Source of the DNA: Odoribacter sp.
Lineage (GTDB): Bacteria > Bacteroidota > Bacteroidia > Bacteroidales > Prolixibacteraceae
Reading direction: 5' to 3'
Assembly: GCA_013824715.1 (NCBI GenBank)
Contig: PNOH01000029.1
Location: forward strand, 1-60,150
DNA length: 60,150 bases
A program made the position numbers and the translations under genes. This document shows positions 1 through 60,150 of the stretch, in pieces (within the stretch, counting starts at the first letter, position 1; the number at the start of each line of letters is the position of its first letter). Under the pieces are notes generated by a model. The model was not told where the DNA came from and did no database searches. It saw nothing but the letters and a program-made list of their open reading frames with translations.

Positions 1-116
1 ACGATTTCAAAATTCACCTTTGCCTTCAACTGTTTCCCCAGCTTTTCCCAGTTATTCGTTTATGGGCTGTATGCCAACATACTGAGGGACTCTTAAATAA
101 CTGGTCTGAATTCATG

Positions 117-182
117 TTTCGGGTTTCGGGTTCCGGGTTCCGGGTTTTCGCTAACCCGTAACACGCATCTCGTAACACGCAA
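117..182. repeat. Intergenic composite repeat at the left edge
   Basis: Positions 117-146 hold several degenerate copies of CGGGTTTCGGGTTC-like words, followed by AACCCGTAACACGC and a second CGTAACACGC. The same vocabulary recurs at 28661-28728 (before argD) and, on the other strand, inside the kinase gene at 59450-59478. Bases 1-96 are open on the plus strand (ending in TAA at 94-96) and could be the tail of a neighbouring gene, but 31 codons are too few to identify. No gene is supported in 1-215. Confidence 0.6.
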
Positions 183-215
183 CAATTTCTTTTGCAAACT
201 GCGACTGAACACTGA

Positions 216-3059
216 TCACTTTCTCACAACTTCCACAGCTTTTCCTTCATAACTCACTGTTGCTTCAGCCTTCCTGGTTAAATCATAAGCCACCGGTTTT
301 TCTTTGCTTACCCAAACAATGTTAAACTTTCGTGATTTCAGTATCCCGTCAAACGATCCTTTTACAGCTCCAATAGTCACTTTCCCCGCTTGTTCGTTGT
401 ATTTGAATTGAATCGAGCTGAAAGCTCCCTTTTCGTAATTGTAGTTCACGCCTTCATCTTCATATAAAGTAAATTCGGCATCTTTTCCGGTATAAACAAT
501 CAGGGTGATTTCGTCAGCCTGCTTTTCGCCGGTGTATTGAATTTCAGGACCAAAAGGCACTATAGAACCTTCTCTAACAAACAAAGGCATCCGTTCGTAA
601 GGCGCTTCAACACTGATTTTCTGACCACCTTCGGAATATTTTCCGGAGTACAAATCGTACCAGCCATTGGCTTCAGGAAAATAAACTTCGCGGTTACGGG
701 CTTTGTACTGGTAAACCGGAGCGACCAATAGCGAAGGGCCAAACATATACTGGTCGCCAATGTTATTCAACTTCGGATCACCGTTGAAATCCATCACCAA
801 AGCTCGCATAATGGTATAATCTTCGAAATGGGTTTTTCCGGCGAGCGAATAAATGTACGGCATCAGTCGGTAGCGTAGTTTGTTAACGTAAACCATACTT
901 TTATACGCCGGATGGTTTTCAGGAGCAATGTTGAACACCTCGCGGTAAGGGAACTGGCCATGACTTCGGAACAAAGGACAGAATGCCCCAAACTGGTACC
1001 AGCGGGAATTAAGTTCGCGCCACTCGTCCAAATCAGCAGAGCCTTCTTTGGCGCGGACATAACGGTTTTCCACGCAGAATCCGCCAATGTCCATCGTCCA
1101 GTATGGAATTCCGGAGATGGCGAAATTTAGTCCGGCGGAAATTTGCGCTTTCATATCTTCCCAGCGGGTGCCGATATCGCCGCTCCAGGTTGCTGTTGAA
1201 TAGCGTTGTAACCCTGCAAAACCGGAGCGTGCCAGCAGGAAAACGCGTTTGTTTGGATCAACACTTCGCTGTCCATTGTATATGGCTTCAGCATTCATCA
1301 GGGCATATGCATTGAAATATTTTGTTGAAGGGCCAAGTGCAGTTGGTCCGGAAAGTTTCTTTCGGTATTCGATGCTGGCATTCGAAAGAATATCGGGTTC
1401 CGAAGCATCCATCCACCAGGCATCAAAACCTTTGCTGTAAATGTGTTCCCGCATCTGGTTCCAGAATAATTTGCGGGCATCGGGGTTATAGGCATCGTAA
1501 AACGAACCGATGTAGCCTTTGCCGATCCAATCGCGAACGCTGTCTTTCGTGGCCTGCTGATACATCCAGCCTTTGCTGTCGAATTCCTTGTAATGTTCGG
1601 TGGTATGGTAAAATTTTGGCCAAACTGAAATCATTATTTTAGCGTTTAACTCATGCACTTTATCGACCATTCCCGCCGGATCAGCAAAATACTTCGGGTC
1701 AAATTCGTGTGATCCCCAATCCTTAACCGGCCAGTAACTCCAGTCGAGGACAATGTTATCGAGCGGAATCTGGCGTTTTCGATATTCTTTTACTACATCA
1801 ATCAATTCGTCAGCCGATTTGTAGCGTTCGCGGCTCTGCCAGTATCCCATCGCCCATTTCGGCATGATCTGCGCTTTTCCGGTAACCGTGCGGTAACCGC
1901 TGATTACCTCATCCATCGAATTGCCGCGAATGAAATAATAGTCTATCTGGTCGCCCATTTCAGAAGAAAGTGTCAGCGCTTCCTGATCGGCTTTAGGTCG
2001 CGGACTCAAAGCTTTCAGGCTAATATATGAAGTTCCGCCGTCGGGTTTCCATTCCAGAAGGATAGAATATTTTTTGCCTTTTTCCAGTTTCTTGCTGAAT
2101 TTCCAGGTATTCGGGTTCCAGGCCGTCCGCCAGCGCTCGGGAACAACCAATTCGTCGTTGATATAAACTTTGGTGTATCCGGCGTAATATAGTTTGAAAT
2201 GAAATTCGCCGGATTCTTTTGGCTCGATATGGCCTTTCCAAACGATGGCCGAATTATTGAACTGAAACCCTTCAGGAAACTTTTTTATGGTGGTCAGGTT
2301 TTCGTAATCAATGGCCGGTTCGTTACGGTTGACAAATACCTGATTGGTATCCGAATTCGTGTAATAAATTCCGGATAAACCGCCCTCCTCACCTTTTGAA
2401 TTGTAGAGTTTGAAAAGATTCATATCAGCATAATCGCGCGGATCGCCGAATTTGGTCACCGAATAGTTGTCCCACAGAATCCCGTAGTTTTTATTCGAAA
2501 CCACAAACGGAACCGACACTTTGGTGTTGTACTGAAACAGGATTTCGTTCCGGCCTTTATAATTAAACTCATCCGACTGATGCTGACCCAATCCGTAAAA
2601 AGCCTCATCGTCAGGCGATTCGAATACTTGCGAAAAGCTGTACCCTTTGGTACCTTCAACTGTAACCGGCAAAAACGATTTCCCTTCTTTTCTTTCCTGA
2701 AGAATTACCTGATTGTTTTCATCGTAAAACTTCACTTCTCCTGAAGCCATTGAAACCTTGACTTTTACTTTGGGTGTTGATAGTATCAGACTGTCGTTTT
2801 GCTCAACGACTTCGAAGCTGATTGGCGCGGTTGATTGATCGACCACACAAAGACTTTTTGCAGTTGAAAGCTGATCTGTTGGCGAAGCAACTACCCGGAT
2901 AATACGGTCGCTAAGCACCTGAAAACTGACCGTTTTAGCTCCGTTTTGGACTATATTTTTTGGATGAATGAGTACCCCGTTCGGAGTTTTTTCCCAGACT
3001 TTTGCTGAACAGGCTGATAATAACAGAACTATCGCAGATATAAACAAGATAATCTTCAT
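216..3059 (-). CDS. GH31 family alpha-xylosidase-like glycoside hydrolase with PA14 insert, lipoprotein
   Basis: Predicted surface or periplasmic lipoprotein of 947 aa: a short hydrophobic N-terminus ends in LLLSAC, so Cys17 is the likely lipidated residue. An N-terminal beta-sandwich region is interrupted by a PA14-like module at about residues 250-350 (KGHIEPKESGEFHFKLYY). The GH31 barrel follows. WWMDASEP places the nucleophile at Asp551 and WSGDIGTRW the acid/base at Asp628. GH31 enzymes with a PA14 insert include xyloglucan alpha-xylosidases of Bacteroides and Cellvibrio, so release of alpha-xylose from xyloglucan oligosaccharides is the best guess; alpha-glucosidase remains possible. 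It shares a plant-cell-wall theme with GH127 and PL10 nearby. Family is secure, substrate is inference. Confidence 0.9.
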   Translation of the reverse strand: MKIILFISAIVLLLSACSAKVWEKTPNGVLIHPKNIVQNGAKTVSFQVLSDRIIRVVASPTDQLSTAKSLCVVDQSTAPISFEVVEQNDSLILSTPKVKVKVSMASGEVKFYDENNQVILQERKEGKSFLPVTVEGTKGYSFSQVFESPDDEAFYGLGQHQSDEFNYKGRNEILFQYNTKVSVPFVVSNKNYGILWDNYSVTKFGDPRDYADMNLFKLYNSKGEEGGLSGIYYTNSDTNQVFVNRNEPAIDYENLTTIKKFPEGFQFNNSAIVWKGHIEPKESGEFHFKLYYAGYTKVYINDELVVPERWRTAWNPNTWKFSKKLEKGKKYSILLEWKPDGGTSYISLKALSPRPKADQEALTLSSEMGDQIDYYFIRGNSMDEVISGYRTVTGKAQIMPKWAMGYWQSRERYKSADELIDVVKEYRKRQIPLDNIVLDWSYWPVKDWGSHEFDPKYFADPAGMVDKVHELNAKIMISVWPKFYHTTEHYKEFDSKGWMYQQATKDSVRDWIGKGYIGSFYDAYNPDARKLFWNQMREHIYSKGFDAWWMDASEPDILSNASIEYRKKLSGPTALGPSTKYFNAYALMNAEAIYNGQRSVDPNKRVFLLARSGFAGLQRYSTATWSGDIGTRWEDMKAQISAGLNFAISGIPYWTMDIGGFCVENRYVRAKEGSADLDEWRELNSRWYQFGAFCPLFRSHGQFPYREVFNIAPENHPAYKSMVYVNKLRYRLMPYIYSLAGKTHFEDYTIMRALVMDFNGDPKLNNIGDQYMFGPSLLVAPVYQYKARNREVYFPEANGWYDLYSGKYSEGGQKISVEAPYERMPLFVREGSIVPFGPEIQYTGEKQADEITLIVYTGKDAEFTLYEDEGVNYNYEKGAFSSIQFKYNEQAGKVTIGAVKGSFDGILKSRKFNIVWVSKEKPVAYDLTRKAEATVSYEGKAVEVVRK

Positions 3060-3172
3060 GGTATTTTAGTTTTAGATGGTTTAAGTTATGAAACACAATT
3101 TGATATTTTCGTTCTTTGATCTTTTTATTTGGCTTAGTCAAGTTGTAAATCTGCTTATTTCTGAACTGTGGC

Positions 3173-3697
3173 CTATTTCTTCTTTCTTTCCATTTTTAAT
3201 TCTCGTTCAATTAAAAAATCAAATACATCAATACACTTTACACCATTTTTTGCTGAAACACCAGGAATTTTGTTTGGTTTATCTTTGCTTTCATTAGTTA
3301 TCAAAACACAGTTATGAGTTTTGCAATATGCAATCAGATAAGGATCGGCTTCTTCTTTCCCCTCTGCTTGTTTTTTCGCATCAAAAAAACCCGTTTTATA
3401 CTCATCATTTATTATTGGAATAGCTGCGTTTATACTTGCAACATCAGTTGGAACTACTAAAAGCCTTTTCCACTTCTTTACCCATTTCTGTAAAAAATCT
3501 TGTCTGCCTTGGTAGCTATTTATTTCGTCTTCAACAAAATCAATTGTTTTGAAACGGTCTTGCTCAATTAATTCTTCAATTTCTTCCCAAATTGCAACGA
3601 ATACAGGGTTGTCATATTTAAAAGTCGACTCGAGCTTTATTAAACCACTCGTATCAATCACATAAACTATGTTTCCTTGATTGAAGTCTAATCGCAT
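3173..3697 (-). CDS. DUF4411 family PIN-like protein (putative toxin)
   Basis: 174 aa. The N-terminus IVYVIDTSGLIKLE is the first acidic strand of a PIN-like fold, with further acidic residues in DFVEDEIN, EEADPYLIAYC and VLITNES. This matches DUF4411, a PIN-like ribonuclease family. The start lies one base after the stop of the upstream HTH/ImmA gene, so the two are translated as a pair. Genomes often pair DUF4411 with an ImmA/IrrE protein, which suggests a toxin and its regulator. RNase activity is inference. Base composition is visibly more AT-rich than in the flanking glycosidase genes, as expected for a mobile defence or addiction cassette. Confidence 0.8.
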   Translation of the reverse strand: MRLDFNQGNIVYVIDTSGLIKLESTFKYDNPVFVAIWEEIEELIEQDRFKTIDFVEDEINSYQGRQDFLQKWVKKWKRLLVVPTDVASINAAIPIINDEYKTGFFDAKKQAEGKEEADPYLIAYCKTHNCVLITNESKDKPNKIPGVSAKNGVKCIDVFDFLIERELKMERKKK

Positions 3698-3698
3698 T

Positions 3699-4847
3699 TT
3701 ACGTATTTAGCAATTGTCTTGTTGTTGAAATATAAGAAAGCTTTACTCCCAGGAAGTCTGACAGGTCTTTAAGATCAATTCTATTTTGGTCAAATGCTGA
3801 AAATGCCAGAGAAACATATGTTTTACCTTTCTCTTTAATTGTTTCCTTCGCACTGTTTCTTCCTTCATGTATTTTTGATCTGCCGAATGATGGCTTATTC
3901 CAGGCTTGATGCCTGTCATTGTAAAATGCTGGTGTAGTAAGGTTTTTCTCCAACAAACTTCTTAATACAGCCAATGGGCCAACATGAAAATGATTTCCCA
4001 ATTCAATCAAATCTTTTTTTGCCCAAATCTTTTCTCCTATTGATTTTTGTTCTATTACTCTATTCATTTGCAATAGCTCAGAAGTTGGAATTAGCATTTC
4101 AGCAGCAAAAGCGTTACACCATTTTTCAATTTGTTGATTGGTTTTTTCCGATAGATCACATAAACCACCGTCATTTAAAAGTATGTGGCCGAGTTCATGA
4201 AATAGTGTAAATATTTTTGCTGTGGCTTGTTCTCCACCACCTTTTATACCGATTATTGGCACAACCTCATCAACCATTGAGAAGCCTCTCAATTGATCTT
4301 GTGTTAACCTCAATTGGAAAACTGCAACCCCTATCGATTCTACTTTTTCAATGTATGCTTCTAAAGCATAATTGATATTTTCAAATTGCCTTATCTCGTC
4401 TAAATTTAATTCCTTCCGTAACTTATTGGCTATTGATCTGGCATCGTCTTGTATCAATGCTTTATATTGGAATTTAGGAATGGCAATGCCTGCATCTTGT
4501 TTTAACTCTACTAATGAAACAACAAGCGCTCTGGCTTTACGAATAGCCAAAATAGTTTTTTCGTGAAAGAACCCTATATCTTTTGATTCAATTGTCCTCC
4601 TGTCAGTTGGGAGAGGCTTTTCCTTTGGCGGTTCTGTAAGCAATAAAGTTGCAATGGTTCTTTTGTAAGCCTTTGAAAGTTCCTTTAATTCATCTAATGT
4701 TGGTTGCTTTTCGCCTTCTTCCAATTGGGACAAACGCTTTGCTGATATACCAGTTTTTTCAGTGGCATTTGTTCTGTTTAATGCAAGAGCTTCTCTAGCC
4801 CATACCAGAACATCATGATTTACTGCTATGTTGATATTCTCTTTCAT
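3699..4847 (-). CDS. XRE-type HTH + ImmA/IrrE metallopeptidase (putative antitoxin/regulator)
   Basis: 382 aa from the ATG at 4847. The longer frame begins with a TTG that lies inside a candidate -7 box (4860-4867, TATTTTTG on this strand), so the ATG was chosen. Residues about 10-65 form an XRE-like helix-turn-helix (GISAKRLSQLEEGEKQPTLDEL). Residues 217-221 are HELGH, and Glu250 in NAFAAEMLIP is the likely third zinc ligand, as in ImmA/IrrE peptidases. ImmA-type proteins cleave repressors, so this protein may both repress and derepress the pair with DUF4411. It is the first gene of a two-gene unit on the minus strand. Family assignment is strong; antitoxin role is inference. Confidence 0.85.
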   Translation of the reverse strand: MKENINIAVNHDVLVWAREALALNRTNATEKTGISAKRLSQLEEGEKQPTLDELKELSKAYKRTIATLLLTEPPKEKPLPTDRRTIESKDIGFFHEKTILAIRKARALVVSLVELKQDAGIAIPKFQYKALIQDDARSIANKLRKELNLDEIRQFENINYALEAYIEKVESIGVAVFQLRLTQDQLRGFSMVDEVVPIIGIKGGGEQATAKIFTLFHELGHILLNDGGLCDLSEKTNQQIEKWCNAFAAEMLIPTSELLQMNRVIEQKSIGEKIWAKKDLIELGNHFHVGPLAVLRSLLEKNLTTPAFYNDRHQAWNKPSFGRSKIHEGRNSAKETIKEKGKTYVSLAFSAFDQNRIDLKDLSDFLGVKLSYISTTRQLLNT

Positions 4848-5007
4848 TTTATTGATTCTCAAAAATAGAAATAATTTCGCTTTTTCACTAATTCAAAAAA
4901 AGACTGTAGGTCTGTATTGCTGGCTTAACAAAGAGGAAATAATGGACAGACAATAAAAGTCTAGCATTCAGTAATGTACTGGAAACGACTATTACCAATG
5001 ATTGCTT

Positions 5008-6954
5008 TCATTTGCCTTTATTATCAATCCAAACCTGCATTTCGCCGGCGCCCCGGTTGGCCCAGGAATAATACGGGATAGCGGTGAAATTAACTTTCGT
5101 TCTATTTTCAAATTTTTTGGCTTCACCTTTTAAAAGTACCACGCCACCCAGCATTTCGGGATGATATTCTGATTTCAAAGGCACATTGTTTTCCAAAACC
5201 AGATTCAGCACATGCTTATCCTGATAATCGGGCCATTCGGCACAATACACAATGGGGCCGCGCATCAGTGCAACTTTATTGTTGTCGGCCACCAGTTTCT
5301 CGTTGGCAACCACGCGACGGATTTCCATAGGCAATGAAAGCGTGACAACATCGCCTTTTTTCCACTGATTGCTTATCACTGCAAAGCCATTTTCGAGCTT
5401 GTATTTGGCAGGTTTTCCATTCAGCTTCAGGAGAAATTTCGTTTCAGGAGAATCAGAAAAACGATACAAATTTCCAGGCAGCGGTTTGTCTGACAACCAT
5501 GCCGGAATACGCAGCGCCAATTCAAACGACTTCGCCTTTTCAGGATTGATACTGAATTTCACTTCGCCTTCCCAGGGATATTTGGTGGTTTGTTCAATTT
5601 CCAATTTTTCGCCACTCATGGTCACATTGGCTTTGCTTTGGACGAACAGGTTCACATACAGGCGCGAATCGGTTTGCCCGTAAATGTAGCCCGGAACTGA
5701 TGGAATAAAGCGGCACACGTTGCTGGGGCAGCAGGCACAGCCGAACCACTCGCTGCGTTTATGTTGTCCCTTCGATTCGAGCGGATTGGGATAGAAAAAA
5801 CGGTCACCGATTTGTGATACTCCTGAAATCATCCCGTTGTAAAGGATTTGCTCCAACACATCGAAATACTTCGAATCGCCGTGAAGCAGAAAAAGCCTGT
5901 AATTCCAGTAAATTTCGCCAATCGAAGCACAGGTTTCGTTATAGGCCGACATGTTTGGCAAATCGTATTTGGGGCCAAAACCTTCGTGACCGGCCTGCGC
6001 ACCAATGCCTCCGGTAATGTACAATTTGTAATTGATCAGATCGTCCCAAATTTTACCAAGTGCGTTAACATAGGCCTGATTGCCGGTGATGGCAGCTACA
6101 TCAGCCATTCCGGAGTATAAATAAGTGGCCCTGACCGCATGCCCAACGGCTTCGGTCTGCTCAATTACCGGAATATGGTCCTGCGAATATTCGCCACGTG
6201 CGTGAGGTGAGTTTTGCCCACGGCTATCAATGAAGAATCCGGCCAGATCGAGGTATTCCTTTTGTCCGGTGACCCGGTACATTTTAACCAATCCCATTTC
6301 AACAACCTGATGACCGGGAGACCGCATGAGTTTTCCGGGGCCAAAGGTTTTTACCAGCAAATCGGCATTTTTAATGGCAATTTCCAGAAACGATCGTTTC
6401 CCTGTTGCCTGAAAGTGTGCCACGGCAGCTTCGAATAAATGCCCGCTGTTGTACAATTCATGACTCAGGTCCGACTCCATTTCCCAGCGTTCGGTGCCCG
6501 ACCATTTATGCGGATGTGCCGGATCAATAGTTCGGGAAGTGTACAAATAGCCGTCAGGTTCCTGCGCCTTGCCCACATAACCAATCAGCGTATCGAGCCT
6601 GGCTTCCAGATTTGGATCGGGAGTTGTCTGCAGCGAATAACTCGCCCCTTCAATGATTTTATAAATATCGGTATCGTCGAACGGATACTGGGTGCAGAAT
6701 TTCCCTTCCTGCAAACCACCTGCAACTTTAAAATTGTCAACCCGACCGGTAATGTAGCATTGTTTCAGGGCAATCGGGATGGTAACTTCATGATTGAGTT
6801 TTATTCGCGGAGCCCAAAAGTTATCGGTAACTTTTACCAAAGTGAAAGGCACAGGCCGAATAGGATAATCGTTGGAAGCAGATTGACTTTGTGCCGGAAA
6901 GTTCAGCATTCCGGTCAGAATAATTATTGAAAGCGTAGTTTGTATCAGTTTCAT
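5008..6954 (-). CDS. GH127 beta-L-arabinofuranosidase (DUF1680)
   Basis: 648 aa with an N-terminal signal peptide (cut near AQSQS). The GH127 zinc/cysteine active site is visible: YNETC gives Glu340 and Cys342, and CACCPSN gives Cys408 and Cys409. By comparison with HypBA1 the first of the CC pair is the nucleophile and the other three residues bind zinc. Length fits an (alpha/alpha)6 barrel plus beta-sandwich domains. It would remove beta-L-arabinofuranose from plant glycans; the related GH146 family cannot be excluded. An exact CAAAAATA (-7 element on this strand) lies at 6999-7006, but no clear -33 box was found. Confidence 0.88.
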   Translation of the reverse strand: MKLIQTTLSIIILTGMLNFPAQSQSASNDYPIRPVPFTLVKVTDNFWAPRIKLNHEVTIPIALKQCYITGRVDNFKVAGGLQEGKFCTQYPFDDTDIYKIIEGASYSLQTTPDPNLEARLDTLIGYVGKAQEPDGYLYTSRTIDPAHPHKWSGTERWEMESDLSHELYNSGHLFEAAVAHFQATGKRSFLEIAIKNADLLVKTFGPGKLMRSPGHQVVEMGLVKMYRVTGQKEYLDLAGFFIDSRGQNSPHARGEYSQDHIPVIEQTEAVGHAVRATYLYSGMADVAAITGNQAYVNALGKIWDDLINYKLYITGGIGAQAGHEGFGPKYDLPNMSAYNETCASIGEIYWNYRLFLLHGDSKYFDVLEQILYNGMISGVSQIGDRFFYPNPLESKGQHKRSEWFGCACCPSNVCRFIPSVPGYIYGQTDSRLYVNLFVQSKANVTMSGEKLEIEQTTKYPWEGEVKFSINPEKAKSFELALRIPAWLSDKPLPGNLYRFSDSPETKFLLKLNGKPAKYKLENGFAVISNQWKKGDVVTLSLPMEIRRVVANEKLVADNNKVALMRGPIVYCAEWPDYQDKHVLNLVLENNVPLKSEYHPEMLGGVVLLKGEAKKFENRTKVNFTAIPYYSWANRGAGEMQVWIDNKGK

Positions 6955-7181
6955 GGTTCAGTTTTTAGGTATGGATTTGCTGTCGAAAATGTATTCTTCA
7001 AAAATAATCAAATAGGTGTTCGATGCACACTTTAAAAATGATAAGCTGATTTTAACATTCAACCGATAAACTCGAAAAACTTTGTTTTAATATTGTTATC
7101 AGGAAATTTTCATTATTTATAAAATATGGATTATTAATAATTTGGGAATATCCATCCCCTTCACTAAATTTATTCAGCACA

Positions 7182-8564
7182 ATGGTGACTGAAGAATCAA
7201 TATTAACTTTTAAGAACTCTGTAATGAATGAAAATAAAGAAGTTCAGGTTATTATTAAAGGCGATAAGCGTGTTGTTCGTGGCTGGGTCATGTACGACTG
7301 GGCCAACTCTGTCTATCAGCTTACCATTGCTTCAGCAATTTTCCCTGCCTATTATGAGGCTATGACCCACACCGGCGACGATTTTATGGTCTCTTTTTTC
7401 GGTGTGCCTGTGATTAATTCGGTGCTTTACTCCTGGGCTATAGCTGTCGCCTATCTGTTGGTAGCCATCGGATCACCCTTGTTTTCATCTATGGCCGACT
7501 ATACCGGGCGCAGAAAAGGTTTTATGCGCGCTTTTACCCTGATTGGTGCAACAGCCTGCGGCGCTTTATTTTTCTTCGATAAAAACCACATTGAACTGGG
7601 TGTAATTGCCTTTGGATTGGGTACCCTGGGTTACGGCGGAAGTTTAGTTTTTTATAATTCTTTCCTGCCGGTCATTGCAGAGCCTGAAGATCAGGACCGT
7701 ATCAGTGCCCGCGGGTATTCGATGGGTTATCTGGGAGGGGTTGTTTTACTGCTTTTTAACCTGCTCATGATCTTGAAACCTGGCTTGTTCGGTATGGCTG
7801 CCGACAGTTCTTTACCCGCGCGTATCTCGTTTCTGACTGTTTTCATCTGGTGGATAGCATTTTCGCAAATCACCTTCAGCAGGTTACCTAAATACACTTT
7901 CAGGAAAAGGATGAAAAAAGCCTCGGTAATTACAAACGGATACAAGGAATTGCAGGCAGTTTTCAACCAGGTCAGAAAATCATATAAACTTAGCATGTAC
8001 CTGGCCGGATTTTTCTTTCTCATGATGGGCGTACTGACTACTATGTTTATGGCAGTTTTGTACGGGAAAAAGCAAATGGGTCTTACAGATGATGTGCTTA
8101 TACCTACCGTTCTGGCAATTCAATTGGTCGGAATGCTTGGGGCATGGACGTTTGCACGGATTTCGGGAAAAATAGGAAACCTGCGTGCACTGATGATTAC
8201 CATCGTTGCATGGACACTTGTTTGTATTGGGGCTGGCTTCATTACATCCACCATGCAGTTTGTTACAGCAGCGGTCTTTATTGGTATCATAATGGGCGGT
8301 TCTCAATCGCTGGCCCGAAGTACCTATTCAAAAATGCTTCCGGACAGTACCACCGACCACACTTCCTACTTCAGTTTTTACGATGTCATGGAGAAACTGG
8401 CAACCGTAGCTGGCACCTTTAGCTTTGGAGTAATCGAGGCAATTACTGGCAGCATGCGTTATTCGGTGCTGGCTATTTCTGTTTTCTTTATGATCAGCCT
8501 GGTCTTTGTGTTTTTATTGTACCGCAGAACCTTATTGGAAAAAAGGCTTAACTTGCAATTTTAA
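7182..8564 (+). CDS. MFS transporter, UMF1 (Atg22-like) family
   Basis: 460 aa with about 12 hydrophobic segments. The signature GWVMYDWANSVYQLTIASAI near the N-terminus and DYTGRRKGFMR after helix 3 are typical of UMF1 permeases, the bacterial relatives of yeast Atg22. Substrates of bacterial UMF1 proteins are poorly known; a sugar or amino acid is possible. It lies between GH127 and the PL10 lyase and runs in the same direction as the lyase, so uptake of breakdown products is a reasonable guess only. Start: the ATG at 7182 is used; a second ATG 42 bases downstream (MNENKEVQ) is equally plausible since no ribosome site decides. Confidence 0.85.
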   Translation: MVTEESILTFKNSVMNENKEVQVIIKGDKRVVRGWVMYDWANSVYQLTIASAIFPAYYEAMTHTGDDFMVSFFGVPVINSVLYSWAIAVAYLLVAIGSPLFSSMADYTGRRKGFMRAFTLIGATACGALFFFDKNHIELGVIAFGLGTLGYGGSLVFYNSFLPVIAEPEDQDRISARGYSMGYLGGVVLLLFNLLMILKPGLFGMAADSSLPARISFLTVFIWWIAFSQITFSRLPKYTFRKRMKKASVITNGYKELQAVFNQVRKSYKLSMYLAGFFFLMMGVLTTMFMAVLYGKKQMGLTDDVLIPTVLAIQLVGMLGAWTFARISGKIGNLRALMITIVAWTLVCIGAGFITSTMQFVTAAVFIGIIMGGSQSLARSTYSKMLPDSTTDHTSYFSFYDVMEKLATVAGTFSFGVIEAITGSMRYSVLAISVFFMISLVFVFLLYRRTLLEKRLNLQF

Positions 8565-8622
8565 TTTCGACTATCCGTTTCAATACATTAACAACAGGCC
8601 TGAAATTGCACATTTATAGGTT

Positions 8623-9717
8623 ATGACCAAACTGGGGACAATTAATACACTGCTGATTTTTACATTCTTCGTTTTACATGCAAATTTTTCGCTGGCCCAA
8701 AAGCCAACAGATGGGCGCAGTTGGCAATCGGTGGCTACCGGAATGCCAGATGAATGGTATGGTTCGGACGAATCGGTCCGGGTGGCCGAAAATGTGTTGC
8801 TTTATCAGCGAAACACTGGTGGCTGGCCAAAAAATCTTCCCATCCACAAACCACTGACCGAAAGTGAAAAAACTGTTTTGCTGAAAGAAAAATATAATCA
8901 GGACGCGATTTTCGACAATGGCGCCACCACTACCGAAATACGGTTTCTGGCCATGATGTATGGCAAAACCCAAAATGATTCCTATAAAATTGCGGTTGAA
9001 AAAGGGCTCCGTTTCATTCTCGAAGCTCAATATGAAAATGGCGGATGGCCGATGTTTTATCCACTTCGAAAAGGATATTACACCCACATCACCTTCAACG
9101 ACGACGCCACTTTCCGGCTAATGAAACTCTTGAAAGAAGTGTACGCACGAAAACCATTATTCGCCTTTCTGAACGAAGAATATCTGATCAAAGAATCAGA
9201 AAAAGCCTGGAAACGAGGATTGGAATGTATCCTGAAAACGCAAATTGTGGTTGGCGGCAAATTGACAGTCTGGTGCGCGCAACACGACGAAAACACCTTT
9301 TTACCAGCCAAAGCCCGTGCCTACGAGTTGCCGTCGTTCAGCGGGGCCGAATCGGTTGGACTTCTTGAAATCCTGATGGGAATAGAAAATCCTTCGCATG
9401 AAATCATTCGTGCTGTTCGGTGTGGAATTGAATGGTTAGATGCCCACAGGTTAAAAAATATCCGATGGGATAACTTCATCAATGCGGAAGGAAAAAAAGA
9501 TCGCCGAATTATCAGCGATCCTCTTGCAAGTGATTTGTGGGCACGGTTTTATGATCTGAAAACCGGACTTCCCTATGTTTCCGACCGTGATGGCATCAAA
9601 AAAAGCAAACTCGAAGAAATTGGCTACGAACGCCGGAATGGCTACAACTGGTACACCAACGAACCTGAAAAAATCATTAGAAAATATCCGGAATGGAAGG
9701 CCAGATGGCAGAAATAA
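8623..9717 (+). CDS. Pectate lyase, PL10 family
   Basis: 364 aa with a signal peptide ending near SLAQK. The body carries PL10 signatures: MPDEWYGSDE, LLYQRNTGGWPKN, DNGATTTEIRFLA, ENGGWPMFYPL and THITFNDDATFRLM, the alpha/alpha toroid fold. It should cleave polygalacturonate by beta-elimination in the periplasm or outside the cell. It follows the UMF1 transporter by 58 bases in the same direction. Its stop lies 4 bases from the stop of the convergent S9 peptidase gene, leaving no room for a separate terminator. Confidence 0.9.
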   Translation: MTKLGTINTLLIFTFFVLHANFSLAQKPTDGRSWQSVATGMPDEWYGSDESVRVAENVLLYQRNTGGWPKNLPIHKPLTESEKTVLLKEKYNQDAIFDNGATTTEIRFLAMMYGKTQNDSYKIAVEKGLRFILEAQYENGGWPMFYPLRKGYYTHITFNDDATFRLMKLLKEVYARKPLFAFLNEEYLIKESEKAWKRGLECILKTQIVVGGKLTVWCAQHDENTFLPAKARAYELPSFSGAESVGLLEILMGIENPSHEIIRAVRCGIEWLDAHRLKNIRWDNFINAEGKKDRRIISDPLASDLWARFYDLKTGLPYVSDRDGIKKSKLEEIGYERRNGYNWYTNEPEKIIRKYPEWKARWQK

Positions 9718-9721
9718 TTGC

Positions 9722-11851
9722 CTATTTGGATATTCCTTCAAGGGTAAATAAGAACACATAATTCAAAGCAACATCTTTCAAATAGTCAAAACGACCACTT
9801 GCCCCGCCATGGCCGTAATCCATGTTGGTATGAAGAAGCAGTACATTATTATCAGTTTTCATCGCCCGTAGCCGGGCAACCCATTTGGCTGGTTCGAAAT
9901 ATTGCACCTGGCTATCGTGTAACCCTGTTGTGACAATCATATTCGGATAGCTTTTCTTTTCAACATTTTCATAAGGGCTGTAGCTTTTCATGTAGAAATA
10001 GGCATCCTTGTTTTTTGGGTTGCCCCATTCATCAAATTCATTGGTGGTAAGCGGAATACTTTCATCCAGCATAGTATTTACCACGTCAACAAAGGGAACC
10101 TGTGCAACAATGCCATTCCACATTTCAGGAGCAAGGTTTACAATCGCACCCATTAATAATCCTCCGGCGCTGCCTCCCATTGCGTAAAGGTGTTTTTTAC
10201 CGGTATATTTTTCCGTGATCAAAAACTTTCCACAATCAATAAAATCGTTAAACGTGTTGATCTTTTTCATCAGCTTTCCATCTTCATACCATTGGCGTCC
10301 CATTTCCTGACCTCCGCGGATGTGGGCAATGGCATACACAAAACCCCGGTTAAGCAAACTTAAGCGGGCGCTGCTAAAACTGGCATCCATACTGGCGCCA
10401 TAGCTTCCATAACCATACAGAAGCAATGGAGCATTGCCATCTTTCTTAAAGCCTTTTTTATACACCAGCGAAATGGGAACCTTTGTTCCATCTTTGGCAA
10501 TGGCCGATAATCGTTCAGTTATATAATCAGCAGAATTATAACCTCCAAGTACTTCCTGTTGTTTCTTCAAAGTTTTAACCCTGGTGGTCATGTTATAATC
10601 GAAGGTCGAAGATGGAATGGTCAGGGACGTATAACCGTAACGCAAAACACTGCTATTATATTCAGGATTAGCGCCAAAGTTTGCCGAATAGGCAGGTTCG
10701 CCAAAATCAAGGTAATGTTCAGTATTATCTTTCAGGCTTCTGATCCGTAATTTAACCAGGCCATCTTTCCGTTCGTTGATCACGATAAAGTCTTTAAATT
10801 CTTCCACACCCTGAAGCAAAACATCGTTGCGCACCGGAATCACTTCTTTCCAATTGGCAACCTCTGTTTTTTCCAACGGACATTCCATCAGTTTGAAATT
10901 CTTCGCATCATCTTTATTGGTACGAATTAAAAATTTGTTGGCCAGAGGGATTACACTGTATAAAACATCTTTCATCCGGGGCTGGAATACTTTAAACGCG
11001 TCATTCGGTTTGGCTGCGTCAATCATCCGGTATTCCGAAGACATGGTTGCCTGAGAGACAATGAAAATGTATTTGTTATTTTTGCTTTTTCCTACCCCAA
11101 TGTAGTTGCTTTTATCTTTTTCTTCATACACCAGAACATCTGTTGCAGCATTGGTTCCCAGCGTATGTCGCTGTATTTTTTCAGATAAAAGTGTTACCGG
11201 ATTTTTTGAAGTATAGAAGATCGTTTTATTATCGTTTGCCCAACAAGGATCACCTTCTGTATTTTGAATGGCATCTTTCAGGATTTCACCTGTTTCCAGA
11301 TTTTTAAAATGAATAGAATACTGTCTTCTGCTTACCAGATCAACCCCGAAAGCCAGCAGCTTATTGTCTTCGCTAACCTCAAAACCAGTAGCCGAATAAT
11401 AGGAATGTCCTTCTGCCATCTGATCCACATCGAGCAAGATCTCTTCAGTGGCATCCAGAGTTCCTTTTTTCCGGCAATATTTATAGTATTGTTTTCCATC
11501 TTCGGTCCGGGTATAGTAGAAATAACCGTTTTTAAAGACCGGTACACTCTCGTCTTTTTCTTTAATCCGTCCCTTCATTTCGGCAAACAAATTCTCCTGA
11601 AAAGTTTTAGTATTGCTCATCACGGCATCCAAATAACTGTTTTCGGCTGTCAGATAGTTCACTACGCTGGTACTGTCGGGACCTTTGCCAAAATAATCGT
11701 ACATCCAGTAATATTCGTCTAATACCTTATCATCGTGCAAGGTACGCCAGTGTTCTTTTTTTTCGGCAACCGGAGCCGTTGCCTTTTGAAATTGTGCTTT
11801 CAAACTCATAGCAGAAAAAATCAGGATCAAAAATAGAGATGTGTTTCTCAT
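9722..11851 (-). CDS. S9 family oligopeptidase (oligopeptidase B / prolyl oligopeptidase-like)
   Basis: 709 aa with an N-terminal hydrophobic stretch (MRNTSLFLILIFSAMSLKAQ) suggesting export to the periplasm. A seven-bladed propeller region (about 70-430) precedes an alpha/beta hydrolase domain. The catalytic triad reads Ser561 (MGGSAGG), Asp646 (GLHDSQV) and His681 (YGHGGASG). The sequence YGSYGASMDASFSSARLSLLNRG resembles oligopeptidase B more than true prolyl oligopeptidase. Role: degradation of short peptides. Convergent with the pectate lyase gene. No regulatory site recognised. Confidence 0.9.
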   Translation of the reverse strand: MRNTSLFLILIFSAMSLKAQFQKATAPVAEKKEHWRTLHDDKVLDEYYWMYDYFGKGPDSTSVVNYLTAENSYLDAVMSNTKTFQENLFAEMKGRIKEKDESVPVFKNGYFYYTRTEDGKQYYKYCRKKGTLDATEEILLDVDQMAEGHSYYSATGFEVSEDNKLLAFGVDLVSRRQYSIHFKNLETGEILKDAIQNTEGDPCWANDNKTIFYTSKNPVTLLSEKIQRHTLGTNAATDVLVYEEKDKSNYIGVGKSKNNKYIFIVSQATMSSEYRMIDAAKPNDAFKVFQPRMKDVLYSVIPLANKFLIRTNKDDAKNFKLMECPLEKTEVANWKEVIPVRNDVLLQGVEEFKDFIVINERKDGLVKLRIRSLKDNTEHYLDFGEPAYSANFGANPEYNSSVLRYGYTSLTIPSSTFDYNMTTRVKTLKKQQEVLGGYNSADYITERLSAIAKDGTKVPISLVYKKGFKKDGNAPLLLYGYGSYGASMDASFSSARLSLLNRGFVYAIAHIRGGQEMGRQWYEDGKLMKKINTFNDFIDCGKFLITEKYTGKKHLYAMGGSAGGLLMGAIVNLAPEMWNGIVAQVPFVDVVNTMLDESIPLTTNEFDEWGNPKNKDAYFYMKSYSPYENVEKKSYPNMIVTTGLHDSQVQYFEPAKWVARLRAMKTDNNVLLLHTNMDYGHGGASGRFDYLKDVALNYVFLFTLEGISK

Positions 11852-11950
11852 AACTTCAGGTATTTAGAATGGACTTTCAATTGGTCAGCCGATCAACAAT
11901 AATAATCAAGATTTATCAATTTTCATCAAACAAGCAAGCAGTTTATAAGT

Positions 11951-12436
11951 TCATTCCACCTTTCCAACGATCACCACATAGTTTTTCCCGTACTTTTTGG
12001 CACATTTCGGACAGGTAGTGTACCACATATAACATTTATTGATGGTGTAACCTTTGTTTATTGCAACCTTATCATAGTCTTTACACCATTTTTCGGTATC
12101 GCGGAAAGGGCCTTCATACACTTTGCTGTAAAATTTACCGCTAAAGGTGATATTTTCAGCATCAGGAATTTCCTTGTCAACCGCGAGGTAGAGGTCCATA
12201 TTCCATTTCGAAGTATGGTCAGAAAGGCCAAGATAATCAGGCATAGTAGCGCCAGTTTTGGTCAGTCTTTCGTCAAACCGTTTCATAACACTGCCAAAAT
12301 TCATGGGCATATAAAACAAGGTAAAAACCTTGTCCTTGATGAACAGTTTGTTTTTCCATTCGAAGGTTTTGTCGTCCCATGGAATTGGGTCAAATTCAGG
12401 ACAACAGATTTGATCGGATTCAGATTGTGTTTTCAT
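11951..12436 (-). CDS. GyrI-like small-molecule-binding protein (hypothetical)
   Basis: 161 aa, soluble, with no signal sequence. The pattern of an N-terminal segment followed by FGSVMKRFDERLTKTGATMPDYLGLSDH, a strand pair, and YVVIVGKVE suggests a GyrI-like (SHS2-type) effector-binding fold; Bacteroidota homologues are often labelled only 'hydrolase'. Two cysteine-rich spots are present: ICCPEFDP near the N-terminus and CPKCAKKYGKNY near the C-terminus. The CPKC pair could bind a metal. Function unknown. Neighbours are unrelated. Confidence 0.6.
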   Translation of the reverse strand: MKTQSESDQICCPEFDPIPWDDKTFEWKNKLFIKDKVFTLFYMPMNFGSVMKRFDERLTKTGATMPDYLGLSDHTSKWNMDLYLAVDKEIPDAENITFSGKFYSKVYEGPFRDTEKWCKDYDKVAINKGYTINKCYMWYTTCPKCAKKYGKNYVVIVGKVE

Positions 12437-12476
12437 AATGATATGTTTTTTAGGATAAAAAAAATATAGAGTTCAA

Positions 12477-13277
12477 TTATAACCGAAATGTGTACGTGTA
12501 TTTCAGCAATATTGTTCTTCCTGCCGAGTATGGAAGTGAGGGAATCTCCCGCGAAATGTATGTATTTAATCCTTCGTTGTAAACAAGGTACAAATCGTTT
12601 CCCTCATGTGGGTTATACCTGAACCTGAAGTTGGCAAAAACCTTGTCAACTGCTGTGTTATACTGAATGAATGATGTAAGCTCTGTTTTGGTAGTCATAG
12701 TCAACTGGCCCTTCATTCCCGGGATGTGATTGGTAAAATGCATCGTCCGCGATGGAAAGCTTACATAGTCGAGGTAATAGGTCCGGCCCAGATTAAATCC
12801 GCTGCCGATATTCAACATCGGATTGGCATAAAGTTTTACTGCTCCATCGGTTCGCAAGCCGTTTGGATTGGTCCAGAACGAAACCGCATTTTGCTGGTCA
12901 TAATAGGTATCGAGTAGTATCCCCAGCCAGTCACACGATGAAGTTGCGTAATCCCTTTTCTTACCAACCGCCCTGATGCTATGCGGGTCTTTGCAATTTA
13001 ATACTCCTGAAACATAGAAATACTGGTCGTCGTACGCCAACTTGATCACTGATATTTCGGTTGGTTCAATTCCAAAAACAGCCATGTGCATCACCATTTT
13101 TAATGCCGGAACCGACTGCCAGGCTTCTTCATCAGGAATTCCGTCGAAGTTGATAGCTTCTGATATTTTACTGACAGCCAACGGTTCCTGGGCATGGCTG
13201 TTTATCGAAAACAGAAGGATCATTATTGGAACCATTGTAATTAAATGGAAAGGCCAGCTTTTCAGAAAATCGTACAT
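12477..13277 (-). pseudogene. DUF5916/CBM9-like protein with its middle missing
   Basis: 266 aa with a signal peptide (MVPIMILLFSINSHAQ). Residues about 30-170 match the N-terminal carbohydrate-binding (CBM9-like) part of DUF5916 proteins (INFDGIPDEEAW, SFWTNPNGLRTDGAVK). Directly after KLYANP the sequence reads MLNIGSGFNLGRTYYLDY...FIQYNTAVDKVFANFRFRYN...EGNDLYLVYNEGLNT...LLKYTYTF, which from memory of the family is the last beta-barrel strands of the same proteins. Full-length members are roughly 700-900 aa, so about 500 aa of the barrel appear to be absent while the frame is kept. Called a pseudogene with reserve: it could be a secreted mini-protein still in use. An alternative start is the second in-frame Met at 13235. 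Confidence 0.6.
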
Positions 13278-13421
13278 TGTGACTTTTTATGGAACTACTG
13301 TTATTATAACCGATATGCGTGTTTTTTTTATCAAGTTTCATAGGACTTCGTTTCACTATGTCCTATGCTGTTACATGTCGGGGCGTTGCCCCTTGTATGC
13401 GATGGTTTGGTTATCATGTTT

Positions 13422-14843
13422 TTATTTTGTTTCTCCTGCCTTAAACATAGTCCATGGCTGAGTCGGGCGGTCTATGAGCAATCCCGTCGTCCAATCGTAT
13501 TGTGGATGTTCTTCTAAATAGGCATTGGCATTGAATGGCAAATCACATGAACTGCCCCATTTGGCAACGAATGACATTTGTTTTGCCATTTTAGAATCAA
13601 TCACTTTGCCATCCAAAATGCCGGCAGGATAAAATGGCTCTGCCCAACCGGGAGTTTGATTATTTGGATCGAGATAATAGTGAGCACATAAAGTTCTGCT
13701 ACCTGGTTTTGAAGTATTTAAGTAGGTATCAAAATGATCGGCTTCAAATTCTTTGGCACGTTCGAGGTTAATTTTTCCGGCATTTTCTTTCATTAACTGT
13801 TTCCAGCGAACCCGCCGGGCGATGGAAGATTCCCTGATGTCTGTTTCCCGGGCTTTAGTCTCGAAACGCAAAATATTTAAATCTTCAGCAATATTGGAAC
13901 CGACAAAATAGCCGTCTTTCTTTTTTTCGAATCCGGTGTATTTCAGCCCAAGTTCGAGCCGGGCAATTTCGTTGGTATTGATATCGCCAATTAACCAGGC
14001 ATTGGCGTACCCACCATTGTTCCCTTTTTTCATGATTTCGCACCATTCATCAATCGAAGAGGCATATTGAGTGGCATGTCGCATACGTGCAAATTCGGGA
14101 ATGCCTTTTTCGTCGAAAGGGAAGAAAGCGCCAATTGTTGTTTCGGAGCCAACAAGCCCGGCGCTCGTCACAAAAAAATCGGTCCCGCTGTGAATGAATC
14201 CGGCAAAGGATTGCATGAGTATCCGATGGCCATTTTGGGGTAAAATATCAAGGATGATATTGCAAAGCGGATAAAAATAATCAAAATGAGTGTTGTGCCC
14301 GAGGACGATGCCTCCATCGGCCGTCATATTGCCAGTCGCTATAAAAGAACTACAGCCCTGTTTTGCAGGATCAGGTGAATTCGGCGAAACGGTATCTTTT
14401 ACTGAAGGCCACCAGTACCATAAAAGTTCCATCAAGCCATTGTAGGTCACCATTTCGTCACGGCTTGTTGGATTGCCAGCCGCTTTCATCCCTTCCACGA
14501 TCCCATCAATTTCCGTAATATTTTCGTCATCAACTTTGGGTGTGAACATTCTGCCAGCCTTCTGTACCAACCATTGCCACTCCAAAGCGCTTTGATAGCG
14601 CCAGACCTCGCTCAAAACCCTGATTGATTCCTTTATCTCCTTAGCAAGCAGGTATCCATGCTGGAAACCACGTTCTTGTGGCGAACCTTCAATGTGGAGA
14701 TAAATCCACCCGTTTCTTTCGTGACGATTTGCTTTTGACAGCCAGGTTTTCTGCTCATTGGTGAGTTGATTGGCAGTTTGAGCGCTGACAAGAGTGGAAC
14801 AAATAAAAAGCGACAAAAGGAAAATAATTGCTTTTTTCTTCAT
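13422..14843 (-). CDS. C45-type acyltransferase/peptidase or phospholipase B-like hydrolase, exported
   Basis: 473 aa with a clear signal peptide (IIFLLSLFICSTLVSAQ). The motif SPQERGFQHGYLLA and the NTN-hydrolase-like core QGCSSFIATGNMTADGGIVLGHNTHFD point to the C45/phospholipase B-like superfamily. Cys164 would become the N-terminal nucleophile after self-cleavage. Members split amide bonds of acylated amino acids, penicillins or lipids; the substrate here is not predictable. It lies 145 bases upstream of the deleted DUF5916-like gene on the same strand. Superfamily is fairly sure, activity is inference. Confidence 0.75.
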   Translation of the reverse strand: MKKKAIIFLLSLFICSTLVSAQTANQLTNEQKTWLSKANRHERNGWIYLHIEGSPQERGFQHGYLLAKEIKESIRVLSEVWRYQSALEWQWLVQKAGRMFTPKVDDENITEIDGIVEGMKAAGNPTSRDEMVTYNGLMELLWYWWPSVKDTVSPNSPDPAKQGCSSFIATGNMTADGGIVLGHNTHFDYFYPLCNIILDILPQNGHRILMQSFAGFIHSGTDFFVTSAGLVGSETTIGAFFPFDEKGIPEFARMRHATQYASSIDEWCEIMKKGNNGGYANAWLIGDINTNEIARLELGLKYTGFEKKKDGYFVGSNIAEDLNILRFETKARETDIRESSIARRVRWKQLMKENAGKINLERAKEFEADHFDTYLNTSKPGSRTLCAHYYLDPNNQTPGWAEPFYPAGILDGKVIDSKMAKQMSFVAKWGSSCDLPFNANAYLEEHPQYDWTTGLLIDRPTQPWTMFKAGETK

Positions 14844-15001
14844 GGTAATCAGAGTTTTAGGTTATAAATGTACAAAATATCTCATTACAAGTCAACAGAC
14901 TAACAGATAAAATTCATTTGGTACAACCCTCCGATTTTGACACAATATGAGTATTAAGGTCTTTTCACAAAGCAATATTCCATCACTAAATTTTACGCTG
15001 G

Positions 15002-15514
15002 TTAATTCAAACTTTTTGACCAGGGATAAATTGATCTCGATGCGCAGAAACTGCCCTGTTTTTGAGACCGCAAATCGAGCAGGTTCACGAGGGCTTGTTG
15101 TGAACCAAGATAAGGTTCAATAATTCGTAGATTGTATTTTCCGGGTTCAACACCTTCTATTTCAATATCAAGATCGTACAGGCAATTGCACTTGCAGCCC
15201 AAATGTTTTTCGAACTCCTGAATGATGATGGTATCGTTGCGGTAGATTACTGTACACCATAAACTTTCGGGACAGCAGTTGAATCCGGCATTGAGATGTT
15301 TTAAAATGAGTTTACGGTTATACTGATCAAACGCAAACTCAATACAGCTTTGCGAAGGGGGCGTCTGCAACATTGCACCAGCTGACTTTAATCCATTGCA
15401 CTGTGGATTGCCGTTAATACGAATCGTCAGCTCCATTTCTGTCTGATTTTCGGATTCTGAAGTGCACGAAAAGAACAGCCCGAGCAAAAACAGGATGGAA
15501 AGGATTGATTTCAT
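15002..15514 (-). CDS. Hypothetical lipoprotein
   Basis: 170 aa from the ATG at 15514. The longer open frame adds nine residues before a clean signal sequence (MKSILSILFLLGLFFSC), so the internal ATG was chosen. The lipobox LFFSC predicts a lipid-anchored protein. The mature part has eight or more cysteines, including CC in FNCCPESLWC and CKCNC in HLGCKCNCLYDLD, suggesting disulfides or metal binding. I do not recognise the family. The final residues NLLDLRSQKQGSFCASRS do not resemble a known domain. Confidence 0.6.
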   Translation of the reverse strand: MKSILSILFLLGLFFSCTSESENQTEMELTIRINGNPQCNGLKSAGAMLQTPPSQSCIEFAFDQYNRKLILKHLNAGFNCCPESLWCTVIYRNDTIIIQEFEKHLGCKCNCLYDLDIEIEGVEPGKYNLRIIEPYLGSQQALVNLLDLRSQKQGSFCASRSIYPWSKSLN

Positions 15515-15586
15515 TTCCGGATGTTTAAGATCCACTTGCATTAACGGGAAAGGTGGTCGGATGGTTTCAAACAGAAGCTCAAATAA

Positions 15587-16222
15587 TCACACCAAACCAA
15601 GGTATTTCACTCCTTCGTAAATAAAAAGTAAAGAGAAAAGGAGTAAAACTATTCCCAGCAATCTCATCGTCCACAGATAGATGATGTTCGTGAGTAATAC
15701 TTTCGATTTCGAGACAAGGAATGCAACACCAATTTTTGAGCCTATGAGGAAGACATAAAACGATAGCAGGAATAAAATTAGCGCCAGAAGATTGGTTTCA
15801 AATGCCTTTAATGCCAATGGCGACCCAACAGTGATCCAAAAAAGGTAAGGATGCGGGCTTAAAAAATTGGCAATAATTCCTTTTTTCAGCGACCTGGCAT
15901 AGGTGTCGGTTAGGTGAAAGTTCAATTCCCTTGTCTTTAAGGTTTCATAAGCCAGGTAAGCAATGAAAATTCCGCCGAGAATAGAAATAGCCCCAAGTAT
16001 AGAGTTGAACTGTGAAAGCCTTGAAAAAACGAAAAAGGAAATCAAAACGATTGGGATATCGGTAATCAGGGGAGAAATCGCAATTTTGATTCCTTCCTTT
16101 TTACTGTGCTTCAAAGTCTCTGATATGACAAGAGTTAATAAAGGTCCGGGAGATATTCCTGCGGTCAGTCCAAAAAGTGCCCCAACAGTAAAAAACTTTA
16201 ACGTAGTCAATGCTTCAAACAT
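15587..16222 (-). CDS. LysE/RhtB family amino-acid exporter
   Basis: 211 aa with six hydrophobic segments. The N-terminus GALFGLTAGISPGPLLTLVISETL carries the LysE-family GxxPGP signature, and NFLSPHPYLFWITVGSPL is the conserved second motif. It should export an amino acid across the inner membrane. Start: the ATG at 16222 fits the family length; the longer frame would add 13 charged residues. The arginine/proline genes lie several kb away, so a link to arginine export is not supported by position. Confidence 0.85.
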   Translation of the reverse strand: MFEALTTLKFFTVGALFGLTAGISPGPLLTLVISETLKHSKKEGIKIAISPLITDIPIVLISFFVFSRLSQFNSILGAISILGGIFIAYLAYETLKTRELNFHLTDTYARSLKKGIIANFLSPHPYLFWITVGSPLALKAFETNLLALILFLLSFYVFLIGSKIGVAFLVSKSKVLLTNIIYLWTMRLLGIVLLLFSLLFIYEGVKYLGLV

Positions 16223-16341
16223 AGATTTAGATTCCAATTTAAACCGATGCCTAAAATACATTTTTTAGCGTTACAACTGGTATTTGGTAATTAATAAGGT
16301 TACTCCACATGTTACTTCATGATAACCTTCTTTTCTTCCGG

Positions 16342-17319
16342 TTAAACCAGGTACGGAATTGTAAAATAAAATGTTGAGCCTTTCCCTTCTTCGCTCTCAA
16401 CCCAGATTTTGCCACCTAACATTTCCACATAAGATTTCGCGATGGCCAATCCTAACCCGGCACCTTCGTATTTCCGGCTTAGCGATTCACTGGCTTGCCT
16501 GAACCTTTCGAAAATGAATTCCTTCTGATCAGGCCGGATGCCAATACCTGTATCCCTCACATAAAATTCCAATAGAGAGGTTGCATCCAACGTCTCTACG
16601 ATATTGCACCCAATTTCGATGGATCCGGTTTTGGTAAATTTAATGGCATTATTGACCAGGTTCGAAAGAATGGTAAAAAGCTTATTCCGGTCTGTTTTAA
16701 TAATGGTTTCTTTTGCCGGCAAAGCATTTTTATAGTTAATCTGTAATCTTTTTTGCTCAGCCTCCGGCTTAAAAAAAGTATAAATGTCATTCATTTTCTC
16801 ATTAACATTTGTTTCAGTAACAAAAACTATTATTTGTCCCGATTCTATTTTCGAAATATCAACAATATCATTGATCGTATTAAGCATTCGTACTCCGCAT
16901 TTTTCAATGGTGCTGATATATTCTTGCTGTTGTTCTCCGGTAAGATCTGGTTCTTTTAGTATTTGGGCAAAACCCAGAATGCCATTCATGGGTGTCCGGA
17001 TTTCATGGCTTATATTGGTAAGAAAGGCTGATTTTAACCGGTCGCTTTCTTCGGCTTTTTCTTTGGCTTTGATCAATTCGTTAATCATCTCCTTGCGTTG
17101 GGTAATATCTTCTTTCACTGCCAGGAAATGGGTAATCGCTCCTTTTTCGTTGAAGATAGGCGATATGGTGGCGTACTCCCAGTACAATTCGCCATTCTTC
17201 TTTTTATTATGAAACTCGCCTTGCCATTCCCTGCCTGATAAAATAGTATCCCAAAGAACCTGATACTCACTAGCTGGGATTTCGCCTGATTTAAGTACTC
17301 GCGGATTTTTACCAACCAA
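16342..17319 (-). CDS. Histidine kinase C-terminal part (PAS-HisKA-HATPase), separated by frameshift
   Basis: 325 aa from an internal ATG, but the reading frame is open upstream to about 17475 and encodes the first half of the same PAS domain (AVEQSPVSILITDTNGNIEYSNPK), so the ATG at 17319 is not a natural start. It contains the rest of the PAS domain plus PAC (FLAVKEDITQRKE), HisKA with His105 in SHEIRTPMNG, and a HATPase with N box (NLVNNAIKF), G1 (DTGIGI) and G2 (GAGLGLAI). It is the catalytic half of the PocR kinase encoded immediately upstream, joined by a one-base deletion at 17475-17478. Without ribosomal frameshifting it would be made, if at all, as an orphan fragment. Confidence 0.75.
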   Translation of the reverse strand: MVGKNPRVLKSGEIPASEYQVLWDTILSGREWQGEFHNKKKNGELYWEYATISPIFNEKGAITHFLAVKEDITQRKEMINELIKAKEKAEESDRLKSAFLTNISHEIRTPMNGILGFAQILKEPDLTGEQQQEYISTIEKCGVRMLNTINDIVDISKIESGQIIVFVTETNVNEKMNDIYTFFKPEAEQKRLQINYKNALPAKETIIKTDRNKLFTILSNLVNNAIKFTKTGSIEIGCNIVETLDATSLLEFYVRDTGIGIRPDQKEFIFERFRQASESLSRKYEGAGLGLAIAKSYVEMLGGKIWVESEEGKGSTFYFTIPYLV

Positions 17320-17462
17320 TTCAGCAAGTTGATAACCGGTAATTTCAGTTACTTTCGGGTTGCTGTATTCTATATTACCATTGGTATCGGTAATTAGAAT
17401 AGAAACCGGACTTTGCTCAACTGCCGTTGATAATTTGACTAGTTCTGCTTCATGCTTTTTTC

Positions 17463-19529
17463 TTAAATCGATATCTGAACGAACCCTTCAAAATACAGGA
17501 TATTTCCCGATTCATCCTTTACTACCCGTATGCTGTTCATGACCCATATAGGAACGCCGTCCCTTTTCTTCCATCTGAGTTCATAATCTCTGGATCCGCC
17601 AATGCCCGTTATTTGATTGATTAAAACTGAACGTTCGGAAGGATCATAAAAAATATCTTTTACAAAATTGCGATTGAGTATGCCGGCAGCCGATTCATAT
17701 CCCAGAATCTTAGAGAACCGGTCATTCGCCAGGATAATGTCCCCATCCATGTTTGATTGGTAAAATCCGACAGGGGAATAGTCTATGATGTCCTTATATT
17801 TTTTCTGGCTGATGCGCAAGGCTTCTTCCGCCAGTTTGCGTTCGGTGATCACGTCGAACACGGCCACAAAGTGATTCTTTGCGGGGCTATACACCGAGAT
17901 AGAGAACCACATTTGCAGCGCAGCGATGTACATCTCGAACACTTCCGGTTTGCCGGTCGAAGCCACCCGCCCGTAGATCTCGAACAACTTCGGATCCGAC
18001 TCTCGTATCCCCGGGATCACTTCAGACACTTTCTTCCCGGCCACGTTCCTTAGCCCCGTCTGCACCTCGAACGCGCCGTTGACCCCGAGGTAGATGAAAT
18101 CTGACGGTTGGCCCCGATCATAGAGCATCCGGCAGTAAGCGAACCCGTTCAGCATGTTGTTGAATAACGAACGATAAAGTTTCTCGCTTTCCCGCAGCGC
18201 TTCCTCAGCATGCTTGCGTTCGGTGATGTCTCTCATTATTCCCTGACATCCTATTATTTTCCCCGCTTTCCAAACAGGAACTGCATTAATTTCAATCGGA
18301 ATAATCTTACCTGTTTTAGAAATTTGATTTATTTGGAAATTTTTAAGTGAGTTCCCTGAAAGAACGAATTTTAAAGCTTTAATCGCTTTCGGTACTTCTT
18401 TAATGGGAGTAGTTGTTTTCAAATGCTTTCCAATTAACGAAGCAGGTTCATATCCGTACAAATCCGTTACGCGAGGACTTACATATTCGATAAAACCTAT
18501 TTTACTTAAACTAAAAATAAGGTCAGCCGAAGTTTCCACGAAATTTCTGAACCTTTCCTCTGATTCAAGAAGAGCTTCCTGAACGCGCTTGCGTTTGGTG
18601 ATGTCGTGCGCGATTCCAAATGCACGGCCTTTCCTCAAGGGTATCGTATTGAGCACTGCTGTCCGTGTGGTTCCATCTGGCCTGAGGTATTCCACTTCAC
18701 CCATTTCGAGCGGATCATTTGCATCCAATAACTTTTCAAGGCGTTTTTCTGCTCCTTTGGGTGTAATATCATGAGTATTAAGTCCTTTAAATTCATTCTG
18801 TGATCTTCCAGTCATGATTTCAGCGGCCCTGTTTGCATCCAGATAATTTCCTGTAGCGGTATCTACAAGGAATATGGCATCGTTGGACTGCTCGAACAAT
18901 GTCCGGTATCGTTCCTCATTTTCCTTCAATAACTCTGTTGCTTTCTCCCGTTCAGCGATCTGCATTTTCAGTTGCAAATTGTTGTAAGCTTTTTCGGAAA
19001 GTTCGCTGGCAAATGCAAACAGCATTTCAGACACTTTCTTAAACCGCTCAAGTGACATAACAGGAACTTCTATGAGCGCCTCCAAAAAATCTTCCCGGTT
19101 TGCCCCAATTTCATCGGCATACTGAATCATTCGCTGTTCATCCAATTCTTCGTTCCGTACCTGCCCGATTAACCAGTTGGCAATGTGTTTTCCGCCAACG
19201 GTAATGCTTGTACCGGCATCCCATAAGCCACCGCTCAAACATGGCTGAACGATTGGGCCGGAAGAATTCTGCTTACCAATCACTGCATCGGATTTATAGC
19301 AGTTCGCACGCCCTTTTTCCGTTTTACGGATGATACCACACAACCTGCAGAAGTTACTGGGTTTGGTTATCGGCGTGCCATCAGGATAAGTAATAATAGA
19401 AGCTACACCGGTAGCATCGGAAAACAAATCCTGTAAGCGCTGGATTTCATTAAGGTCGAAAATATCGCTAAACTGAATGTTATTTAGGGTATCCGTAGTC
19501 GAATTTTGAATGTCTCGTGCAGTATTCAT
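17463..19529 (-). CDS. PocR-domain multi-PAS sensor (N-terminal part of a split histidine kinase)
   Basis: 688 aa from the ATG at 19529, chosen because AAGGAGGATATCT, a strong Shine-Dalgarno, lies directly before it; the longer frame lacks one. Residues about 15-175 are a PocR ligand-binding domain with CRLCGIIR, GRANCYKSD and QPCLSGG cysteines. PAS domains follow, each with a PAC-like end (AHDITKRKR, MRDITERKH, FDVITERKL). The frame ends at FEGFVQISI, where related proteins read FEGFVRDI: one base is missing and translation stops before the kinase. In frame, the product would be about 1060 aa. The PAS at about 17830-18230 is much more GC-rich than the PAS at 18240-18540. Confidence 0.75.
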   Translation of the reverse strand: MNTARDIQNSTTDTLNNIQFSDIFDLNEIQRLQDLFSDATGVASIITYPDGTPITKPSNFCRLCGIIRKTEKGRANCYKSDAVIGKQNSSGPIVQPCLSGGLWDAGTSITVGGKHIANWLIGQVRNEELDEQRMIQYADEIGANREDFLEALIEVPVMSLERFKKVSEMLFAFASELSEKAYNNLQLKMQIAEREKATELLKENEERYRTLFEQSNDAIFLVDTATGNYLDANRAAEIMTGRSQNEFKGLNTHDITPKGAEKRLEKLLDANDPLEMGEVEYLRPDGTTRTAVLNTIPLRKGRAFGIAHDITKRKRVQEALLESEERFRNFVETSADLIFSLSKIGFIEYVSPRVTDLYGYEPASLIGKHLKTTTPIKEVPKAIKALKFVLSGNSLKNFQINQISKTGKIIPIEINAVPVWKAGKIIGCQGIMRDITERKHAEEALRESEKLYRSLFNNMLNGFAYCRMLYDRGQPSDFIYLGVNGAFEVQTGLRNVAGKKVSEVIPGIRESDPKLFEIYGRVASTGKPEVFEMYIAALQMWFSISVYSPAKNHFVAVFDVITERKLAEEALRISQKKYKDIIDYSPVGFYQSNMDGDIILANDRFSKILGYESAAGILNRNFVKDIFYDPSERSVLINQITGIGGSRDYELRWKKRDGVPIWVMNSIRVVKDESGNILYFEGFVQISI

Positions 19530-19545
19530 AGATATCCTCCTTATT
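19516..19545 (-). promoter_or_regulatory. Strong Shine-Dalgarno before the PocR kinase
   Basis: Read on the minus strand, AAGGAGGATATCT immediately precedes the ATG at 19529. The complete AAGGAGG is uncommon in Bacteroidota, where most genes in this window have no such site, and it decides the start codon of this gene. Confidence 0.75.
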
Positions 19546-19595
19546 AATAAATCGCTTGCTCTTTTGGATGTAAATACCTGATGTAAACCAGACAT

Positions 19596-19928
19596 TAGTG
19601 AGTAAAAATATTAAAATAACTCAAAAAATAACTTATGAAATTGATATTTTCGTTCAGATGAGTTTCGATCCTTAATTTTGAAAAAATATGAGATGCTTAA
19701 ACAATGCAGATAACCATCGGAATAGTATGGTGCTCCTAACATCGACCAGCCACGAATGGAGAGTCACCAGCATATTTCAGGGACTAGAAAACTAAAAAGG
19801 CCATCCCGAATCTGACTTCAGGATGACTTTTGTATGTTGCGGTGTTGCCGTAGAGACGCGATTAATCGCGTCTCTTAATCAAATTCATTCATTCAGATGC
19901 GATTAATCGCGTCTCTACATGGTATGGA
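19596..19928. repeat. Intergenic gap with GAGACGCGATTAATCGCGTCTC palindromes
   Basis: The gap between carB and the PocR kinase has no gene. A perfect 24-bp palindrome sits at 19852-19875 (core GACGCGATTAATCGCGTC). A second copy with the core GCGATTAATCGC followed by GTCTCTAC lies at 19898-19918, preceding the carB stop by 10 bases. The rest, 19596-19800, is plain AT-rich sequence. The palindromes may end carB transcription, though no T-run follows. Confidence 0.7.
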
Positions 19929-22900
19929 TTAATCTTTGTATTCGTCCCAGCTTTTAATGGTCAAATCTTCAAGCTCGTATTTGCAGAAAGCGTAAATAAA
20001 CGCGCTGGCCACACGGGCATTGGTAATGAGCGGAATGCTGTAATCAATCGCGCTGCGGCGGATGGTGTATCCGTTGCTTATTTCTCGCGTGGTATGGTCT
20101 TTCGGGATGTTGATCACCAAATCAATCTTCTTTTCCTTGATGTATTCCAGTGTATTTGGATGCTTGTCAATTTCATCGGGCCAGTACAAACGGGTTGATT
20201 CAACGCCGTTATCGGCCAAAAACTGCCGTGTGCCACCAGTTGCATAAAGGTTAAACCCACGTTCAGCAAGCATTTTAGCGCTGCTCAGTAATTCGATTTT
20301 CGAGCGCGCCGGACCTGACGAAATCAGTATGTTTTTCTTCGGAATGGTATATCCCACCGAAAGCATCGATTTCAGGATAGCTTCGTAGAAGTTTTCGCCA
20401 ATGCAGCCCACTTCACCAGTTGACGACATGTCCACACCCAAGACAGGGTCAGCATTCAACAAACGTGCAAACGAGAACTGCGGCGCTTTTACTCCTACAT
20501 AATCCAATTCGAACAGCGATTTGTCAGGTTTCTGAAATGGTGCATCCAACATCACCTGAGTCGCGATTTCGATCAGGTTATATTTCATCACCTTCGACAC
20601 GAACGGGAAACTGCGCGATGCCCTAAGGTTACATTCAATCACTTTAATGTCGTTGTCTTTAGCCAGCAACTGCATGTTGAAAGGCCCGGTAATGTTGAGT
20701 TCTTTGGCAATCTGGCGGGCAATCTTCTTAATGCGTCGAATGGTTTCGACATACAATTTCTGCGGAGGAAAAACAATGGTTGCGTCGCCCGAGTGAACAC
20801 CTGCAAACTCTACATGCTCTGAAATAGCATAAGCCACAACCTCGCCGTTTTTGGCCACCGCATCAATTTCAATTTCTTTCGCCAGTTCAATAAATTCTGA
20901 TACTACAACCGGATGTTCTTTCGAAACATTGGCGGCCAAAGTCAGGAAATGTTGCAACTGATCTTTGTTCGATACCACATTCATTGCTGCTCCCGAAAGT
21001 ACATAGGAGGGACGAATCAACACAGGGAAACCCACTTCCTCCACGAAAGCATAAATATCTTCAATACTGGTCAGTTCCGACCAGCGTGGTTGATCAATAC
21101 CAAGCATATCGCACAGCGAACTAAACTTTTTACGGTCTTCGGCACGATCGATATTGGTTGGTGAAGTTCCTAAAACCGGCACATTCTGACGATGCAGTTT
21201 CATGGCCAAATTGTTCGGAATCTGTCCACCCATTGAAAGTACAACGCCTTTCGGAGCTTCAAGGTCAACAATGTCCATCACGCGCTCGAAAGTCAACTCA
21301 TCAAAATACAGGCGGTCGCAGGTATCGTAATCGGTACTCACTGTTTCCGGATTGTAGTTGATCATGATCGAACGGTAACCTTCCTTGTGAATGGTAGTTA
21401 TTGCATTTACGCTACACCAGTCAAATTCAACCGAACTACCTATTCGGTAAGCTCCCGAACCCAATACAATCACTGATTTATTATCGCGGGGAAATTCCAC
21501 ATCGTGTTCGTTGCCGTTGTATGTGAGGTACAGGTAATTGGTTTGCGCCGGATATTCGCCCGCCAGCGTATCAATTTGCTTGACTGAAGGCATAATATTT
21601 TTGCTTTTGCGCCAATCGCGAACCTTCAACAGGTCGCCATTAATGGCTTTATTGGTTGATTTCAGCACCAGACGGGCAATCTGGAAATCGGAAAATCCTT
21701 CTTTTTTAGCCTGAAGTAACAATGAATCATCCAGAGTTGGAAGCGATTTGACTTGTTCAAGCTTATTTTTAGTGAGATGAATATTGTGCAGTTTTTGCAG
21801 GAACCATCGGTCAATTTTGGTCTTTTCGTAAATGTCGTTAACCGAATAGCCTTTGTTGAAAGCTTCGGCAATCGCGAAGATGCGTCGGTCGGTCGGGTTT
21901 CTCAATTCCTCATCAATCTGTTCGATGGTAATTTCCTCATTGTTCGCCACAAATCCGTGCATTCCGATTCCAACCATCCGGATTCCCTTCTGAATGGCTT
22001 CTTCGAACGAACGGCCAATGGCCATGATTTCGCCCACCGATTTCATCGAACTTCCCAGGTTTTTCGATACTCCTGAAAATTTATTCAGATCCCAGCGCGG
22101 AATTTTACAAACGATATAGTCGAGGGCAGGTTCGAAAGCGGCTGTGGTTACTTTGGTCACCTGATTGTTGAGTTGGTGGAGTCCGTAACCAAGTCCAAGT
22201 TTGGCTGCCACAAATGCCAGCGGATAACCGGTTGCTTTCGATGCCAGCGCCGAAGAGCGCGACAGACGGGCATTTACCTCGATAACACGGTAATCTTCGG
22301 AATGAGTGTCGAGAGCATATTGCACATTACATTCGCCTACAATTCCGATGTGACGGATAATCCTGATGGCCAGCGCGCGCAGTTTGTGATATTCGGAATT
22401 GGAAAGTGTTTGCGAAGGGGCTACCACAATACTTTCGCCGGTGTGGATTCCCAACGGGTCGAAGTTCTCCATGTTACAAACCGTGATGCAGTTATCAAAC
22501 CTGTCGCGGACCACTTCATATTCCACCTCTTTCCAGCCTTTAATCGATTCTTCGACTAAAATTTGCGGCGAATAAGTGAAAGCTTTGGATGCCAGCGATT
22601 CCAGTTCCTTGTCGTTCGCACAGAATCCGCTCCCGAGTCCGCCCAAAGTAAATGCTGCGCGAATGATAATCGGATATCTAATGATTTTAACCGCGGCATA
22701 GGCTTCTTCCATGTTTGTACATGCGATGCTGCGTGGAGTCAACACGTTGATTTCGGCCAGTTTTCCTGCAAAAATCTGGCGGTCTTCGGTATCAATAATA
22801 GATTGGACCGGAGTCCCGACCACTTTCACGTTGTATTTTTCCAGAATTCCCTGCCTGAACAATGCAACACCGCAGTTTAGGGCAGTTTGTCCGCCGAAAG

Positions 22901-23162
22901 CCAACAGAATACCATCAGGTTTTTCCCTGATAATTACTTGTTCAACAAAAAACGGGGTAATTGGCAGAAAATAAATCCGGTCGGCAATATCGCTTGAAGT
23001 TTGGATAGTCGCGATATTCGGGTTGATCAGGATGGTCTCTACGTTCTCTTCCTTCAAGGCTTTCAGCGCCTGCGACCCTGAATAGTCGAACTCACCGGCC
23101 TCACCAATTTTCAGCGCTCCCGACCCCAGTACGATTACTTTTTTTATGTCTTTATTTATCAT
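19929..23162 (-). CDS. carB: Carbamoyl-phosphate synthase large subunit
   Basis: 1077 aa, the usual length. Two homologous ATP-grasp halves are evident: the first opens with VIVLGSGALKIGEAGEFDYSG, the second (about residue 555) with VIVLGSGAYRIGSSVEFDWC. The last 140 residues form the MGS-like allosteric domain (LYATGGTRQFLADNGVE). It joins bicarbonate, ammonia from CarA and two ATP into carbamoyl phosphate for pyrimidines and for the carbamoyltransferase of arginine synthesis encoded at 33992. It follows carA on the same strand after a 335-bp gap filled with repeats. Confidence 0.98.
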   Translation of the reverse strand: MINKDIKKVIVLGSGALKIGEAGEFDYSGSQALKALKEENVETILINPNIATIQTSSDIADRIYFLPITPFFVEQVIIREKPDGILLAFGGQTALNCGVALFRQGILEKYNVKVVGTPVQSIIDTEDRQIFAGKLAEINVLTPRSIACTNMEEAYAAVKIIRYPIIIRAAFTLGGLGSGFCANDKELESLASKAFTYSPQILVEESIKGWKEVEYEVVRDRFDNCITVCNMENFDPLGIHTGESIVVAPSQTLSNSEYHKLRALAIRIIRHIGIVGECNVQYALDTHSEDYRVIEVNARLSRSSALASKATGYPLAFVAAKLGLGYGLHQLNNQVTKVTTAAFEPALDYIVCKIPRWDLNKFSGVSKNLGSSMKSVGEIMAIGRSFEEAIQKGIRMVGIGMHGFVANNEEITIEQIDEELRNPTDRRIFAIAEAFNKGYSVNDIYEKTKIDRWFLQKLHNIHLTKNKLEQVKSLPTLDDSLLLQAKKEGFSDFQIARLVLKSTNKAINGDLLKVRDWRKSKNIMPSVKQIDTLAGEYPAQTNYLYLTYNGNEHDVEFPRDNKSVIVLGSGAYRIGSSVEFDWCSVNAITTIHKEGYRSIMINYNPETVSTDYDTCDRLYFDELTFERVMDIVDLEAPKGVVLSMGGQIPNNLAMKLHRQNVPVLGTSPTNIDRAEDRKKFSSLCDMLGIDQPRWSELTSIEDIYAFVEEVGFPVLIRPSYVLSGAAMNVVSNKDQLQHFLTLAANVSKEHPVVVSEFIELAKEIEIDAVAKNGEVVAYAISEHVEFAGVHSGDATIVFPPQKLYVETIRRIKKIARQIAKELNITGPFNMQLLAKDNDIKVIECNLRASRSFPFVSKVMKYNLIEIATQVMLDAPFQKPDKSLFELDYVGVKAPQFSFARLLNADPVLGVDMSSTGEVGCIGENFYEAILKSMLSVGYTIPKKNILISSGPARSKIELLSSAKMLAERGFNLYATGGTRQFLADNGVESTRLYWPDEIDKHPNTLEYIKEKKIDLVINIPKDHTTREISNGYTIRRSAIDYSIPLITNARVASAFIYAFCKYELEDLTIKSWDEYKD

Positions 23163-23497
23163 GATGTCTTAAATTTCAAATTTCAAGTTCCAAGTTTTGT
23201 CCAATAAAATCAATATTTTCATTCCGTCCGAAAGAAGGTTTTTCGTTTGAAAAATGGATCAGCGCAGACGGTTTTTGTTTGTTATTCATTTTGCTACTAA
23301 GGTTGAACTTCAAATTATAAGGTTTGAAAAGTTTTTGTTCTTATAACCTTATTTGATTTTTTTAAACCTTAGTAGAGAAAAACCCCACTAGGAAAATCCA
23401 ACCTTATTAGCTTATTTACTACAAATTTCAAATTCCAAGTATGAGCCTTCATATATAGTAATTACCATGATCTGACACCAAGTCCCCCATGGGAGAT
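23163..23497. repeat. carA-carB gap: nested palindrome and shared 13-base word
   Basis: No gene. Inverted repeats CTACTAAGGTT (23294-23304) and AACCTTAGTAG (23365-23375) enclose a second pair, ATAAGGTT (23327-23334) and AACCTTAT (23345-23352). ATTCCGTCCGAAA lies at 23221-23233, 58 bases before the carB start; the same word occurs before the GNAT gene. AAATTTCAAATTTCAAGTTC-type words flank the region on both sides. A gap this long between two subunit genes is unusual, and the hairpins may set the carA:carB ratio or protect the message (inference). Confidence 0.6.
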
Positions 23498-24592
23498 TTA
23501 GTGGGCCATTCTTTTCTTATATTCAATCACACTATTCATGAAATCGTCGAACAAAAACTCGGTATCAACCGGTCCGCTCGCGGCTTCAGGATGGAACTGA
23601 GTAGAAAAGAAAGGCTTGGTTTTATGACGGATGCCTTCGTTGGTTTGGTCGTTCACGTTGGTAAACAAAGGTTCCCAATCGTCAGGCAAAGTTTTCGTAT
23701 CAACCGCAAAACCGTGATTTTGTGAAGTAATGAAACACCGGTCGGTTCCCTGCAACAAAACAGGTTGGTTGTGGCTGCGGTGACCGAATTTAAGTTTGTA
23801 TGTATCCGCACCTGCCGCGCGTGCCAGCAATTGGTTTCCGAGGCAAATTCCCATGATCGGTTTTTCAGCATCCATCGTTTTACGGATGTTTTCAACAGTC
23901 GCATCACACAAAGCCGGGTCGCCCGGACCATTTGAAAGGAAGATGCCGTCAAAATCTTCGCCGCTGAAATCGTAATCCCATGGAACGACAATTACGGTTG
24001 CATTGCGGTCCATCAAACATCGGATGATGTTGTATTTCACTCCACAATCAACCAGAACAATGCGGTGGTCTCCGTTTCCGAAGGTTTCAACCTTATCGCA
24101 ACTGGCAATGGCAACCAGGTTTTCCTGGTTTGGATCGTAAAAATCCACAGGTTCATCTTCAAACTCAATTTTACCCAGCAGAGAACCTTTTACCCGGATA
24201 ATTTTGGTCAGGGCGCGGGTGTCAATTCCGAACAATCCCGGAACCTGGTTTTCTTTCAGCCAATCGCCCAGACTTTTAATCGCATTCCAGTGGCTGTATT
24301 CAAACGAGTAGTCCGAAACAATTAAGCCGGAAATATGAATTTTATCCGATTCATAAAATTCGTACAAACCGCGTTCCTTCGAATCGCTTGGCACACCATA
24401 ATTTCCGATTAAGGGAAAGGTTGAAACCAGTATCTGGCCCGTATATGAAGGATCTGTTAAACTTTCAGGATAACCAGTCATAGCGGTATAAAATACCACT
24501 TCACCCGCTACCGACTTTTCATAGCCGAACGATTTTCCTTCAAAAGTGGTTCCGTCTTCAAGAATCAATCTGACTTTTCTAAGTTGTGTCAT
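23498..24592 (-). CDS. carA: Carbamoyl-phosphate synthase small (glutaminase) subunit
   Basis: 364 aa. The N-terminal CarA domain (LILEDGTTFEGKSFG) is followed by a class I glutamine amidotransferase. The triad is Cys250 (MGICLGNQ), His334 and Glu336 (QFHPEAASGP). It supplies ammonia from glutamine to CarB. The gene stands divergent to argR; the 241-bp space between them holds a candidate -7 element, possible ArgR sites and a terminator-like hairpin 18 bases before this start, all of which suggest arginine- or attenuation-type control. Confidence 0.97.
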   Translation of the reverse strand: MTQLRKVRLILEDGTTFEGKSFGYEKSVAGEVVFYTAMTGYPESLTDPSYTGQILVSTFPLIGNYGVPSDSKERGLYEFYESDKIHISGLIVSDYSFEYSHWNAIKSLGDWLKENQVPGLFGIDTRALTKIIRVKGSLLGKIEFEDEPVDFYDPNQENLVAIASCDKVETFGNGDHRIVLVDCGVKYNIIRCLMDRNATVIVVPWDYDFSGEDFDGIFLSNGPGDPALCDATVENIRKTMDAEKPIMGICLGNQLLARAAGADTYKLKFGHRSHNQPVLLQGTDRCFITSQNHGFAVDTKTLPDDWEPLFTNVNDQTNEGIRHKTKPFFSTQFHPEAASGPVDTEFLFDDFMNSVIEYKKRMAH

Positions 24593-24610
24593 TGCTGCAA
24601 AGCTAAATAT

Positions 24611-24651
24611 TAAAAAAAATGCGTTTGGCTACGGCTGTAGGGCAAACGCAT
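24611..24651 (-). terminator. Terminator-shaped hairpin in the carA leader (candidate attenuator)
   Basis: On the minus strand ATGCGTTTG (24651-24643) pairs with CAAACGCAT (24627-24619); an inner CTAC/GTAG stem closes the loop and a run of T follows at 24618-24612. The T-run ends 18 bases before the carA ATG. No other minus-strand gene lies upstream, so the only transcript it could end is the carA leader. Confidence 0.55.
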
Positions 24652-24750
24652 GGTCGTTATTTTTAAACAAACTCTCTTTCCTATGAATCTTCGGATTTTC
24701 AACCCGATACTTTTTAAGTTTCAATTCGTGGGTGTTTATTATTTCAGGCA

Positions 24751-24831
24751 CAAAAATAGAAATTATTTCTGAAAAAAAGCCCGAAATAAATATTTATGCA
24801 TATTTTTGCATCGAAAATGTATAAATATTCA
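24751..24831. promoter_or_regulatory. Divergent carA / argR control region with candidate ArgR boxes
   Basis: Exact TAnnTTTG -7 elements lie at 24751-24758 (minus strand, for carA) and 24801-24808 (plus strand, for argR); no good -33 box was found for either. The palindrome ATGCATATTTTTGCAT (24796-24811) overlaps the argR -7 element, and TGTATAAATATTCA (24818-24831), one mismatch from the TGAATnnnnATTCA ARG-box pattern, ends 2 bases before the argR start. Autorepression and control of carA by ArgR are inferred. Confidence 0.5.
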
Positions 24832-24833
24832 AA

Positions 24834-25316
24834 ATGAAGAATCGCACCAAAAGGCAGCTTGCGATAAAACAGGCCATTCTCAGTGGCCGGATCAGCAGTC
24901 AGGATGAGCTTTTGCACATCATGAAAGATCAGGGCTATGAACTGACCCAGGCAACCTTATCGCGCGATTTAAGAATTCTGAAAGTAGCAAAAGTTTCGGA
25001 TCAGGCACTAGGTTATGTGTATGTTATTCCTGAAGCGGTCAATACTGAAAACCAACGCGAAAATTCCCGCGTTAACTTTCTGGCCGATGGTTTTCGGGAT
25101 TTGCAATTTTCCGGAAACCTTGCCGTAATGAGAACCATGCCGGGCTACGCAAGCAGTCTGGCCGTTGTAATTGACAAAGCCGAACAGTATGAAATCATCG
25201 GAACCATCGCCGGAGACGATACCATTTTAATCATCATGCGCGAAGGAGTTACCCACAGCGACCTGATCAACAGCCTGATTCTGATCATGCCGAAATTGGA
25301 AGATAAACTGGGATAA
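24834..25316 (+). CDS. argR: Arginine repressor
   Basis: 160 aa, the normal ArgR length. The N-terminal winged helix (RQLAIKQAILSGRISSQDEL...QATLSRDLRILKVAKV) carries the SRDLR recognition helix. The C-terminal hexamerisation domain has GTIAGDDTILIIMRE, where the GDDT aspartates bind arginine in characterised homologues. It heads the rightward arginine/proline gene set and is divergent from carA. Candidate ArgR boxes overlap its own promoter and start. Confidence 0.95.
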   Translation: MKNRTKRQLAIKQAILSGRISSQDELLHIMKDQGYELTQATLSRDLRILKVAKVSDQALGYVYVIPEAVNTENQRENSRVNFLADGFRDLQFSGNLAVMRTMPGYASSLAVVIDKAEQYEIIGTIAGDDTILIIMREGVTHSDLINSLILIMPKLEDKLG

Positions 25317-25684
25317 AAAAGTGAACAGTGGTCAGTCGCAATGTTCAGTATAAAAGGGTTGTCAGGTTGTCAAAAAATGTTGTCGGTTGTCAAAATAGTT
25401 AAAAATGAGCATAACCTTAGTAACTTAAAAAATACGACAGCACCACCCGTCCGTGTAAAAATTCTGTTAAGAGCGGTTAAGTTGTTTCGGACGGAATTGA
25501 GAAAATACCGGCAATCAGGAAATATCCTTTGCCGTTCGGCTTTAGCAAACGGACATGAAGTCAAAATAGCACCAGAGGTGCAAAATATTTGTAGAATGTA
25601 AAATAAACCCATCAATTCCGTCCGCAAAATGACGATAAACAAAACAGGAACGATGTTTCGGACGGAATGGAATGAATTTTAAAT
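25317..25684. repeat. argR-GNAT gap filled with repeat words
   Basis: No gene is convincing here. TTTCGGACGGAAT occurs at 25485-25497 and 25656-25668, and its inverted form ATTCCGTCCG at 25615-25624, with CCCGTCCGTG at 25447-25456 as a weaker copy. GGTTGTCA-type words repeat at 25361-25396. AGCACCAGAGGTGCAAAATA (25569-25588) resembles a short palindrome family seen in many Bacteroidota gaps. The last TTTCGGACGGAAT lies 17 bases before the GNAT start. Confidence 0.6.
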
Positions 25685-26395
25685 ATGCAGGGGAAAATGA
25701 AAGATTTAAAAAATATTCAAATACTTGTTGCCACCAAAGAACACCTGAAATACGTTGACCAGGTGAACGATGCCATAGACATCGCTTCGAAAGAGCGCGG
25801 AACCGGTATCGCCCGCCGTACCTACGAATACATTGCCGATAAAATGCTTCAGGGTAAAGCAATTATTGCCCTTGAAAACGGCGACACTTTTGCCGGATTC
25901 TGTTACGTGGAAACCTGGGGAGAGAAAAGTTTCGTTGCCAATTCAGGATTAATTGTAGTTAAGGAGTTCCGTGGCATCGGATTGGCAACTGAAATCAAAC
26001 GCAAAGCATTCATGCTTTCAAGAGTAAGATATCCGAATGCCAAAATATTTGGTTTGACAACCGGTTTGGCCGTAATGAAAATTAACCATGAACTGGGTTA
26101 TCGTCCGGTCACTTTTTCGGAACTGACAGATGACGAAGACTTCTGGAAAGGTTGCCAAAGTTGTGTAAATTACGACATATTGCAACGAACTGAAAAAAGT
26201 AAATGCCTGTGTACAGGAATGGTTTTCGATCCAGCCTGGGAAAAGGAAAAAAAGCCAGAGGAGAAAAAGCAAAACGGCGGATGGGCAATTAAAGGCACTT
26301 TGCTCGACATTATCAATAAACTGAAGCCCAACAGAAACGGATTACAGCCTAAAAACGTATTAGCTTTTACAATATTCAAAAAAAGAAAATCATGA
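25685..26395 (+). CDS. GNAT acyltransferase, candidate N-succinylglutamate synthase
   Basis: 236 aa. The GNAT core spans about residues 10-150, with the acyl-CoA loop FRGIGLA in motif A. A C-terminal tail holds CQSC and CLC cysteine pairs (about residues 158-178) and a lysine-rich stretch. It overlaps argG by 4 bases (ATGA) and is the first enzyme gene of the arginine set; no argA or argJ is present, so it very likely makes the first step, N-acylation of glutamate. Because the downstream carbamoyltransferase is of the N-succinylornithine type, succinyl-CoA is the expected donor (inference). A second ATG at 25697 has AGGGGAAA just before it and may be the true start. Confidence 0.75.
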   Translation: MQGKMKDLKNIQILVATKEHLKYVDQVNDAIDIASKERGTGIARRTYEYIADKMLQGKAIIALENGDTFAGFCYVETWGEKSFVANSGLIVVKEFRGIGLATEIKRKAFMLSRVRYPNAKIFGLTTGLAVMKINHELGYRPVTFSELTDDEDFWKGCQSCVNYDILQRTEKSKCLCTGMVFDPAWEKEKKPEEKKQNGGWAIKGTLLDIINKLKPNRNGLQPKNVLAFTIFKKRKS

Positions 26396-27585
26396 AGAAT
26401 AAAGTAGTTTTAGCATTTAGCGGAGGCCTGGATACTTCGTATTGCGCCAAATACCTTTCGGACGAAAAAAATATGGACGTTTACACAGCCATTGCCAATA
26501 CTGGTGGATTTACCCAGTCCGATTTGGATGCAGTGGAGAAAAAAGCCTATAATCTTGGGGCGGTAAAACATGTCGCCATCGATGTAACAGATTCATATTA
26601 CGAAAAAAGCATCAAATACATGGTTTTCGGAAATATTCTCCGGAACAATACTTACCCGATTTCGGTAAGTTCGGAGCGCGTTTTTCAGGCCATTGCCATC
26701 ATTGAATATGCCAAACAAATCGGCGCTAAATATGTAGCCCACGGAAGCACTGGCGCCGGAAACGATCAGGTGCGTTTTGACCTGACCTTTCAGATTCTGG
26801 CTCCTGAAATCGGTATCCTCACCCCTACCCGCGATCTGGAACTGAGCCGTCAGGAAGAAATTGATTACCTGAAAGCCCACGGCGTTGAAGCGGACTGGAA
26901 AAAGATGGATTACTCCATCAACAAAGGACTTTGGGGAACCAGCATCGGCGGAAAAGAAACCCTGAAATCGAATAAAACACTTCCTGAAGAAGCTTATCCA
27001 TCGCAACTGACCGAAACCGGCGAAAAAGAAATTACCCTCGATTTTGTGGAAGGCGAATTAAAAGGTGTAAATGGCGAAAGCTACGAAAATCCGGTGAATG
27101 CCATCCGTGCCTTGGATGCCCTGGCTTCACCTTTTGCTATTGGCCGCGATATGCATATTGGGGATACCATTATCGGCATAAAAGGACGCGTTGGCTTCGA
27201 AGCTGCCGCTCCCATCATCATCCTTAAAGCACACCAGATGTTAGAAAAGCACACGCTTACCAAGTGGCAACAGTACTGGAAAGAACAGCTTGGAAACTGG
27301 TACGGAATGTTCCTGCACGAAGCTTTGTATTTTGAACCTGTGATGCGCGACATCGAAAAATTCCTCGAACATTCGCAGCAAACCGTTACCGGGAAAGTGA
27401 TTGTTCGCCTGAAACCATATCATTTCGTTCTGGTTGGTATTGAATCTGATCACGATTTGATGCGCTCGGAATTTGGTGAATACGGCGAGAAAAACTCTGC
27501 CTGGACCGCCGACGATGTGAAAGGATTTACCAAGGTGCTTTCAACTTCGCTGAAAATACACAATTCGGTGAACCATGGATTCTAG
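26392..27585 (+). CDS. argG: Argininosuccinate synthase
   Basis: 397 aa. The P-loop-like AFSGGLDTSYCAKYL at the N-terminus and YVAHGSTGAGNDQVRFDLTF are diagnostic of ArgG. It condenses citrulline with aspartate using ATP. The start overlaps the stop of the GNAT gene (ATGA), so the two are translationally coupled. A GC-rich cruciform follows the stop within a few bases. Confidence 0.97.
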   Translation: MKNKVVLAFSGGLDTSYCAKYLSDEKNMDVYTAIANTGGFTQSDLDAVEKKAYNLGAVKHVAIDVTDSYYEKSIKYMVFGNILRNNTYPISVSSERVFQAIAIIEYAKQIGAKYVAHGSTGAGNDQVRFDLTFQILAPEIGILTPTRDLELSRQEEIDYLKAHGVEADWKKMDYSINKGLWGTSIGGKETLKSNKTLPEEAYPSQLTETGEKEITLDFVEGELKGVNGESYENPVNAIRALDALASPFAIGRDMHIGDTIIGIKGRVGFEAAAPIIILKAHQMLEKHTLTKWQQYWKEQLGNWYGMFLHEALYFEPVMRDIEKFLEHSQQTVTGKVIVRLKPYHFVLVGIESDHDLMRSEFGEYGEKNSAWTADDVKGFTKVLSTSLKIHNSVNHGF

Positions 27586-27589
27586 CTTC

Positions 27590-27650
27590 TTGCTGCTGGC
27601 AGCTTGCGGCTGGCTTTTTGCCAGTAGCCAGTGACCAGCAGCTAGCAGCG
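27590..27650. repeat. Cruciform repeat between argG and argC
   Basis: GCTGCTGG (27592-27599) pairs with CCAGCAGC (27635-27642), and an inner CTGGC (27610-27614) with GCCAG (27620-27624) around a TTTTT loop. GCAGCTTGCGGC and CAGCTAGCAGC are further variants of the same word. It lacks a following T-run, so it is more likely an RNA-stability element or REP-like repeat than a strong terminator. Confidence 0.65.
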
Positions 27651-27683
27651 TGATTTCAAAGTTATAATTTGATATTTGGGAAA

Positions 27684-28652
27684 ATGATAAAAACAGGAGT
27701 TATAGGTGGCGCCGGTTATACGGCCGGTGAACTGATTCGAATCTTATTGAATCACCCTCACGCAGAAATTACGTTTGTTCAGAGCAGCAGCAATGCAGAC
27801 AATTTACTTTCGGATGTACATACCGATTTGTTAGGCGACACAAACATTCGATTTGTTGCTGAAGCTGATTTTTCGAAAGTCGAAGTGGCGTTCTTCTGCA
27901 TGGGGCACGGTAAATCGAAAGATTTTTTTCAGAAAAATACACTTCCTGAAAACGTAAAAATAATTGATCTGAGCCACGACTTCAGGTTAAAGCACGAAGG
28001 AAACGATTTCGTTTATGGTTTGCCCGAATTGAATCGTGAAATAATAGGCAAATCAAGCAAAATTGCCAATCCGGGCTGCTTTGCTACCGCAATTCAACTG
28101 GCTGTTTTGCCGTTGGCTGCAATTGGTTTGATCAGAGACGAATTGCATGTAAATGCCATTACCGGTTCAACCGGCGCGGGACAAGCGCCAGGCGAAACTT
28201 CGCATTTTAGCTGGAGAAACAACAACCTGTCGGTTTATAAAGCATTTGAGCATCAGCATCTGGGCGAAATCAGACAGAGCCTGAAACAACTGCAGCCGGA
28301 TTTTAACTTTGACATCAATTTTATTCCCGTTCGGGGAAATCATACCCGTGGCATTTTCGCCTCAGTTTATACCAAATTTGACGGTTCTTTGGAAGAGGCT
28401 GTCAAGCTGTATCAGGATTATTACGAATCGCATCCGTTTGTATTTGTAAGTAAGACCAATCCTGATTTAAAACAGGTAGTAAACACTAACAAAGCGATAG
28501 TTTACCTCGAAAAACATGGAAATAAACTGATGATTCTTTCGGTGACTGACAATTTGCTGAAAGGCGCTTCCGGACAGGCTGTTCAGAACATGAACCTGAT
28601 GTTTGGTCTTGAAGAAACGATGGGATTGGGTTTGAAAGCGGTGGCGTTCTAA
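27684..28652 (+). CDS. argC: N-acyl-gamma-glutamyl-phosphate reductase
   Basis: 322 aa from the ATG at 27684; the longer frame begins with TTG and adds five residues that homologues lack. The NAD(P)-binding start MIKTGVIGGAGYTAGELIRIL and the catalytic cysteine in NPGCFATAIQLAVLPL are clear, as is GSTGAGQAPGETSHFSWR. It reduces the N-acylglutamyl phosphate made by ArgB. In this pathway the acyl group is probably succinyl, judged from the downstream carbamoyltransferase. Part of the rightward argG-argB gene set. Confidence 0.95.
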   Translation: MIKTGVIGGAGYTAGELIRILLNHPHAEITFVQSSSNADNLLSDVHTDLLGDTNIRFVAEADFSKVEVAFFCMGHGKSKDFFQKNTLPENVKIIDLSHDFRLKHEGNDFVYGLPELNREIIGKSSKIANPGCFATAIQLAVLPLAAIGLIRDELHVNAITGSTGAGQAPGETSHFSWRNNNLSVYKAFEHQHLGEIRQSLKQLQPDFNFDINFIPVRGNHTRGIFASVYTKFDGSLEEAVKLYQDYYESHPFVFVSKTNPDLKQVVNTNKAIVYLEKHGNKLMILSVTDNLLKGASGQAVQNMNLMFGLEETMGLGLKAVAF

Positions 28653-28660
28653 AATAATTG

Positions 28661-28736
28661 TTGCGTGTTACGGGTTATGGGTTACGAGTTAACCCAAAAC
28701 GCGCAACTCGCAACCTGCAACTCGTAACATTTTTTT
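28661..28736. repeat. Composite palindrome directly before argD
   Basis: Left-arm words TTGCGTGTTACGGGTT and GTTACGAGTT (28681-28690) are mirrored by AACGCGCAACTCG and AACTCGTAAC (28719-28728). A T-run (28730-28737) then leads straight into the argD ATG at 28738. The shape is that of an intrinsic terminator, yet it lies inside the operon. Related words occur at 117-182 and inside the kinase gene near 59450. Confidence 0.65.
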
Positions 28737-28737
28737 T

Positions 28738-29865
28738 ATGAATCTATTCGACGTATATCCATTACTCGACATCACCCCTGTTAAAGGCGAAGGCTGTTAC
28801 ATTTGGGATGAGAACGGCACCAAATACTTGGATCTATATGGTGGCCATGCCGTTATTTCGGTGGGACATTCGCATCCGCATTATATTAGTCGGCTGACTG
28901 ATCAGTTGAATCAGATCGGATTTTATTCCAACTCGGTGCAAATTCCGCAGCAAAAAGAACTGGCCGAAAAACTTGGACAACTTTCGGGTTATCCCGATTA
29001 CCAGCTTTTTCTGGTCAATTCAGGGGCCGAGGCCAACGAAAACGCGCTGAAACTGGCCTCTTTTGTTACCGGTCGTAAAAAAATAATTGGCTTTAAAAAA
29101 GGTTTTCATGGACGCACTTCGGCGGTTGTGGCAGTAACCGACAATCCCAAAATTATTGCTCCGGTCAACGAAACACCCAATGCGATTATCCTTCCATTCA
29201 ACGATCTGGAATTGCTTGAAGAAAAGTTGAAAACAAATGAGATTGCGGGTGTAATCATTGAAGGAATTCAGGGAATCGGCGGTATTCATGTGCCTGCTGA
29301 AGGTTTTCTGGTTCAGGCTGAAAACTTGTGTAAACAATACGGCGCAATGCTGATTCTGGACGAAATTCAATCAGGATACGGACGGAGCGGTAAGTTTTTT
29401 GCCCATCAATATAGCGGCGTAGAACCTGATATTATCACCGTAGCTAAAGGAATGGGCAACGGATTTCCGGTTGGCGGATTGCTCATTGCTCCAGAAATCA
29501 AACCCTGGCATGGTATGTTGGGGACCACATTCGGCGGAAATTACCTGGCCTGTGCTGCAAGCCTGGCTGTTCTGGAAATCATGGAAAGTGAAAAACTGAT
29601 TGAGAATGCAGAAAAAGTGGGTAGTTATCTGATCGAAAAATTAAAGCAAATTTCAGGTATTAAAGAGGTCAGAGGACTCGGTTTGATGATCGGGCTCGAA
29701 TTGGATCAACAAATTAATGACATTCGTCATGTTTTGTTAAAAAAACATCATATTTTTACCGGCGTTTCCGGGACAAATACCATCAGGTTACTTTCTCCGC
29801 TAACTTTGACAAAAGAACAAGCCGATGTATTTATTGAGGCATTGATCGAAACGATTTTGGAATGA
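28738..29865 (+). CDS. argD: N-acylornithine aminotransferase
   Basis: 375 aa, PLP class III aminotransferase. Visible motifs: NSGAEANENALKLA, the FHGRTSAVVAVT loop, LILDEIQSGYGRSGKFFAHQ with the cofactor Asp, and the Schiff-base Lys in VAKGMGNGFPVGG. It converts N-acylglutamate semialdehyde to N-acylornithine with glutamate as donor; N-succinyl substrates are expected here. It starts right after a terminator-like palindrome and T-run, so its level may differ from that of argC. Confidence 0.93.
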   Translation: MNLFDVYPLLDITPVKGEGCYIWDENGTKYLDLYGGHAVISVGHSHPHYISRLTDQLNQIGFYSNSVQIPQQKELAEKLGQLSGYPDYQLFLVNSGAEANENALKLASFVTGRKKIIGFKKGFHGRTSAVVAVTDNPKIIAPVNETPNAIILPFNDLELLEEKLKTNEIAGVIIEGIQGIGGIHVPAEGFLVQAENLCKQYGAMLILDEIQSGYGRSGKFFAHQYSGVEPDIITVAKGMGNGFPVGGLLIAPEIKPWHGMLGTTFGGNYLACAASLAVLEIMESEKLIENAEKVGSYLIEKLKQISGIKEVRGLGLMIGLELDQQINDIRHVLLKKHHIFTGVSGTNTIRLLSPLTLTKEQADVFIEALIETILE

Positions 29866-29941
29866 GGAAAAAGGAATGATAAAATGTTCCATGTCGTTTA
29901 AATTGTAAATGGTAAATTGCTTAATAGTAAATACTTAGAAT

Positions 29942-30739
29942 ATGATTGATCAGAAAATTACCATCATCGGTGGAGGAAATATTGGGGGCGCTATCGCAAC
30001 CGGATTAATTAAATCGAAGCAAATTGCACCTTCTTCATTTACTGTTACCGACCGTATGACAAGCATACTTGAAAAATTTCAGGAACAAGATGTACAAACC
30101 TCGACAGATAACAAATCAGCCTGTCAAAATGCCGACATCATCATTTTAGCGATTAAACCTTATCAGGTTCACGCTATCATCGAAGAAATTAAACCGGTAT
30201 TAAATCCAAATCAAATTCTAATCTCGATCGCTGCAGGTGTTGGTCTTCAAAGCATAGAAGAATATGTTGAAGGTAAAGTATTTGTATTTAGGGTAATGCC
30301 AAACACAGCCATTGCTATTCAGGAATCGATGACTTTAATTTCGACCAATGTAAAATCGGAAGTACTGCGCAACCGGGTACTTCATATTTTCGATCAACTG
30401 GGACAGGCAATTATTATTTCTGAAGATTTGATGGCCGCGGCCACTGTGCTTGCATCATGCGGAATTGCGTTTGCCCTGCGTTACATGCGGGCCGCCATGC
30501 AAGGTGGAATCGAAATTGGCTTCAGTTCCGAAATGGCCCAATTCATTACCGCACAAACCGTAAAAGGTGCTACAGGCTTGATTCTCGAATCAGGAAGACA
30601 TCCGGAGCAGGAAATTGATAAAGTAACGACACCCCGCGGAATCACCATTACCGGATTGAATGAAATGGAACACAAAGGTTTCAGTTCGTCGCTGATTCAG
30701 GGCTTGATCGCCTCTTTCAACAAAATTGAAAAAGGATAA
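29942..30739 (+). CDS. proC: Pyrroline-5-carboxylate reductase
   Basis: 265 aa. The Rossmann start ITIIGGGNIGGAIATGLI and the C-terminal proline-binding helix (VTTPRGITITGLNEME) identify ProC. It reduces pyrroline-5-carboxylate to proline with NAD(P)H. It lies 76 bases after argD and 9 bases before proB, as part of a proline block set inside the arginine genes; both pathways start from glutamate. Confidence 0.95.
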   Translation: MIDQKITIIGGGNIGGAIATGLIKSKQIAPSSFTVTDRMTSILEKFQEQDVQTSTDNKSACQNADIIILAIKPYQVHAIIEEIKPVLNPNQILISIAAGVGLQSIEEYVEGKVFVFRVMPNTAIAIQESMTLISTNVKSEVLRNRVLHIFDQLGQAIIISEDLMAAATVLASCGIAFALRYMRAAMQGGIEIGFSSEMAQFITAQTVKGATGLILESGRHPEQEIDKVTTPRGITITGLNEMEHKGFSSSLIQGLIASFNKIEKG

Positions 30740-30748
30740 CAGACTATT

Positions 30749-31843
30749 TTGAAAATACATTTGCGATATAAAAAAATCACTGTCAAGGTTGGCAGTAACG
30801 TTCTAACCAAGGCGGATGGCACTTTGAATGACACAAACATTTCACATTTAGTTGATCAGATTGCTTTTTTGAACCAAAAAGGTGTTGAAATTGTATTGGT
30901 ATCATCAGGAGCAGTTGCTGCAGGTCGTGGTGAAATAGGAAACGGCAAAAAACTGGATACGGTTTCAGCGCGACAATTATGGTCGGCAGTTGGTCAGGTA
31001 AAACTGATTAATTGTTATGCTGAAGCGTTTAAAAAATATGGAATTTCATGCGCTCAGGTTCTCACTACCAAAGAGAATTTCAGCGACCGGGTCCATTACC
31101 TGAACATGAAAAACTGCATTTCGACGCTGATAGAAAACAAAGTGATTCCAATTGTGAACGAGAACGATACCATTTCGGTTACCGAGCTGATGTTTACCGA
31201 CAACGATGAGCTTTCAGGATTGATTGCCTCGATGGAAGATTCGGAAGCCTTGATTATTCTGAGCAACATTGATGGAATTTACGATGGTTCACCCGATTTG
31301 CCCGGATCGAAAGTGATTCGTGAAATCACCTCTAAAAGCAAACCGCTCAACGAGGCAATTTCGACCAGTAAATCAAGTTTCGGACGTGGGGGAATGCTTA
31401 CCAAATACCACATTGCAAAAAAAGTGGCCAAAGGTGGCATTAACGTTCACATTGCCAATGGGATGAAGGAAAACACACTTCTGCATATTATGAACGCTGC
31501 AGAAGATTTTGTACATACAACCTTTGTTTCGGAAAAGAAAAAAGCGTCGAATGTCAAAAAATGGATTTCGTATTCTGAAAGTTTTGCCAAAGGTGAATTG
31601 GTTGTGAATGAAGGCGCAAGGAATGCCCTGCTTTCGAGCCAGGCCACAAGTCTTCTGCCGGTCGGAGTAGTTATTATCGAAGGAACTTTTGAAAAAGGCG
31701 ATTTAGTGAAAATTAAAGACGAAGACGGAAAGCTGATCGGGATTGGAAAATCGGAATACAATTCGGAAAAAGCTGAAAAATACAAAGGAAATAAGAACAA
31801 AAAAGCAGTAGTCCATTACGACTATTTGTACATCATGGAATAA
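30749..31843 (+). CDS. proB: Glutamate 5-kinase
   Basis: 364 aa starting with TTG (30749); no ATG or GTG fits the family N-terminus KITVKVGSNVLTK, so the TTG is accepted. The amino-acid kinase domain (VSSGAVAAGRGEIG, NENDTISVTELMFTDNDELSG) is followed by a C-terminal PUA domain (about 275-360). It phosphorylates glutamate, the first step to proline. The weak start codon may hold down ProB, the feedback-regulated entry enzyme. Spaced 9 bases from proC. Confidence 0.94.
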   Translation: MKIHLRYKKITVKVGSNVLTKADGTLNDTNISHLVDQIAFLNQKGVEIVLVSSGAVAAGRGEIGNGKKLDTVSARQLWSAVGQVKLINCYAEAFKKYGISCAQVLTTKENFSDRVHYLNMKNCISTLIENKVIPIVNENDTISVTELMFTDNDELSGLIASMEDSEALIILSNIDGIYDGSPDLPGSKVIREITSKSKPLNEAISTSKSSFGRGGMLTKYHIAKKVAKGGINVHIANGMKENTLLHIMNAAEDFVHTTFVSEKKKASNVKKWISYSESFAKGELVVNEGARNALLSSQATSLLPVGVVIIEGTFEKGDLVKIKDEDGKLIGIGKSEYNSEKAEKYKGNKNKKAVVHYDYLYIME

Positions 31844-31935
31844 TAAAAATATTGACTCAGGATTTGTGTACTGATACCCTTTTCATAGACCCTTATAATT
31901 ATTGCCCCTGAGGCAACAAATTCCTGAGTTATATT

Positions 31936-31966
31936 CCCCCTTCCTCCCCCTGGAAGGGGGCTTTAT
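31936..31966 (+). terminator. GC-rich hairpin between proB and proA
   Basis: CCCCCTTCC (31936-31944) pairs perfectly with GGAAGGGGG (31952-31960) around a 7-base loop, followed by CTTTAT. The short T-run makes it a weak or partial terminator; it may lower proA relative to proB. Similar C-rich stems are common in Bacteroidota gaps (from memory). Confidence 0.5.
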
Positions 31967-31978
31967 ATTTTGAATAAG

Positions 31979-33229
31979 ATGACAGTAAAAGAACAACTTA
32001 CACTGGTTATGAAAGCCAGCCGGAAACTGAACCTGGTTTCAGTGGAAAAAATTAACCAGGTTTTACAGGATGTGGCAACTGCTGCAACAGAAAATACAGC
32101 GTTTATCCTTCAGGAAAATGCTAAAGATTTGAGCCGGATGGATCCAAATGATCCGAAGTATGACCGATTGATGCTGACCGGAGAACGGATAAAAGAAATT
32201 GCTTCAGACATCCGGAATGTGTCCTCACTCCCCTCGCCCCTTGGCCGGATTCTAAGCGAAACCAGCCGGCCAAATGGAATGAAAATCTCAAAAATCAGCG
32301 TTCCTTTCGGAGTCATCGGTATCATTTACGAAGCCCGTCCCAATGTAACTTTCGATGTGTTTTCGTTATGCCTGAAATCGGGGAATGCCTGTGTCTTAAA
32401 GGGAGGAAGCGATGCCAACGATTCGAATGTGGCTATTGTAAAGGTCATTCAGGAAGTACTAAGGAATCATGGACTTGACGAAAATATACTGTCGCTCCTT
32501 CCGGTTGACCGCGAAGCTACTACCGAACTTTTACATGCACATGGTTTGGTTGACCTTATTATTCCAAGAGGTTCACAAAGCCTCATTAATTTTGTCCGTG
32601 AGAATTCAAGCATACCGGTGATTGAAACCGGGGCCGGAATTTGCCATACTTATTTCGATGAATTTGGCGATGCAACCAAAGGTCGGGCAATCGTAAATAA
32701 TGCGAAAACCCGCCGCCCAAGTGTTTGCAACGCGCTTGACTGCCTGATTATTCACCAAAACAGGCTGAATGACTTGCCAGTTCTTGCAGAACTTCTTCCC
32801 GAAAGCCAGGTTATTATTTATGCCGATGAAAAATCCTATCAGGCGCTTGAAGGTAAATATCCATCCCGTTTGCTCGAACATGCTACTGAAGAATCGTTCG
32901 GGATCGAATTTTTGTCGTATAAAATGTCAGTAAAAACAGTTACCGATATGGAAGAAGCCTTGGATCATATCGCTACTTACAGCTCCAAACATTCCGAAGC
33001 CATTGTTTCTGAAGATGAAGATTCATTGGAAATTTTCAGAAGGTCGGTGGATGCTGCAGCGGTTTATTGTAATGTTTCGACCGCTTTTACCGATGGTGCG
33101 CAATTTGGATTGGGTGCAGAAATAGGCATTTCTACGCAGAAATTGCATGCACGCGGCCCGATGGCCCTCGAAGAATTGACCAGCTATAAATGGATTGTGG
33201 TAGGCGGCGGGCAAATCAGGGCAAAATAA
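31979..33229 (+). CDS. proA: Gamma-glutamyl phosphate reductase
   Basis: 416 aa from the ATG at 31979; the open frame begins three codons earlier at a TTG. The aldehyde-dehydrogenase-like fold is shown by [17 protein letters not shown] and [11 protein letters not shown], and the catalytic Cys lies in [13 protein letters not shown]. It reduces glutamyl-5-phosphate to the semialdehyde for ProC. It closes the proline block; the toxin-antitoxin pair follows 69 bases later. Confidence 0.95.
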
Positions 33230-33286
33230 TAAAGATCAATAGTTAGCTCAAATAGAATTGCATTTCATTAAGAACCAAAAAGATTG

Positions 33287-33294
33287 TATTTTTG
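33287..33294 (+). promoter_or_regulatory. Candidate -7 element for the mntA-hepT pair
   Basis: TATTTTTG matches the Bacteroidota TAnnTTTG consensus exactly. Transcription would begin near 33301, so the ATG at 33299 would not be transcribed, favouring the second in-frame ATG (33320). No well-spaced -33 box was found. It suggests the pair may also be transcribed on its own. Confidence 0.35.
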
Positions 33295-33298
33295 AACC

Positions 33299-33601
33299 AT
33301 GGGCATTTTAGATAAAAATATGGATAAAATAACGACTTTGTGTGAGAAACATAAAGTGGCCAAATTATTTGTATTTGGCTCAATTTTAACTCCTCGATTT
33401 AAAAAATCGAGCGATATTGATTTTTTAGTTGATTTCACAGAAATCGATTTATACAATTATGCCGACAATTATTTTGGTCTGAAAAAATCATTAGAGAATG
33501 TTTTAGGCAGACAAATTGACCTACTGGAAGACAAAGCTGTTAAAAATCCATATTTACGACAATCCATCGACACCTCAAAAAGATTGATATATGGATATTG
33601 A
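33299..33601 (+). CDS. MntA-type minimal nucleotidyltransferase (antitoxin)
   Basis: 100 aa. FGSILTPRFKKSSDIDFLVDF contains the exact MntA motif GS-X10-D-X-D, the metal site of minimal nucleotidyltransferases. In characterised type VII systems MntA silences its HEPN partner by adding AMP groups to a tyrosine. The start may be the second Met (33320), given the -7 element at 33287. The 3' end overlaps the hepT-like gene by 11 bases, as is usual for the pair. The location between proA and the carbamoyltransferase gene is unusual. Confidence 0.85.
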   Translation: MGILDKNMDKITTLCEKHKVAKLFVFGSILTPRFKKSSDIDFLVDFTEIDLYNYADNYFGLKKSLENVLGRQIDLLEDKAVKNPYLRQSIDTSKRLIYGY

Positions 33602-33932
33602 AATCAAAACATGGCTATATGATATTTTGCAATCTATTCTGGAGATTGAAGGTTATTATGAGGATAAACCTAAAAGATACGATGACTATATTACAGACAT
33701 TAAGACAAAAAGAGCAATAGAGAGAAATCTGGAGATTATTGGAGAAGCTGCCAACCGGATATTCAAAAAAGAAAAATCTTTTAAACTTGAAAATTCGGAA
33801 AAGATTATCGGTACCCGAAACAGAATAATTCATGGCTATGATAAAATCTCTGATGATTTAATCTGGAGTATTGTGATTAATCATATTCCAAAACTTAAAG
33901 AAGAAATAATCCTGCTCTTAAATGAAAAATGA
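33591..33932 (+). CDS. HepT-like HEPN domain RNase toxin (DUF86)
   Basis: 113 aa, all-alpha. RNRIIHGY supplies the HEPN motif R-X4-H-X-Y, the RNase centre and the tyrosine modified by MntA in characterised pairs. It overlaps the nucleotidyltransferase by 11 bases, and its stop lies 59 bases before the chosen start of the succinylornithine carbamoyltransferase, so the toxin pair sits in the arginine operon without a visible terminator. Assignment as a functional toxin is by family and gene pairing. Confidence 0.85.
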   Translation: MDIEIKTWLYDILQSILEIEGYYEDKPKRYDDYITDIKTKRAIERNLEIIGEAANRIFKKEKSFKLENSEKIIGTRNRIIHGYDKISDDLIWSIVINHIPKLKEEIILLLNEK

Positions 33933-33991
33933 GCAACAGTGCTATAAGGCAATTCACTATTCCGAATAATATCAACAAGCAAAAATCCAAA

Positions 33992-34939
33992 ATGAGACAT
34001 TTTACCTCAGTCCACGACCTGAAAAATCTGGACGAAGCCATAAAACTTGCTTTTGAAATCAAAAAATCACCTTATAAATATCAGGATTTGGGCAAAAACA
34101 AAACCCTGTTGCTGGTATTCTTTAATTCGAGTTTACGCACCCGTTTAAGCACCCAAAAAGCCGGATTGAACCTGGGTATGAACGTGATTGTTTTCGACAT
34201 CAATGAAGGCGGCTGGAAACTGGAAACCGAACTGGGCGTGATTATGGATGGCGACAAACCTGAACATATCCGCGAAGCTGTACCGGTTATTGGCCGTTAT
34301 TGTGATATTATTGGGGTAAGGTCTTTTGCCAAGTTCGAAAACCGGGAAGACGATTATCAGGAAAAAATCATACAGCAATTTGTTGATTTCGCAGGAGTTC
34401 CGGTGATAAGTATGGAAGCCGCTACCCGCCATCCGCTTCAATCGTTTGCCGACCAGTTAACCATTGAGGAATTCAAAACCAAAGCCCGCCCGAAAGTTGT
34501 TTTAACCTGGGCTCCGCATCCCCGTGCATTGCCGCAGGCTGTTCCAAACTCATTTGTGGAGTGGATGCGCCAGACCGATTATGAATTGGTTGTGACCCAT
34601 CCTGAAGGTTATGAACTTGCCCCTGAATTTATGGGCGACCTGAAACCGGAATACAACCAGATGAAGGCATTTAAAGGCGCCGATTTCATTTATGCCAAAA
34701 ACTGGGCATCATATACCGACTACGGAAAAATACTTTCAAAAGACCGCTCCTGGACAGTTTCAGAACGACAAATGGCTGTAACGGATAATGCCAAATTCAT
34801 GCATTGTCTGCCGGTTCGCCGAAATATGATTGTGACTGATGAAGTTATCGATGGCCCGAACTCAATCGTAATTCAGGAAGCAGAAAACCGTTTATATTCG
34901 GCACAAGCCGTGTTAAAAATGATATTAGACAAATTATAA
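33992..34939 (+). CDS. argF': N-succinylornithine carbamoyltransferase
   Basis: 315 aa from the ATG at 33992; the frame opens earlier at 33929, but homologues, including the Bacteroides fragilis enzyme, begin at this Met. NSSLRTRLSTQKA binds carbamoyl phosphate and HCLPVRRN is the ornithine-side motif. Residue 90 is Pro in IMDGDKPEH, the position that separates N-succinylornithine (Pro) from N-acetylornithine (Glu) carbamoyltransferases. It therefore should turn N-succinylornithine and carbamoyl phosphate into N-succinylcitrulline. Carbamoyl phosphate comes from CarAB, encoded at the other end of the cluster. Confidence 0.95.
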   Translation: MRHFTSVHDLKNLDEAIKLAFEIKKSPYKYQDLGKNKTLLLVFFNSSLRTRLSTQKAGLNLGMNVIVFDINEGGWKLETELGVIMDGDKPEHIREAVPVIGRYCDIIGVRSFAKFENREDDYQEKIIQQFVDFAGVPVISMEAATRHPLQSFADQLTIEEFKTKARPKVVLTWAPHPRALPQAVPNSFVEWMRQTDYELVVTHPEGYELAPEFMGDLKPEYNQMKAFKGADFIYAKNWASYTDYGKILSKDRSWTVSERQMAVTDNAKFMHCLPVRRNMIVTDEVIDGPNSIVIQEAENRLYSAQAVLKMILDKL

Positions 34940-35032
34940 AAGTTCGGAGTGCCTAAAGTTCGGAGTGCCTAAAGTATTTAAGGCGCCACAACTCTAGGCA
35001 CTTTAGGCACTTTAAACTTTAGGCACTTTTTT
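34940..35032. repeat. Doubled-word palindrome between argF' and argB
   Basis: AGTGCCTAAAGT occurs twice (34947-34958 and 34963-34974) and its exact inverse ACTTTAGGCACT twice (34999-35010 and 35015-35026). A T-run follows and the argB ATG is at 35033. The element occupies the whole gap and would fold into one long hairpin with slipped pairings, a strong terminator shape within the operon. Confidence 0.75.
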
Positions 35033-35812
35033 ATGGAAAGATTAACTATTGTAAAAGTTGGTGGAAAAGTAGTTGAAGAAAAAGAATCTCTGGATCAATT
35101 GCTAAATCAATTCGCTCAAATCAGGGGGAAACGTATTTTGGTACATGGCGGTGGAAGCCTGGCAACCAGTATGGCCGAAAAACTGGGTATTGAAACCCAT
35201 ATGGCAGAAGGCCGCCGCATCACCGATGAAGCAACATTGGAAGTTGTTACAATGGTTTATGCCGGATTAGTCAACAAAACAATAGTTGCCGGATTACAAG
35301 CCAGAGGATGTAACTCTATTGGCTTAACCGGAGCCGATCTGAATGTTATCCGTGCAAAAAAAAGACCAGTTACAACGATCGATTACGGCTTTGTCGGGGA
35401 TATTCTTGGAGTTAACACTTCAGAACTACGATTACTATTAAATGAAGAAGTTGTGCCTGTTATGGCTCCCATAACCCACGATGGCAAAGGCCAGTTGTTT
35501 AATACCAATGCCGACACCATAGCAGCCGATCTGGCAATTGAATTGTCGAATTATTTTTCGGTAAACTTATTTTATTGTTTTGAGAAGAAAGGTGTATTGC
35601 TCAATGAAGATGACGAGAATTCAGTAATTTCAGAACTGAGTTATAACAGGTTTAAGTTACTTCAGGAGGAAGGCATTATTAATGAAGGAATGATCCCGAA
35701 ACTCGATAACGGATTTAATGCCATGAAAAACGGTGTGAGTCAGGTTCTGATCACGAATCCGAACCTGATTTCTATAGCCCGCGGAACCCGGTTAAGCCTG
35801 AAGGAAGATTGA
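35033..35812 (+). CDS. argB: N-acylglutamate kinase
   Basis: 259 aa amino-acid kinase. Motifs: VKVGGKVVE at the N-terminus, LVHGGGSLATSMAEKLG, and FNTNADTIAADLAIEL near the substrate site, with final lysine in GMIPKLDNGF. It phosphorylates N-acylglutamate, expected to be N-succinylglutamate here. It is the last arginine gene of the set and is separated from argF' only by a strong hairpin. argE- and argH-type genes are not in the window and must lie elsewhere. Confidence 0.94.
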   Translation: MERLTIVKVGGKVVEEKESLDQLLNQFAQIRGKRILVHGGGSLATSMAEKLGIETHMAEGRRITDEATLEVVTMVYAGLVNKTIVAGLQARGCNSIGLTGADLNVIRAKKRPVTTIDYGFVGDILGVNTSELRLLLNEEVVPVMAPITHDGKGQLFNTNADTIAADLAIELSNYFSVNLFYCFEKKGVLLNEDDENSVISELSYNRFKLLQEEGIINEGMIPKLDNGFNAMKNGVSQVLITNPNLISIARGTRLSLKED

Positions 35813-35904
35813 AAAAAGCTGATTGAAATGGCTGATTGTTCGTTTGAAAAAACATTCCTGTGAATTCCATTTTTCGAATCCAAATCATGATTAATTTTTA
35901 TCCT

Positions 35905-36426
35905 ATGAAACGCATCATTCAAAATACAATTCTGGCACTTTTTATACTTGGCGGCTACAATAGTTTTGCGCAGGAAGTAACAACATTTGCAAAACTTTCT
36001 GAACCAGTACCGGATTTCAATTATGAATTGAGTCCAGGGATGTCTCAAAGTATCAGTAACCTGAAAGGCAAAACAGTTTTAATCACATTTTTTGCAACCT
36101 GGTGCGGCCCATGCCGAAAGGAGTTGCCACATATTCAGTCGGATATTTACAACAAATACAAAAAGAACCCGAAATTCGAATTACTAATTATTGGTCGTGA
36201 ACATAGCTGGGACGAAGTGAATACATTCAGAACTGAGAATAAATTTACCATGCCTTTTTCCCCGGATCCCGAGCGTAAAATATATTCAAAATTTGCAGCC
36301 CAGTTTATCCCACGAAACTTTCTGATTTCGCCGGAAGGAAAAATACTTTTCAGTTCAATCGGATTTGAAGCGAAAGATTTTAGTAAACTAAAAGAAATGA
36401 TTGACAGTCAGTTGAAAAAGGACTGA
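35905..36426 (+). CDS. TlpA-like thioredoxin-fold thiol-disulfide protein
   Basis: 173 aa from the ATG at 35905, chosen because it begins a clean signal sequence (MKRIIQNTILALFILGGYNSFAQ). The thioredoxin fold has the redox centre FFATWCGPCRKELPHI (WCGPC) and the cis-proline region FIPRNFLISPEGK. It should act in the periplasm as a thiol reductase or oxidase. It follows argB by 92 bases but is functionally unrelated, so linkage is probably accidental. Confidence 0.88.
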   Translation: MKRIIQNTILALFILGGYNSFAQEVTTFAKLSEPVPDFNYELSPGMSQSISNLKGKTVLITFFATWCGPCRKELPHIQSDIYNKYKKNPKFELLIIGREHSWDEVNTFRTENKFTMPFSPDPERKIYSKFAAQFIPRNFLISPEGKILFSSIGFEAKDFSKLKEMIDSQLKKD

Positions 36427-36429
36427 TGG

Positions 36430-36489
36430 ATTGATAGACTGTTGGACTGAAGGAAACCAGACAACTGAATACTGTGACTGAACACTGTT
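36430..36489. repeat. Convergent-gene gap with GACTGAACACTG-type words
   Basis: Between the TlpA-like and RidA genes. The words GATAGACTGTTGGACTGAAG, GAATACTG and GACTGAACACTG repeat in degenerate form. Close relatives occur at 203-214 (GACTGAACACTG, exact) and 25321-25345 (GTGAACAGTGGTCAGTCGC, inverted). It probably belongs to a dispersed repeat family. Confidence 0.5.
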
Positions 36490-36867
36490 TTATTTGGCGG
36501 CAATAGTTTCAATTTCTATCAATACCCCCATAGGCAAATCCTTGACCGCAAAAGCGGACCTGGCCGGAGGATTTTCAGCATAGAATCTACCATACACCTC
36601 ATTCATAGCCTTGAAATCAGCAATATCACTTAGGAAACAAGTTGATTTTACCACATTGCTGTATTCATATCCGGCTTCGTTCAGAATTGCACCGATATTC
36701 TTCAAAATCTGTTCTGTTTGTTCCTGAATCCCACCTTCAACAATTTTCATTGTATGAGGCTCAAAAGGTATCTGTCCTGAAATATAAAGGGTTCCGTCAA
36801 CTTCAATTGCCTGACTATACGGACCAACTGCTGCCGGTGCATCTGCTGTATTTATAAAACGTTTCAT
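36490..36867 (-). CDS. ridA: RidA family enamine/imine deaminase
   Basis: 125 aa, standard YjgF/YER057c/UK114 length. Motifs: APAAVGPYSQAIEVDGTLYISGQIP at the N-terminus and PARSAFAVKDLPMGVLIEIE, which holds the catalytic Arg. RidA removes reactive 2-aminoacrylate and similar enamines formed by PLP enzymes. Convergent with the TlpA-like gene and transcribed in line with trxB, which lies 81 bases upstream. Confidence 0.92.
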   Translation of the reverse strand: MKRFINTADAPAAVGPYSQAIEVDGTLYISGQIPFEPHTMKIVEGGIQEQTEQILKNIGAILNEAGYEYSNVVKSTCFLSDIADFKAMNEVYGRFYAENPPARSAFAVKDLPMGVLIEIETIAAK

Positions 36868-36948
36868 AAGATATTGATTAAATGGTTAATTGGTTGAATG
36901 GATTAAAAAACGAATTGCCGAATTATCAAATTTTTAAATTTTAATTGG

Positions 36949-37947
36949 CTAGCTGTGCTTTTCTGAAAGATATCTTTCGGCATCAATAGCGGCCATACAA
37001 CCTGTCCCGGCAGCAGTTACGGCCTGACGGTAAACTGAATCCTGAACATCGCCACATGCAAATACTCCGGCAACATTGGTTTTTGAAGTACCCGGAATGG
37101 TTTTAATGTAACCAACTTCATCCGTATCAACAAAGTCTTTTACAAAAGCGGAATTTGGCTGATGTCCGATAGCAAGGAAAAATCCATCAATTTTAATGGT
37201 TACTTCCTCCTCTTCCAGAGTTCCTTTTTTCTTCCAGAGCAATGCACCTTCCACAACTCCATCGCCAATCAATCCCTTGGTTTGATGTTCCCATAAAACC
37301 TCAATGTTTTTAGTCCTGAAAACCCGCTCCTGCATAACTTTAGAAGCGCGAAGTTCGTTTCTGCGCACTATCAGATATACTTTATTTACCAGTCCAGCCA
37401 GATAAATAGCCTCTTCTGCAGCGGTATCACCACCACCTACAACGGCAACATCTTTTCCACGATAAAAGAAACCGTCGCAGGTAGCGCAGGCAGATACCCC
37501 GCTTCCGGCGTACTTTTTCTCATCTTCGATTCCCAAATATTTAGCAGTTGCTCCTGTTGCTAATATGACAACATCTGATTCAACTATTTTTTTATCGTCT
37601 ATCCATACTTTATGCACAGATCCTGAAAAATCAACTTTTGTAGCAATTCCCCAACGAACATCAGTTCCAAATCGGATCGCTTGTGCTTTTAATTCATCCA
37701 TCATCTCAGGACCGGTAACACCTTGCGGATATCCCGGAAAATTTTCCACTTCGGTTGTTGTTGTTAACTGTCCGCCTGGCTGAAGGCCTTCGTACATTAC
37801 GGGACTAAGATTTGCCCGTGCAGCATAAATGGCAGCAGTGTAACCAGCCGGACCAGAACCAATAATCAGGCATTTTACCCTTTCAATTTCAACATCCTGA
37901 TTAGTAATATTACTTTTTGTGTCGTCAATATTCATTACTTTAAACAT
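36949..37947 (-). CDS. trxB: Thioredoxin reductase
   Basis: About 332 aa from the ATG at 37947 (or 328 from 37935). The longer open frame adds a hydrophobic stretch that would be upstream of the promoter found at 37975-38004, so it is rejected. FAD-binding CLIIGSGPAGYTAAIYAA, redox pair in SACATCDGFFYRG (CATC), NADPH-binding VVGGGDTAAEEAIYLA and the final FACGDVQD are all present. It reduces thioredoxin in the cytoplasm. Confidence 0.95.
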   Translation of the reverse strand: MFKVMNIDDTKSNITNQDVEIERVKCLIIGSGPAGYTAAIYAARANLSPVMYEGLQPGGQLTTTTEVENFPGYPQGVTGPEMMDELKAQAIRFGTDVRWGIATKVDFSGSVHKVWIDDKKIVESDVVILATGATAKYLGIEDEKKYAGSGVSACATCDGFFYRGKDVAVVGGGDTAAEEAIYLAGLVNKVYLIVRRNELRASKVMQERVFRTKNIEVLWEHQTKGLIGDGVVEGALLWKKKGTLEEEEVTIKIDGFFLAIGHQPNSAFVKDFVDTDEVGYIKTIPGTSKTNVAGVFACGDVQDSVYRQAVTAAGTGCMAAIDAERYLSEKHS

Positions 37948-37974
37948 GTCATTTTTTGATTTGGTTATATTTTT

Positions 37975-38004
37975 CAAAGTTACAAAACAAGTAATCAGGA
38001 ACAA
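37975..38004 (-). promoter_or_regulatory. Promoter of trxB (Bacteroidota type)
   Basis: On the minus strand TTG (38004-38002), 19 bases of spacer, then TAACTTTG (37982-37975), an exact TAnnTTTG. Transcription would start near 37968, placing the starts at 37947 and 37935 inside the message and excluding the longer frame. Confidence 0.6.
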
Positions 38005-38135
38005 CAGCCAAACAATCAATAATTGTTATGCCTCAATAGACAAAACTGAATATTCATCAATAGAATAAAAGGACTTAAAAAGGCAACTTTTGTCATACTT
38101 TTCAAGTACAAATAATTAAGAAATAACTGGAAGTC

Positions 38136-38390
38136 ATGAACACAGCAGGAAGGATTTTTAACTTTAGGAACAAATCCAGGATTTCAATTCCTAAGAAAGA
38201 TATCTGGTTCTATAGCGACGGTAGTACTATTCCTGAATCGCCGGTTTCCGAAAATAATTCAACAAGGAATGATAGGTTAAGCATTTTAGATGATGATTAT
38301 AACCGGTATTCACTTGAAAATTCCGGCAGAAGCAGGAATAAAAAAGAAAGTCCTTTTGTTGTAGATTGGCAAATGTCAGATGAATTCTGA
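38136..38390 (+). CDS. Small hypothetical protein, 84 aa
   Basis: A free-standing ORF with no overlapping longer frame, divergent from trxB, with GGAAG just before the ATG. The product is hydrophilic, rich in Ser, Asn, Arg and Asp (NSTRNDRLSILDDDYNRYSL) with no signal or membrane segment, likely disordered. I recognise no family. Codon use looks ordinary. It could be a real lineage-specific small protein or a chance frame. Confidence 0.45.
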   Translation: MNTAGRIFNFRNKSRISIPKKDIWFYSDGSTIPESPVSENNSTRNDRLSILDDDYNRYSLENSGRSRNKKESPFVVDWQMSDEF

Positions 38391-38540
38391 TTTGCATATT
38401 TTTTTAATGGACCCTCCAATTCTCATCCAAATTTTTTAGTCCGGAATGATGGTCATTTGGTGTTGACAGATATTCAAACACGAAATACATTTGGAACTAA
38501 GCAATCATGAAATTTGATGGCTAAAATATCAATCGATTTT

Positions 38541-38571
38541 TTTGGATAACTAAAGAAGATGGCTACTTTTG
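38541..38571 (+). promoter_or_regulatory. Promoter of tRNA-Pro
   Basis: TTTG (38541-38544), exactly 19 bases, then TACTTTTG (38564-38571): both boxes match the Bacteroidota consensus. The start point would fall near 38578, eight bases before the mature tRNA. Confidence 0.75.
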
Positions 38572-38585
38572 CACGCACAAAAGTT

Positions 38586-38659
38586 CGGGGTGTAGCGCAG
38601 CCTGGTAGCGTATCCGTCTGGGGGGCGGGGGGTCGCAAGTTCAAATCTTGTCACCCCGA
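38586..38659 (+). tRNA. tRNA-Pro (anticodon GGG)
   Basis: A complete cloverleaf of 74 nt: acceptor CGGGGTG/CACCCCG, D arm GCGC/GCGT, anticodon stem TCCGT/GCGGG with loop CTGGGGG (anticodon GGG), T arm GCAAG/CTTGT with TTCAAAT. The discriminator is A and CCA is not encoded. The anticodon stem uses G-T pairs at both ends. Confidence 0.95.
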
Positions 38660-38720
38660 CTAATGGTACTTTATAATCAAACGTTTACAATTTTTTGTAC
38701 CGTTTTTTGTATCAAAATTT

Positions 38721-38760
38721 AAAAAAGGGAATGGATTTTAATTAATCTGTTCCCTTTTTT
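38721..38760 (+). terminator. Intrinsic terminator after tRNA-Pro
   Basis: AAAAAAGGGA (38721-38730) pairs perfectly with TCCCTTTTTT (38751-38760) around a 20-base AT-rich loop. Because the stem is flanked by A and T runs it can work in both directions, also ending the DUF6786 gene on the minus strand. Confidence 0.75.
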
Positions 38761-38805
38761 TAATTTAACTCCAACTTTTGAAAAACTCCACTTTTTTATT
38801 AGCAA

Positions 38806-40071
38806 TTATTTAAATGCCTGTTTGATTTCTGTAACAGAAAGATTGAATATCCTTTCAGTGATTTTACTCAATTGTGCCTCATTTCCGGAGATATGAAAAA
38901 TCCTCTGTTTGTGGCTTATCTGTTCACCGGAAGCCATTATTGCTGCCGGAGATGAACTCTCAATCTCATAAAACGGTCCCATGACTGACCCGTCTGCAAC
39001 AGGACCATCATTATAGGAATTGACTGCATCCCCACTCAGAGGATCGGCCTGATCACCCCATCTGGAGTTAACGTATTTTGCTGACTGCACCGGTTTTGAG
39101 TACCAAAGTAAGGTCAATACCTGGTTTTTGGAATCATAACTTCCGCACCAGGGTAATGACCGTTGAGGAGATAAACCTATCTTGCTGCGATATTTACCAT
39201 CAGTTTTAAAAAAGAGAACTCCATCCTTCACCACCAAACGGTCAGCCGGAACTTTCCCGAAATAATCATCAGTTACAATTTTCCCCAAACCGGTTTCACT
39301 TCCTTTTCTGAAAGGAATAAAAACTACTCCTTCTTCTGAAGGATTAAACATGGATAACAACCAGATTGAAAGAAATCCTGTTTTTTCATTCCAGGCTATT
39401 TTGCCATTATTTGTCAGGATGTTTTCCGATTCATAAGCCACATAATTCAAAGAGGTATCCAGCGAAAGTTGAAGCGACTGTTCTGTTTTTGCACGGTTTA
39501 ACAGTTTAATATTTCGCTCAACTGCAACATCCATAATTGTTCCGGTGGCATTAACCAATGAAAATTCTTTTCGAAAACTTACACTTTCCGGAGTTTGCTT
39601 CACGACATCAAATGGCAATGTGTCAATTTCTTTTGGAACAACCCAGTTGGCAAAAACCTGTTCCTTACCTTTTGAAAAATAAATGGAAAAAGGGCCACCC
39701 TCGGGTCCAAACCAGAGGCGTTCTTCACCGCCATAGGCATTAAACTGGTCGCTCACCACTCCTGATTCGATCAGTTTGTAATTGATCCATCCAAAACTTT
39801 TTCCTTCGTGGCCATTGGCTGAGCTGGTCAAAACGCGGCCCTGCAAATCCGGAGACAAAATCAGACTGGCTTTAGAATCGCTTTCTTTGAGTTCAATAAA
39901 TCCAATCTGATGTGCTTTTAGAAAATCAAGATCGTAACCATAAGTTCCGGGCAGAAATACCACTTTAGTTTTACTATCCTTACCTTCAGATGTTTTTCTA
40001 CTTGATGATGAACATGATGACAAGAGAATTGCCAGGAGTATAAACATTGGATATGAAGATTTAGTTTGCAT
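38806..40071 (-). CDS. DUF6786 family lipoprotein
   Basis: 421 aa. The signal FILLAILLSSCSSSSRK has a lipobox ending at Cys20, so it is lipid-anchored. The body (LILSPDLQGRVLTSSANG, NAYGGEERLWFGPEGGPFSIYF, LPWCGSYDSKNQVLTLLWY) matches DUF6786, whose fold resembles galactose mutarotase-like sugar-binding domains. Enzymatic role unknown; involvement in glycan handling is suggested by the adjacent GH172 gene, whose start is upstream on the same strand (34 bases between the two). Confidence 0.75.
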   Translation of the reverse strand: MQTKSSYPMFILLAILLSSCSSSSRKTSEGKDSKTKVVFLPGTYGYDLDFLKAHQIGFIELKESDSKASLILSPDLQGRVLTSSANGHEGKSFGWINYKLIESGVVSDQFNAYGGEERLWFGPEGGPFSIYFSKGKEQVFANWVVPKEIDTLPFDVVKQTPESVSFRKEFSLVNATGTIMDVAVERNIKLLNRAKTEQSLQLSLDTSLNYVAYESENILTNNGKIAWNEKTGFLSIWLLSMFNPSEEGVVFIPFRKGSETGLGKIVTDDYFGKVPADRLVVKDGVLFFKTDGKYRSKIGLSPQRSLPWCGSYDSKNQVLTLLWYSKPVQSAKYVNSRWGDQADPLSGDAVNSYNDGPVADGSVMGPFYEIESSSPAAIMASGEQISHKQRIFHISGNEAQLSKITERIFNLSVTEIKQAFK

Positions 40072-40105
40072 GATTTTGATCCGTCTGAGTTTTTTCCAAA
40101 AAGAA

Positions 40106-41266
40106 TTAGTTCACTTCAAGATTCTGCCAATCAGGCAGTTTTGGAAATTTGGTGTGAGGATTTGTTTGATACCAGTAACAGACCGAAGCGATGTCAGATT
40201 GCTGTTTTAAATACCGTCCTCCCAAATGCCAGCCTAAATCCTGAATCGTAATCTTTAAATCTTTTTCAAAACGTATCGGATCCAAAATATGCCAGCGGTA
40301 AAGGCCAAAACGTTGCTGCGACTTATAAGTTCCATCGGGCCTGATAACCTGATGAAGGCCGCTGTATGGGGTACAAAATTCCTTATATTGGCCGCCACGG
40401 TCAAAATTATACGAACCACAGAAATAATCTTCGGTACCTGTTCCGCAAATAGTAGGAAATTGGCTGTCGCCATCAATAAAAAACTTGATTTCTCCTTCGC
40501 CCCACCATCCATTGTTATTCACGCCCCAAGCCAAATAAACACCAACAAACTGGCCTTTTCCCTTAATATTGTCGGCAATGGTATAAACCGAATTCACGGT
40601 TGGATTTTGACGCCGGAACTGGGCATGAAAATATGCTGCATCAGCAGGAACATCGGTAAGTGTGTAGTCAACCTGATAATATAAGGTCATTGGATCTTTT
40701 TCGTTGATATTTTGCATGGTAATCCTGCATTTTTTACGGAAAGGCATGACCCAATAACAATTGAAAGCGCTTCCCGGATTTACGCAAACCGCCAGTGAAC
40801 TGAGCGGTGCATACTCATTCCAGCCCATGCCAAAGAAATCGCCTACCGGACATTCAACTGAAGGTTCAGTTTCATCGTCCCAGTAAATGCGAAGAATGGA
40901 AAACCGCCATATCCCGGTTGGGGTCATCCAAATATGCTGAATAGCTCCCATTCCTTCAATTTCGGCTATGGTAATTGTCTCTCCGGGTTGAATACGGATA
41001 AACGGATTTACTTTCCACCCCTGTCCCAAGTCACGGGCTGCACCGCTTGCATTGGCTACATTGGGTTTGTCCTTGTCTTCTAACCGAGCCATTCCACCCT
41101 TGCCTTTTTCTCCTGAAAAATTTTCAGGACTGATTGAACGGGTTTTGGCATCCGACATACGGTACAAATTGCCCATATTCATTTCCAGTCCGTTAAACGA
41201 GGTTTGTGAAGAAACATCAAGAATTGCAATTAAACTTATCACCAGAAAAGCTATTAAATTCTTCAT
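40106..41266 (-). CDS. GH172 (DUF2961) glycoside hydrolase
   Basis: 386 aa with a signal peptide (LIAFLVISLIAILDVSSQ). The DUF2961 jelly-roll motifs are NPFIRIQPGETITIAEIEGMGAIQHIW, WWGEGEIKFF and GTGTEDYF. Glu258 and Glu279 lie 21 residues apart, the same spacing I recall for the two catalytic glutamates of the characterised difructose-anhydride enzyme (270 and 291). Known activities are alpha-D-fructofuranosidase and alpha-D-arabinofuranosidase; the substrate here is open. Probably an operon with the DUF6786 lipoprotein downstream. Confidence 0.85.
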   Translation of the reverse strand: MKNLIAFLVISLIAILDVSSQTSFNGLEMNMGNLYRMSDAKTRSISPENFSGEKGKGGMARLEDKDKPNVANASGAARDLGQGWKVNPFIRIQPGETITIAEIEGMGAIQHIWMTPTGIWRFSILRIYWDDETEPSVECPVGDFFGMGWNEYAPLSSLAVCVNPGSAFNCYWVMPFRKKCRITMQNINEKDPMTLYYQVDYTLTDVPADAAYFHAQFRRQNPTVNSVYTIADNIKGKGQFVGVYLAWGVNNNGWWGEGEIKFFIDGDSQFPTICGTGTEDYFCGSYNFDRGGQYKEFCTPYSGLHQVIRPDGTYKSQQRFGLYRWHILDPIRFEKDLKITIQDLGWHLGGRYLKQQSDIASVCYWYQTNPHTKFPKLPDWQNLEVN

Positions 41267-41379
41267 TTTGCTGAATTTTATTGGTTAATGGGAACAAAAC
41301 TAAGGATACGGTGATTCAAACTTATGCTTAAACAATAAACAATCAAATTCAATTGTTCTGTTATTGAGCATATTAATCT

Positions 41380-42021
41380 TTAACGCTTATCTAAAATTTT
41401 CTGAATATCCCGCCGGCAGGATTCAGCGAGGAATTGGTTTTCAATTGCTTTTTGAATCAGTTTCCGGTCAGTCGGAATGCTGCGAAAGATCGAAAATACC
41501 TGGCTAACAGAAAGGCAATCAGTATCCCGGTCAAGTAGAACAAATTCATTTCCTTTTTGTACCTTACCAGGCTGCAAAACCCGTACATAAAATCCGGGAT
41601 AAGGCAATGACCAAAAATCATCAACGACTTTTTGATTGCCAAACCTGAAGCCTAATTTAAAACAGGGCTGACGTGGTTGTGAAACCTGGATAACTGCTTC
41701 ACCAAACTGGTAAGTATCGCCAATATAAATTTCAGATTCATCTAATCCGCGCACGGTCAAATTTTCGCCAAACATTCCCCATTGCCAATCCAGGTCAGGA
41801 TATTTGGTTTTCCAGAACGGATAATGATCGGCTGAATACAAATAGCAGGCTTTGTCTTCGCCACCATGATACCGGCGGTCGAGAACATGATCGTTCTCAA
41901 CATCTTCCTTACCAAGAAAGATGGGAGTTTCTACTCCATATTTATAAATACCTGTTTGGATTTGTTGTCCCCGCCATTCAATGGTTAACGGCTGAGCAAT
42001 GTTGGTTGAAATTATTTGCAT
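41380..42021 (-). CDS. MOSC domain protein (YiiM-like)
   Basis: 213 aa from the ATG at 42021; the longer frame overlaps the YwbE gene and adds residues that homologues lack. MOSC features: DRRYHGGEDKACYLYS, MFGENLTVRGLDESEIYIGD, and QPRQPCFKLGFRFG with the conserved Cys that contacts the molybdenum cofactor. YiiM proteins reduce N-hydroxylated compounds. Neighbours in the same direction are ywbE and folE. Confidence 0.85.
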   Translation of the reverse strand: MQIISTNIAQPLTIEWRGQQIQTGIYKYGVETPIFLGKEDVENDHVLDRRYHGGEDKACYLYSADHYPFWKTKYPDLDWQWGMFGENLTVRGLDESEIYIGDTYQFGEAVIQVSQPRQPCFKLGFRFGNQKVVDDFWSLPYPGFYVRVLQPGKVQKGNEFVLLDRDTDCLSVSQVFSIFRSIPTDRKLIQKAIENQFLAESCRRDIQKILDKR

Positions 42022-42052
42022 AAGTTTTGTCTTTAAACTCCAATTAACCTGG

Positions 42053-42253
42053 CTATTCTTCATCCAGAATTTCCTGGACACGACCCACTTCTCCGGTTTC
42101 AAGTCTGACTTTTATGCCATGGGGATGATTTGGAGAATTAGTTAACAGGTTTTTTACAATCCCCTCTGTTAACTCACCGGTTCGCTGGTGGTTCTTTTGA
42201 ACAATATTGACCAGTAATCCAGGTTTTACATCAGATCGTTTTCTCCCATCCAT
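42053..42253 (-). CDS. YwbE family protein (DUF2196)
   Basis: 66 aa from the ATG at 42253 (a start at 42265 is also possible and would overlap folE by 8 bases). The whole length matches YwbE: RSDVKPGLLVNIVQKNHQRTG, LTEGIVKNLLTNSPNHPHGIKVRL and GEVGRVQEI. A small beta-rich protein, possibly nucleic-acid-binding; function unknown. Lies between folE and the MOSC gene in one direction. Confidence 0.85.
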   Translation of the reverse strand: MDGRKRSDVKPGLLVNIVQKNHQRTGELTEGIVKNLLTNSPNHPHGIKVRLETGEVGRVQEILDEE

Positions 42254-42257
42254 AATT

Positions 42258-42989
42258 TCAAACATTCAGTGATAAATATTTCAGAAACTCCTCTTTCCGC
42301 TGCTGTACTTTAAAAATTCCACCGTATTCAGCGGTGATTGTCGAGCTTCCTTCGTCCTGAATTCCACGGCTCGACACACATAAATGCTTTGCATCAATGA
42401 CTACCGCAACATCTGCAGTTTTTAATATGCGTTTAAGTTCATTGGCAATCTGAACGGTTAATCGCTCCTGAACCTGAGGGCGACGGGCAAAATAATCAAC
42501 AACCCTGTTAATTTTTGATAAACCGACCACTTGACCACTAGCGACATAAGCCACATGAGCTTTTCCAACAATCGGTAAAAAATGATGTTCGCAGGTTGAG
42601 TTCAGATTGATATTTTTTTCAACCAGCATTTCGCCGTACTTAAATTTATTCTCGAACACCGATATTTTGGGTTTATTTTCAGGATTCAGGCCTGAAAAAA
42701 TCTCTTTAACAAACATTTTAGCTACCCGGTGGGGCGTTCCGTATAAACTATCATCAGTTAAGTCGAGACCCAAAACATTCATGATATCGCGAAATTTATC
42801 TTCAATGATAAGAATCTTCTGTTCATCGCTTATCTGGAAGGCATCTTCCCTCATCGGAGTTTCCAATGAGGTTGCAACATGATTATCTCCTATTAAATCA
42901 TGTCCGTTGTAATCATTATTCAGATTCAAATGAGTTCCGTTCAATCTTGGTTTTACCGTTTCTGTCTTTAAAAATCCGTGAACTTTCAT
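42258..42989 (-). CDS. folE: GTP cyclohydrolase I
   Basis: 243 aa from the ATG at 42989, which has GGGAGA eight bases upstream; the longer frame lacks support. A 50-residue hydrophilic extension precedes the catalytic domain. Zinc ligands are Cys133 and His136 (NSTCEHHFLPIVG) and Cys204 (KHLCVSSRGI), and YFARRPQVQERLT is diagnostic. It makes dihydroneopterin triphosphate for folate or related pterins. Upstream on the same strand is the GIN protein, separated by a terminator. Confidence 0.95.
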   Translation of the reverse strand: MKVHGFLKTETVKPRLNGTHLNLNNDYNGHDLIGDNHVATSLETPMREDAFQISDEQKILIIEDKFRDIMNVLGLDLTDDSLYGTPHRVAKMFVKEIFSGLNPENKPKISVFENKFKYGEMLVEKNINLNSTCEHHFLPIVGKAHVAYVASGQVVGLSKINRVVDYFARRPQVQERLTVQIANELKRILKTADVAVVIDAKHLCVSSRGIQDEGSSTITAEYGGIFKVQQRKEEFLKYLSLNV

Positions 42990-43095
42990 ATCTATTTCTC
43001 CCAATAAATTTAATCTGCGTATAAAAATCTGACTCATCAAAACAGTCCATTTGTTCAATCGTAATAAACAGAACAAAAACAAATAAGTTCAACAA

Positions 43096-43129
43096 GCAAA
43101 AAAGGGCTACCTGCAATAGATAACCCTTT
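43096..43129 (-). terminator. Intrinsic terminator after the GIN-domain gene
   Basis: On the minus strand AAAGGGTTA (43129-43121) pairs with TAGCCCTTT (43109-43101), with one G-T pair, followed by further T residues. It separates the GIN gene from folE. Confidence 0.65.
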
Positions 43130-43150
43130 CACCACTAACTTAATAAGCTT

Positions 43151-43870
43151 CTAATCACGTGAAACTATACCTATACCTTCAATCTTTTTATATACCTGAG
43201 GATCGCCTTTATACCGGATTTTACCAACACCACTTATTGTAGCATTTAGTATATCGGTAGCATAAACACTTCCGGCGCCCACACCCTCAATTTTAATTTC
43301 CGTTTTTTTCGTTTTCAAATCCGTAGAATTTATATATCCGGCTCCTGAGATAGACGCATCCAACTCATTGGCAATTCCATCGAATTCAAACTTTACACCC
43401 CCCTGGCCAATTACTTTCAAATGATCTGCCTTCAGGCTCATTTCAATGCTGGCGCCCCCTTCAACATGCAAATAAAAATCCTTCAAGTCAACATAACCCT
43501 TTGTCTCAAGACTTATTCCACCTTCAATCACTAATTTCTCTAAATCTTTAAATGTAATGTACAGGATCAGTTTATCGAAGTTAAAATTTTTTTTTGTAAC
43601 TTTCAGATTTAGTGATAGTTCATCAGACTTAACATCAATGTATTGAAAATTATCTTCGTCAGTTTGAATTCGTAAACCTGGCTGAGTTCCCTGTTCCAGA
43701 ATTACTTTATAGGCTCCTTCTAAATAAATTTTTGTAAAAGGCTGAACTTTGTATGTACGGGTGTCGGTATCGTCCCACGATTGCCTGACGGGCGCTATCG
43801 GATCAGCAAAAAGTTTGGAAACCAACAATCCGAGAGCAAAAATCAAACTGGTTAATCGAAGAAGGTACAT
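43151..43870 (-). CDS. Head GIN domain (DUF2807) protein
   Basis: 239 aa with a signal peptide (LTSLIFALGLLVSKLFA). The domain is a right-handed beta-helix-like repeat: FTKIYLEGAYKVILEQGTQPGLRI, VEGGASIEMSLKADHLKVIGQGG, and SGAGYINSTDLK...GVGAGSVYATD...SGVGKIRYKGDP. This is the 'putative auto-transporter adhesin, head GIN' family, common in Bacteroidota and of unknown role. Here it lacks an anchor, so it is probably periplasmic or secreted. Confidence 0.88.
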   Translation of the reverse strand: MYLLRLTSLIFALGLLVSKLFADPIAPVRQSWDDTDTRTYKVQPFTKIYLEGAYKVILEQGTQPGLRIQTDEDNFQYIDVKSDELSLNLKVTKKNFNFDKLILYITFKDLEKLVIEGGISLETKGYVDLKDFYLHVEGGASIEMSLKADHLKVIGQGGVKFEFDGIANELDASISGAGYINSTDLKTKKTEIKIEGVGAGSVYATDILNATISGVGKIRYKGDPQVYKKIEGIGIVSRD

Positions 43871-44026
43871 AAGATTCAGTTTAAGATGATTTGAAATCTG
43901 AATCTAAACTAAATAAACTGAGCGCCAAAAATCTTTTCTTTTCGATGAACTACGGATTTTATTAGGTGAAACGGGAGTTTAAACCATTAATCAGATTAAA
44001 GCTGTAAAAAAAGATGGCTATTTTCT

Positions 44027-44623
44027 TTAGGACTCATGAATCAGCTTTTTCAAATAGAGCAGCAAATATAAGGGCAACAATGTACCAACCACAAGTATGA
44101 TCATATCCATGAATTGAAAGTCCTCTTTTTTGAATATACCATAACCTGTTATTACGGAAACAGCAAATAATAAAATAAATAAAGGGATAAAAATAAAAAA
44201 CTTGCGTGTCTTACTGAGGAAAATACTCAGGGAAAACCATATTAAACCAATGCCAACACCAAGCAATGTCTGATCTATTTCGCCTTTTGCATAGTTCAAA
44301 ATGCCATAAGTCAATGGTAACAACGACAACAGATACAAAAACCTGAAAATACTTCCAACCAGCCTCTTACGGTGAAATTCGCTGCTAATTTCAGGAAAAA
44401 AAGTAAACCCGGATGTTTTGTAGTTCTGAAATTCCGGAGCAAGCAAATCCTGCTCCGAATTGATAAGATGGCGTTCTACAGCAATCTTTACAGCAACATC
44501 AACTGCCACCTCCTGATAATCCTTGTGTTTTCTTAAGATTTCCAAAATCTGATCATCAGTATAATTGGAGTACCTTTCGTAAAGGTTCATTTTTGTTGTT
44601 CTTTCCTGTTCTGAATTATCCAT
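44027..44623 (-). CDS. Hypothetical membrane protein
   Basis: 198 aa. The N-terminal 85 residues are soluble and helical (YERYSNYTDDQILEILRKHKDYQEVAVDVAVKIAVERHLI), resembling small DUF-type domains that precede membrane segments. Four hydrophobic helices follow at about 92-110, 117-135, 143-162 and 170-192. I do not recognise a named family. An alternative start is the second Met (MNLYERYS, 44590). No operon partner is evident. Confidence 0.65.
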   Translation of the reverse strand: MDNSEQERTTKMNLYERYSNYTDDQILEILRKHKDYQEVAVDVAVKIAVERHLINSEQDLLAPEFQNYKTSGFTFFPEISSEFHRKRLVGSIFRFLYLLSLLPLTYGILNYAKGEIDQTLLGVGIGLIWFSLSIFLSKTRKFFIFIPLFILLFAVSVITGYGIFKKEDFQFMDMIILVVGTLLPLYLLLYLKKLIHES

Positions 44624-44744
44624 GGTATTTTTTTTTACAAAAATAAGTCTTTGAATTTATTAACAACGATAAAAATGAAGATTGCAGAAATTGATGTATT
44701 TTCGGTGTTGGAATCAAAATATTAACGTGTCAAAGAATCAAAGT

Positions 44745-45899
44745 ATGTATAATTTCGAATATCAAAATCCGGTTAAGATCATTTTTGGAAAAGGTGAAAT
44801 CACCAAAGTTGGACAAAACATTCCTGAAGGATCAAAAATTCTGCTAACTTATGGCGGGGGCAGTATCTTTAAAAACGGTGTTTATGATCAGGTAAAAGCC
44901 TCAATTAAAGGCTTTGAGGTGATTGAATTCGGCGGAATTGAGCCAAATCCACATTACGAAACACTGATGAAAGCTGTTGAAGTAGCAAAAAAAGAAAACA
45001 TTACATTTCTGCTTTCGGTAGGCGGAGGTTCAGTTTTAGATGGAACCAAATTTATTGCTGCTGCTGCCCTATTCACCGAAGGAGATCCCTGGCATATTCT
45101 ATCGCGGAGAGCAACGGTTTCCGGAGCAATTCCTATCGGCGCTGTTTTAACTTTACCTGCAACCGGATCGGAAATGAATTCAGGAGCGGTAATTACGCGG
45201 GTCGAATTTCAGGAAAAGCTTGCATTTATGTCGCCATTTGTATTGCCAAAATTCTCTATTCTTGATCCTGAAGTAATCTTCTCTTTGCCCGAGAGGCAAG
45301 TTGCCAATGGAATTGTTGATTCATTTGTGCATGTGATTGAGCAATATCTGACTTTTCCGGTGAATTCGCCCATTCAGGACCGTTTTGCTGAAAGTATTCT
45401 GAAAACCCTGATTGAGGAAGGCCCTAAAGTTCTTGACAATCGAGCCGATTATGAATCGGCTGCCAACTTAATGTGGAGTTCAACGATGGCTCTAAACGGA
45501 CTGATCGGAGCCGGTGTGCCACAGGATTGGGCAACACACATGATTGGACACGAATTGACCGCCTTTCATGGAATTGACCATGCCCGAACCCTTGCAATAG
45601 TACTTCCCGGTGTGATGCATATTAAACGTGACCAGAAAAAAGATAAGATTTTGCAATTGGGCGAGCGTGTTTGGGGAATCAGCGAAGGAAATGATGATGA
45701 GCGAATTAACCTGACCATACAGAAAACAACGGAATTTTTTGAATCAGTAGGTATTCCGACCAAATTACCCAACTATCAGGTAGGAACAGATACCATTGAT
45801 ACCATTTGTGACCGGTTTACCAAAAGAGGCTATAAAGTTGGTGAGAAAGCTGATGTTGGCCCGGCTGAAATCCGGATGATTCTGGAAAACCGGTTATAG
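44745..45899 (+). CDS. Iron-containing alcohol dehydrogenase (YqhD/BdhA type)
   Basis: 384 aa from the ATG at 44745; the longer frame adds 21 unlikely residues. The start MYNFEYQNPVKIIFGKGEI and GGGSIFKNGVYDQV, SVGGGSVLDGTKFIA and LPATGSEMNSGAVI are typical of the YqhD/butanol dehydrogenase branch. Iron ligands appear in the conserved region DSFVHVIEQYLTFPVNSPIQ and in GHELTAFHGIDHARTLAIV. It should reduce aldehydes with NADPH. Convergent with recN. Confidence 0.92.
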   Translation: MYNFEYQNPVKIIFGKGEITKVGQNIPEGSKILLTYGGGSIFKNGVYDQVKASIKGFEVIEFGGIEPNPHYETLMKAVEVAKKENITFLLSVGGGSVLDGTKFIAAAALFTEGDPWHILSRRATVSGAIPIGAVLTLPATGSEMNSGAVITRVEFQEKLAFMSPFVLPKFSILDPEVIFSLPERQVANGIVDSFVHVIEQYLTFPVNSPIQDRFAESILKTLIEEGPKVLDNRADYESAANLMWSSTMALNGLIGAGVPQDWATHMIGHELTAFHGIDHARTLAIVLPGVMHIKRDQKKDKILQLGERVWGISEGNDDERINLTIQKTTEFFESVGIPTKLPNYQVGTDTIDTICDRFTKRGYKVGEKADVGPAEIRMILENRL

Positions 45900-46040
45900 T
45901 CAAAAGTCGTCATTAACAGTCATGGATAGTCATTGTTTGTCATTGATAGTCATTGTTTGTCATTTATTGTAGAGTTCAGCTTTAATATTTTTTCACAATG
46001 AATGACAGGAAACTAATGACTATTAAATGACCATTTTTTT
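45900..46040. repeat. Tandem 20-mer and inverted arm between convergent genes
   Basis: GATAGTCATTGTTTGTCATT occurs twice head to tail (45925-45944, 45945-45964), with partial copies before it. The right half has the inverse words AATGAATGAC, AATGACTATT and AAATGACCATT, followed by a run of T at 46034-46041. It fills the space between the dehydrogenase and recN stops and probably acts as a two-way terminator. Confidence 0.7.
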
Positions 46041-47693
46041 TTATTGCAGCAATTCTTTGGCAGTTTCCCTTGCAGTTGACGAATAGTTTTCGCCACTCAG
46101 CATCTCTGCGATTTCTTCGACCCGCTCCTGTTCGGTAAGTTTCCGGATTGATGTAAAAGTATGTTCCTTTTCATCAAATTTGAAAACTTTGTAATGATGT
46201 TTCCCACGGGCGGCAATTTGAGGTAAATGAGTAATATTCAGCACCTGAACGGTTTTTGACATTTGTTCAAGTATTTGCCCCATTTTTACCGCAATCTCGC
46301 CTGAAACGCCCGAATCAATTTCATCAAAAATGATGGTTGGCAACGAACGGGCATCGGTAATGAGCGTTTTGATGGCCAGCATCAGGCGCGACATTTCGCC
46401 ACCTGAAGCAACTTTCGCAATTTCCTGTAATTCCTGGTTTTTGTTGGCCGAAAACATGAAATTCACTTCATCCAATCCGGTGTGCGAAAACTCATTTAGC
46501 CCTACAAATCTGACCTGAAATGCTGCATTCAGAATTCCAAGATTCCGAAGAACTTCAATAACCTTTTTTCCGATTAAAGGGGACACCGATTTTCTTTGCG
46601 AACTCATTTTACCCGCCAATTCAGACAAAGCTGTTTTTTGTTCTGATATTTCCTTTCGCAGTGTTCCGATTTCCTCTTCATAAGAACTGACCAACTGAAT
46701 TTTGGCCTCAAAATCGGCCTGAATGTTTAAAAGTTCAGGAATACTGCTTACCCGGTGTTTTTGTTGAAGTGAATAGATCAGATCAAGCCTTTGACTAATC
46801 TTTTCAATCTTTGCAGGATCATTCTCGGTCCGGTCTTCAAGCACTGATGATTCGGCTGCAATATCTTTCAATTCAATGTAAACCGACTCGAGACGGGTAT
46901 AAATCTGTCCGGCTTCAGGAAATACAGTGCGAAGTTTTGCTATTGAGTTCAGGCACTCCTTTATCCGGAATAAAACCGATTGTTCATCTTCGCTAAGATT
47001 TTGAAAAACCTGTCCGAATACCGATTTAATTTCTTCGGCATGGGTCAGCTTTTCTAGCAGTAGTTCAAGTTCAGACTGTTCATTTTCGATCAGTTTTGCT
47101 TCGGAAAGCTGTTTGAACTGAAATTCAAAGTAATCCAGGTCTTTCTTCGATTGGGCTGAAAGTTCAAGTATTTGCTTTAGTTTTTCCTGAAGGGAGAGGT
47201 AATTTTTATACGCTGACTGATAGTTTCCAAGAATTTCAGCATTTCCGGCAACCACATCGACAATGCGCAGTTGATAGTTCTTTTCGTTCAATTCCAGATT
47301 TTGGTGCTGCGAGTGTATGTCAATCAGTTTCATCCCCAAATCGTACAATACCTTCGCATTGACAGGCGTGTCGTTGATGAAGGCGCGTGATTTTCCCTGC
47401 GGGGTAATTTCGCGCCTCAGAATGGTTACAGGTTCAAAATCCAGTTCATTTTCCTCAAAAAAGCTTTTTAATCCGTAATTCTGAATATCAAAATTCCCTT
47501 CAGCCGTGCATTTAACCGATTTATCCCTCAACACCGAAGAGTCGGCCCGCTGGCCAATAATCAGGCCAATAGCGCCAAGCAGAATAGATTTACCGGCGCC
47601 GGTTTCACCAGTCAGGATATTTAAATCGCCACTGAAATCAATATTCAGCGAATCAATTAATGCATAATTTTTTATCGAAAGTGATTTTAGCAC
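46041..47693 (-). CDS. recN: DNA repair protein RecN
   Basis: 550 aa SMC-like ATPase. Walker A is GETGAGKSILLGAIG at the N-terminus. A coiled coil occupies about 150-370. The C-terminal half has the ABC signature VASGGEMSRLMLAIK and Walker B LPTIIFDEIDSGVSGEIA. RecN acts in double-strand-break repair. It ends a leftward block bamD-rpoZ-coaBC-DUF4835-recN that is conserved in order across Bacteroidota. Confidence 0.96.
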   Translation of the reverse strand: MLKSLSIKNYALIDSLNIDFSGDLNILTGETGAGKSILLGAIGLIIGQRADSSVLRDKSVKCTAEGNFDIQNYGLKSFFEENELDFEPVTILRREITPQGKSRAFINDTPVNAKVLYDLGMKLIDIHSQHQNLELNEKNYQLRIVDVVAGNAEILGNYQSAYKNYLSLQEKLKQILELSAQSKKDLDYFEFQFKQLSEAKLIENEQSELELLLEKLTHAEEIKSVFGQVFQNLSEDEQSVLFRIKECLNSIAKLRTVFPEAGQIYTRLESVYIELKDIAAESSVLEDRTENDPAKIEKISQRLDLIYSLQQKHRVSSIPELLNIQADFEAKIQLVSSYEEEIGTLRKEISEQKTALSELAGKMSSQRKSVSPLIGKKVIEVLRNLGILNAAFQVRFVGLNEFSHTGLDEVNFMFSANKNQELQEIAKVASGGEMSRLMLAIKTLITDARSLPTIIFDEIDSGVSGEIAVKMGQILEQMSKTVQVLNITHLPQIAARGKHHYKVFKFDEKEHTFTSIRKLTEQERVEEIAEMLSGENYSSTARETAKELLQ

Positions 47694-47765
47694 CGGAATT
47701 TGAAATTTAAGTGAGCGACCGAAGATAAGATCTATCCGGTTATAAAGATAATTGTTTATTCAAAT

Positions 47766-48674
47766 TCAAAAACTTTCCGATTTGAGTATTTTTTCGTATT
47801 TACTTCCGTTCGAAGGATCGCACTCATTCAGGATAACAGAAACGCGGTTGCGCTCATCGGGGAACGATTTGGAGAAAATATTGACCAGTTCGTCTGATTT
47901 GGCATCGAAAAAGACCTGCAGAATATACAAAGATGGACGCGCCCTGAAAACTTTCTGAATGGACTTTAACGATTCGGCAATCACACCCCGTCCCTCCGGC
48001 GCTTTTTCGGCCATCAAATCCAGTCCCAGGCGATGGTATTGGTAAATACAACTTCTGAATCCGGCATACGACTTATTCAAAATATTTTCAACCAGCCAAT
48101 ATCTGTTTCTCTCACTTTCATAGGCTTTCCAACCTTTTTCCCTGGCATTCTGCGAATTATTTACAATGCCTTGAGCCTTCTGGAAATATTCTGTTCCACC
48201 TTCAGGAGAAAAGGAATCGTAATCCATTCCTAAAATAATATAGGCATAAAAAGCCAAAATATTGGTCAGATTGTCCTTGTTCGATGTTTCATTGAATTCG
48301 AGCGTCTGATATTCTACATATTTAGCGTGAAAGTCGTTATCTTTTATATTCAGCAGGACGGTTTCGTATGAGGCATTAAATACCGGACGTCGCAACTGAA
48401 TCTGAATGCTCCCTTTAAATTCGTCAGAAGAAATTTGTTCGTCGAGATTGATGAAAAAATTACATTCGATCCGCTCGTCCATCGAATACTTTTGATCTGT
48501 CCATTTACGGTTATTCATGAATTCATACAAATCAGCCTGCATGGTTTCGAACATGGTCCGGTTAGCGCCCTGAATTTTCTGTGCCGAAATACTGATGTTG
48601 CAGCGCAATTCCTGGGCAAAAGATTTATTTAAACCAAGAATTAAAACCATCAGAAAAATCAAATATCTTTTCAT
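47766..48674 (-). CDS. DUF4835 family protein
   Basis: 302 aa with a signal peptide (LIFLMVLILGLNKSFAQ). ELRCNISISAQKIQGANRTMFETMQADLYEFMNNRKWTDQKY-like opening (shown in part: SAQKIQGANRTMFETMQ) and LAFYAYIILGMDYDSFSPEGG are the hallmarks of DUF4835, found next to recN and coaBC in Bacteroidota. Its role is unknown; export and context suggest the cell envelope. Confidence 0.88.
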   Translation of the reverse strand: MKRYLIFLMVLILGLNKSFAQELRCNISISAQKIQGANRTMFETMQADLYEFMNNRKWTDQKYSMDERIECNFFINLDEQISSDEFKGSIQIQLRRPVFNASYETVLLNIKDNDFHAKYVEYQTLEFNETSNKDNLTNILAFYAYIILGMDYDSFSPEGGTEYFQKAQGIVNNSQNAREKGWKAYESERNRYWLVENILNKSYAGFRSCIYQYHRLGLDLMAEKAPEGRGVIAESLKSIQKVFRARPSLYILQVFFDAKSDELVNIFSKSFPDERNRVSVILNECDPSNGSKYEKILKSESF

Positions 48675-48749
48675 ATCAGCAAATTATTCGATTACGACTT
48701 AGATGAATCTATTTTTGTCCCTAAAGATGCTACAAAGTTCCGATCGAAG

Positions 48750-48890
48750 TTTATTTTTTGCCGTCTGCTTTAGCTGACGGATTATTTGGCAATTACTTAT
48801 TGGCTTTAGCCACAAACGATGGGGCTAAAGCCCTGGGTTATTGACTTTCTATCCTCCGTTGACTGAAGTCAACGGCAAAGGATACATAAT
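48750..48890. repeat. Three short palindromes between DUF4835 and coaBC
   Basis: GCCGTCTGCTTTAGCTGACG, the pair GGCTTTAGCC...GGGCTAAAGCC (48802-48834) and CCGTTGACTGAAGTCAACGG (48857-48876) are three independent hairpins within 140 bases. Similar GGGCTAAAGCCC and GACTTAAGTC-type words are, from memory, common in intergenic DNA of this phylum. No gene is present in 48675-48904. Confidence 0.65.
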
Positions 48891-48904
48891 CAGTAATATT
48901 GGTT

Positions 48905-50128
48905 TTATTCCTGAAATCCATATTTTTTCTCCATTTCTGAAATAATCCGGATCACAATATCTTTCGCAACTTCGGCCTTTGATTTTAACTCAAAAAAAGT
49001 CGGATTATTGTCCCTGCCAATGATAGTAATTTCATTGGTATCGACTATAAATCCGGCACCTTTTACGTTCATCGAATTTAAAACGACAAAATCGAGGTTC
49101 TTTTTTGAAAGTTTCAGAAAGGCATTGACCAGTTCATTGTTGGTTTCGAGCGCAAATCCAACCAACAGTTGCTTTTCGGTCTTAAGTTGACCCAATGCCG
49201 CAGCAATATCCGTAGTTGGCTTCAAATTAAGTTTCAAATTATCCTTTTGGCGCTTCACCTTTTGTTCGCTATAATGTTCAGGCGTAAAGTCGGCCACCGC
49301 AGCGCACATCACCGCACCATCGGTTTCAGGAAAGATACGAAGGCAATGCTCATACATTTCACTTGCAGATTCAACAGGAATGACGGTAATTTCAGGATTT
49401 GAATTTTGTATTTGTACCGGGCCGGAAACAATGGTAACGTTTGCACCCTCACAGGCCAGTTCGTTCGCAATGGCATAACCCATTTTGCCTGAAGAATAAT
49501 TCCCGATAAAACGTACAGGATCAATTTTTTCGTAGGTAGGCCCGGCGGTGACCAGAAAATGCTTATTCAGTAATTTTTTTTTTTGACTGAAGAACCGGAC
49601 CACTTCTTCCACAATATTTTCCGGTTCTTCCATCCGGCCTTTTCCGTACAAACCACTGGCCAGCTCTCCTTCGCCCGGTTCAAGAATCAGGTTGCCATAT
49701 GACCGCAATTTTTCAAGATTAGCCAATGTTGACGGATGGTTGAACATATCCAAATCCATGGCAGGGGCAATCATGACCGGACATTTGGCCGACATATAAG
49801 TTGTGAGAAGCAGATTATCACAAATGCCATGTGCCATTTTCCCAATAGTGGACGCTGTTGCGGGAGCGATCAAAAGAAGATCGGCCCACTGCCCCATATC
49901 CACATGAGAATACCAGCTACCATCATTGGCTGAGAAAAACTCAGATGCAACTGGTTTTCCTGATAATGCTGACATGGTAACCGGGGTAATAAACTCTTTG
50001 GCCGACGGGGTCATCACAACCTGCACCTCAGCGCCTTCTTTGACAAGGCCCCTCAAAAGATAAGCTGCCTTGTAGGCAGCTATACTTCCGGTAAGTCCGA
50101 GGACGATATGTTTTCCTGATAGCCTCAT
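48905..50128 (-). CDS. coaBC: Bifunctional phosphopantothenoylcysteine decarboxylase/synthetase
   Basis: 407 aa. The N-terminal flavoprotein CoaC domain (LGLTGSIAAYKAAYLLRGL) has the His in WYSHVDMGQWADLLLIAPAT and the PAMDLDMFNHP motif. The C-terminal CoaB domain starts near 190 (FLVTAGPTYEKIDPVRFIGN) with SSGKMGYAIA. It converts 4-phosphopantothenate to phosphopantetheine for CoA. 11 bases follow rpoZ on the same strand. Confidence 0.96.
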   Translation of the reverse strand: MRLSGKHIVLGLTGSIAAYKAAYLLRGLVKEGAEVQVVMTPSAKEFITPVTMSALSGKPVASEFFSANDGSWYSHVDMGQWADLLLIAPATASTIGKMAHGICDNLLLTTYMSAKCPVMIAPAMDLDMFNHPSTLANLEKLRSYGNLILEPGEGELASGLYGKGRMEEPENIVEEVVRFFSQKKKLLNKHFLVTAGPTYEKIDPVRFIGNYSSGKMGYAIANELACEGANVTIVSGPVQIQNSNPEITVIPVESASEMYEHCLRIFPETDGAVMCAAVADFTPEHYSEQKVKRQKDNLKLNLKPTTDIAAALGQLKTEKQLLVGFALETNNELVNAFLKLSKKNLDFVVLNSMNVKGAGFIVDTNEITIIGRDNNPTFFELKSKAEVAKDIVIRIISEMEKKYGFQE

Positions 50129-50139
50129 AAAGGCTTATT

Positions 50140-50478
50140 TTACAATTCTTTGTTGCGGTTTTCCTTGGCAGGGTTACGGTGATAAATCTGATCGTTTACA
50201 AATTCCTCGTAAGCAATCAAAGTTGGTTTTGGAAGGCGTTCGTAATACTTTGAAATTTCAATTTGTTCGCGATTTTCAAATACTTCTTCCAGGTTATCGG
50301 TATAAGATGCAAATTCCTGCAATTTCTGGCTCAGCTCTTCTTTCATTTCAGAAGCAATCTGATTTGAACGTTTTGCCAGGATCATCACTGTTTCATAAAC
50401 GTTACCTGTACGGCTTTCCAATTCTCTTAAATCTCTCGAAATTGTGGTAGATTCAGCTTTTGTTTTCTTAAAATCCAT
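50140..50478 (-). CDS. rpoZ: RNA polymerase omega subunit (Bacteroidota type)
   Basis: 112 aa. SRDLRELESRTGNVYETVMILAKRSNQIA matches the omega core that contacts the beta' subunit; the C-terminal extension (EVFENREQIEISKYYERLPKPTLIAYEEF) is typical of the phylum. Placed between bamD and coaBC with gaps of 5 and 11 bases, as in other Bacteroidota. Confidence 0.9.
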   Translation of the reverse strand: MDFKKTKAESTTISRDLRELESRTGNVYETVMILAKRSNQIASEMKEELSQKLQEFASYTDNLEEVFENREQIEISKYYERLPKPTLIAYEEFVNDQIYHRNPAKENRNKEL

Positions 50479-50483
50479 ATGTA

Positions 50484-51296
50484 TTAAATATTTGAACCGG
50501 GTTTATAATTCAACAACTTAGCGGTTGTCGCATAATACTTTTCAACTTCCTTACGGTATTTACTTTCAGGATATTCGTCCACAAAGGTATAATATTCATC
50601 CAATGCTGAACTCAATCGTTCACGCTTTTTTTCTTCAACGCTCCTGATAGCCAGTAAATATTTTGCTTTTAACAGCATGTACATCAGTTCTTCGCGGTAT
50701 TTGCTATCCGGAAAATCTTTTAGCGATGATGTTAAAGCAACTACTGCAGCCTTATAATTGTTCAAATCGTAATAAAGTTTACCGCTTAAATACGATTTGT
50801 AAACCAGTTTATCGCGCAATTCAATAATCAAGCGGTTAGCCTCATCGCCCCTAGTTGATTTGGGGTATAAATTAATGAACAATTGCAACGCATCAATCGC
50901 GTTTTGGGTAACTTGCTGATCGAGACGCGCGCCCGGCGAATCGAGGTAAAAGCAGTATCCTACCATGAATTGTGATTCCTCAGCAAATTCACTTCTTGGA
51001 AATTCTTTGATCAGCGACTTAAAATAATGCCCGGCCATCATATAATCATTCATTCCAAACTGGCTCTTGGCGTAATAATAATAGACTTTGTCGGCGCGAC
51101 TGGTTCCCCTGACAATATTGATCAGTTCCTTGAGCAGAGTTGAAGAGCGAACAAACTCACCACCTTCATAGTACTCAATGGCTTTTTTATACTTAAACTC
51201 ATAATCTGTGCTTTTTACGATCTTATTATAATCGTTGCACGAACTAAATAAAAGCAAAAAAACAAAGGCTATCGTCGCGAAATTTCTCATTTTCAT
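50484..51296 (-). CDS. bamD: Outer membrane assembly lipoprotein BamD
   Basis: 270 aa from the ATG at 51296 (51290 also possible). Signal with lipobox LLLFSSC. TPR-like helical repeats follow: YKKAIEYYEGGEFVRSSTLL, YYYYAKSQFGMNDYMMAGHYF, AEESQFMVGYCFYLDSPGARLDQ, KLYYDLNNYKAAVVALTSSL. BamD is part of the BAM complex that folds outer-membrane beta-barrels. First gene of the leftward recN block; no start-proximal promoter was recognised. Confidence 0.93.
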   Translation of the reverse strand: MKMRNFATIAFVFLLLFSSCNDYNKIVKSTDYEFKYKKAIEYYEGGEFVRSSTLLKELINIVRGTSRADKVYYYYAKSQFGMNDYMMAGHYFKSLIKEFPRSEFAEESQFMVGYCFYLDSPGARLDQQVTQNAIDALQLFINLYPKSTRGDEANRLIIELRDKLVYKSYLSGKLYYDLNNYKAAVVALTSSLKDFPDSKYREELMYMLLKAKYLLAIRSVEEKKRERLSSALDEYYTFVDEYPESKYRKEVEKYYATTAKLLNYKPGSNI

Positions 51297-51393
51297 TAAC
51301 ATGGCGCAAATATACATTTTTATCGGAATTTTAATGGGCGAAAATTAGGATGAATTATTCAGAAAACAATCCGCTTTAGGTTTAATTAACAAA

Positions 51394-51424
51394 TTTGCAG
51401 ACTTATTAAAATAAATTACTTTTG
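51394..51424 (+). promoter_or_regulatory. Promoter of the alpha-oxoamine synthase gene
   Basis: TTTG (51394-51397), 19 bases, then TACTTTTG (51417-51424), both boxes matching the Bacteroidota consensus with the same spacing as the tRNA-Pro promoter. Transcription should begin near 51431, 21 bases before the GTG start. Confidence 0.7.
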
Positions 51425-51451
51425 CTTCCATAATTTAAAAACCAGATCAAA

Positions 51452-52699
51452 GTGGATATTTTTGAAAAACTGAGGACAAACATGGGTAGCCTGGGAAAAT
51501 ACATGAAACAGGCACATGGATACTTCGCTTTTCCGAAATTGGAAGGCGAAATTGGTACCCGCATGAAATTCAGGGGAAAAGAAGTATTGGTTTGGAGCCT
51601 GAATAATTACATTGGACTGGCCAATCATCCGGAAGTCAGGGAAGCCGATGCCAAAGCCGCGGCTGACTACGGAATGGCTTACCCGATGGGTGCCCGGATG
51701 ATGTCGGGACAAACCAGCAAACACGAAGAACTGGAGCAAAATCTGGCTGAATTTGTTGGAAAACAGGATACGTTTTTGCTGAATTTCGGCTATCAGGGAA
51801 TGGTTTCGATTATTGATGCAGTTTGCGGACGAAATGATGTGATTGTGTATGATTCTGAAGCTCATGCCTGCATTCTTGACGGTGTCCGTTTACACATGGG
51901 CAAGCGTTTTGTTTATGCACACAACAATATGGAAAGTTTCCGGAATATGCTGACCAAAGCAACCCGTCTGTCCGAAAAACAAGGCGGCGGTATTTTGGTA
52001 ATTACTGAAGGAGTATTCGGCATGGCCGGAGATTTAGGCAAACTGGATGAAATTGCCAAATTCAAAGATGAATTTAATTTCAGGCTGCTCGTTGACGATG
52101 CCCACGGATTTGGAACCATGGGGGCAACCGGTGCAGGAACTGCCGAACACTTTGGAGTTTCAGATCAGGTTGACCTTTTATTTGGAACTTTTGCCAAATC
52201 AATGGCCGGAATTGGCGCATTTGTGGCCGGCGACGAAGATATCTGCAACTTCCTGCGCTACAACATGCGCTCGCAAACCTTTGCCAAATCATTGCCCATG
52301 CCTATGGTAATTGGGGCTTTGAAACGACTTGAATTACTTAAAACCCGTCCTGAACTGCGCGAAAAACTCTGGTATGTGGTTGATAAACTTCAAAGTGGGT
52401 TGAGAGCCCAAGGTTTCGATTTGGGAGCCACCAATTCGTGCGTTACGCCAGTTTACTTTAATGGCGGGGTTGGTGAAGCCACAAGTGCAGTAATGGACCT
52501 GCGCGAAAACTTTAATATTTTTTGCTCAGTAGTTGGTTATCCGGTTATTCCGAAAGGACAAATTATGCTCCGCCTGATTCCAACGGCCATGCACACTCTG
52601 GAAGATGTGGAATATACCATCAAGGCTTTTGCCGAAATCAGGAGAAAACTGGAAGAAGGGAAATACAATGCCACTGAAATTCCAACATTTATAGAATAA
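51452..52699 (+). CDS. Alpha-oxoamine synthase (SPT/KBL/AONS-like PLP enzyme)
   Basis: 415 aa beginning with GTG (51452); an ATG at 51482 is the alternative. PLP fold type I with LVDDAHGFGTMGATGAGTAEH (cofactor Asp) and the Schiff-base Lys in FGTFAKSMAGIGAFVAG. The family joins an amino acid to an acyl-CoA with loss of CO2: serine palmitoyltransferase, glycine C-acetyltransferase or a cysteate-using sulfonolipid enzyme are all possible. In Bacteroidota a sphingolipid or sulfonolipid role is attractive, but no lipid gene is nearby. Strong promoter upstream, terminator downstream. Confidence 0.88.
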   Translation: MDIFEKLRTNMGSLGKYMKQAHGYFAFPKLEGEIGTRMKFRGKEVLVWSLNNYIGLANHPEVREADAKAAADYGMAYPMGARMMSGQTSKHEELEQNLAEFVGKQDTFLLNFGYQGMVSIIDAVCGRNDVIVYDSEAHACILDGVRLHMGKRFVYAHNNMESFRNMLTKATRLSEKQGGGILVITEGVFGMAGDLGKLDEIAKFKDEFNFRLLVDDAHGFGTMGATGAGTAEHFGVSDQVDLLFGTFAKSMAGIGAFVAGDEDICNFLRYNMRSQTFAKSLPMPMVIGALKRLELLKTRPELREKLWYVVDKLQSGLRAQGFDLGATNSCVTPVYFNGGVGEATSAVMDLRENFNIFCSVVGYPVIPKGQIMLRLIPTAMHTLEDVEYTIKAFAEIRRKLEEGKYNATEIPTFIE

Positions 52700-52716
52700 T
52701 AAATTTTCATAAATAT

Positions 52717-52748
52717 AAAACCATCTCTCCGGGGATGGTTTTTCTTTT
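52717..52748 (+). terminator. Terminator of the alpha-oxoamine synthase gene
   Basis: AAAACCATC (52717-52725) pairs with GATGGTTTT (52734-52742) around an 8-base loop; TTTCTTTTT follows. It lies 17 bases after the stop and 20 bases before tRNA-Thr. Confidence 0.8.
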
Positions 52749-52768
52749 TATATTTAGCTGAATATTTT

Positions 52769-52841
52769 GCCTCTTTAGCTCAGTTGGTAGAGCAGCTCAT
52801 TCGTAATGAGCAGGTCGGCGGTTCGAGTCCGCCAAAAGGCT
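52769..52841 (+). tRNA. tRNA-Thr (anticodon CGT)
   Basis: 73-nt cloverleaf: acceptor GCCTCTT/AAAAGGC with a C5-A68 mismatch, D arm GCTC/GAGC, anticodon stem GCTCA/TGAGC with loop TTCGTAA (anticodon CGT), T arm GGCGG/CCGCC with TTCGAGT. Discriminator T; CCA is not encoded. Confidence 0.95.
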
Positions 52842-53547
52842 CGGATTTTGACACGCATAAAACACCTTTCCCTTTCCAGTCATGCTCCCTGAAATTGGTA
52901 CAGCCCAGATTAAAATATTCCGGGTTCTATGACACATAATATAGGTAAAATATTCATTTATCTGTTTTGAATTGAAAACGCAATTCTTTATTGCGATGAA
53001 AACAATGTCTTTAGCTAACAGTGGGCGGCAGGGCCGTCAGTGCGATGCACCTATACGTCTCTTTAATTTAACAACCCTACCATATTATCAGTGCTACGCA
53101 CCTGAAATCGCCGCGTTAGCGGTGAAAGTATGGTAGAAAATCGATACAAAAAAGGAAAAGCCGCGTTAGCGGTGACACAATACCCGACTATTATGCTTAT
53201 CCAGAATGTTATTCACCTTGATTTTCTGATGCAATACATTGGGGAACTTAGTAGTAAGCATAATTCCCCTTGTTTTTAACCTTATTTATTCATCTGTAAA
53301 TCTATAAGGTCAAATTCACATCCACAAACCATTACTACTAAAGCTTCTCTTACAAATAAGGTTTAAGAAAAATGAAAATTCCCGTACCTTAGATAGATGA
53401 GGCTAATTGACGGTGTACCTCCGATGGTATTCTGAAATTTAAACATAAATATCATGGTTGTTCATTTCAATTAAAATTAGTACCTTAGAAGCAACTTTAT
53501 GAACGGAAAATCCGTAAAGTTTTCAAAAAAACAATTATCCTTGTCAC
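52842..53547. repeat. 706-bp gene-free region with several palindromic repeats
   Basis: No credible ORF. CTACCATA (53086-53093) and TATGGTAG (53128-53135) enclose CAGTGCTACGCACCTGAAAT and the hairpin CCGCGTTAGCGG; CCGCGTTAGCGG recurs at about 53161-53172, and a CAGTGCGATGCACCT word lies near 53038. TTAGTAGTAA (53248-53257) is mirrored by TTACTACTAA (53332-53341), and TTAACCTTATTT by AAATAAGGTTTAA (53354-53366); these resemble the carA-carB palindrome. AACTTTA (53493-53499)/TAAAGTT (53515-53521) forms a hairpin 26 bases before the kinase start. Confidence 0.6.
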
Positions 53548-54927
53548 ATGCGTTTACCCCAAAACGTCACTTTTCCGGTTAAGTCATTCTCTGTTTTGTT
53601 GGCCATTACTATCCTGACTTTTGGTGTTTTAGTCTGGTTTGCCCGGATATCGCACCAGCAATTAGTTACAGCCGATAAATTTTACCTTCAGCTCAGCGAA
53701 TTGAAGGGCCAATTCTCTCATCTCGACGAAGTGCTGACCATGTCGGCCAGTATGGCTGCCTCAACGGGCAAAAAATACTGGGAAGAACGCTATCATAAGT
53801 ACGAACCGCAACTTGATTCGGCCATCCGAAAAGCCTACCTCATTGGGAAACAATTTAGCATGATGGAAGCTGTGGCAATCACCGATAAGGCCAACCGCGA
53901 ACTGGTAGCACTCGAACAGGCTGCCTTCAATCTGGTAAATAACAAACAGCCCGAAGCTGCCCGGGCCATTCTCGAAAGCGAAAAATATAAATTTCAGAAA
54001 GAAGCCTATAAGTCGGGCATCAGCCAGCTTACCGGTAAGATTAGTGAAAAGGCTAAATCTGATTTTGCATCCATTCACAAACAAGGTTCTGTTATCTTTT
54101 TTGCAATGCTTCTTCTGCTTCCATGCCTGTTGTTTTTCTGGTATTTGGTCATTTTGAAAACCCGGCGATATAATATACAGCGCAGCTTGCTCATCGAAGC
54201 CCTGAAAAAAAACGACATAGAACTTTCAGATGTTGTTGCGGCAAAGAACAAGCTTTTTGCAATTATCGCGCACGATTTAAGGGGTCCATTTAGCGCCATT
54301 TTAGGCTTTAGCGAAATGCTGGCAGAAGATTATCGGAACATGAACCAGGAAGAGCTTGGAAATAATTTACTGATGATAAAAAACGCCTCGCAAAAAGCTT
54401 TTGAACTGCTCGAAAACCTGCTGGCCTGGTCGCTTGCACAAACCGGGAAAATTGATTTTCACCCGGAAGAAATCGACCTGAAAGCCAAAATCATGAAAAA
54501 TATTCAGCTATTTCAAAAGCTGGCAACTGAAAAAGGAATACATGTAAGTGTGGAAATTCAGGATAATCTGACCGTTATCGGCGACCGGAACATGACAAAC
54601 ACCGTTTTACGCAACCTGTTGGCCAATGCCATAAAATTTACACCTGAAATGGGGCGCATCAAGATTGAAGCCCAAAGGACGAATGGGCAGGTCGAAATTT
54701 TAGTTTGCGATACAGGGGTTGGCATTGGTCGGGAAGACATTCCCAAGTTGTTCGATCCCCTTGTGATGTATAGCACAAAAGGAACCTTGAAGGAAAAAGG
54801 AACCGGTTTGGGATTGATCCTTTGTAAAGAATTTGTCGAAAAACAAGGAGGATGCATTGGTGTTGATAGCGAAAAAGGGAAAGGAAGCACTTTTCGGTTT
54901 AGTTTGCCGGTTGGTGTAGAAAATTAA
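53548..54927 (+). CDS. Membrane sensor histidine kinase
   Basis: 459 aa. Membrane segments at about 12-33 and 181-205 enclose a periplasmic helical sensor region (about 35-180). The cytoplasmic part has HisKA with His242 (FAIIAHDLRGPFSAILGFSEML) and a HATPase with NLLANAIKF, CDTGVGIG and GTGLGLILCKEF. It has no receiver domain and no adjacent response-regulator gene. The next gene, a large hybrid kinase, starts 129 bases downstream in the same direction beyond a palindromic repeat. Confidence 0.9.
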   Translation: MRLPQNVTFPVKSFSVLLAITILTFGVLVWFARISHQQLVTADKFYLQLSELKGQFSHLDEVLTMSASMAASTGKKYWEERYHKYEPQLDSAIRKAYLIGKQFSMMEAVAITDKANRELVALEQAAFNLVNNKQPEAARAILESEKYKFQKEAYKSGISQLTGKISEKAKSDFASIHKQGSVIFFAMLLLLPCLLFFWYLVILKTRRYNIQRSLLIEALKKNDIELSDVVAAKNKLFAIIAHDLRGPFSAILGFSEMLAEDYRNMNQEELGNNLLMIKNASQKAFELLENLLAWSLAQTGKIDFHPEEIDLKAKIMKNIQLFQKLATEKGIHVSVEIQDNLTVIGDRNMTNTVLRNLLANAIKFTPEMGRIKIEAQRTNGQVEILVCDTGVGIGREDIPKLFDPLVMYSTKGTLKEKGTGLGLILCKEFVEKQGGCIGVDSEKGKGSTFRFSLPVGVEN

Positions 54928-54929
54928 CA

Positions 54930-55045
54930 AAATAAACCACTGAGACACTTAGAGCACAAAGACGCACATAGAAAACACTTAGTGATACTTAGTGAACTTA
55001 GTGCCTTAGTGGTAAAAAAAATTGCCTTAGTGGTAAATAACATAA
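54930..55045. repeat. Composite palindrome between the two kinase genes
   Basis: CCACTGAGACACTTAG (about 54937-54952) is mirrored imperfectly by CTTAGTGCCTTAGTGG (54997-55012), with extra words ACTTAGTGATACTTAGTG between and a second GCCTTAGTGGTAAA at 55024-55037. The open frame of the hybrid kinase runs through it, which is why the ATG at 54982 is not accepted as the start. Confidence 0.65.
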
Positions 55046-55056
55046 ACCCTAAAAAT

Positions 55057-58000
55057 ATGGCCCCAAAATTATCACGTAAATCTTTAGCTAATCTCGCCGC
55101 TATAATTACTGCACTTTTGGGTTTGGCTGTCCTGATAGGCTGGCAAACCGATAATATGGCGCTTAAAACCTTTGGTTTGGGTGCAGTAACGATGAAACCA
55201 AACGCCGCCTTCTTGTTCCTGCTTTCGGGCCTGGCATTGCTGCTCCTGCAATTTACACATCCAATAGCCAAATGGGTTTCACGTTTCTTGTCATTGGTTA
55301 TCACCCTCGTCGGTTTGCTTACGCTGGGCGCGTTTATATTTAAGCTCGATTTTGGTATAGACCAACTGTTGTTTAGTGTTAAAGACTCAAGCGGTTTTTT
55401 ACCTTTTCCAAGCCGTATAGCCGCCAATGCCGCGCTCAATTTTGTATTGCTTGGCACAGTTTTGTTTTATCTGTCTTTTCTGCACGCAAGGTCGAACTAT
55501 TTTATTGAATTCTGCTTAATTGCCGCTTTTTCGATCAGTGCGATTGGATTGCTGAGCGTTATTTTTGGCTTCAGCGATTCGGCCGGCGCCACAGGTTACT
55601 CGCGAATGGCAGTTAACACGGCGGTTGCATTTATTATACTGTGTATTGGCATTTTTTTTACCATCCTCCACCGTTTTGAGGCTAAAATCACTACCGAGCA
55701 AAAACTCTTCGCCGGGCTTGCCATTTCAGCCACCATTATTGGGTTTGTTTCGTTACTCTCCGTTTCGAGCCTTAGGTCTATGCACGAATCGGCTGAACTG
55801 GTAAAACATACGCACATTGTTAAAATTCAAATCGAAGATGTACTAATATCGGTAATGGATATACAATCTGCTTCGCGCGGATTTGTGATCAGCGGGCAGG
55901 AGAATTTTCTGGAACCGATGCATAAAGCTATGCAGCAGGTCCAGGGACAGATAGACAGTTTACGCAAACTAACCAGCGACAATCCCCGGAAGCAACCGGC
56001 CATTAACGAAATTGAAAAACTCATTGACAAGAGAATTGAATTCTCCGTCCAAACGGTCAACATGCGGAGAACGAAAGGGCTCCAGAAAGCGGTAAAACTA
56101 ATAGAAACCGGCATTGGACAACAGCTTTCCGACAGCATCCGCTATTTAAAAGACTTTATGACTGCCGAAGAAAACAGGCTGTTATTGCAAAGGGATAAAG
56201 AAGAGGATAAACGGCTGGCGCAAACACAAAAAGTGATTCTCACAGGTGTTTCGTTTATGGTCTTTTTACTCTTACAGCTCTTCTTTTTTGTCAGGAGAGA
56301 CCTTTCAGGAAGAAGAAAAGCCGAAGATGAACTGCAAAAACTGAATGAAGAACTTGAATGCAGGGTGCAGCAACGTACTGCCGAAGCTGTCGAATCAGAA
56401 AAAAAATACCGCGATATCATCGAGACTTCGCTCATTGGAGTTTATTCAAGCAATTTAAAAGGCGAAATCCTGTATGTAAACAACGCCATTGTTGAAATGA
56501 TGGAAGCCGGTTCTGCCGAAGAATTCAGTTCATCTCCGGTGCTGGCTCTTTATAAAAAACCGGAAGACAGGATCCGGTTAATCAGGCAGCTTCAGGAACA
56601 CGGTATTGTTACCGATTTTGAATCTGAAATGATTACACGAAAAGGGAATAGCATAACTGTTCTGTTGAGCGCCAAACTTCAGGACAATATCCTGACCGGG
56701 ATGATCCTTGATATTACCAAGCGCAAAAGTGCGGAAGAAGCAGTACTGGAAAGTGAAATGCGTTTCAGGAGTTTATTTGAAGCCTCGCCCGATTCAATAA
56801 TCCTGATTGACCCAAATGATCCTTCGGGTATCTGGCCGATCGTAGATTGCAACGAAACCGCCTGCAAAATGAACGGATATACGCGCGGCGAACTGATCGG
56901 TCAGCCGATTGATATCCTCAATAATTATTCTCCTTCACCCGAAGAACGGACCGCTTATCTTGAACGTATCAGAAACGAAGGCTTCCTGCAAATAGAAGGT
57001 TTCCACCGCCACCGCGACGGCCATATCTTTCCCATTGAAATATCAACATCGCTGGTTACCATGAAAGGAAAGGAACTCATTTTAGGGATCGATCGCGATA
57101 TTACCGAACGTAAAAAAGCAGAAGAATCGCTCCGTGAAAAAGAGGAGCGGTTCCGCCGTACGCTCGATTTAGGCGTGGTTGGAATGGCAACTACACATCC
57201 ATATACCTACTATTTCCTTTCGGCAAATAAGCAGCTTTGCGACATGATCGGCTATACCGAAGAAGAATTGTTGCAGATGACCTGGGCCGAAATAACCTTC
57301 CCAAAGGAAAAGGTGGATGAGGATGCGGCCAATGTAGAGAAATTATTGAGCGGTGAAATAAACGGCTATGTGATGGAAAAGCAGTACCAACACAAAGACG
57401 GACACATGATTGATATTACACTGGCTGTACAAGGGGTTAGAAAATTTGACGGGACTATTGATTACATTTTAATCCTGATAGACGACATCACCGAACGCAA
57501 ACGCGCTGTGGAAAAATTATTGAATAGCGAAAATCGGTACCGCTCCACCCTGAACCAAATGATAGAGAGTTGCCAGATAATTGACTTCGATTGGAAATAC
57601 ATTTACCTCAACGATGTTGCCGACAAACAGAACCGCCGCCCAAAAGAAGAACTGCTCGGTAATAAACTGATGGATATGTGGCCCGGTATTGAAGCGACAG
57701 AAGTATTTCAAATGATGAAGCGTTGTATGGATAGCAGGTTAGCCCAACATCAGGAAGTTGAGTTTACCTTTGCCGATGGCGCCAAAGAATGGTTTGACGT
57801 AAATATTGAACCGAGTTCGGAAGGTATTTTTGTTATGTCAGCCAATATTACTGAGCGCAAACAAGCCGCTGATTTAATCATTTTGCAGCGAAATTTAGGG
57901 ATTGAATTAAGTACAATAACCGATCTTCAGGAACTTTACAAAGTTTCGTTGGAAGCTTTGCAGTATGTAATCGGGATGGATAGTGGCGCCATCTATCTTT

Positions 58001-60147
58001 TCGATAAGGATTTAAAGAGCTTGGATATGGTTTACAGCAAGGGGATGTCCGGTCAGTTTATTGCTGCTACAACCCATTTTGATGAAAACTCGGATATGGT
58101 AAAATTGGTGATGAAAGGGAAACCGGTATTCATTGAGTATGCTAAACTCCCTGTTGAACTAAGCACGGTTGAGCCTGAAGAGAAATTATACTCTTTGGCC
58201 TCTTTGCCATTGCTTTATAAAGATAAAGTAACGGGTTGTATAAATTTAGTGTCCCATAAAAACATTTCCATACCCGTCTTTCAGCAGAAAGGTATTGAAA
58301 CTATCGCTGTCCTTATTGGCAGTACGATCGAAAGGATCAACATCGAAGAACAAATCCGCAATCTGAATGCAGACCTTGAAATCAAAATAGAAAAAAGAAC
58401 AGAGCAACTTGCGAAAACAAACAAGGACCTGGAAAGCGAAATTGCAGAAAAAACCCGGTTGACAAAAATTCTTGAAACCAATCAAATCGATTTGCAGGCA
58501 CAAAATAAAGAGCTTCAGCAAATTCAGATTGAACTTCAGGAGGCCCGTGAAAAATATTTCGACCTCTATTTTCTGGCGCCGGTGGGTTACATGACCGTTT
58601 CAGCCGAAGGGACAATACTCGAAGCCAATCTGCTGGCAGCAAGTCTTTTTGGAACAAAGCTGGAACATTTAATAAATGAACCGATCAGGAAATTTATAAG
58701 TGAAGCCGATCAGGAATTATTTTTTCAGAATCGGGAAAAACTTCACGAAACCGGCGACAAACAGTCATTCGAAATTCGCATGATAAAGGAAGATGGTTCC
58801 GAGTTCTGGGTACAGACAGAATCAATGTTGACAGGCGAATTGGATGACAATCCAAACTGCAGTGTAACTATTAGCGATATTTCTCAACGTAAGCTGGCCC
58901 AGGCAGAAGCCATGAAATCACAAGCCGAAGCCGAACGGGCGAACCTGGCCAAGAGCGAATTTCTTTCGCGAATGAGCCACGAACTACGCACACCAATGAA
59001 TTCGATCCTTGGTTTTGCGCAATTGATGAAGATGGGAGAACTTACACCGGCACACACAAAAGGGGTTGACCACATCCTGAAAAGCGGCAAACACCTGCTC
59101 GACCTGATCAACGAAGTGCTCGACCTTTCGCGTATTGAAGCGGGGAAACTTTCAATCTCATTGGAACCGGTTCAGCTTAAACAGATTATTCCCGAAATCC
59201 TTGATATTGTCAGACCTCTTGCCGCTGTAAGAAAAATAATATTAAAATTTGCTGAATCTCCGGTCAATGACTTATATATTAATGCTGACCGCCAAAAGCT
59301 GAAGCAAGGGCTTTTAAATTTAATAAACAATGCCATAAAATTTAACCATGAAGGAGGAAGTGTAAGGGTGGAAGTACACAGCCGGCAGTCAACAACCGGC
59401 AGTCAAAAGCAAACTGAAGACCGCTCTTCGACTTCACTCAGTGACCTGCAACCCGAATCCCGCAACCCGAAACCCGAAACGGTTCGCATCAGCGTGACGG
59501 ACACAGGCACAGGTATTTCGCCCGAAGATCTGTCAAAACTTTTTATTCCTTTCCAACGGATAGGGGCCAAAATTTCAGAAGTTGAAGGTACCGGGCTTGG
59601 GTTGGCTATTGCCAAAAAACTGATTGAAGCGATACACGGAACGATTGGCGTTGAAACCGAACCCGGCGTTGGTAGTACATTCTGGATTGAACTTCCTCAG
59701 GTTGAAAGTCAAAATGACCACCACGAACGAAAAGGAGATTTCATAAAGCCTGAAACCGAATCAGTTGTTGCCGGAACGCTATTGTACATCGAAGACAATG
59801 TTTCAAACATCCAACTGGTCGAACAGATTATTGAAACCCACCGCCCGTCAATCAGGCTAATAACCGAAATGTACGGAAAGAAAGCCGTAGAACTTGCTTC
59901 CGATTACAAGCCTGATGTCATTTTGCTCGATCTCGATTTGCCCGATATACATGGCTTTGAGGTACTCAAGAGGTTAAAGCTGGATGCCAAAACACAGCCG
60001 GTTCCGGTTATTGTTTTGAGCGCCGATGCCATGGGAAGCCAGATTGAAAAACTAATGAAAGCCGGCGCTGCTAACTATTTGACCAAACCAATTGATGTGT
60101 TGGAGTTTTTAAAGGTGGTGGATGAAGTGATGGGGAAAGAAACTTAG
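55057..60147 (+). CDS. Hybrid sensor histidine kinase (7TM-like, CHASE3, five PAS, GAF, HisKA, HATPase, REC)
   Basis: 1696 aa from the ATG at 55057; an earlier ATG (54982) would translate an intergenic repeat. Seven hydrophobic helices (about 10-238), a CHASE3-like region (245-380) and an eighth helix (391-413) precede PAS domains near 445-560, 570-690, 700-820 and 825-945, a GAF (960-1105), a coiled coil, a fifth PAS (1180-1290), HisKA with His1308 (SRMSHELRTPMNS), HATPase (1420-1560) and a receiver with Asp1625 (VILLDLDLPD). The phosphate probably stays in-protein or passes to an unlinked partner. Residues 1442-1475, inside the HATPase between two strands, are encoded by an intergenic-type repeat. 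Confidence 0.93.
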   Translation: MAPKLSRKSLANLAAIITALLGLAVLIGWQTDNMALKTFGLGAVTMKPNAAFLFLLSGLALLLLQFTHPIAKWVSRFLSLVITLVGLLTLGAFIFKLDFGIDQLLFSVKDSSGFLPFPSRIAANAALNFVLLGTVLFYLSFLHARSNYFIEFCLIAAFSISAIGLLSVIFGFSDSAGATGYSRMAVNTAVAFIILCIGIFFTILHRFEAKITTEQKLFAGLAISATIIGFVSLLSVSSLRSMHESAELVKHTHIVKIQIEDVLISVMDIQSASRGFVISGQENFLEPMHKAMQQVQGQIDSLRKLTSDNPRKQPAINEIEKLIDKRIEFSVQTVNMRRTKGLQKAVKLIETGIGQQLSDSIRYLKDFMTAEENRLLLQRDKEEDKRLAQTQKVILTGVSFMVFLLLQLFFFVRRDLSGRRKAEDELQKLNEELECRVQQRTAEAVESEKKYRDIIETSLIGVYSSNLKGEILYVNNAIVEMMEAGSAEEFSSSPVLALYKKPEDRIRLIRQLQEHGIVTDFESEMITRKGNSITVLLSAKLQDNILTGMILDITKRKSAEEAVLESEMRFRSLFEASPDSIILIDPNDPSGIWPIVDCNETACKMNGYTRGELIGQPIDILNNYSPSPEERTAYLERIRNEGFLQIEGFHRHRDGHIFPIEISTSLVTMKGKELILGIDRDITERKKAEESLREKEERFRRTLDLGVVGMATTHPYTYYFLSANKQLCDMIGYTEEELLQMTWAEITFPKEKVDEDAANVEKLLSGEINGYVMEKQYQHKDGHMIDITLAVQGVRKFDGTIDYILILIDDITERKRAVEKLLNSENRYRSTLNQMIESCQIIDFDWKYIYLNDVADKQNRRPKEELLGNKLMDMWPGIEATEVFQMMKRCMDSRLAQHQEVEFTFADGAKEWFDVNIEPSSEGIFVMSANITERKQAADLIILQRNLGIELSTITDLQELYKVSLEALQYVIGMDSGAIYLFDKDLKSLDMVYSKGMSGQFIAATTHFDENSDMVKLVMKGKPVFIEYAKLPVELSTVEPEEKLYSLASLPLLYKDKVTGCINLVSHKNISIPVFQQKGIETIAVLIGSTIERINIEEQIRNLNADLEIKIEKRTEQLAKTNKDLESEIAEKTRLTKILETNQIDLQAQNKELQQIQIELQEAREKYFDLYFLAPVGYMTVSAEGTILEANLLAASLFGTKLEHLINEPIRKFISEADQELFFQNREKLHETGDKQSFEIRMIKEDGSEFWVQTESMLTGELDDNPNCSVTISDISQRKLAQAEAMKSQAEAERANLAKSEFLSRMSHELRTPMNSILGFAQLMKMGELTPAHTKGVDHILKSGKHLLDLINEVLDLSRIEAGKLSISLEPVQLKQIIPEILDIVRPLAAVRKIILKFAESPVNDLYINADRQKLKQGLLNLINNAIKFNHEGGSVRVEVHSRQSTTGSQKQTEDRSSTSLSDLQPESRNPKPETVRISVTDTGTGISPEDLSKLFIPFQRIGAKISEVEGTGLGLAIAKKLIEAIHGTIGVETEPGVGSTFWIELPQVESQNDHHERKGDFIKPETESVVAGTLLYIEDNVSNIQLVEQIIETHRPSIRLITEMYGKKAVELASDYKPDVILLDLDLPDIHGFEVLKRLKLDAKTQPVPVIVLSADAMGSQIEKLMKAGAANYLTKPIDVLEFLKVVDEVMGKET
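59380..59481 (+). repeat. Intergenic-type repeat inserted in frame in the kinase ATPase domain
   Basis: About 34 codons between VRVEVH and VRISVTDTGTG. The DNA is a string of repeat words: CCGGCAGTC twice (59382-59390 and 59397-59405), CTTCGACTTCACTCAGTGAC (59433-59452), then AACCCGAATCCCGCAACCCG with more CCCGAAAC. The last words are the complement of those at 117-146. The encoded segment is polar, Ser/Thr/Gln/Pro-rich and without secondary-structure signals. Confidence 0.7.
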
Positions 60148-60150
60148 TGA

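Follow-up and report, generated by a model that had tools for sequence, protein, structure and literature searches.

A histidine kinase with an extended ATPase-domain loop

The window, i.e., the whole 60,150-bp stretch of DNA analysed here, is one entire contig of an Odoribacter sp. draft genome (4.6 Mb, 85 contigs). Its last gene (54982..60147, forward strand; ORF and domain searches) encodes a hybrid histidine kinase of 1721 codons with CHASE3, PAS, GAF, HisKA, HATPase_c, and receiver domains, and its stop codon lies 3 bases from the contig end. The HATPase_c domain (59287..59700, forward strand; domain search and motif check) matched the 111-position Pfam model over 414 bp, residues 1436–1573 of the kinase. 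A first-pass annotation made from the sequence alone had proposed an in-frame insertion of gap-filling repeat DNA within this domain. This was confirmed: the ORF is open across the insert, and the N box, DTGTG, and GTGLG motifs are all intact.

The insert occupies a hairpin loop between GGSVRVEVH and TVRISVTDTGTGI, ahead of the G1 box (59386..59478, forward strand), which was placed between two predicted strands by alignment and structure prediction. When the N-box end and the D of DTGxG are taken as its limits, the loop is 52 residues long, versus 29 in a paralogue from the same genome (L063, contig C9). The flanks align with those of this paralogue, of a short-loop homologue in genome G007 (L034), and of many other homologues without the insert; with such short loops, inheritance of one segment by all homologues is ruled out. 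Relative to the paralogue, the loop has a net gain of 23 residues instead of the roughly 34 codons first proposed, which means that some of the older loop has been lost or can no longer be recognised.

A total of 64 HATPase domains were found in the genome and 63 examined, with 40 measurable loops: 27 of the 40 are 22–25 residues long and four reach at least 37. When the domains of this genome were aligned to a profile, the kinase loop was the sole model position with insertions of at least 6 residues (5 rows). The window domain is absent from those rows because the length of its insert splits it into two hits, and other divergent HATPase domains of the genome are likewise split. The predicted structure (408 modelled residues, 28-row alignment) had a mean pLDDT of 80, and its best solved relatives are histidine kinases, e.g., ShkA, GacS, and HK853. 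The predicted strands are at modelled residues 147–155 and 187–194, and the loop between them (156–186) includes the residues of lowest confidence (158–180). The insert is a real feature of the kinase loop, and by this model the loop would be a disordered stretch in an otherwise folded domain.

The insert is a composite of short sequence elements

The insert holds three kinds of element, all on the forward strand. The first is a 14-bp direct repeat, CCGGCAGTC at 59382 and 59396 (59382..59409; word search). The second is a TTCGAC...CTCA word (59426..59445), with TTCGACTTCACTCAGTGAC at 59427, for which the exact word is unique in the genome and a loose motif is frequent. The third is a CCCGNAA heptad array of period 7 (59450..59481; genome search and period analysis), and an array of the same kind lies on the reverse strand in the gap at 110..151, outside ORFs of at least 120 codons. 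The first-pass annotation had picked out all of these: the word present twice, the further word, and the CCCGAA-type words with their complement in the gap. It went astray in combining them into a single palindromic element of 102 bp with copies elsewhere. Folded as single-stranded DNA, the insert has a z of −0.94, and 35 of 200 shuffles fold equally well: it is not palindromic, nor is it a palindrome of the REP kind. The composite has no second copy in the genome, where the heptad part alone recurs; it is not a copy of one element.

A 121-base query covering the insert gave 45 matches in the genome at E ≤ 10, comprising the insert itself, 42 to the heptad part only, and two to other parts. 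The best non-self match (heptad part) had an E-value of 1.4e-7, and those to the other parts had 0.48 and 1.7. Within the window the heptad pattern matched nine times versus 1.25 expected, four times in the insert and three in the gap at 120–144. Tandem 7-bp units are common between the genes of this genome, as far as the heptad part of the insert is concerned, and among 30 fetched heptad sites (the window's included) the insert itself was the only one to lie 50 codons or more into an ORF of 120 codons or longer. The search for the insert words thus succeeded for the heptads, with 42 other places, and failed for the others: the 20-base TTCGAC word occurs just once in the genome even when two mismatches are allowed, and CCGGCAGTC does not occur in the window outside the insert. 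The loose motif TTCGACN(2-3)RCTCA was found at 42 places in the genome, versus nine for its reversed control. Status as genome repeat DNA is firm for the heptad third of the insert only, and weakly supported for the 14-bp repeat and the TTCGAC words.

Composite arrays also exist between genes, as in L029, where GCAGTC words adjoin a heptad array. Four of the 96 GCAGTC-word sites counted in the examined DNA of this genome had at least three heptad words nearby, and two of these four are in the window insert. The units AACCCGA, AACCCGC, and AACCCGG have no stop codon in any of the six frames, whereas AACCCGT has stops. T-type units made up 31 of 102 intergenic units versus none of the four in the insert, a number too small to mean much. 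Five in-gene arrays of another genome (G032) had one T-type unit in 51, by a looser count and set beside an intergenic count that covers the Odoribacter genome, not G032.

The same loop carries different repeats in related kinases

Unrelated repeats occur in frame in this loop across many kinases of the Prolixibacteraceae-like family, namely GTAGAGAC...GTCTCTAC palindromes, TTCGACARGCTCA elements, and AACCCGN heptads. In G032, which belongs to another genus, five tandem kinases and one more have heptads of the AACCCGN kind in the loop, accompanied in at least three kinases by an inverted left arm. The loops on contig C143 of G032 are identical to those on a contig of Prolixibacteraceae bacterium co234_bin80. 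That unrelated genera might share the segment, the outcome which the first-pass annotation had set against its own reading, is thus half true: G032 has repeats in the corresponding position, but they are different repeats, suggesting a recurrent site rather than one shared segment. Beside the G032 kinases, the intergenic arrays (L064) consist of AATAATC/AATATTC heptads, unlike the GC-richer heptads within the genes. The closest homologue by the C-terminal part (G010, 74% over 223 residues) has CGGCTTC heptads in the loop, next to two N.

A second kinase subfamily has GTAGAGAC...GTCTCTAC palindromes or TTCGACARGCTCA elements in the loop. It was matched at E 1e-60 in 76 of 100 family genomes, and at 1e-75 in one of 294 other genomes of the class, in a kinase whose loop has no recognised repeat. 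The Odoribacter genome has no exact GTAG palindrome. Its repeat-like loops are that of the window's last gene, two of the TTCGAC type (C16:95839 and C66:14031, the latter with one mismatch), two with decayed palindromes (C66:17822 and C29:16351), and one (C41:32380) with a word that we take to be a repeat. C29:16351 is in the window, in a second kinase with a HATPase domain at 16351–16692, and its decayed GTAGAGAC-type palindrome was located by the loop survey at 16573..16599 on the reverse strand. This second kinase (16333–17073, reverse strand, extending upstream to about 18600) has its kinase part and a PAS-like part in different frames, and one search placed a TAA inside the match. Runs of tandem units of the VETHGH and VETQH types were seen in the coding loops of two further kinases (L162 in G128 and L199 in G126).

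A scan of named genomes (the best 80 of 593 loci) yielded 77 loops, eight of which match a repeat class: five of L079, the counterpart of the G032 C143 locus, and one each of L090, L103, and L112, with the L103 and L112 matches looking like chance. Overall, repeat DNA seems to have landed time and again in the kinase hairpin loop.

Palindrome variants are tied more to the host genome than to the gene

A total of 49 of 127 fetched loops match one of the three repeat classes, in a sample biased by searching the second subfamily with a profile of four insert-bearing kinases and taking the top of the list. Codon-shuffled loops gave a mean of 4.6 matches (maximum 9 in 200 shuffles) and base-shuffled loops a mean of 2.6 (maximum 7), so chance words are ruled out as the cause of the repeats in this loop set. 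Half-palindrome matches (10 alone, one together with TTCGAC) are prone to chance and were not relied upon. When the 127 cores were aligned, insertions of at least 10 residues were found at the kinase loop only (18 rows in the main block).

On a tree built without the loop, with support below 80 on 56 of 123 inner branches, the repeat/none label changed 24 times; 200 shuffles averaged 39.2 changes, the lowest having 29. The changes are fewer than random, yet still 24, indicating that inheritance and repeated gain or loss both contribute. Domain shuffling at the repeat was considered and found too weak a signal: the upstream-nearest kinase had a median downstream rank of 5 in 59 rows with a repeat or long loop, versus 3 in 68 others.

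The palindrome was readable in 32 loops. Over 16 core bases, the 29 same-genome pairs differ at a mean of 3.8 and the 467 other-genome pairs at 7.6; even the 89 other-genome pairs with a tree distance below the same-genome mean differ at 7.4. In 5000 label shuffles the same-genome value was never reached. For example, the core CACGGCCGTG is present in three G021 kinases and in 9 of 14 exact G021 palindromes, and an AAAATTC form in both G116 kinases and in 5 of 8 exact G116 palindromes. Palindrome variants thus correspond more closely to the host genome than to the gene, but not in every case: same-genome pairs differ at up to 8 of 16 bases, and in G103 the four kinase palindromes are of the AAGGC kind or nearly so, whereas eight of the ten found elsewhere are GTTGC and two GCACGG. 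Of 141 exact palindromes in 12 genomes, a manual overlay places at least 17 in HATPase-bearing matches among the kinase matches listed, a share that is merely indicative because the genomes were chosen for their kinases. The kinase-loop palindromes are read as GTA|GAG in 31 cases and in the next frame in three; the third frame opens with a stop.

Palindromes occur around and inside transposase-like genes

Ten ORFs that adjoin or contain palindromes were tested, and five of them (L262, L363, L370, L371, and L372) match the REP-associated tyrosine transposase family NF047646 at E ≤ 8e-10, all below its curated cut-off of 80 bits. The others are SufS-like, PP2C-like, a PIN-domain ORF free of palindromes inside, and two without a match. 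Seven ORFs (L420, L423, and the five above) encode a GTAG-type palindrome downstream of MPNH.H, and their flanks carry the same or a near palindrome variant. The GTAG palindromes of the relatives thus flank genes resembling REP-associated tyrosine transposases and also lie within them. Matches to the family were present in all 22 genomes searched, with seven over the cut-off, and in 6 of 14 controls, with one over the cut-off. The REP-transposase-like matches of the Odoribacter genome all fall short of the family cut-off, and no REP transposase was found for its TTCGAC elements on contigs C5 or C50, where these cluster, among the matches listed. Another type of transposase-like ORF (L413 in the Odoribacter genome, G000, and L421 in G009) has a GCGACT...AGTCGC word in frame after MPNHFH, and a further transposase-like ORF (L419 in G020) has tandem IHGQPQIQ units.

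In the Odoribacter genome, TTCGACARGCTCA (TTCGAC) elements are also found inside ORFs for metabolic and restriction-modification proteins (L282, L278, L292, and L274). Their hosts are a methylmalonyl-CoA mutase, an HsdM-like methylase (between domains), an HsdR C-terminal domain, and a 2-oxoacid acyltransferase linker. The kinase loop is thus one tolerant site among several, though a strikingly repeated one.

Discussion

We consider it probable that the genome's own interspersed repeat DNA became coding in this loop, recurrently, as a near-neutral passenger. The insert would largely be interspersed repeats turned coding, in frame, in the HATPase hairpin loop, which is predicted to project from the fold at a point clear of the conserved motifs (N, G1, and G2) and probably accepts changes in length. 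With a tolerant loop and stop-free heptad units, repeat additions can survive, and with dozens of such domains per genome the loop would gain repeats repeatedly and from unrelated families. A REP-associated tyrosine transposase has probably moved the palindromes found in the relatives, while the heptads may have arrived by slippage or recombination. The suggestion of the first-pass annotation that the repeats are still mobile is therefore credible for the GTAG palindromes, whereas the window heptads gave no sign of transposition in this analysis. The loop peptide is most likely disordered and nearly neutral and, judging from the preserved frame and motifs, the kinase most likely still works. 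Counting against this reading, the insert is firmly genome repeat DNA in its heptad third alone, and the genome itself has neither an exact GTAG palindrome nor a transposase at the cut-off. The fewer-than-random label changes on the tree and the frame bias of the palindromes also weigh against it.

Two further readings are, in our view, rather unlikely. One is that a repeat entered an ancestral loop once or a few times and was then rewritten by gene conversion from other copies, with a possibly useful peptide. The tracking of the host genome by palindrome variants fits this, as does the resemblance of several 26-residue loops without a recognisable repeat to decayed palindromes. The frame bias of 31 to 3 fits as well, and would also follow from one old insertion or from selection on the peptide. 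Against it, different repeat families and two reading frames occur at one place, and close relatives differ (L167 has a repeat, L234 has none); the G103 kinase variants are absent among the ten palindromes elsewhere, which renewal from present copies would not yield. The other, to which we give similarly little weight, is that the loop is an active exchange site, where several repeat families are recopied and kept in step with the genome repeats and the loops are selected, e.g., for keeping paralogous kinases apart.

Old insertions spread by gene duplication, with units gained or lost in place by slippage, are an improbable explanation on their own. They would account for the tandem units (at least four copies in L162 and L199), the common heptads of the G032 tandem cluster, and the clustering of repeat labels on the tree, but like-placed genes of different genomes carry different variants, and distant genes of one genome carry matching ones. 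It is very improbable that the insert reflects misassembly at repeats or a dead gene: the genomes are drafts, the contig ends 3 bases past the stop codon, and G010 has a two-base gap by its loop heptads, but the window kinase is intact in frame and motifs and the pattern is repeated across many separately assembled genomes. Ordinary length variation with chance words has next to nothing in its favour beyond long loops without a recognised repeat (e.g., L061 and L206), given the shuffled controls and the genome-wide heptad matches.

If repeats were recurrently acquired as we propose, the general statement that repeats sometimes enter genes becomes testable in one homologous loop, with many paralogues, several repeat families, and many species. 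Such a system could separate insertion from gene conversion, reveal protein sites tolerant of new sequence, and provide naturally occurring kinase ATPase folds with insertions. A literature search, mostly without subscription journals, returned no publication on repeats in kinase ATPase loops, nor on the entry of several repeat families into a single loop in different paralogues and genera.

In-frame REPs are already published, both in genes generally (PMC3733652) and inside their own transposase genes (PMC6006769), as far as the accessible parts of these two sources go. The former describes intragenic REPs of the GTAG and CGTC superfamilies, i.e., intergenic repeats in frame in genes, several of them in loops or linkers and in dimers and groups, and recB is tagged at nearly the same site in two Xanthomonas species. 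There, genes of one functional category are described as tagged at different sites, whereas here one paralogous loop carries several repeat families. The phyla with GTAG repeats are listed in the accessible part without Bacteroidetes, whereas the relatives studied here have GTAG palindromes; the window insert, unlike the REPs of that study, is not a REP (PMC3733652). Subclass 2.4 of TnpA-REP, found in Bacteroidetes, has double-foot REPs inserted in its own transposase gene (PMC6006769). The GTAG palindromes of the relatives fit this subclass, as judged from palindrome position alone: seven ORFs carry the palindrome in frame after MPNH.H, where a REP between the HuH and Y motifs would be expected. 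The accessible part of that account makes no mention of kinases (PMC6006769).

The first-pass annotation had likened the insert to the Rickettsia palindromic elements, which likewise sit in frame in genes that probably remain functional (mentioned also in the accessible part of PMC3733652). The likeness is one of outcome and not of sequence: by description, the window insert is set apart as composite, non-palindromic, and from another phylum. The cyanobacterial STRR sequences are intergenic arrays of tandem 7-bp units. TAACTGA heptamers form intergenic tandem arrays of 7-bp units in Beggiatoaceae, Cyanobacteria, and Bacteroidetes, according to the accessible part of their description (PMC4679880). 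The TAACTGA unit has stops in the forward direction, whereas AACCCGA, AACCCGC, and AACCCGG are open in all six frames and enter genes here.
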